NCBI GenBank assembly: GCA_002712945.1 | Contig: PAVA01000009.1 | Span: forward strand, 1-19,868 | Source of the DNA: Citromicrobium sp. | Lineage (GTDB): Bacteria > Pseudomonadota > Alphaproteobacteria > Sphingomonadales > Sphingomonadaceae | Direction: 5' to 3' | DNA: 19,868 bases | In this document: one piece after another, positions 1-19,868 of the stretch | Layout: the number at the start of each line of letters is the position of its first letter | Numbering within the stretch: the stretch's first letter is position 1 | Program-made: the position numbers and the translations under genes | Notes under the pieces: model-generated | Told to the model about the DNA's origin: nothing | Seen by the model: only the letters and a program-made list of their open reading frames with translations | Database searches by the model: none

Positions 1-1600
1 TCCCGCCCCCACAGCCCCCCGCGGCCCCGCCGCTCTCGTCGCGGGCGAACACGGTTGCGCGAACTTGGGAGAGCAGTTCTTCGAGCGGGCCCGAGGGCGC
101 GCCCTCGCCGATTCGGCCAAGCCAGCCATCGGCGGGCAGCGCCTGCGCGGCCTGAATGGCGGCCTCCACCGCTTCGCCGCCCGCATCGTCGTAGGACGCC
201 ACATCCGCCAGGCGCGCAGCAAGGCCGCGCCTGCGCCCGCGCGTATTGCGCTCCGGCCCGATGATCCACCGGCGCAGCTCGATCGCCTCCTGCCCGGTCA
301 AGGCAGCGGCGAAGGTGCTGTCGGCGGCATCGAAGACATGATGGCCCTCGTCGAAGATCAGCCGCGTGGGCGGGTGGCCGTGATGGCGGCCGCGAGCGGC
401 ATTGATCATCACCAGCGCGTGGTTCGCGATCACCAGATCGGCCTGCGCGGAGGTACGCGCGGCGCGCTCGATAAAGCACTTCCGGTAGTGCGGGCATCCG
501 GCATAGACGCATTCGCCCCGCTGGTCGGTCAGCGCGGTGATCCCGCGCCGTGGGAACAGCGTGCCGAGCCAGCCCGGCAGGTCGCCGCCGATCATGTCGC
601 CATCGCGCGAATATTGCGCCCAGCGGGCGACAAGCTGCGCGAGCACCGCGCCGCGCCCGGCAAACCCGCCCTGCATCGCGTCTTCGAGATTGAGCAGGCA
701 CAGGTAGTTCTCGCGACCCTTGCGCACCACCACCGGCGCGGAGCCATCGGCGCGCTTTTCGGGCCACGCCCGGCGGCTCTCGCGCCTGAGCTGTCGCTGG
801 AGGTTCTTGGTGTAGGTGCTGACCCAGAGCGTGCCCTGCGCGCGTTCGGCCCAGACGCTCGCTGGCGAGAGATAACCGAGCGTCTTGCCGATGCCCGTGC
901 CCGCCTGTGCCAGCAGAAGGTGGGGCCTGCCCTTCCCCTCGCGGGGAGCGAAGATGCGCGACACCTCGGCGGCATAGGCGCGCTGACCCTCGCGCTTTTC
1001 CGCGCCTTCGCCGGTCAGCCGGGCGAGCTGAGCCTGCACCTCTTCCTCGCCAATCGAAACCTGGGCGGGTTGCGGTCGCTCGGGCGCTTCGTCCCACTCG
1101 GGCAGGGTCGCGAACAGCCAGCGCTCGGCCCGCTCCGGCTTCGCGACGAAGGGGGCGAGCACCTGCGCCCACGGCCAGCGCGCCCGGGCGAGCGATTGGA
1201 GCGTGCTCCACGCCCCGTGTCGCTCGGCCCAGTCGTCGCGCCCGCAAACCGCAAGCATCGCACCCAGCGCCTCACGAAGGAAAGCAGGCGTCGCAGCGTC
1301 GGTCTCGGGCGGATCGATATCGAGCGCGGCGGCCAGCCCCTTGGGCGTGGGCACGCAGAACCGCGCGGGGTGCAGAAAGGCGTAGAGTTCGAGCAGGTCG
1401 AGCCCGGAAAGGTCGGGATAGCCCAGCCGCGCGGCGACCAGCGGCGCGTTGAGCATCAGCACCGGCGTATCGGCACAGGCATTGATCGCCTGCCCCTTGC
1501 CGACCTCCTGTGTCGCCCCGTCGGGCGCGCACAGCCACAGCCCGGCATGGCTGGCGTGGAGTGCGGGCAGAGCGGGAACTTCGGGGATCGGCGCGGCCAT
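1..1600 (-). CDS. DinG/XPD-like ATP-dependent DNA helicase, 3' end cut by the window
   Basis: The minus strand stays open from an ATG at 1600 to base 1, at least 533 codons, so the C-terminal part with the later helicase motifs lies outside. A Walker A stretch AQAGTGIGKT lies near residues 230-240 and a DEGHH box (DEAH-type motif II) near 415. Four cysteines fit the XPD/DinG-type iron-sulfur site: one in ENYLC near 301, and three in CVYAGCPHYRKC near 362-375. Such superfamily 2 enzymes unwind DNA 5' to 3' and act in repair or in clearing structured DNA. The first ~200 residues precede the helicase core and are not clearly assignable. A weak resemblance to a decayed exonuclease-like domain (TPVLMLNAPLVAARLG) is only an impression. 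No Shine-Dalgarno is visible before the ATG. It lies 50 bp downstream of ubiA on the same strand and may be co-transcribed. The family call is firm; the exact orthologue is not. Confidence 0.9.
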   Translation of the reverse strand, partial: MAAPIPEVPALPALHASHAGLWLCAPDGATQEVGKGQAINACADTPVLMLNAPLVAARLGYPDLSGLDLLELYAFLHPARFCVPTPKGLAAALDIDPPETDAATPAFLREALGAMLAVCGRDDWAERHGAWSTLQSLARARWPWAQVLAPFVAKPERAERWLFATLPEWDEAPERPQPAQVSIGEEEVQAQLARLTGEGAEKREGQRAYAAEVSRIFAPREGKGRPHLLLAQAGTGIGKTLGYLSPASVWAERAQGTLWVSTYTKNLQRQLRRESRRAWPEKRADGSAPVVVRKGRENYLCLLNLEDAMQGGFAGRGAVLAQLVARWAQYSRDGDMIGGDLPGWLGTLFPRRGITALTDQRGECVYAGCPHYRKCFIERAARTSAQADLVIANHALVMINAARGRHHGHPPTRLIFDEGHHVFDAADSTFAAALTGQEAIELRRWIIGPERNTRGRRRGLAARLADVASYDDAGGEAVEAAIQAAQALPADGWLGRIGEGAPSGPLEELLSQVRATVFARDESGGAAGGCGGG

Positions 1601-1650
1601 CGCGCGACAATGTCAGGCGTGCGGAACGAAAAGTAAACAGCGTGGAGGAG

Positions 1651-2574
1651 CTAAACCCCGGCGTTGCCCACGACGAAGCATGCCGCAGCGAGCAGAAACC
1701 CCGCCCAGCGATTCGAGCGGAAGCGTGCAAGCGGGTTGTCGGAGTCTCCCTCGTCCAGCGTCATGACCTGCCACGCAAGATGCCACGCGACCGGGATCAG
1801 CGTCGCCCAGGCGAACCAGTCCTCGCGCAGCATCCAGAAACCGATGGCCCACAGCACGACCGCTCCGGCGTAGCAGACCGCGACCCCCTGCTTCACCTTG
1901 CCGCCCATGCGCAGTGCGCTGGAGCGGATGCCGACCAGCGCGTCATCCTCCCGGTCCTGCACGGCGTAAATCGTGTCGTAGCCGACGGTCCATAACGCGC
2001 AGCCGAGATAGACCGCGATGGCCGCGCCCCAGTTCGCATCCGCCAATGCCGCCCAGCCGACCAGCACGCCCCAGTTGAAGGTGAGGCCAAGCCAGGCCTG
2101 CGGCCACCAGGTGATCCGCTTCATGAAAGGATAGGCGGCCACCAGCAGAAGGCTCGCCAGCGCGACGACCTGCGCCAGCGGCGGCAATTGCAGCAAGACG
2201 ATCAGCCCGACGAGGCACAGCGCGCCGAGCCAGATCCATGCCGTGCGCTTGCTCACGCGACCGCTCGCGATCGGCCGGCTGGCGGTGCGCGCCACCTTCT
2301 TGTCCAGCTCGGCATCGGTGATATCGTTATAGACGCACCCCGCCCCGCGCATCGCGATGCTCCCCAGCAGTAACCATAGCAGCAAGCCGAACTGCCAGCC
2401 CGCCCCGCTCAGCCACACGCCGACCACGCAGGGCCAGAACAGGAGCCACCAGCCGATCGGCCGGTCGAACCGGGCCAGCTGGGCAAGGTCGCGCGGAAGC
2501 TGCGGCAGGCGTTCGATCAAACCTCGGTGCTCGGTGTCGGGGACGATCGACTCGCCGTTAGTGGTGTCACTCAA
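1651..2574 (-). CDS. ubiA: 4-hydroxybenzoate polyprenyltransferase
   Basis: This integral membrane prenyltransferase attaches the polyprenyl tail to 4-hydroxybenzoate in ubiquinone synthesis. Both aspartate-rich Mg-diphosphate motifs are visible: NDITDAELDKKVARTASRP, about residue 83 onward, and DREDDALVGIRSSA near residue 210. Eight or so hydrophobic segments surround them. I place the start at a TTG at 2574 (protein begins LSDTTNGES, 307 aa). A GAGGAG Shine-Dalgarno sits 9 nt upstream of it, and this start avoids overlap with the divergent rsmE. An in-frame ATG at 2625 would add 17 residues and run 10 bases into rsmE. The position upstream of the helicase on the same strand suggests a short operon. 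The function assignment is secure from the motifs; only the start is uncertain. Confidence 0.93.
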   Translation of the reverse strand: MSDTTNGESIVPDTEHRGLIERLPQLPRDLAQLARFDRPIGWWLLFWPCVVGVWLSGAGWQFGLLLWLLLGSIAMRGAGCVYNDITDAELDKKVARTASRPIASGRVSKRTAWIWLGALCLVGLIVLLQLPPLAQVVALASLLLVAAYPFMKRITWWPQAWLGLTFNWGVLVGWAALADANWGAAIAVYLGCALWTVGYDTIYAVQDREDDALVGIRSSALRMGGKVKQGVAVCYAGAVVLWAIGFWMLREDWFAWATLIPVAWHLAWQVMTLDEGDSDNPLARFRSNRWAGFLLAAACFVVGNAGV

Positions 2575-2615
2575 GCGCTTGCCCTCCTCGGGGCTGCTGT
2601 GCCACCGCTCGCGCC

Positions 2616-3383
2616 ATGCCTGCAACCCCCGCCTGGCCCCCGAAGAGCGCGCCGCGCCTGTTCGTCGACCGGACCCTGTCGCCCGACGCGCGGATCGAGC
2701 TGGACGGGCCGCAGGCGCACTATCTCTCCAAGGTCATGCGCCTTCAGCCGGGCAAGCCGGTGATGCTGATGGACGATGCGACCGGCGAGTGGGCCGCGGT
2801 CGCAAGCGAGGTGGGCAAGCGGCACGTCACGCTGGAGATCGTCAGCCACCTGCGCCCGCGCGAAAACGTGCCCGACCTGTGGTTGTGCCCCGCCCTGCTC
2901 AAGAAGGATCGCTTCGATCTCGTGCTCGAAAAGGCGACCGAGCTGGGGGTGGCGGCGATCCGCCCCTTCGTTGCGCGGCGTTCGGTGGCGGACAAGCTCA
3001 ACCCCGAACGCGCGCGTACCATAGTGACCGAAGCGGCCGAGCAATGCGCGCGCACCGCGCTGCCGCAGCTGGCCGATCCGGTGAAACTCGACGCGCTACT
3101 GGCCGATTGGCCGGAGGATCGCGCGCTGTTCTTCGCCGATGAGGAGGGCGGCAAGGTGGCGGGTGACGCTTTCGCTTCCCATACCGGCCCCGCCGCCATC
3201 GTGATCGGCCCAGAAGGCGGCTTCGACGATGCCGAGCGCGCTGCGATTCGCGCGCTGCCACAGGCTGTGCCCATCACCCTCGGCCCGCGCATCCTGCGGG
3301 GCGAGACCGCCGCGCTGGCTTCGGTCGCGCTGTGGATGGCGCAAGCCGGAGACTGGGCCGAGGATAGGGGAGCGCAAGAATAA
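2616..3383 (+). CDS. rsmE: 16S rRNA (uracil1498-N3)-methyltransferase
   Basis: This is a SPOUT-class methyltransferase of 255 aa, the usual length for RsmE, which methylates U1498 of 16S rRNA in the assembled 30S subunit using S-adenosylmethionine. The N-terminal PUA-like part carries RLFVDRTL and HYLSKVMRL (about residues 14-43). The knot motifs are VIGPEGGFDDAER at 196-208 and LGPRILRGETAALAS at 222-236, which together form the SAM pocket. TEAAEQCARTALP at 138-150 is the typical family segment. It is divergent from ubiA with only about 40 bases between the chosen starts. It is followed 41 bp later by gshA on the same strand, so the two may share a transcript. Confidence 0.96.
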   Translation: MPATPAWPPKSAPRLFVDRTLSPDARIELDGPQAHYLSKVMRLQPGKPVMLMDDATGEWAAVASEVGKRHVTLEIVSHLRPRENVPDLWLCPALLKKDRFDLVLEKATELGVAAIRPFVARRSVADKLNPERARTIVTEAAEQCARTALPQLADPVKLDALLADWPEDRALFFADEEGGKVAGDAFASHTGPAAIVIGPEGGFDDAERAAIRALPQAVPITLGPRILRGETAALASVALWMAQAGDWAEDRGAQE

Positions 3384-3424
3384 ATCCCTTCCCTCGCGCG
3401 GATCGGTTTTCTAACGCCACCCAC

Positions 3425-4795
3425 ATGAGCACCCGCAACGCATCGAACGAAGACGATCCCGTCATCGAAAGCCGAGACCAGCTGGTCGCGCCGATGCAGC
3501 AGGGCGAGAAGCCCAAGGCCGACTGGCGGATCGGGACCGAGCACGAAAAGCTCGTCTACAAGCGCGACGATTTCCACGCGCCATCTTACGACGAACCCTG
3601 CGGTATTCGCGATATCCTTCTGAACCTGAAGGATTTTGGCTGGGAGCCGGTCGAAGAAGGCGGCAAGGTCATCGCCATGGCCGGAGCTGACGGAACGGTC
3701 AGCCTGGAACCGGCAGGTCAGCTCGAATTGTCGGGCGCACCGCTCAGAACGCTGCACGAAACCTGCGACGAGGCGGGGCGCCATCTCGCGCAGGTCAAGG
3801 AGATCGGCGAGCGCTGCGGAGTCGGTTTTCTCGGCCTCGGCATGTGGCCCGACAAGACCCGCGAAGAACTGCCCGTGATGCCCAAGGGCCGCTACGCCAT
3901 CATGATGCGCCACATGCCGAAGGTCGGCACGCTGGGGCTCGACATGATGCTGCGGACCTGCACCATCCAGGTGAACCTGGACTACGGCTCCGAAGCCGAC
4001 ATGGTGAAGAAGTTCCGCGTCGGGCTGGCGCTGCAGCCGCTGGCGACTGCGCTGTTCGCCAACTCGCCCTTCACCGAGGGCAAGCCCAACGGATACCTCT
4101 CCTACCGCAGCCACATCTGGTCGGACACGGACCCGCAGCGGACCGGCATGCTGCCTTTCGTGTTCGAGGATGGCTTCGGTTACGAACGCTGGGTCGACTA
4201 CATGCTCGACGTGCCGATGTATTTCGTTTTCCGCGACGGCAAATATCTCGACGCGGCGGGTCTGAGCTTCCGCGATTTTCTCGAGGGCAAGCTGAGCATT
4301 CTGCCCGGCGAGAAACCGACCCAGAGCGACTGGTGGGACCACCTGAGCACCGCCTTCCCCGAAGTGCGCTTGAAGAGCTTCCTCGAAATGCGCGGTGCCG
4401 ATGGTGGCCCGTGGAGCCGCATCTGCGCTCTACCCGCCCTGTGGGTCGGCCTGCTCTACGATCAGACCGCGCTCGATGCCGCGTGGGATCTGGTCAAGGA
4501 CTGGTCGATGGAGGAGCGCGAGGCGCTGCGCAATGCCGTGCCGAAAGAAGGGCTCGCCGCGCGTGTGCCGGGTGGCGGCACCCTGCAGGATCTGGGACGC
4601 GAAGTGCTGGAGATCGCACGCGCAGGGCTGACCGCGCGCGGCCATTTGAACACCGGCGGCGATAATGAGACGGGCTTCCTGCAGACGCTCGACGAGATCG
4701 TCGAGAGCGGCAAGTCACCCGCCCAGCGCATGCTCGATCGCTATTACGGCGAATGGAACGGCGACATCAGCCGGGTCTACAAGTACAGTTTCTAG
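3425..4795 (+). CDS. gshA: glutamate-cysteine ligase, plant/alphaproteobacterial type
   Basis: The enzyme joins glutamate and cysteine in an ATP-dependent step, the first of glutathione synthesis in the cytosol. The 456-aa length and sequence fit the class found in plants and Alphaproteobacteria, not the E. coli type. Recognisable stretches are WRIGTEHEKLVYKRD (about residues 35-49), SLEPAGQLELSGAP near 97-110, MMLRTCTIQVNLDYGSEADM near 175-194, and ANSPFTEGKPNGYLSYRSHIW near 214-234. The C-terminal end, ending MLDRYYGEWNGDISRVYKYSF, is also typical. The ATG at 3425 is preceded by CCACCCAC with no clear Shine-Dalgarno. The stop is only 8 bases from the stop of the convergent membrane-protein gene, and no terminator hairpin is visible between them. 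Confidence 0.95.
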   Translation: MSTRNASNEDDPVIESRDQLVAPMQQGEKPKADWRIGTEHEKLVYKRDDFHAPSYDEPCGIRDILLNLKDFGWEPVEEGGKVIAMAGADGTVSLEPAGQLELSGAPLRTLHETCDEAGRHLAQVKEIGERCGVGFLGLGMWPDKTREELPVMPKGRYAIMMRHMPKVGTLGLDMMLRTCTIQVNLDYGSEADMVKKFRVGLALQPLATALFANSPFTEGKPNGYLSYRSHIWSDTDPQRTGMLPFVFEDGFGYERWVDYMLDVPMYFVFRDGKYLDAAGLSFRDFLEGKLSILPGEKPTQSDWWDHLSTAFPEVRLKSFLEMRGADGGPWSRICALPALWVGLLYDQTALDAAWDLVKDWSMEEREALRNAVPKEGLAARVPGGGTLQDLGREVLEIARAGLTARGHLNTGGDNETGFLQTLDEIVESGKSPAQRMLDRYYGEWNGDISRVYKYSF

Positions 4796-4803
4796 CCCCC
4801 GGG

Positions 4804-6159
4804 CTACTCCGCCGGATGCAATTCCTGTTCGCGCCGACCGCGCGTGATCGCCCGGGTTAGCGCGGCGAGCGGCGCGGTAATCGTTCCGTGCTGCGCCATC
4901 CACGCGTGATAGTCGCGATACTTGGCATCCTCGCGCAGCAGGTGCGCCTCCTCGGTCCGCGCGCGCCAGTAGTAGATGCCCGAGACGAGCGACAGGCCGA
5001 CCACGTTGCGGATGGCCTCCATCGGTCCCCCGGCGGTGACCAGGAAAGGCAGCGTCGCGCTCCACCAGAACAGGTTCTTGGACAGGTAGGCCGGGTGGCG
5101 CGTGAAGCGGTACGGCCCGTTGGTGATGACGCCGCGATAGGTCAGGTTGGAGAAGCGCAGGCCGAAGGCGACCGTCGCCCAGGCATAGACCCCGGTCAGC
5201 ATCACCAGCCAGCCGCCCCATAGCGAAAGGACCAACGGGTTGTCTGCCAGCCAGTGCCGCCAGCCGGGGGCGTTGGCTTCGTAGGCGAGCAGTCCGCCTG
5301 CCTCCATTACTCCGTAGACGAACGGCGGGTAGCACAGCAGCGCCGCAAGCCACCCGGCGAGGAAGGGATTGCCGCTGCGGATATGGCTATCGAGCGGGCG
5401 TAGCGTCATCACATAGCCGACCGTGCCGATCTGCACGTCGACCACGAACAGCAGCTCGATCATCGAGATCGCGAGCGCGCCGGGCTGGCTCGCGAGGTCG
5501 CCCGGGTTGGCATTGACCACCGCCGCAAATCCGCCGGGCAGGATCGAGATCATGAAGGCCCCGAAGAAGCCCTTGATGATCCACGCGCGCCAATGGCCGA
5601 TCACCTTCTCGCGGTCCCACGGCTCGCGTGCGAGGAGGAAGGCACCGAAATGCCAGGTGGCATCGCGCGGATTTTCCATCCGCCGGTCGAGCCAGAAAAT
5701 GTAAGGGATCGACAGGATCAGCGCGGGCACGGCGGCGAAGCCCAGCACCTCCATCGCGAACAGATATTGACCGTCCCAGTACCAGCGCCCGATGCCATAA
5801 AGCGCGGCAAGCACCGCCCAGGTCGCCCACAGCCCGGTCAGCTTGGTGAGCGAAACGTTGCGGGTCGCCTCGCCATCGCGCGGCTCGCTCCAGCGAAGGC
5901 CGGTCGATGGATTGCGGTGAACCTTGTCGACGAAGACCGACCACAGGACCATCGGCACGCCGCTCGCGACCAGACCCGTAAGCGCGGCATAGGGCCCGTC
6001 GAGCCGGGCGCGCGGACCGGGCAGGTCGAGAGCGGCGGAAATGTCCGGAAAGGCCCGGCAGAACACGATCCACCCTAGCAGCCCGGCCAGGCCGACAAGG
6101 CCCACGCCCACGGACACGTCGCTCCGCGGCAATTCGGTGCTGGTGGCGGCATCGCGCAT
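4804..6159 (-). CDS. polytopic membrane protein with C-terminal ICMT/PEMT-like methyltransferase domain
   Basis: This is a 451-aa protein with about ten hydrophobic segments (roughly 17-37, 57-77, 107-126, 133-157, 193-215, 228-252, 266-290, 308-335, 363-379, 384-398). The C-terminal third resembles the isoprenylcysteine carboxyl methyltransferase / phospholipid methyltransferase group. NGPYRFTRHPAYLSKNLFWW at 347-366 holds the G-P-Y-R-x-x-R-H-P signature. RARTEEAHLLREDAKYRDYH, about 399-418, supplies the R/E-E/Y pattern that follows the last helix and binds S-adenosylhomocysteine in relatives. Typical bacterial members are about 150-220 aa, so the roughly 260-residue N-terminal membrane part is unusual and unassigned. 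Bacteria lack prenylated CaaX proteins as standard substrates, so lipid or small-molecule methylation is more likely, but the substrate is unknown. The start at 6159 (ATG) gives MRDAATSTEL before the first helix. Confidence 0.8.
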   Translation of the reverse strand: MRDAATSTELPRSDVSVGVGLVGLAGLLGWIVFCRAFPDISAALDLPGPRARLDGPYAALTGLVASGVPMVLWSVFVDKVHRNPSTGLRWSEPRDGEATRNVSLTKLTGLWATWAVLAALYGIGRWYWDGQYLFAMEVLGFAAVPALILSIPYIFWLDRRMENPRDATWHFGAFLLAREPWDREKVIGHWRAWIIKGFFGAFMISILPGGFAAVVNANPGDLASQPGALAISMIELLFVVDVQIGTVGYVMTLRPLDSHIRSGNPFLAGWLAALLCYPPFVYGVMEAGGLLAYEANAPGWRHWLADNPLVLSLWGGWLVMLTGVYAWATVAFGLRFSNLTYRGVITNGPYRFTRHPAYLSKNLFWWSATLPFLVTAGGPMEAIRNVVGLSLVSGIYYWRARTEEAHLLREDAKYRDYHAWMAQHGTITAPLAALTRAITRGRREQELHPAE

Positions 6160-6220
6160 GACGCCGCCATAGGCCGAAAAGGGTTAAAAGCTGCGTAACG
6201 TCCGGCTCAGGGGCCGCATC

Positions 6221-7558
6221 CTAACGGAACGCGGTGATCGTCCCGCTATCGTCGAGCACGTAGAGCGTGTTGTTCGCGACGATCGGCGGAAGGCTGATCG
6301 GGCTCTTGAGTTCCGCCATCATGCTGGCGGAGCCTTCGGCAACGCTCACCTGCCACAGCTCACCTTCCGAATTGCCGACGTAGAGCATGTTGCTGGCGAG
6401 CACGGGGCCGGTCCAGAAGATCGGTCCCTTGCGATCTTCCTCGTCGCGGTAGCGGCGCAGCTGGGTGATCCAGCGGACCTTGCCGGTGGAGCGCGCGATC
6501 GCGAGCAGGCGCGCATCGCTGGTGAGCGTGAACAGCCATTCGCCCGCAAGGGCCGGAGTCGAGATACCCGACAGGTTGAGCTCCCACACGCGCTGGCCGG
6601 TTACCAGTTCGTAGGCGGCCATGCGGCCACCCTGGCCGAGTGCGTAGACCCGCCCGCTGTCGATGATCGGATCGGCGTCGATATCCGAAATGCTGCCCAC
6701 CTCGGTCGAGATCGAGGTCCGCGCGAGCGCGTCGGCCCACAGGATGCGGCCATTTTCGTAACGATAGGCGACCAGTTCGCCCGAGCTGTAGCCGGCGACC
6801 ACGGTGCCCTGGCCAGCCGCCGGGGAAGCGACGCCGAACACGCCGGCCTGCGCGACCGAGCCCGATTCCTGCCACGAGATCGAACCGTCGCTCTGGTCGA
6901 GCGCGATGATGCGGTTGTCCTGCGTCATCACCAGGACGAGGTTGAAGGCCAGCGTCGGAGCGTCGCGCAGCGGGCCTGCCGGGTTGGCGCTCCAGATTTC
7001 GGAGCCGCTGGTGGTATCGAGCGCGACGACCTGCCCCGTGCCACTGGTCGCGAACAGGCGGTTGCCCGCCACGGCGATGCCGCCGCCGAAAGCCGAGCCG
7101 CGCAAGTCCTTCTCGATCTCGGCGCGATATTCCCACAGCTTTGCGCCGGTTTCGGCGTTCATCGCGTGGATCGTGCCCGCAGTATCGACCGCGTAGAGCT
7201 TGCCGCCTGCCACGATCGGCGCCGCGCCGAGACGGCGCGAATTGCTCGATCCCTCGATCCGGGCCGACCATGCCCGGGTGGGGTTGGCCGCGAGTGACAG
7301 ATGGCCGTAGCTCTTGCTCGGCGTGCTGCTGGCCATCGCCCAGCTTTCGTTGACCTGCGCGGGCGGCAGGACGACCGAGACACCGGCAAGGCTGGGATCG
7401 ACTTTCGCGCCGCTTTCGATGCGGGAGAGCACCGGCACGCGATTGCCGACCGTCGGGGTGACTTTCTTGTCGCCGCCGCCGAACAGGCCGCCGGAGCAGC
7501 CCGTGACGACAAGCGCCGTGAGTAGAAGCGGGATCGCACCGATAGCTCGCAAGGTCAT
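6221..7558 (-). CDS. bamB: outer membrane assembly lipoprotein BamB (PQQ-like beta-propeller)
   Basis: BamB is the periplasmic-face lipoprotein of the BAM complex that inserts beta-barrel proteins into the outer membrane. The 445-aa product opens with a signal peptide and lipobox: MTLRAIGAIP, then LLLTALVVTGC, with the lipidated cysteine at 21. A glycine-rich linker follows. After it comes a series of propeller blades with the usual G-x-L/V-Y/F-A-x-D-x-x-x-G-x-x-x-W pattern, for example GKLYAVDTAG...AMNAETGAKLWEY near 130-170, ALDTTSGSEIWSANP near 200-215 and LLAIARSTGKVRWITQLRR near 355-373. The length is somewhat above the roughly 390 aa of E. coli BamB. The YfgM-like gene lies 34 bp upstream on the same strand, the classical yfgM-bamB order. 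The der gene that often follows in other proteobacteria is not here; the ICMT-like gene follows instead. Confidence 0.93.
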   Translation of the reverse strand: MTLRAIGAIPLLLTALVVTGCSGGLFGGGDKKVTPTVGNRVPVLSRIESGAKVDPSLAGVSVVLPPAQVNESWAMASSTPSKSYGHLSLAANPTRAWSARIEGSSNSRRLGAAPIVAGGKLYAVDTAGTIHAMNAETGAKLWEYRAEIEKDLRGSAFGGGIAVAGNRLFATSGTGQVVALDTTSGSEIWSANPAGPLRDAPTLAFNLVLVMTQDNRIIALDQSDGSISWQESGSVAQAGVFGVASPAAGQGTVVAGYSSGELVAYRYENGRILWADALARTSISTEVGSISDIDADPIIDSGRVYALGQGGRMAAYELVTGQRVWELNLSGISTPALAGEWLFTLTSDARLLAIARSTGKVRWITQLRRYRDEEDRKGPIFWTGPVLASNMLYVGNSEGELWQVSVAEGSASMMAELKSPISLPPIVANNTLYVLDDSGTITAFR

Positions 7559-7592
7559 CCTCCGAAAATTCGCCCCGTGGGCCTGGTGTTAC

Positions 7593-8378
7593 TTATTGTG
7601 GCTGCCGACCGGCCGCCGCCGAGGCGCGCATGCTCTCGATCAGTTCGTCGACATCGCCCACCGCATCGATGCCCAGCACGCTCGCCATCTGGCGTGCGCG
7701 TCCGCGAATCGTGTCGGAAACGCTGTCGTCCTGCGCGATCTTGGCGAACAGCTCGCCCGCCTTGTCTTCATCGTCCGCATCGAGATGCGCCATGGCGAGG
7801 ATTTCGCCCGCGCTGCCATAGTAGGGCTCGCCTTCCTGCGCCAGCGGGGTCAGGCGGCGGATGACCTCTTCGGGCTCAAGCGTATCGTACGCGGCAACCA
7901 CGCTACGCAGCTCCGCCAGATCGCGCAGCGATTGCGGCACGTCGTCATTGGCCGCGACCTGCGCGAACATCTCGGCGGCTTCCGCATTGCGGCCTTCTTC
8001 CAGCGCGATCCCGGCGCGCAGCATCTGCGCCTGCGCCTGCGCACCGCCCCTGCCTTCCTCGGCGAGCGGGGCGAGGGTTTCGTCTGCCTGTTCCAGATTG
8101 CCTGCCTCGAGCTGGTCGAGCGACTGGACCAGCACTTCGGAATCCCGTTCCCGGTCGCTGTCGCTGCGGCTGCTGAAGAACAGCACCGCTGCGAAGGCGA
8201 CCAGCGCGAGGACCACCGCCGCGATGATCGCGATGCCGTACTTCTGCCAGATGACGCGATACTGATCGGTACGGACCGCATCGTCGACTTCGCGCAGGAG
8301 CGCTTCGTCCTGAGCGGCTGCGGTTTTCGCCTTGCGGTCGGCTGCTTTTTCGCTGTCGCGGTTGGGTAACAGGGCCAC
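7593..8378 (-). CDS. YfgM-like membrane-anchored tetratricopeptide protein
   Basis: This 261-aa protein has a short charged cytoplasmic N-terminus, one transmembrane segment at about 48-69 (YGIAIIAAVVLALVAFAAVLFF), and a helical periplasmic part with TPR-like repeats. Examples are AEEGRGGAQAQAQMLRAGIA and AQEGEPYYGSAGEILAMAHL. This matches the YfgM / 'tetratricopeptide repeat-like' family, which associates with the Sec translocon and periplasmic chaperones. Its place just upstream of bamB supports the call. I choose the GTG at 8378. An AAGGAAAG stretch lies about 13 nt before it, slightly far for a ribosome binding site. The frame stays open upstream to 8690, but that stretch is arginine-rich, includes the 12-bp tandem repeat at 8470-8517 and overlaps the neighbouring glycosyltransferase. 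Confidence 0.87.
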   Translation of the reverse strand: MALLPNRDSEKAADRKAKTAAAQDEALLREVDDAVRTDQYRVIWQKYGIAIIAAVVLALVAFAAVLFFSSRSDSDRERDSEVLVQSLDQLEAGNLEQADETLAPLAEEGRGGAQAQAQMLRAGIALEEGRNAEAAEMFAQVAANDDVPQSLRDLAELRSVVAAYDTLEPEEVIRRLTPLAQEGEPYYGSAGEILAMAHLDADDEDKAGELFAKIAQDDSVSDTIRGRARQMASVLGIDAVGDVDELIESMRASAAAGRQPQ

Positions 8379-8469
8379 GCCTGAGGGACTTTCCTTAAGA
8401 CTGCCGGGAATGGCGCGGGTCTTTAAACCATGTTGCGCCCAATTCAATAGGAGCGCGCGTGAACCCCCG

Positions 8470-8517
8470 GTGAAGATTGGCGCGAAGATAGGCGCGAAGA
8501 TAGGGGTGAAGACGGGT
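8470..8517. repeat. four tandem copies of a 12-bp unit
   Basis: Four consecutive 12-bp units read GTGAAGATTGGC, GCGAAGATAGGC, GCGAAGATAGGG and GTGAAGACGGGT on the plus strand. They lie in the 145-bp space between the stop of the glycosyltransferase (8524) and the start of the YfgM-like gene (8378), both on the minus strand. The unit is a multiple of three, but there is no convincing coding context. No hairpin or T-tract accompanies it. Confidence 0.85.
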
Positions 8518-8523
8518 TGCGCA

Positions 8524-9678
8524 TCATCCCAGAACCCCACCGCCCAGCGCGCTGTCGTAAAGCCGCCGGTATGTGGCGACCATCTTCGCCTCGTCGAACT
8601 GAGCGCGCGCTTTCGTGCGGTTCGCCGCGCCGATTTCGGTCCGCAAGCTCTCGTCAGCCGACAGTGCGAGGAGCGCATCCGCCAGCGCACCCTCGTCGTT
8701 CGGGCGGACGATGAAGCGCGCGTTTTCCTCCGCTACCATCGCAGCGATATCGCCCACGGCAGGCGCGGCCACGGGCAGGCCGGCAGCCATCGCCTCGACC
8801 ACCGAGAGCGGAAACTGTTCCGAGCGGGAGGATAGCGCGAAGATATCGAACAGGCCGATAAAGGCCTTCGGATTCGCAACGAAGCCCGGCATGTGGACAC
8901 GGTGCGAGATGTCCGCCGCCTCGGCGGCATCGCGGATCGCCTCGCCCTGAGGCCCCTCGCCCACGATCACCAGCTGCCATTCCTCGGGCAGGTGCGCCAT
9001 CGCGCGAACCAGCGCCGAGAGATTCTTGACCGGGCGCAGGCCGGCCAGCGTGCCGACCCATTTCTCGCCCTCGTGCTTGATGACGCCGCGCAGCGCATCC
9101 GCCGGGGGATTTGCCTTGAAACCCTTGGTATCGATCCCGTTGGGGATGTGCTTCACCCGGCCGATCGGCTGCTGCCAGGTTTCGAGCGCGATCCCCTCCA
9201 GCACCTCGGACGGGACGACCAGCCCGCTCGCCTTGCCCAGCGCAATCCGCCGATACCAGTTGCGGCTCGTCTTGAGGCGATCCTGTTCGTCCTCGTTGAA
9301 GCCGTCCTCGTGATGGATCAGCGGCGGCAGGCCGAGCATATCCTTGAACAGGGTGTGCGCCATCACCGCGTCCATCGCGCCCCAGTTATAGGTCAGCACG
9401 AGATCATAGGGCTTCATCGCCTTCGCCAGCGCGTGCAATCTGCCCGGCCACGGCTTGCCCGTGAGCGAGGGGAAGTTGCGCGGATAGCGCACGTCCCGGC
9501 CCCGGGCGATGTGCTCGCTCGCACCATAGGCGTTGGGATCGGCGGAAACGATCGCGTGGGAAAGCTTGCTGCCGAAGGCATTGATCAGCTGGACGCTGCG
9601 CAGCTCCTTGCCCCCGGCCGCGAAGGTCGAGTGAAGATGGAGCACGCGCGGCGCTCCCTCGCGCGCAGCTGCAGGCAT
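8524..9678 (-). CDS. GT4-like family glycosyltransferase
   Basis: This GT-B fold glycosyltransferase has 384 aa. The N-terminal half has RVLHLHSTFAAGGKELRSVQ (11-30), with the glycine-rich acceptor-side loop. The C-terminal donor-binding half has HIPNGIDTKGF (177-187), GTLAGLRPVKNL (209-220), LVIVGEGPQ (236-244) and SSRSEQFPLSVVEAMAAGLPV (283-303). The last holds the E-x7-E nucleotide-sugar motif (E287, E295). The donor and acceptor are not predictable from the sequence; a role in cell-envelope or exopolysaccharide glycosylation is inference. The start at 9678 overlaps the stop of the upstream alpha/beta hydrolase as TGATG, so the two are very probably translationally coupled. The frame stays open much further upstream, but that is the antisense-like shadow of the hydrolase. 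Confidence 0.92.
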   Translation of the reverse strand: MPAAAREGAPRVLHLHSTFAAGGKELRSVQLINAFGSKLSHAIVSADPNAYGASEHIARGRDVRYPRNFPSLTGKPWPGRLHALAKAMKPYDLVLTYNWGAMDAVMAHTLFKDMLGLPPLIHHEDGFNEDEQDRLKTSRNWYRRIALGKASGLVVPSEVLEGIALETWQQPIGRVKHIPNGIDTKGFKANPPADALRGVIKHEGEKWVGTLAGLRPVKNLSALVRAMAHLPEEWQLVIVGEGPQGEAIRDAAEAADISHRVHMPGFVANPKAFIGLFDIFALSSRSEQFPLSVVEAMAAGLPVAAPAVGDIAAMVAEENARFIVRPNDEGALADALLALSADESLRTEIGAANRTKARAQFDEAKMVATYRRLYDSALGGGVLG

Positions 9679-10565
9679 CAGACGGTTTCCCGGGCTTTCA
9701 CCCTGGCGAGCAGCGCGTCGATCGCCGCAGCGGCCTCCGGCTCCTCCAGCGTGGGCGCGTGCCCGGTATCGGGCACGGTGACCGTCTCCATCGTGCGGTT
9801 GCGGGCCTTCATCTGGTGCACCGTCTCTTCCGACAGGAGATCGGACAGCTGGCCGCGCACCAGCAGCAGCGGTGTCTCGTTCAGCGCTTCGAAGGCCAGC
9901 CACAGGTTCGCAGCAGGCGCGCCGCCGCCATCTTCGGCCTCGCGGAACGCATCGCCGATCGCCATGTCGTAGTCGAAGCTGATGCGGCCGTTCTGGCCCA
10001 GCACCATCACCCGCTTGGCCGCCTCCAGCCAGTCTTCCAGCTGGTAGTTCGGGTGAACATCGAAGAACGTCTCTTCCAGTGCCCGCGCGGCGTGCATCCA
10101 GGTTGGGAAACTGCGGCCCTGGCCGACATAGCTGCGGATCTTGTCCAGCCCGCCCTCGTCGATCACCGGGCCGATATCGTTGAGCACCGCGCCCGCCAGC
10201 CGCTTCGAGTCGCCCCCTGCCAGCAGGATCGTCATCAACCCGCCGAGCGAGGTGCCAACGGCGACGAAGCGGTCGATTTCGAGCTCGTCCAGGAGGCGTT
10301 CGACATCTTCGACATACTGGCCGACATGATAGGTGGCCGCGTCGTCGGCGTAGTCGCTCATCCCTCGTCCGCGCATCTCGGGCGCGATCACGCGCCATTC
10401 GGGGGATAGCCGTTCGGCAAGACCCGCGAAATCGCGCGCGTTGCGGGTCAACCCGTGCATGCACAGGATCGGCGGCTGCCCTTGCGTCCCGCCGGAATAG
10501 TCGCGGTAATGCAGTTTCAGGCCATCCGCACTGTGCCAGAATCCATCGGTAAAGCGCTGATCCAT
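9678..10565 (-). CDS. alpha/beta hydrolase
   Basis: This is a 295-aa alpha/beta-hydrolase fold enzyme, probably soluble and cytoplasmic, with no signal peptide. The oxyanion-hole segment is CMHGLTRNARDF (35-46). The nucleophile elbow is VGTSLGG with Ser106. The acid is probably Asp242 in VRGQLSDLLS, and the catalytic histidine is His269 in VPDTGHAPTLEEP. These positions fit a complete, active triad. The substrate cannot be deduced; close family members include esterases, lactonases and dienelactone-type C-C hydrolases. The ATG at 10565 is preceded by an AAAAGAGAG ribosome-binding-like stretch. The frame extends upstream into selO, but that part is a shadow. It overlaps the downstream glycosyltransferase by one base and is divergent from selO. 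Confidence 0.9.
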   Translation of the reverse strand: MDQRFTDGFWHSADGLKLHYRDYSGGTQGQPPILCMHGLTRNARDFAGLAERLSPEWRVIAPEMRGRGMSDYADDAATYHVGQYVEDVERLLDELEIDRFVAVGTSLGGLMTILLAGGDSKRLAGAVLNDIGPVIDEGGLDKIRSYVGQGRSFPTWMHAARALEETFFDVHPNYQLEDWLEAAKRVMVLGQNGRISFDYDMAIGDAFREAEDGGGAPAANLWLAFEALNETPLLLVRGQLSDLLSEETVHQMKARNRTMETVTVPDTGHAPTLEEPEAAAAIDALLARVKARETV

Positions 10566-10635
10566 GGCTCTCTTTTCGGTGTGGGAAAAAGCAGTTCGGT
10601 TGCGCACAAACGCGCGCGCCCCCACTATTGCCGCG

Positions 10636-12036
10636 ATGGCCGACAAACCGCAACCGCGCCGCGAAGAAGCCCCACCGCCCATTCTGGCCCTGGCCGACTG
10701 GATCGGCGATCCGGTCGAACCGGCGCAGTTTCCGCGTACACAGCTGCGCTGGCGTAACGACCGGGCTGCACAGGCCATCGGACTTGCCGACCTGAGCGAT
10801 GACGAATGGCTGGCACATTTCGGCCGGTTCAAGCCTCTGCCCGGAAATCTCGAACGGCCGCTCGCGCTGCGATACCACGGCCACCAGTTCCGCGTGTACA
10901 ACCCGGAGATCGGCGACGGACGCGGCTTTCTGTTCGCACAGGTGCAGGGCGAGAACGGGCGCCTGCTCGATCTCGGCACCAAGGGATCGGGCCAAACACC
11001 CTACAGCCGCGCGGGCGACGGGCGGCTAACGCTGAAGGGTGCGGTGCGCGAATTGCTCGCGACCGAAATGCTCGAAGCGCTGGGCGTCGATACCTCGAAG
11101 ACATTCTCGATCATCGAAACCGGCGAGCAACTGATGCGCGGCGACGAGCCCTCACCCACCCGCTCCGCCGTCCTCACCCGCTTGAGCCACGGCCATATCC
11201 GCATCGGCACCTTCCAGCGCCTGCTCGCCCACGACGAGCCCGGGCACATGCGCGAACTGGTCGACTACTGCCTCGCGCAGTTCCCCGGGCCGCCTCCGCC
11301 CGAGGATGCACCCGATCGCGACGATCCCGCCGTCCGGCTGCTGCATCAGGTGGTCGAGCGGATGGCGGACCTCGCCGCAAGCTGGATGGTCGCGGGCTTC
11401 GTCCACGGAGTGCTCAATACCGACAACATGAACGTCTCGGGCGAAAGCTTCGACTACGGCCCGTGGCGCTGGCTGCCCCGCTGGGAGCCGGGCTTCACCG
11501 CCGCCTATTTCGACCATGCGGGCCTCTATGCCTTCGGTCGCCAGCCCGAAGCGGTCGGCTGGAACTGCGCGCAGCTCGCCACCGCACTGCGCCTGATCGC
11601 GCCTTCGGACGGGTTGATCGCCGCGCTGGAGCGCTTCGGCCCACTCTACGGCCAGCACCTGCGGCGTCGCTGGCTGTGGCGGCTTGGCCTGAAACCGCTT
11701 GGCGAGGAACGGGACGCCGCGCTGATCGCCGCGTGCGAACGGCACATGCGCGAAAGCGGCGCGCAGCCCGACGCCTTCTTCTACGCCCATCGCGGCGGCC
11801 GCACCGCAGGCCCGGAACTCGCTGCGATTTTCGAGGGTTACGAAAGCGTCACCCAGGATCACCCCTACTGGGCGGAGGGAGCGCCACAAGCCATGCTGAT
11901 CGACGAGGTCGAAGCCATCTGGTCCGCGATAGACGAACGCGACGACTGGCAGCCGCTCTATGCCAAGGTCGATGCGCTGCGCCGGATGGGCGATGCCCAT
12001 GGCCCGCCGCCGCACCCTGCCGGGCATCGCAGGTGA
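10636..12036 (+). CDS. selO: SelO (YdiU/UPF0061) family protein adenylyltransferase
   Basis: SelO is a pseudokinase-fold enzyme that transfers AMP from ATP to serine, threonine or tyrosine hydroxyls of target proteins (AMPylation). It is linked to redox homeostasis. The 466-aa product has the family hallmarks: RYHGHQFRVYNPEIGDGRG (residues 79-97), LGTKGSGQTPYSRAGDGRLT (113-132), RLSHGHIRIGTFQ (182-194), HGVLNTDNMNVSGESFDYGP (257-276) and GWNCAQLA in the C-terminal part. Asp263 and Asp273 (the latter in a DYG motif) are the likely catalytic and metal-binding acids. I start at the ATG at 10636. An in-frame ATG at 10564 would add 24 residues unlike the family and overlap the divergent hydrolase start. 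No Shine-Dalgarno precedes 10636. The C-terminus ends shortly after the conserved IDERDDWQPL region, without the cysteine-containing tail of some SelO proteins. Confidence 0.92.
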   Translation: MADKPQPRREEAPPPILALADWIGDPVEPAQFPRTQLRWRNDRAAQAIGLADLSDDEWLAHFGRFKPLPGNLERPLALRYHGHQFRVYNPEIGDGRGFLFAQVQGENGRLLDLGTKGSGQTPYSRAGDGRLTLKGAVRELLATEMLEALGVDTSKTFSIIETGEQLMRGDEPSPTRSAVLTRLSHGHIRIGTFQRLLAHDEPGHMRELVDYCLAQFPGPPPPEDAPDRDDPAVRLLHQVVERMADLAASWMVAGFVHGVLNTDNMNVSGESFDYGPWRWLPRWEPGFTAAYFDHAGLYAFGRQPEAVGWNCAQLATALRLIAPSDGLIAALERFGPLYGQHLRRRWLWRLGLKPLGEERDAALIAACERHMRESGAQPDAFFYAHRGGRTAGPELAAIFEGYESVTQDHPYWAEGAPQAMLIDEVEAIWSAIDERDDWQPLYAKVDALRRMGDAHGPPPHPAGHRR

Positions 12037-12122
12037 CGAAGCTGTAAAATGGCGCTAATGGGCGCGCCAAATCACAAGAACGGTGTCGCAGCCCGTCCAG
12101 AGGAACCGAGGAACTGCCAGGA

Positions 12123-13538
12123 GTGCCACTCACCGAAATCGCGTCTTACGAACCGGCCACCGGGCGGGAACTCTTCCGCGCGCCTATCGGCGATGTCGAA
12201 GAGGCGGTCGCCCGCGCGCGCGAAGCCTTCCCCGGCTGGGCCTCGCGCCCGGTCGCCAACCGGATGGAAATGGTCCGCCGTTTCGCCAACGAAGTGCGCG
12301 CGGCGGCGGACGACTTCGCGGAGCTGATCGCGCGGGAAACCGGCAAGCCGCTGTGGGAAGCCAAGACCGAAGTCGAGGCGGTGATCGGCAAGGTCGAAAT
12401 CTCGATCAGCGCCTATATGGAGCGCACCGGGCAGAAGAAGCTCGACAGCGCGCTGGGCGGCACCGCTGCGGTGCGCCACAAACCCCACGGGGTGATGGCG
12501 GTGCTTGGCCCCTACAACTTTCCCGCCCACCTGCCCAACGGCCACATCGTCCCCGCACTGATCGCGGGCAACACGGTGGTCTTCAAGCCTTCCGAGAAGA
12601 CTCCGGCGGTCGGCGCCATGCTGGTGGAGTGCTTCCACCGGGCAGGCATCGAGAAAGACGTTGTCCAGGTGCTGATCGGCGGGCCCGAGGAAGGCAAGGC
12701 GGTGGTCGCCCATCCCGATGTGGACGGCGTCCTGTTCACCGGCAGCGCGCAGGCCGGGATAGCGATCAACCGCAAATGCGCGACCAACCCCGGCAAGATT
12801 CTTGCGCTGGAGATGGGCGGCAACAACCCCATCGTGGTCACCCGGACACCCAAGGTGCAGGACGCCGCGCTGCTCATCATCCGCTCGGCCTTCACCACGG
12901 CGGGCCAGCGCTGCACCGCCGCGCGGCGGCTGATCATCACCGAAGACATGTACGACGAGACGGTCGAGGCGGTGAAGGCGCTGACGGCCAAGATCATCGT
13001 CGACGAACCCTTCGCCGAACCGCAGCCTTTCATGGGCTGCGTGATCGACAACCAGGCGGCGGACCAGCTGACCGAGAGCTTCCTCTACCTGCTCTCGAAC
13101 GGCGGCAAGGCGATCCGCCATCTGCGGCGCATTCGCGAGGATGCGCCCTTCGTCGCGCCCGCGCTGATCGACACAACCGCGATGGAAGAGCGCCCCGATG
13201 TCGAGCTGTTCGGTCCGCTGCTGCAGGTCATCAAGGTGCCCGATCTGAACCACGCGATTGCCGAGGCGAACAATACGCGCTTCGGCCTCTCGGCCTCGCT
13301 GATCGGCGGCTCGCCGGAGGACTTCAACCATTTCTGGGCGAACATCCGCGCCGGCATCGTCAACTGGAACCAGCCGACCAACGGCGCATCGTCCAAGGCT
13401 CCGTTCGGCAGGCTCGGCCTGTCGGGCAACCACCGCCCCGCCGCCTATTACGCGGCCGATTATTGCGCCTATCCCGTGGCCAGCAGCGAGATGGCCCAGC
13501 CGCGCGCCGCGCTCGGCGTCGGCTTCAAGGTGGACTGA
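12123..13538 (+). CDS. astD: N-succinylglutamate 5-semialdehyde dehydrogenase
   Basis: This NAD-dependent aldehyde dehydrogenase has 471 aa. It oxidises succinylglutamate semialdehyde to succinylglutamate, the fourth step of the arginine succinyltransferase (AST) pathway. Key residues are Asn132 in GPYNFPAHLPNGHIVPAL, FTGS at 205-208 for cofactor binding, the general base Glu230 in ALEMGGNNP, and the nucleophile Cys264 in AGQRCTAARRL. NFPAHLPNGHIVPAL and the GxVxWNxPTxGASS end are typical of AstD within the aldehyde dehydrogenase superfamily. The start is a GTG at 12123 with GAGGAA about 9 nt upstream. No other ast genes are in the window; the upstream neighbour is selO, 86 bp away. The specific substrate is a family-level inference. 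Confidence 0.88.
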   Translation: MPLTEIASYEPATGRELFRAPIGDVEEAVARAREAFPGWASRPVANRMEMVRRFANEVRAAADDFAELIARETGKPLWEAKTEVEAVIGKVEISISAYMERTGQKKLDSALGGTAAVRHKPHGVMAVLGPYNFPAHLPNGHIVPALIAGNTVVFKPSEKTPAVGAMLVECFHRAGIEKDVVQVLIGGPEEGKAVVAHPDVDGVLFTGSAQAGIAINRKCATNPGKILALEMGGNNPIVVTRTPKVQDAALLIIRSAFTTAGQRCTAARRLIITEDMYDETVEAVKALTAKIIVDEPFAEPQPFMGCVIDNQAADQLTESFLYLLSNGGKAIRHLRRIREDAPFVAPALIDTTAMEERPDVELFGPLLQVIKVPDLNHAIAEANNTRFGLSASLIGGSPEDFNHFWANIRAGIVNWNQPTNGASSKAPFGRLGLSGNHRPAAYYAADYCAYPVASSEMAQPRAALGVGFKVD

Positions 13539-13552
13539 GCCAACCACATATG

Positions 13553-13583
13553 AAAACGCCCCGGCACGGGTATTGCCGGGGCG
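13553..13583 (-). terminator. intrinsic terminator facing left, 10-bp perfect stem
   Basis: The arms CGCCCCGGCA and TGCCGGGGCG enclose a 7-nt loop, and on the minus strand the stem is followed directly by TTTTC. On the plus strand there is no T-run after the stem, so it is not a good intrinsic terminator for astD, whose stop is 18 bases before the hairpin. The orientation implies a transcript coming from the right, where no protein gene lies. Confidence 0.75.
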
Positions 13584-13690
13584 CCTTCCGCGACGCTGGT
13601 GGGACGCCGCGCCTTGGCCCTCGCCATAGCGGGAGCCAAAGATCGTCAGGGTTTCGGGGCCGGTCGGAAGACGCGAGGCGCGCTCTCCGA
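13553..13690 (-). ncRNA. candidate structured small RNA with intrinsic terminator
   Basis: Read on the minus strand, this non-coding stretch folds into four consecutive hairpins. H1 (13664-13690) pairs 11 of 12 positions around a CCT loop. H2 (13612-13641) pairs 12 of 13 around TATG. H3 (13589-13611) pairs 7 of 7 around a 9-nt C-rich loop. H4 (13557-13583) is a perfect 10-bp stem followed by TTTTC. The imperfect pairs favour the minus strand: H1, H2 and H3 together have five G.U wobbles there, which would be A.C mismatches in the plus-strand RNA. Only two positions change the other way. The linker between H1 and H2 (about 22 nt) is predicted single-stranded. The 5' end is not defined and may lie near 13700. 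It is transcribed away from rarD and towards the 3' end of astD. I do not recognise a known family; it is not SRP RNA or tmRNA, and the multi-hairpin shape does not suit 6S RNA. Confidence 0.55.
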
Positions 13691-13700
13691 ATCGACATAT

Positions 13701-13728
13701 GTTCAGAAATAACGCCGTTATCATGAAC
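13701..13728. promoter_or_regulatory. 28-bp interrupted palindrome between the small RNA and rarD
   Basis: The outer arms GTTCA and TGAAC enclose an inner near-perfect dyad ATAACG-c-CGTTAT. It is AT-rich in a GC-rich setting. It lies 48 bp upstream of the rarD start and just upstream of the candidate small RNA. It could be an operator for either or both divergent transcripts. No protein partner can be named. Confidence 0.5.
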
Positions 13729-13775
13729 AGCCAGCAACGCTTGTGCAGTGCAATGTGCAGGACTAGGGGCGGTGC

Positions 13776-14690
13776 GTGAAACCGCCCCATGCCGACCGCT
13801 CCCCCACCGGCCTCCCGCAAGCGCTGGGGGCCTATGTCCTGTGGGGCTTCATGCCGCTCTACCTGCTGCTCGTCCGGCAGGTGCCCGCATTCGAGTTCGT
13901 CGGCTGGCGGATCGTGTGGACCTTGCCGGTCTGCCTGCTGATCGTCGCCTTCCGCGGCCAGATCCCCGCTCTGCGCGAAGCGCTGGCAGACCGCCGCGCG
14001 CTGCTGTTCCTGACCGCCAGCGCGATCCTGATTGCGATCAATTGGCTGACATACGTGTGGGCGATCCAGCAGAATCAGGTCTACGCCGCCAGCCTTGGCT
14101 ACTACATCAACCCGCTGGTCAACGTGCTGCTCGGCACCGTGCTGCTGAAGGAGCGCCTGAGCCGCGCGCAATGGGTCGCCGTCGGCATTGCGGGCGTGGG
14201 CATTGCGGTGCTCGCCGCCGGAGCGCTGACGACGCTGTGGATCAGCCTGACGCTGGCCTTCAGCTTCGGCACCTACGGCCTGCTGCGCAAGCAGGTGACG
14301 GTCGGCGCGCTGCCGGGCCTGACGATCGAGAGCGCGGTCCTCCTGTTCCCGGCGATGGGCATCGCCGCGTGGTACTGGGCGAGCCCGCAGGGCTCCTCTT
14401 TCGACGACAATCTGGGCCTCTCCCTCGCGATCATGGCGGGCGGCGTGCTGACCGCCTTCCCGCTATGGATGTTCGCGACCGCGGCGCGGCGGATGGACTA
14501 CTCGGTCCTCGGCTTCGTCCAGTTCCTTGCGCCCAGCATCGTCTTCATCCTGGGCCTGACGGTGTTCGACCAGCCGTTGAACCCGGCACAGGCCTTCTGC
14601 TTCGGCTGCATCTGGATCGCCGCCGCCATCTTCGTATGGGATCTGCTCGCCCGGCGACGCGCCGCGCGCAGGCCCGCGCCGATCCGCTAG
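13776..14690 (+). CDS. rarD: RarD, EamA/DMT-family transporter
   Basis: This is a 304-aa inner-membrane protein with about ten transmembrane helices in two EamA halves, a member of the drug/metabolite transporter superfamily, RarD subgroup. Family segments are LGAYVLWGFMPLYLLLV (17-33), VGWRIVWTLP near 42-51, INWLTYVWAIQQNQVYAASL near 88-107, YYINPLVNVLLGTVLLKERL near 109-128, and FVQFLAPSIVFILG in the C-terminal half. The conserved WAI..N..YAASLGYYINPL block is strongly diagnostic of RarD. The substrate is not established; chloramphenicol-related roles have been proposed for relatives. The start is a GTG at 13776 with an AGGGGCGG stretch just upstream. Its stop codon abuts the stop of the convergent pyrC without any space. 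Confidence 0.92.
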   Translation: MKPPHADRSPTGLPQALGAYVLWGFMPLYLLLVRQVPAFEFVGWRIVWTLPVCLLIVAFRGQIPALREALADRRALLFLTASAILIAINWLTYVWAIQQNQVYAASLGYYINPLVNVLLGTVLLKERLSRAQWVAVGIAGVGIAVLAAGALTTLWISLTLAFSFGTYGLLRKQVTVGALPGLTIESAVLLFPAMGIAAWYWASPQGSSFDDNLGLSLAIMAGGVLTAFPLWMFATAARRMDYSVLGFVQFLAPSIVFILGLTVFDQPLNPAQAFCFGCIWIAAAIFVWDLLARRRAARRPAPIR

Positions 14691-15740
14691 CTAGCCCTCC
14701 AGACTCCAGCCGATCGTCCTGCCCGCCATGAAGGGCACGACCTGCGTGCCCGCCGCCGGAATGCTCTCGGGCACCGTCTGCTCGCGCTTCACCAGCGTCA
14801 CCGTATGCTCGTTGACCGGCAGGCCGTAGAAACGCGGGCCGTTCAATGAGGCAAACGACTCGAACCGATCCAGCGCGCCCTCCTCCTCGAACACCTGTAG
14901 ATAGGCCTCGAGCGCATGGGGCGCATTGTAGATGCCCGCACAGCCGCATGCACTCTCCTTGGCTTGGCTGGAGTGCGGAGCGCTGTCGGTGCCGAGGAAC
15001 ACCTTGTGCGATCCCGCCCCCTTCTTGCCCGTGGCAAAGGCCCGCAGCGCCTGCCGGTGCTCCTCGCGCTTGGCGACAGGCAGGCAGTAATTGTGCGGGT
15101 GGATGCCGCCGACCAGCATGGCGTTGCGGTTGATGTGGAGGTGATGCGGGGTGATCGTCGCACCGACATTCTCCCCGGCGCTTTCCACAAAATCGACCGC
15201 GTGGCGGCTGGTAATATGCTCGAAGGCGATCTTCAGCTGCGGCAGGTCGCGATGCAGCGGCGCCAGCACGGTTTCGATGAACACCGCCTCGCGGTCGAAG
15301 ATGTCGATCTCGGCATCGGTCACCTCGCCATGGACGCACAGGACCATGCCCGCCTCGGCCATCGCCTCGAACACCGGGCGCAGCTTGCCAATGTCGGTGA
15401 CACCGTGGGCCGAATTGGTCGTCGCATTGGCAGGGTAGAGCTTGGCGGCAGTGAACACGCCCTCGCGAAAGCCCGCAATCAGATCCGCCGGATCGGTATC
15501 GTCGGTCAGATAGGCGGTCATCAGCGGGGTGAAGTCCATGCCATCTGGCAGCGCCGCCATGATCCGGTCGCGGTAGGCCTGCGCCGCGTCCGCCGTGGTG
15601 ACCGGGGGCGTGAGGTTGGGCATTACGATCGCGCGGGCGAACTGGCGCGCGGTCGCGCCGACCACGCTTTGCAGCATCGCGCCGTCGCGCAGGTGGACAT
15701 GCCAGTCGTCGGGGCGGCGGATTGTGAGGCTCGTCGTCAT
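14691..15740 (-). CDS. pyrC: dihydroorotase, class II (E. coli PyrC type)
   Basis: This zinc amidohydrolase cyclises carbamoyl aspartate to dihydroorotate, the third step of pyrimidine synthesis. The 349-aa length equals E. coli PyrC. Metal and catalytic residues are all visible: His14 and His16 with Arg18 in WHVHLRDG, the carboxylated Lys100 in AAKLYP, His137 in CVHGE, His175 in FEHITSRH, and Asp252 in [14 protein letters not shown]. Asn42 lies in MPNLTPPV, and [13 protein letters not shown] at 197-209 forms the substrate side. The ATG at 15740 begins [14 protein letters not shown], just where the fold should begin. An open upstream extension to 15956 is intergenic. The stop abuts the rarD stop head to head. 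Confidence 0.96.
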
Positions 15741-15794
15741 GCCCCGCGCCCTAGCCCAAGAGGCCTGCGCAGGGGAGCCCCCGCAAGCCCGATC

Positions 15795-15816
15795 CTGACA
15801 CACCTGACACAGTGTC
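15795..15816. promoter_or_regulatory. direct repeat plus 11-bp palindrome upstream of pyrC
   Basis: Two copies of CTGACAC (15795-15801 and 15804-15810, 9-bp period) run into the perfect palindrome GACAC-A-GTGTC at 15806-15816. This lies 66 bp upstream of the pyrC ATG, on the pyrC side of the 218-bp pyrC/ygfZ divergent space. It may be an operator. The rest of this space shows only a short GC-rich hairpin around 15908-15931. Confidence 0.35.
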
Positions 15817-15958
15817 TTGAGGCGAAAAACCTGCCTGCCCCGAAGCGCCTGTCGAATGGAGGACGGAAGCGTGCGAGACCGGACATGACCCGTGCAATAG
15901 CGGCCTTGCGCGCTGTAGGACAGCGGCGCGCATCTGGCATGGCCGCCCGGTCCCACCT

Positions 15959-16714
15959 ATGTCCGGGTGCATGACCGCAACCCGCCTCGAAAATCGCGCC
16001 ATTATCCGCCTCACCCCGCTCGAAGAGGGAGAGAGCGCTGCCGGATTCCTGCAAGGCCTGCTCACCAACGACGTGGCGGGGGAGCTTCCCGTTTACGCCG
16101 CGCTGCTCAGCGCGCAGGGCAAGACCATGTTCGACATGATCGTCTGGCCCGGATCGCCGGGCGAGCACGGGGCTGCGATCCTGCTCGATTGCGAAGCGAG
16201 CATGGCCGACGATCTGATCAAGCGCCTCTCGCTCTATCGCCTGCGCCGCAAGATCGGAATCGCGCGCGATGAGAGCCTGTCGGTCCACTGGAGCCCCGAC
16301 ACCTCGGACGAGCACCCGGCGGACCCGCGCCTGCCCGCACTCGGCCACCGCTGGCTCGCGCCTGCGGACGAGGGCGAACCGGCGGACGACGCATGGCGCG
16401 CCCATCGCCTGTCACTCGGCGTGCCCGAGGGTCAGGCCGAGCTGGGCGACATATTGTGGCTGGAGACCAACGCGGTCGAGCTGAATGGGGTCAGCTTCAA
16501 CAAGGGCTGCTATATCGGGCAGGAGAACACCGCGCGGATGAACTGGCGGCAGAAGGTCAACCGGCGGCTGGTGGTCGTCCCGCTCGATCGGTCCGAGGAG
16601 AAGCGCCGCAAGGCGGCGTATGACGACGTCGCTCTGGCGGTCGATCACCTGCGGGTTGCCGATATTCCCGCCGATCTGGTGCCCTCGTGGATGCGGCTGG
16701 AGGCTGCGGAGTAG
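15959..16714 (+). CDS. ygfZ: YgfZ/GcvT-like folate-binding protein
   Basis: This 251-aa protein of the YgfZ (COG0354) group is a tetrahydrofolate-dependent factor that helps assembly or repair of certain iron-sulfur enzymes. The diagnostic motif KGCYIGQE lies at 182-189 (Cys184), preceded by ELNGVSFNKG. The N-terminal half shows LTPLEEGESAAGFLQGLLTNDV (18-39) and LSAQGKTMFDMIV (50-62), the typical GcvT-related folate-binding core. It is shorter than E. coli YgfZ (about 326 aa), as expected for alphaproteobacterial forms. Two ATG codons, 15959 and 15971, are possible starts. Neither has a clear ribosome binding site, and the second (MTATRLENRA) may be the true one. It is divergent from pyrC. 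Confidence 0.9.
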   Translation: MSGCMTATRLENRAIIRLTPLEEGESAAGFLQGLLTNDVAGELPVYAALLSAQGKTMFDMIVWPGSPGEHGAAILLDCEASMADDLIKRLSLYRLRRKIGIARDESLSVHWSPDTSDEHPADPRLPALGHRWLAPADEGEPADDAWRAHRLSLGVPEGQAELGDILWLETNAVELNGVSFNKGCYIGQENTARMNWRQKVNRRLVVVPLDRSEEKRRKAAYDDVALAVDHLRVADIPADLVPSWMRLEAAE

Positions 16715-16736
16715 CGCGCCGAGTACTTGCCCTCCC

Positions 16737-16821
16737 CGTCACCCCGGGCTTGACCCGGGGTAGGGCTTCTTTCGTACCACCGGGCAAGAAAGCCTTGGCC
16801 CGGATCAAGTCCGGGCCGACG
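16737..16821. repeat. compound palindromic intergenic repeat (REP-like)
   Basis: This 85-bp element lies between the convergent ygfZ and tetR-type genes. Each half is itself palindromic: CCCCGGG-CTTGA-CCCGGGG on the left and GGCCCGGA-TCAAG-TCCGGGCC on the right. The halves also pair with each other through CGTC/GACG at the outer ends and GGCTT(C)TTTC/GAAAGCC near the centre. The CCCGGxxTTGAxCCGGG core is a style of intergenic palindrome I associate with sphingomonads and other alphaproteobacteria. It may also act as a bidirectional stop for transcripts. It is the main content of the 150-bp gap 16715-16864. Confidence 0.75.
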
Positions 16822-16864
16822 ATTGCGGGTGCGTTATCGCCCGTGTCGGACGACGAAAGTCGGC

Positions 16865-17470
16865 CTAAACGCTCGCCCGCCCCACGCGGTCGAGCGATTC
16901 GACCAGCATCCGCTCGGCGATCTCGCGCGCGGTGGGCTGCGGCAGGTTGAGCGCCGAGCACAGCGGCGCGCCGAGCAGCGACTGGCCGAGCGCGATCAGC
17001 ACCACCATCAGAGTCGATTCGAGCGCTTCGCGGTCCGCCGGGTGGTCCGCGCCCTCCTCCTCGCGGTGGACGTCCTCGATCATCTGGTGGATCGCTCGCG
17101 CGAAGGGTTCCAGCGCATCTTCCTGCCCGGTCGCGAGCAGCCAGCTGACCAGCGCGCCGCCGCCCTCGCCGTCGAAGGCGTCGAACGCCTGATCGACGAT
17201 CACGCGCGGCGAGACCGCGCCCGACCGGCTGGCGCGGATCGACTGCTTGATCCGGTCGCACATGCTTTGCGCCAGATAGGCCCCCAGCGCCTGCTGCAGC
17301 CCGGCGGCCGAGCCGAAATGGTGCAGCAGGTTGGCATGCGTTCGCCCGACCCGCGCTCCGACGGCTTTGAGCGTAACCGCCTGCGGCCCCGCCTCGATCA
17401 ACAGGTCGCGCGCAGCTTCCAGTGCCCCGGCGCGCGATTCTTCGGGACTTAGACGTTTTCGGGTGGCCAT
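16865..17470 (-). CDS. TetR/AcrR family transcriptional regulator
   Basis: This 201-aa protein has an N-terminal helix-turn-helix DNA-binding domain: ALEAARDLLIEAGPQAVTLK (16-35), AVGARVGRTHANLLHHFGS (36-54) and AGLQQALGAYL. It is followed by an all-helical ligand-binding domain of about 140 residues, as expected for TetR proteins. Recognition-helix tyrosine is replaced by leucine/histidine in NLLHHFGSAAGL, a variant seen in some family members. The ATG at 17470 gives MATRKRLSPEESR. The frame also holds an ATG at 17533, but that would overlap the dyad upstream. It is divergent from the PF10118 gene and most likely controls it and itself through the dyad at 17534-17553. The ligand is unknown. 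Confidence 0.9.
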   Translation of the reverse strand: MATRKRLSPEESRAGALEAARDLLIEAGPQAVTLKAVGARVGRTHANLLHHFGSAAGLQQALGAYLAQSMCDRIKQSIRASRSGAVSPRVIVDQAFDAFDGEGGGALVSWLLATGQEDALEPFARAIHQMIEDVHREEEGADHPADREALESTLMVVLIALGQSLLGAPLCSALNLPQPTAREIAERMLVESLDRVGRASV

Positions 17471-17533
17471 CGCCGTTCCGTAATGCGCGGGAACGCGCGC
17501 AGCAAGGAACCTCCCTCGATCTCTGCCGTTCAT

Positions 17534-17553
17534 CTTACTGACATTGGTGTAAG
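17534..17553. promoter_or_regulatory. candidate TetR operator dyad
   Basis: CTTAC and GTAAG arms are separated by 10 bp in the 124-bp divergent space between the TetR gene and the PF10118 gene. The dyad is followed by an AT-rich TTATATGA stretch at 17553-17561 that could hold a -10 element for the rightward gene. The spacing and symmetry suit a TetR dimer, but this is inference. Confidence 0.45.
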
Positions 17554-17594
17554 TTATATGAGCACCAACACACAGAAATTTCGGATTTGGCATC

Positions 17595-18449
17595 ATGACC
17601 GCACACGATCCCGCTCTGGCACAAACCCCCGCCATCACCGTTCGCGACGAGCGCTTCAACCGCGGCCACACCCCCTCGCGCTGGTGGGCGGGCGAGCCCT
17701 TTGGCACGGCCTGGCACAATGCGCTCTCGGGCACCTTCCCGCGCGGTGAGGCCTTCTTCATCGAATCGGTAAAGGCCTTTCGCGAAGGCACCGACCCCAG
17801 GCTGGCGGCGGAAATTCGCGCTTTCGTGAAGCAGGAAATCAACCACACGCGCGAACATGTGGCGTTCAACAGGCTCGCCGCCGATGCCGGCTACGACATG
17901 GAACTGGTCGACCGGCGGACCGCCGAACTGCTCGAACTGGCGAACGGCCGCCCCGCGATCGCGAAGCTCGGCGTGACCATGGCGCTCGAGCACTACACCG
18001 CGATGATGGCGCACGAATTCCTCGTCAATCCGGAGCATTTCAAGGATTCGGACCCCGAAGTGCGCAAGATGTGGGAATGGCACGCGGTCGAGGAGATCGA
18101 GCACAAGGGCGTCGCCTACGACACATGGAATCACGCGACCCGCGACTGGAGCGATTTCAAGCGCTGGGCCCGCCGCAGCATCATCATGCTGGCGGTGACC
18201 AAGCGGTTCATCAATAATCGCTGGAAGGACGCGATCGAACTGCTCGCCCAGGACGGAATTACGGGTTGGCGTGCGCATTTCGGCCTGGCCAGGTACCTGT
18301 TCGGCACGCCGGGCGTTCTGCGCCGCTGCTTCCCCGCCTGGCTCGACTATTTCCGGCCCGGCTTCCACCCCTGGGACCACGACGATCGCGCCCTGATCGG
18401 CAAGTACGAGGGTGATTACGAGGACGCGCTGCTCCCCGCAGCAGGCTGA
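17595..18449 (+). CDS. PF10118-type predicted metal-dependent hydrolase (ferritin-like diiron fold)
   Basis: This 284-aa protein matches the family named 'predicted metal-dependent hydrolase' (PF10118 / COG3687). The reaction is not established. The helical segments carry the carboxylate/histidine pattern of a ferritin-like di-metal site: FPRGEAFFIESVK with Glu52 and Glu57, KQEINHTREHVAFN with Glu81, His84 and His88, MALEHYTAMMAHEF with Glu132, His133 and His140, and WEWHAVEEIEHKG with Glu166, Glu169 and His170. It has no signal peptide, and WARRSIIMLAVTKRF is at most weakly hydrophobic. ATG at 17595 gives MTAHDPALAQ. The divergent TetR gene suggests induction by a small molecule, perhaps a lipid or hydrophobic compound. 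It converges on the GNAT gene with a 15-bp gap. Confidence 0.85.
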   Translation: MTAHDPALAQTPAITVRDERFNRGHTPSRWWAGEPFGTAWHNALSGTFPRGEAFFIESVKAFREGTDPRLAAEIRAFVKQEINHTREHVAFNRLAADAGYDMELVDRRTAELLELANGRPAIAKLGVTMALEHYTAMMAHEFLVNPEHFKDSDPEVRKMWEWHAVEEIEHKGVAYDTWNHATRDWSDFKRWARRSIIMLAVTKRFINNRWKDAIELLAQDGITGWRAHFGLARYLFGTPGVLRRCFPAWLDYFRPGFHPWDHDDRALIGKYEGDYEDALLPAAG

Positions 18450-18452
18450 GCC

Positions 18453-18479
18453 CCCGCCGCGAGCTTACGCCGCGGCGGG
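18453..18479. terminator. shared hairpin between convergent genes
   Basis: A perfect 9-bp stem, CCCGCCGCG and CGCGGCGGG with a 9-nt loop, spans the 15-bp gap between the PF10118 stop and the last codons of the GNAT gene. No T-run follows on either strand, so it is a terminator-like structure rather than a classical intrinsic terminator. Confidence 0.4.
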
Positions 18480-19016
18480 CAGTGCCTCGCCCTTCTGCAG
18501 ATCGATCCGGTAGAGCACGCAGGAAGCTGCGTAGCCGCGCGCAAGGCTATGGCGCGGCTCGACCCGGCCCGTAGGGAGGAAGCCTGCGTTGCGCAGCACC
18601 TTGCCGGACGCGGGATTGTCCACGAAATGCCCCGCCTCGATCCGCGGATGGCCGCTCATGCGGGCGATTTCGATCGCGGCGCGGGCCGCCTCGCTCGCAT
18701 AGCCGCGCCCCCAGTGCGCGCGGGCGGTCCAGTAGCCCAGCTCCATCGTACCGTCGCCGCCGCCATCGGCGACCGGCAGCGGGCCGAAACCGACACAGCC
18801 GATCACCTCGCCGCTGTCTGCCAGCGTGACGAGAAAGCGCGGTGCGCGGGGATCGAAGGCTTCCGCGCACCAGGCGCGCGCATGCTCCGCCTCGTACGGC
18901 CATGGAACGCTGGCGAGGTTGCGGACGATACCCTCGTCGGCAATCGCCCTGTGAACGGCCCGCCAGTCTTCCGGCCAGGCTGGCCGCAACAGCAGTCTTT
19001 CGCTTCTGTGAAACAT
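18465..19016 (-). CDS. GNAT family N-acetyltransferase (RimJ/RimL-like)
   Basis: This 183-aa acetyl-CoA-dependent N-acetyltransferase belongs to the group with RimJ/RimL-like architecture. The N-terminal SERLLLRPAWPEDWRAVHRA (5-24) is the standard opening strand and helix. ELGYWTARAHWGRGYASEAA (92-111) contains the strand leading into the acetyl-CoA pyrophosphate loop, and NPASGKVLRNAGFLPTG follows as the second cofactor segment. The substrate could be a protein N-terminus, an amino acid or an antibiotic-like amine; the sequence does not decide. ATG at 19016 is the start. It lies downstream of rpmA on the same strand but behind a strong terminator, so it probably has its own promoter. GNAT genes near rplU-rpmA are, from memory, frequent in sphingomonads. 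Confidence 0.88.
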   Translation of the reverse strand: MFHRSERLLLRPAWPEDWRAVHRAIADEGIVRNLASVPWPYEAEHARAWCAEAFDPRAPRFLVTLADSGEVIGCVGFGPLPVADGGGDGTMELGYWTARAHWGRGYASEAARAAIEIARMSGHPRIEAGHFVDNPASGKVLRNAGFLPTGRVEPRHSLARGYAASCVLYRIDLQKGEALPAAA

Positions 19017-19063
19017 CGCATGTCCCCCACGCGGCCCTCCCGGCCGCGATCGTTAGGGAGACG

Positions 19064-19097
19064 AAAAAAGGGAGACGGGGCTGGCCCCCTCTCCCTT
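19064..19097 (-). terminator. intrinsic terminator of rplU-rpmA
   Basis: On the minus strand, AAGGGAGAGGGGG and CCCCGTCTCCCTT pair at 12 of 13 positions around a 4-nt loop, followed by a run of six T. It lies 65 bp downstream of the rpmA stop. Two smaller hairpins precede it: GCCGGA/TCCGGC at 19102-19120, and GGACGG/CCGTCC at 19135-19159, just behind the rpmA stop. Confidence 0.85.
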
Positions 19098-19161
19098 GTC
19101 GGCCGGATGCTACCTCCGGCGGGGCCGCCTCGTTGGACGGCCCTGTTCGTGAACCGTCCGC

Positions 19162-19431
19162 TTACTCTGCCGCTTCCGCGAGCATGTCGACCGATACGTA
19201 TTTGCGGCCGAGCTTCCCGTCGTGGAAGCGCACAATACCGTCGGTGAGCGCGAACAGCGTGTGGTCCTTGCCCATGCCGACATTGGTGCCCGCATAGAAC
19301 TTGGTCCCGCGCTGGCGCACGATAATGTTGCCCGCGACAACGCCTTCGCTGCCGAACTTCTTCACGCCGAGGCGGCGGCCTGCCGAATCGCGACCGTTAC
19401 GCGACGAGCCGCCTGCTTTCTTATGTGCCAT
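19162..19431 (-). CDS. rpmA: 50S ribosomal protein L27
   Basis: Large-subunit protein L27 has 89 aa. The N-terminal [20 protein letters not shown] is the conserved tail that reaches the peptidyl transferase centre and needs no proteolytic trimming in proteobacteria. [20 protein letters not shown] and [18 protein letters not shown] complete the family pattern. An AAGGACGAAGAG ribosome binding stretch precedes the ATG. It is 32 bp downstream of rplU, the universal gene order, and ends before the terminator at 19064-19097. Confidence 0.98.
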
Positions 19432-19463
19432 TGCTCTTCGTCCTTACCTTCGTGCGGTCGCGC

Positions 19464-19868
19464 TTACGCGTCCGAATCCTTGTCAGCAGCCTTCTTGGCC
19501 GGGGCCTTCTTCGCCGCAGGCTTCTTGGTCGCGGCGGCCTTCTTCGGTGCGGCCTTCTTGGCGGCGGGCTTGGCAGCCGTGTCCGCCTTGGCTTCGGTGG
19601 CCTTCGGAGCCGCCTTCTTGGCCGGAGCCTTCTTCGCAGGCGCCTTTTCCGCAGCCTTGTCGTCCGCCGCCGGCGCGTCGGCCTTCTTCGCAGCAGGCTT
19701 GGCCGTCGACTTCTGGGCAGCCGCCTTCTTGGCGCCCTCGCCCACTTCGAGGATGCGCAGCAGCGTCATCTGCTGGCGATGGCCCGCCTTGCGGCGATAA
19801 TTATGGCGGCGGCGCTTCTTGAAGATCACCACCTTCTCGCCCTTGGCCTGCGCGATGATCTCCGCCGA
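19464..19868 (-). CDS. rplU: 50S ribosomal protein L21, 5' end outside the window, with long basic tail
   Basis: The visible 134 residues begin inside the protein ([20 protein letters not shown]) and include the hallmark [23 protein letters not shown], which ends the L21 core and contacts 23S rRNA. After LEVGEG, where L21 normally ends, an 89-residue low-complexity tail follows. It is made of lysine, alanine and proline, with [10 protein letters not shown]-type repeats and a few acidic residues, ending KDSDA. This resembles the tails of histone-H1-like bacterial proteins. Such tails occur on L21 of some Alphaproteobacteria, but the role is unknown. The L21 identity is certain. The gene continues past base 19868. 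Confidence 0.97.

Follow-up and report, generated by a model that had tools for sequence, protein, structure and literature searches.

The DNA analyzed here (the window, the whole stretch of 19,868 nt) comes from a Citromicrobium sp. contig, and the RarD that it encodes is 81–84% identical to RarD of Citromicrobium genomes L001, L002 and L020. The spacer between astD and rarD, whose features are collected in Table 1, holds the putative RNA gene described below. With both genes on the plus strand and the RNA on the minus strand, astD converges on the RNA and rarD diverges from it. Just upstream of astD lies a plus-strand gene for a SelO-like protein adenylyltransferase (10564–12033; PF02696). 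Farther from the spacer, the minus strand carries a long open frame (8527–10995) whose C-terminal half corresponds to a glycosyltransferase (TIGR03088, below cutoff) and which overlaps an alpha/beta-hydrolase frame (9678–10979), so that the gene limits there are tentative.

Table 1. Features of the astD-rarD spacer and its flanking genes (window coordinates).
Feature	Position	Strand	Basis or remarks
astD, succinylglutamate-semialdehyde dehydrogenase	12123..13538	+	TIGR03240, 585.1 bits (cutoff 579.3)
Predicted small RNA, ~148 nt (5′ end ~13700, 3′ end 13553)	13553..13700	-	Fold, conservation
H4, terminator-like hairpin ending in UUUU	13553..13587	-	Fold
H3 (hairpin B), with the proposed seed in its loop UCCCACCA	13589..13611	-	Loop conservation, stem covariation
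H2 (counterpart of hairpin A in the ancestral 3′ UTR, CUUUGG...)	13612..13641	-	Homology judged by position and CUU[U/C]GG start
H1	13659..13696	-	5′ CGAUUCGG well conserved, remainder of stem variable
Promoter palindrome GTTCA-N18-TGAAC, overlapping -10-like TATTTC (13711-13706)	13701..13728	-	Comparison of relatives
-35-like hexamer TTGCTG (5′ end 13737)	13732..13737	-	Comparison of promoter regions that do and do not precede the coding sequence
rarD, EamA-family transporter	13776..14690	+	TIGR00688, 183 bits (cutoff 130.15)

An earlier note, made from the letters of the window, had proposed a structured RNA on the minus strand of 13553–13728, and folds against shuffles, covariation and conservation in relatives all bear this out. 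The minus strand of this segment folded at −82.1 kcal/mol (z = −3.62), a value equalled by 0 of 200 shuffles, while the plus strand reached −74.8 (z = −1.24; 21 of 200). For the likely transcript (13700–13553) the fold was −74.4 (z = −3.23; 0 of 200), and for its opposite strand −70.0 (z = −1.11; 28 of 200). The minimum-energy fold of 13728–13553 contains five helices (13728–13701, 13696–13659, 13641–13612, 13611–13589 and 13587–13553); the last four match the four hairpins of the note, and the first is the promoter palindrome. The excess of wobble pairs on this strand, of which the note had counted five, is real: the fold contains ten G.U pairs, one of them within the palindrome, and across relatives the ratio of G.U to A.C cells was 71:3 in alignment A3 and 46:3 in alignment A2. 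We also considered an element of the plus strand, such as a rarD leader or an astD terminator, and find it scarcely tenable. The terminator palindrome does fold on the plus strand too, but the plus-strand fold was the weaker one in 12 of 12 sequences, no T-run follows it on that strand, and the 71:3 ratio favors the minus strand; the weaker folds and this asymmetry led us to reject it. We infer that the RNA is transcribed from the minus strand. A small ORF within the RNA was likewise rejected: the 11 spacers scanned showed no conserved one with a common start, frame or length, and the other ORFs found run through the terminator.

The last stem ends in UUUU, as the earlier note had it, but a terminator scan that needs at least five Ts in eight did not call it; the sole match of that scan (13731–13714) fell within the promoter palindrome. 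Upstream, the claim of a promoter rests on the comparison of relatives, not on the generic sigma-70 scan, which called none at this locus. Most relatives carry GTTGC at the -35-like position, and the distance from there to the -10-like element is 18–20 nt, longer than usual. Judged from this spacing, transcription would start near 13700, and the palindrome at 13728–13701 is probably promoter or operator DNA outside the transcript. The upstream boundary first given for the RNA (13728) is thus probably about 28 nt too far, since the palindrome precedes the predicted start, and the 140–150 nt first estimated for the transcript agrees with the ~148 nt obtained here, provided that this start holds.

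In the genus of G002, a BLAST search of ten genomes with the spacer matched nine, and reading of the tenth, G014, revealed an RNA with an equal arrangement. Within the genus, conservation is concentrated in H3, which had a mean identity of 0.933 among ten spacers, as against 0.674 at astD fourfold sites in nine genomes, and thereby came close to astD codon positions 1 and 2 (0.949). All 10 of the 10 aligned copies, that of the window among them, have the H3 loop CGUCCCACCAGCG, and CGTCCCACCAGCG was invariant in the same number of aligned sequences, while the H3 stem showed a double change from G-C to A-U. In the outlying G014, which was not aligned, the loop differs and reads TACCCCACCAAG. Mean pairwise identity in H1 was 0.857 at 13694–13687 vs 0.471 at 13686–13660 (10 spacers), and individual relatives fold differently in this region. 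Five of the 12 pairs of H2 were changed on both sides among ten sequences, and its loop is not of the CCCACC sequence in the window's genus.

The earlier note had named covariation among relatives as a check on the structure, and in the alignments that we built the stems covary above shuffles while the H3 loop stays fixed in 10 of 10 sequences. Alignment A3 holds ten sequences, the window among them; it misplaces H1 of L001 and L090, and H1 was therefore left out of the A3 pair counts. Alignment A4 holds 38 sequences (L003, L007, L013, L014 and L015 were left out of 43). Under the H2-H3-terminator structure, 97.7% of the A3 cells pair. Counted on structures derived from these same alignments, cells changed on both sides numbered 13 in A3 (4.6 in shuffles), 29 in A2 (7.8) and 130 in A4 (34.7), with 0 of 500 shuffles in each case. 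In A3, seven pairs were changed on both sides (3.7 in shuffles; 9/500), and further pair types were not above shuffles (129/500); in A4, 14 of the 15 pairs of H4 were changed on both sides. The A3 covariation score was 0.291, compared with 0.226 in shuffles (0/500) and 0.042–0.160 for slid controls, over which the structure is favored because it was derived from A3 itself.

The wider family gave this spacer a history. We searched 148 genomes for rarD, found it in 84 at E ≤ 1e-70 and examined the best 65, leaving out G077, whose rarD is partial, and the 18 weakest; the gene discussed next was scored as absent where the first 1500 nt held nothing that tblastn matched at E ≤ 1e-4. A glycine-zipper gene was present at this locus in 45 of the 65, usually behind the same promoter motif. 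In near relatives it lies on the minus strand and commonly encodes some 150–180 aa; the protein begins with what by eye resembles a signal peptide and contains a glycine-zipper region, and both of the proteins tested matched PF05433. The window and all ten of the ten genus genomes have no such coding sequence at this locus; four of the ten carry a different glycine-zipper gene elsewhere. A lipoprotein-like gene (~235–240 aa), also on the minus strand, stands between the glycine-zipper gene and astD in L003, L005, L008 and many other relatives, and is absent from the window.

Directly after the stop codon of the glycine-zipper gene, relatives carry the H2-H3-terminator module. The hairpin loops of this region are of the CCCACC type (exactly CCCACC in 18 of 38); the hairpins come in tandem, one to three per locus, and are followed by a terminator. 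Their stems vary while the loops stay, with each of six inner pairs taking at least four forms. A CCACC-loop hairpin with a stem of at least six pairs lay within 130 nt of the stop codon in 28 of the 45 gene-bearing genomes, and the median distance from the stop to the first such hairpin was 18 nt. The controls yielded 1 on the opposite strand, 0 with GGTGG loops, and a mean of 0.89 (maximum 3) in 100 dinucleotide shuffles. By this comparison, the H2-H3-terminator module of the window is homologous to the 3′ UTR of the glycine-zipper gene.

Model R1, comprising H3 and the terminator and built from 19 sequences of this locus, was searched in 149 genomes of the family and matched 28 times, in 27 of them. 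Of these matches 26 lay at this locus, 20 with the glycine-zipper gene and six without it; no fewer than eight of the 26 are in genomes whose sequences went into R1, and the lean of the matches toward this locus follows from how R1 was built, a bias that the rarD-based sample avoids. The remaining two (L120 and L123) were ordinary terminators elsewhere, and apart from these R1 finds this locus once per genome, on which ground we rejected a dispersed repeat. Weak matches in L026 and L032, at Novosphingobium-like loci, appeared to be the terminator alone and were not counted. Across the order, 38 of 296 genomes matched R1 at E ≤ 0.01, a figure that may include ordinary terminators, as only three new loci had their flanks read; all three were at this locus, that of G316 without the gene. 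The search for carriage on plasmids gave no match.

The promoter region is shared as well. In the 700 nt nearest to rarD, the pattern GTT[CA]A-N10-22-TGAA[CT] occurred in 51 of 72 regions by raw count, namely in 38 of 45 with the coding sequence and 13 of 27 without it, one of the 13 (G147) probably by chance. By this pattern G131 has no palindrome, and the palindrome of L012 does not fit it. The layout GTTGC...GTTCA...TA...TGAAC is thereby common to the window's locus and the gene-bearing regions (38 of 45), and the predicted promoter of the RNA is, on this comparison, that of the former glycine-zipper gene.

The coding sequence has been lost and the RNA kept in the window with its genus, and in four lineages besides. 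Of the 65 genomes in the rarD sample, 20 had no gene at the locus; seven of these keep the RNA and 13 do not. Another 17 have the gene and no CCACC hairpins. Genomes without hairpins belong mostly to distant lineages, with G141, G071, G093 and G085 as exceptions. RarD identity to the window was at most 58% in ten of the 13 genomes that have neither gene nor RNA, a range in which the hairpins are also missing from every gene-bearing genome sampled. Above 58%, seven of ten gene-less genomes keep the RNA, so retention is frequent within the hairpin-bearing group and not universal; the other three are G093 and G141 and G071, the last two with differing rarD neighbors (by eye).

The stand-alone RNA was found in the genus (including G014), in G053, G131 and G316, in L012, in G031, which also has a short reading frame that looks like a remnant of the coding sequence, and in G076. 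In an IQ-TREE phylogeny of RarD and AstD, with 56 hand-chosen taxa (the near-identical genus members L086–L088 are among those left out) and an outgroup, L029, that has neither gene nor RNA, the stand-alone copies fell in five separate places, each with gene-bearing neighbors; G316 was placed by similarity only. Support was 100 for the genus with G014, for G053 with G131, and for L012 with the gene-bearing L004, and moderate for G076 with G114 (90) and G031 with G029 (78); several deeper nodes were weak (47–65). A first FastTree had set G014 (L095) apart from the genus, a placement that we dropped: IQ-TREE joins the two with support of 100, and we therefore count five losses of the coding sequence, the number required under a loss-only model, and not more.

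These observations bear on what the spacer is. It is very probably the gene of a small structured RNA, formerly the tail of an mRNA, and we hold with considerable confidence that this gene, now standing alone, goes back to an mRNA that lost its glycine-zipper coding sequence. In the ancestor, the promoter would have driven a gene for a glycine-zipper 2TM protein, a state kept in most near relatives, followed by a 3′ UTR with one hairpin or two, their loops of the CCCACC type, and a terminator. Loss of the coding sequence in the window's genus would then have left the promoter, with its -35 at 13737 and -10 at about 13711, to make directly an RNA of ~148 nt, starting near 13700 and ending at 13553, in which a new and fast-changing 5′ part (H1) precedes the old 3′ UTR (H2, H3 and the terminator). 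The earlier note's view of an undescribed small RNA thus holds as regards a structured RNA outside any Rfam family, although this is not an isolated gene: its past as a 3′ UTR was not seen by that reader. An sRNA that arose independently in the spacer, unrelated to any mRNA, as the note implied, is what the window alone would suggest, there being nothing else to see in it; that origin is now highly improbable, contradicted by syntenic gene-bearing relatives with the same promoter layout and a homologous 3′ UTR.

The hairpins might instead have done nothing but stabilize or terminate the 3′ end of the mRNA, so that the stand-alone form would be a decaying relic without function. The loss of the gene, the drift of H1, the linker and the H2 loop, and the failure of our 9-mer search to bring up a recognized target all fit such decay. 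Yet promoter, H3 and terminator are kept in the window and ten genus genomes, H3 far exceeds the fourfold sites of astD in identity, the RNA was kept through losses of the coding sequence in five places of the tree, and a fixed CCCACC loop would presumably be needless for a terminator or stabilizer; we consider a relic unlikely. Since promoter and folded tail stayed while the coding sequence vanished in several lineages, we favor a tail with a job of its own. That the RNA repeatedly survives without the protein argues that it works by itself, and we infer that it had its own job before the coding sequence was lost, for instance as an sRNA released from the mRNA. Where the glycine-zipper protein is still made, the 3′ UTR of its mRNA would seem to act as an RNA as well.

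The RNA could be assigned to no known family by the earlier note, and the Rfam search that we ran agrees: the window gave sub-threshold matches only, with no family at its gathering score, and eight relatives gave no match at E ≤ 1. sX13 of Xanthomonas is likewise a hairpin RNA, and its loops are C-rich. The window scored 17.4 bits against it (RF02232), whose gathering score is 50, and is not a member. Small RNAs derived from 3′ UTRs are well described, OppZ and CarZ of Vibrio cholerae among them (PMC7398697), and the homology to an mRNA 3′ UTR by which such RNAs are known was found here. The source of the RNA is alike, and in relatives the module still stands behind a coding sequence; OppZ and CarZ, however, arise by cleavage of mRNAs that still exist (PMC7398697), whereas in the window the coding sequence has been lost and the RNA would come straight from the old promoter. 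SgrS in Yersinia, an sRNA without the sgrT reading frame of relatives, resembles our case in that the RNA outlived the loss of a reading frame in the same transcript (PMC4021124). SgrS is, however, an sRNA with a small ORF of ~40 aa (PMC4021124), while here an ordinary gene of ~150–180 codons lost its coding sequence, in five places of the tree. In the one open library covered, we found no report of this RNA, nor of an mRNA that repeatedly became an sRNA gene when its coding sequence was lost.

GsrN of Caulobacter pairs through a C-rich loop with a G-rich mRNA leader (PMC5869019). Both it and the window's RNA are alphaproteobacterial, with an exposed C-rich loop as the most conserved part, but the GsrN loop has six tandem Cs, from which the loop here differs, and the section of the report at hand mentions no link of GsrN to an mRNA (PMC5869019), whereas the window's RNA would be a former 3′ UTR. 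GsrN is also marked by its position near sigT-phyR, while the locus here is astD-rarD, at which no sigma-EcfG promoter was recognized by eye against the EcfG consensus; the layout present is GTTGC...GTTCA...TGAAC. The analogy with the C-rich loop of GsrN is what makes the H3 loop a probable seed. The earlier note had pointed to C-rich loops and a C-rich linker as possible pairing sites; the H3 loop is indeed conserved, but the H1 CCU loop and the linker vary within the genus (mean pairwise identities among 10 spacers of 47% for the remainder of H1 and 59% for the linker, as against 93% for H3), so only the H3 loop is credible as a seed. A conserved unpaired stretch, as expected of a trans-acting sRNA, was found in this loop (10 of 10 aligned; G014 differs). 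As the likeliest mode of action, we put at about even chances that the exposed CCCACC loop of H3 would act as a seed for G-rich stretches of other mRNAs.

As target query we used TGGTGGGAC, the 9-mer complementary to the H3 loop, with its backwards sequence as control. Among the matches listed, query and control gave 18 vs 25 in G002, 19 vs 12 in G009 and 18 vs 18 in G012, so that the query did not clearly exceed its control. From these three genomes 52 sites were taken, the RNA's own copy excluded, and 22 had an orthologous counterpart: 19 within open frames, often as Trp-Trp-Asp codons, a location that says little because G+C-rich DNA abounds in open frames, and three on the opposite strand of a tRNA-Leu gene. 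No conserved site before a start codon was recognized among the 52 with this 9-mer, and the pairing with ribosome binding sites that had been suggested for the RNA is unproven, this single search having brought up no recognized mRNA target. The CCCACC loops could also be sites for an RNA-binding protein, in a sponge or in the control of mRNA decay, rather than base-pairing seeds. The recurrence of one short loop in tandem hairpins, one to three of them, whose stems vary freely would suit a protein, as would the lack of a conserved RNA target in our search, but we know of no protein with a preference for such loops and regard this as doubtful. In a second lineage of stand-alone copies, pyrimidine-rich linkers (CCUCCUCCUCCC; CUCCUCCCUCUCCACCCC) lie beside CCACC-loop hairpins (L116:1501–1640 and L216:1400–1565). 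These linkers, which we take to resemble anti-Shine-Dalgarno motifs, are CU-rich and would suit pairing with ribosome binding sites.

The origins of new sRNA genes are hard to trace, as they leave few marks. Here gene-bearing relatives, a possible intermediate with a remnant (G031) and stand-alone forms are found side by side at a single syntenic locus, which lets one read in what order things happened. We lean toward a recurrent birth of sRNAs, in which deletion of a coding sequence fuses an old promoter to a useful 3′ UTR RNA, at least five times at one locus, and selection may keep the RNA and not the protein. The family, absent from Rfam, offers a short loop motif that can be tested in culturable marine alphaproteobacteria. 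Two further observations concern the predicted start. The palindrome GTTCA-N18-TGAAC recurs on the -10-like element at this locus across the group and is a candidate regulator site. A GATTC site (window 13694–13687) lies near the start in the window and all ten genus spacers; it fits GANTC, presumably the CcrM methylation motif, and control by the cell cycle is possible.
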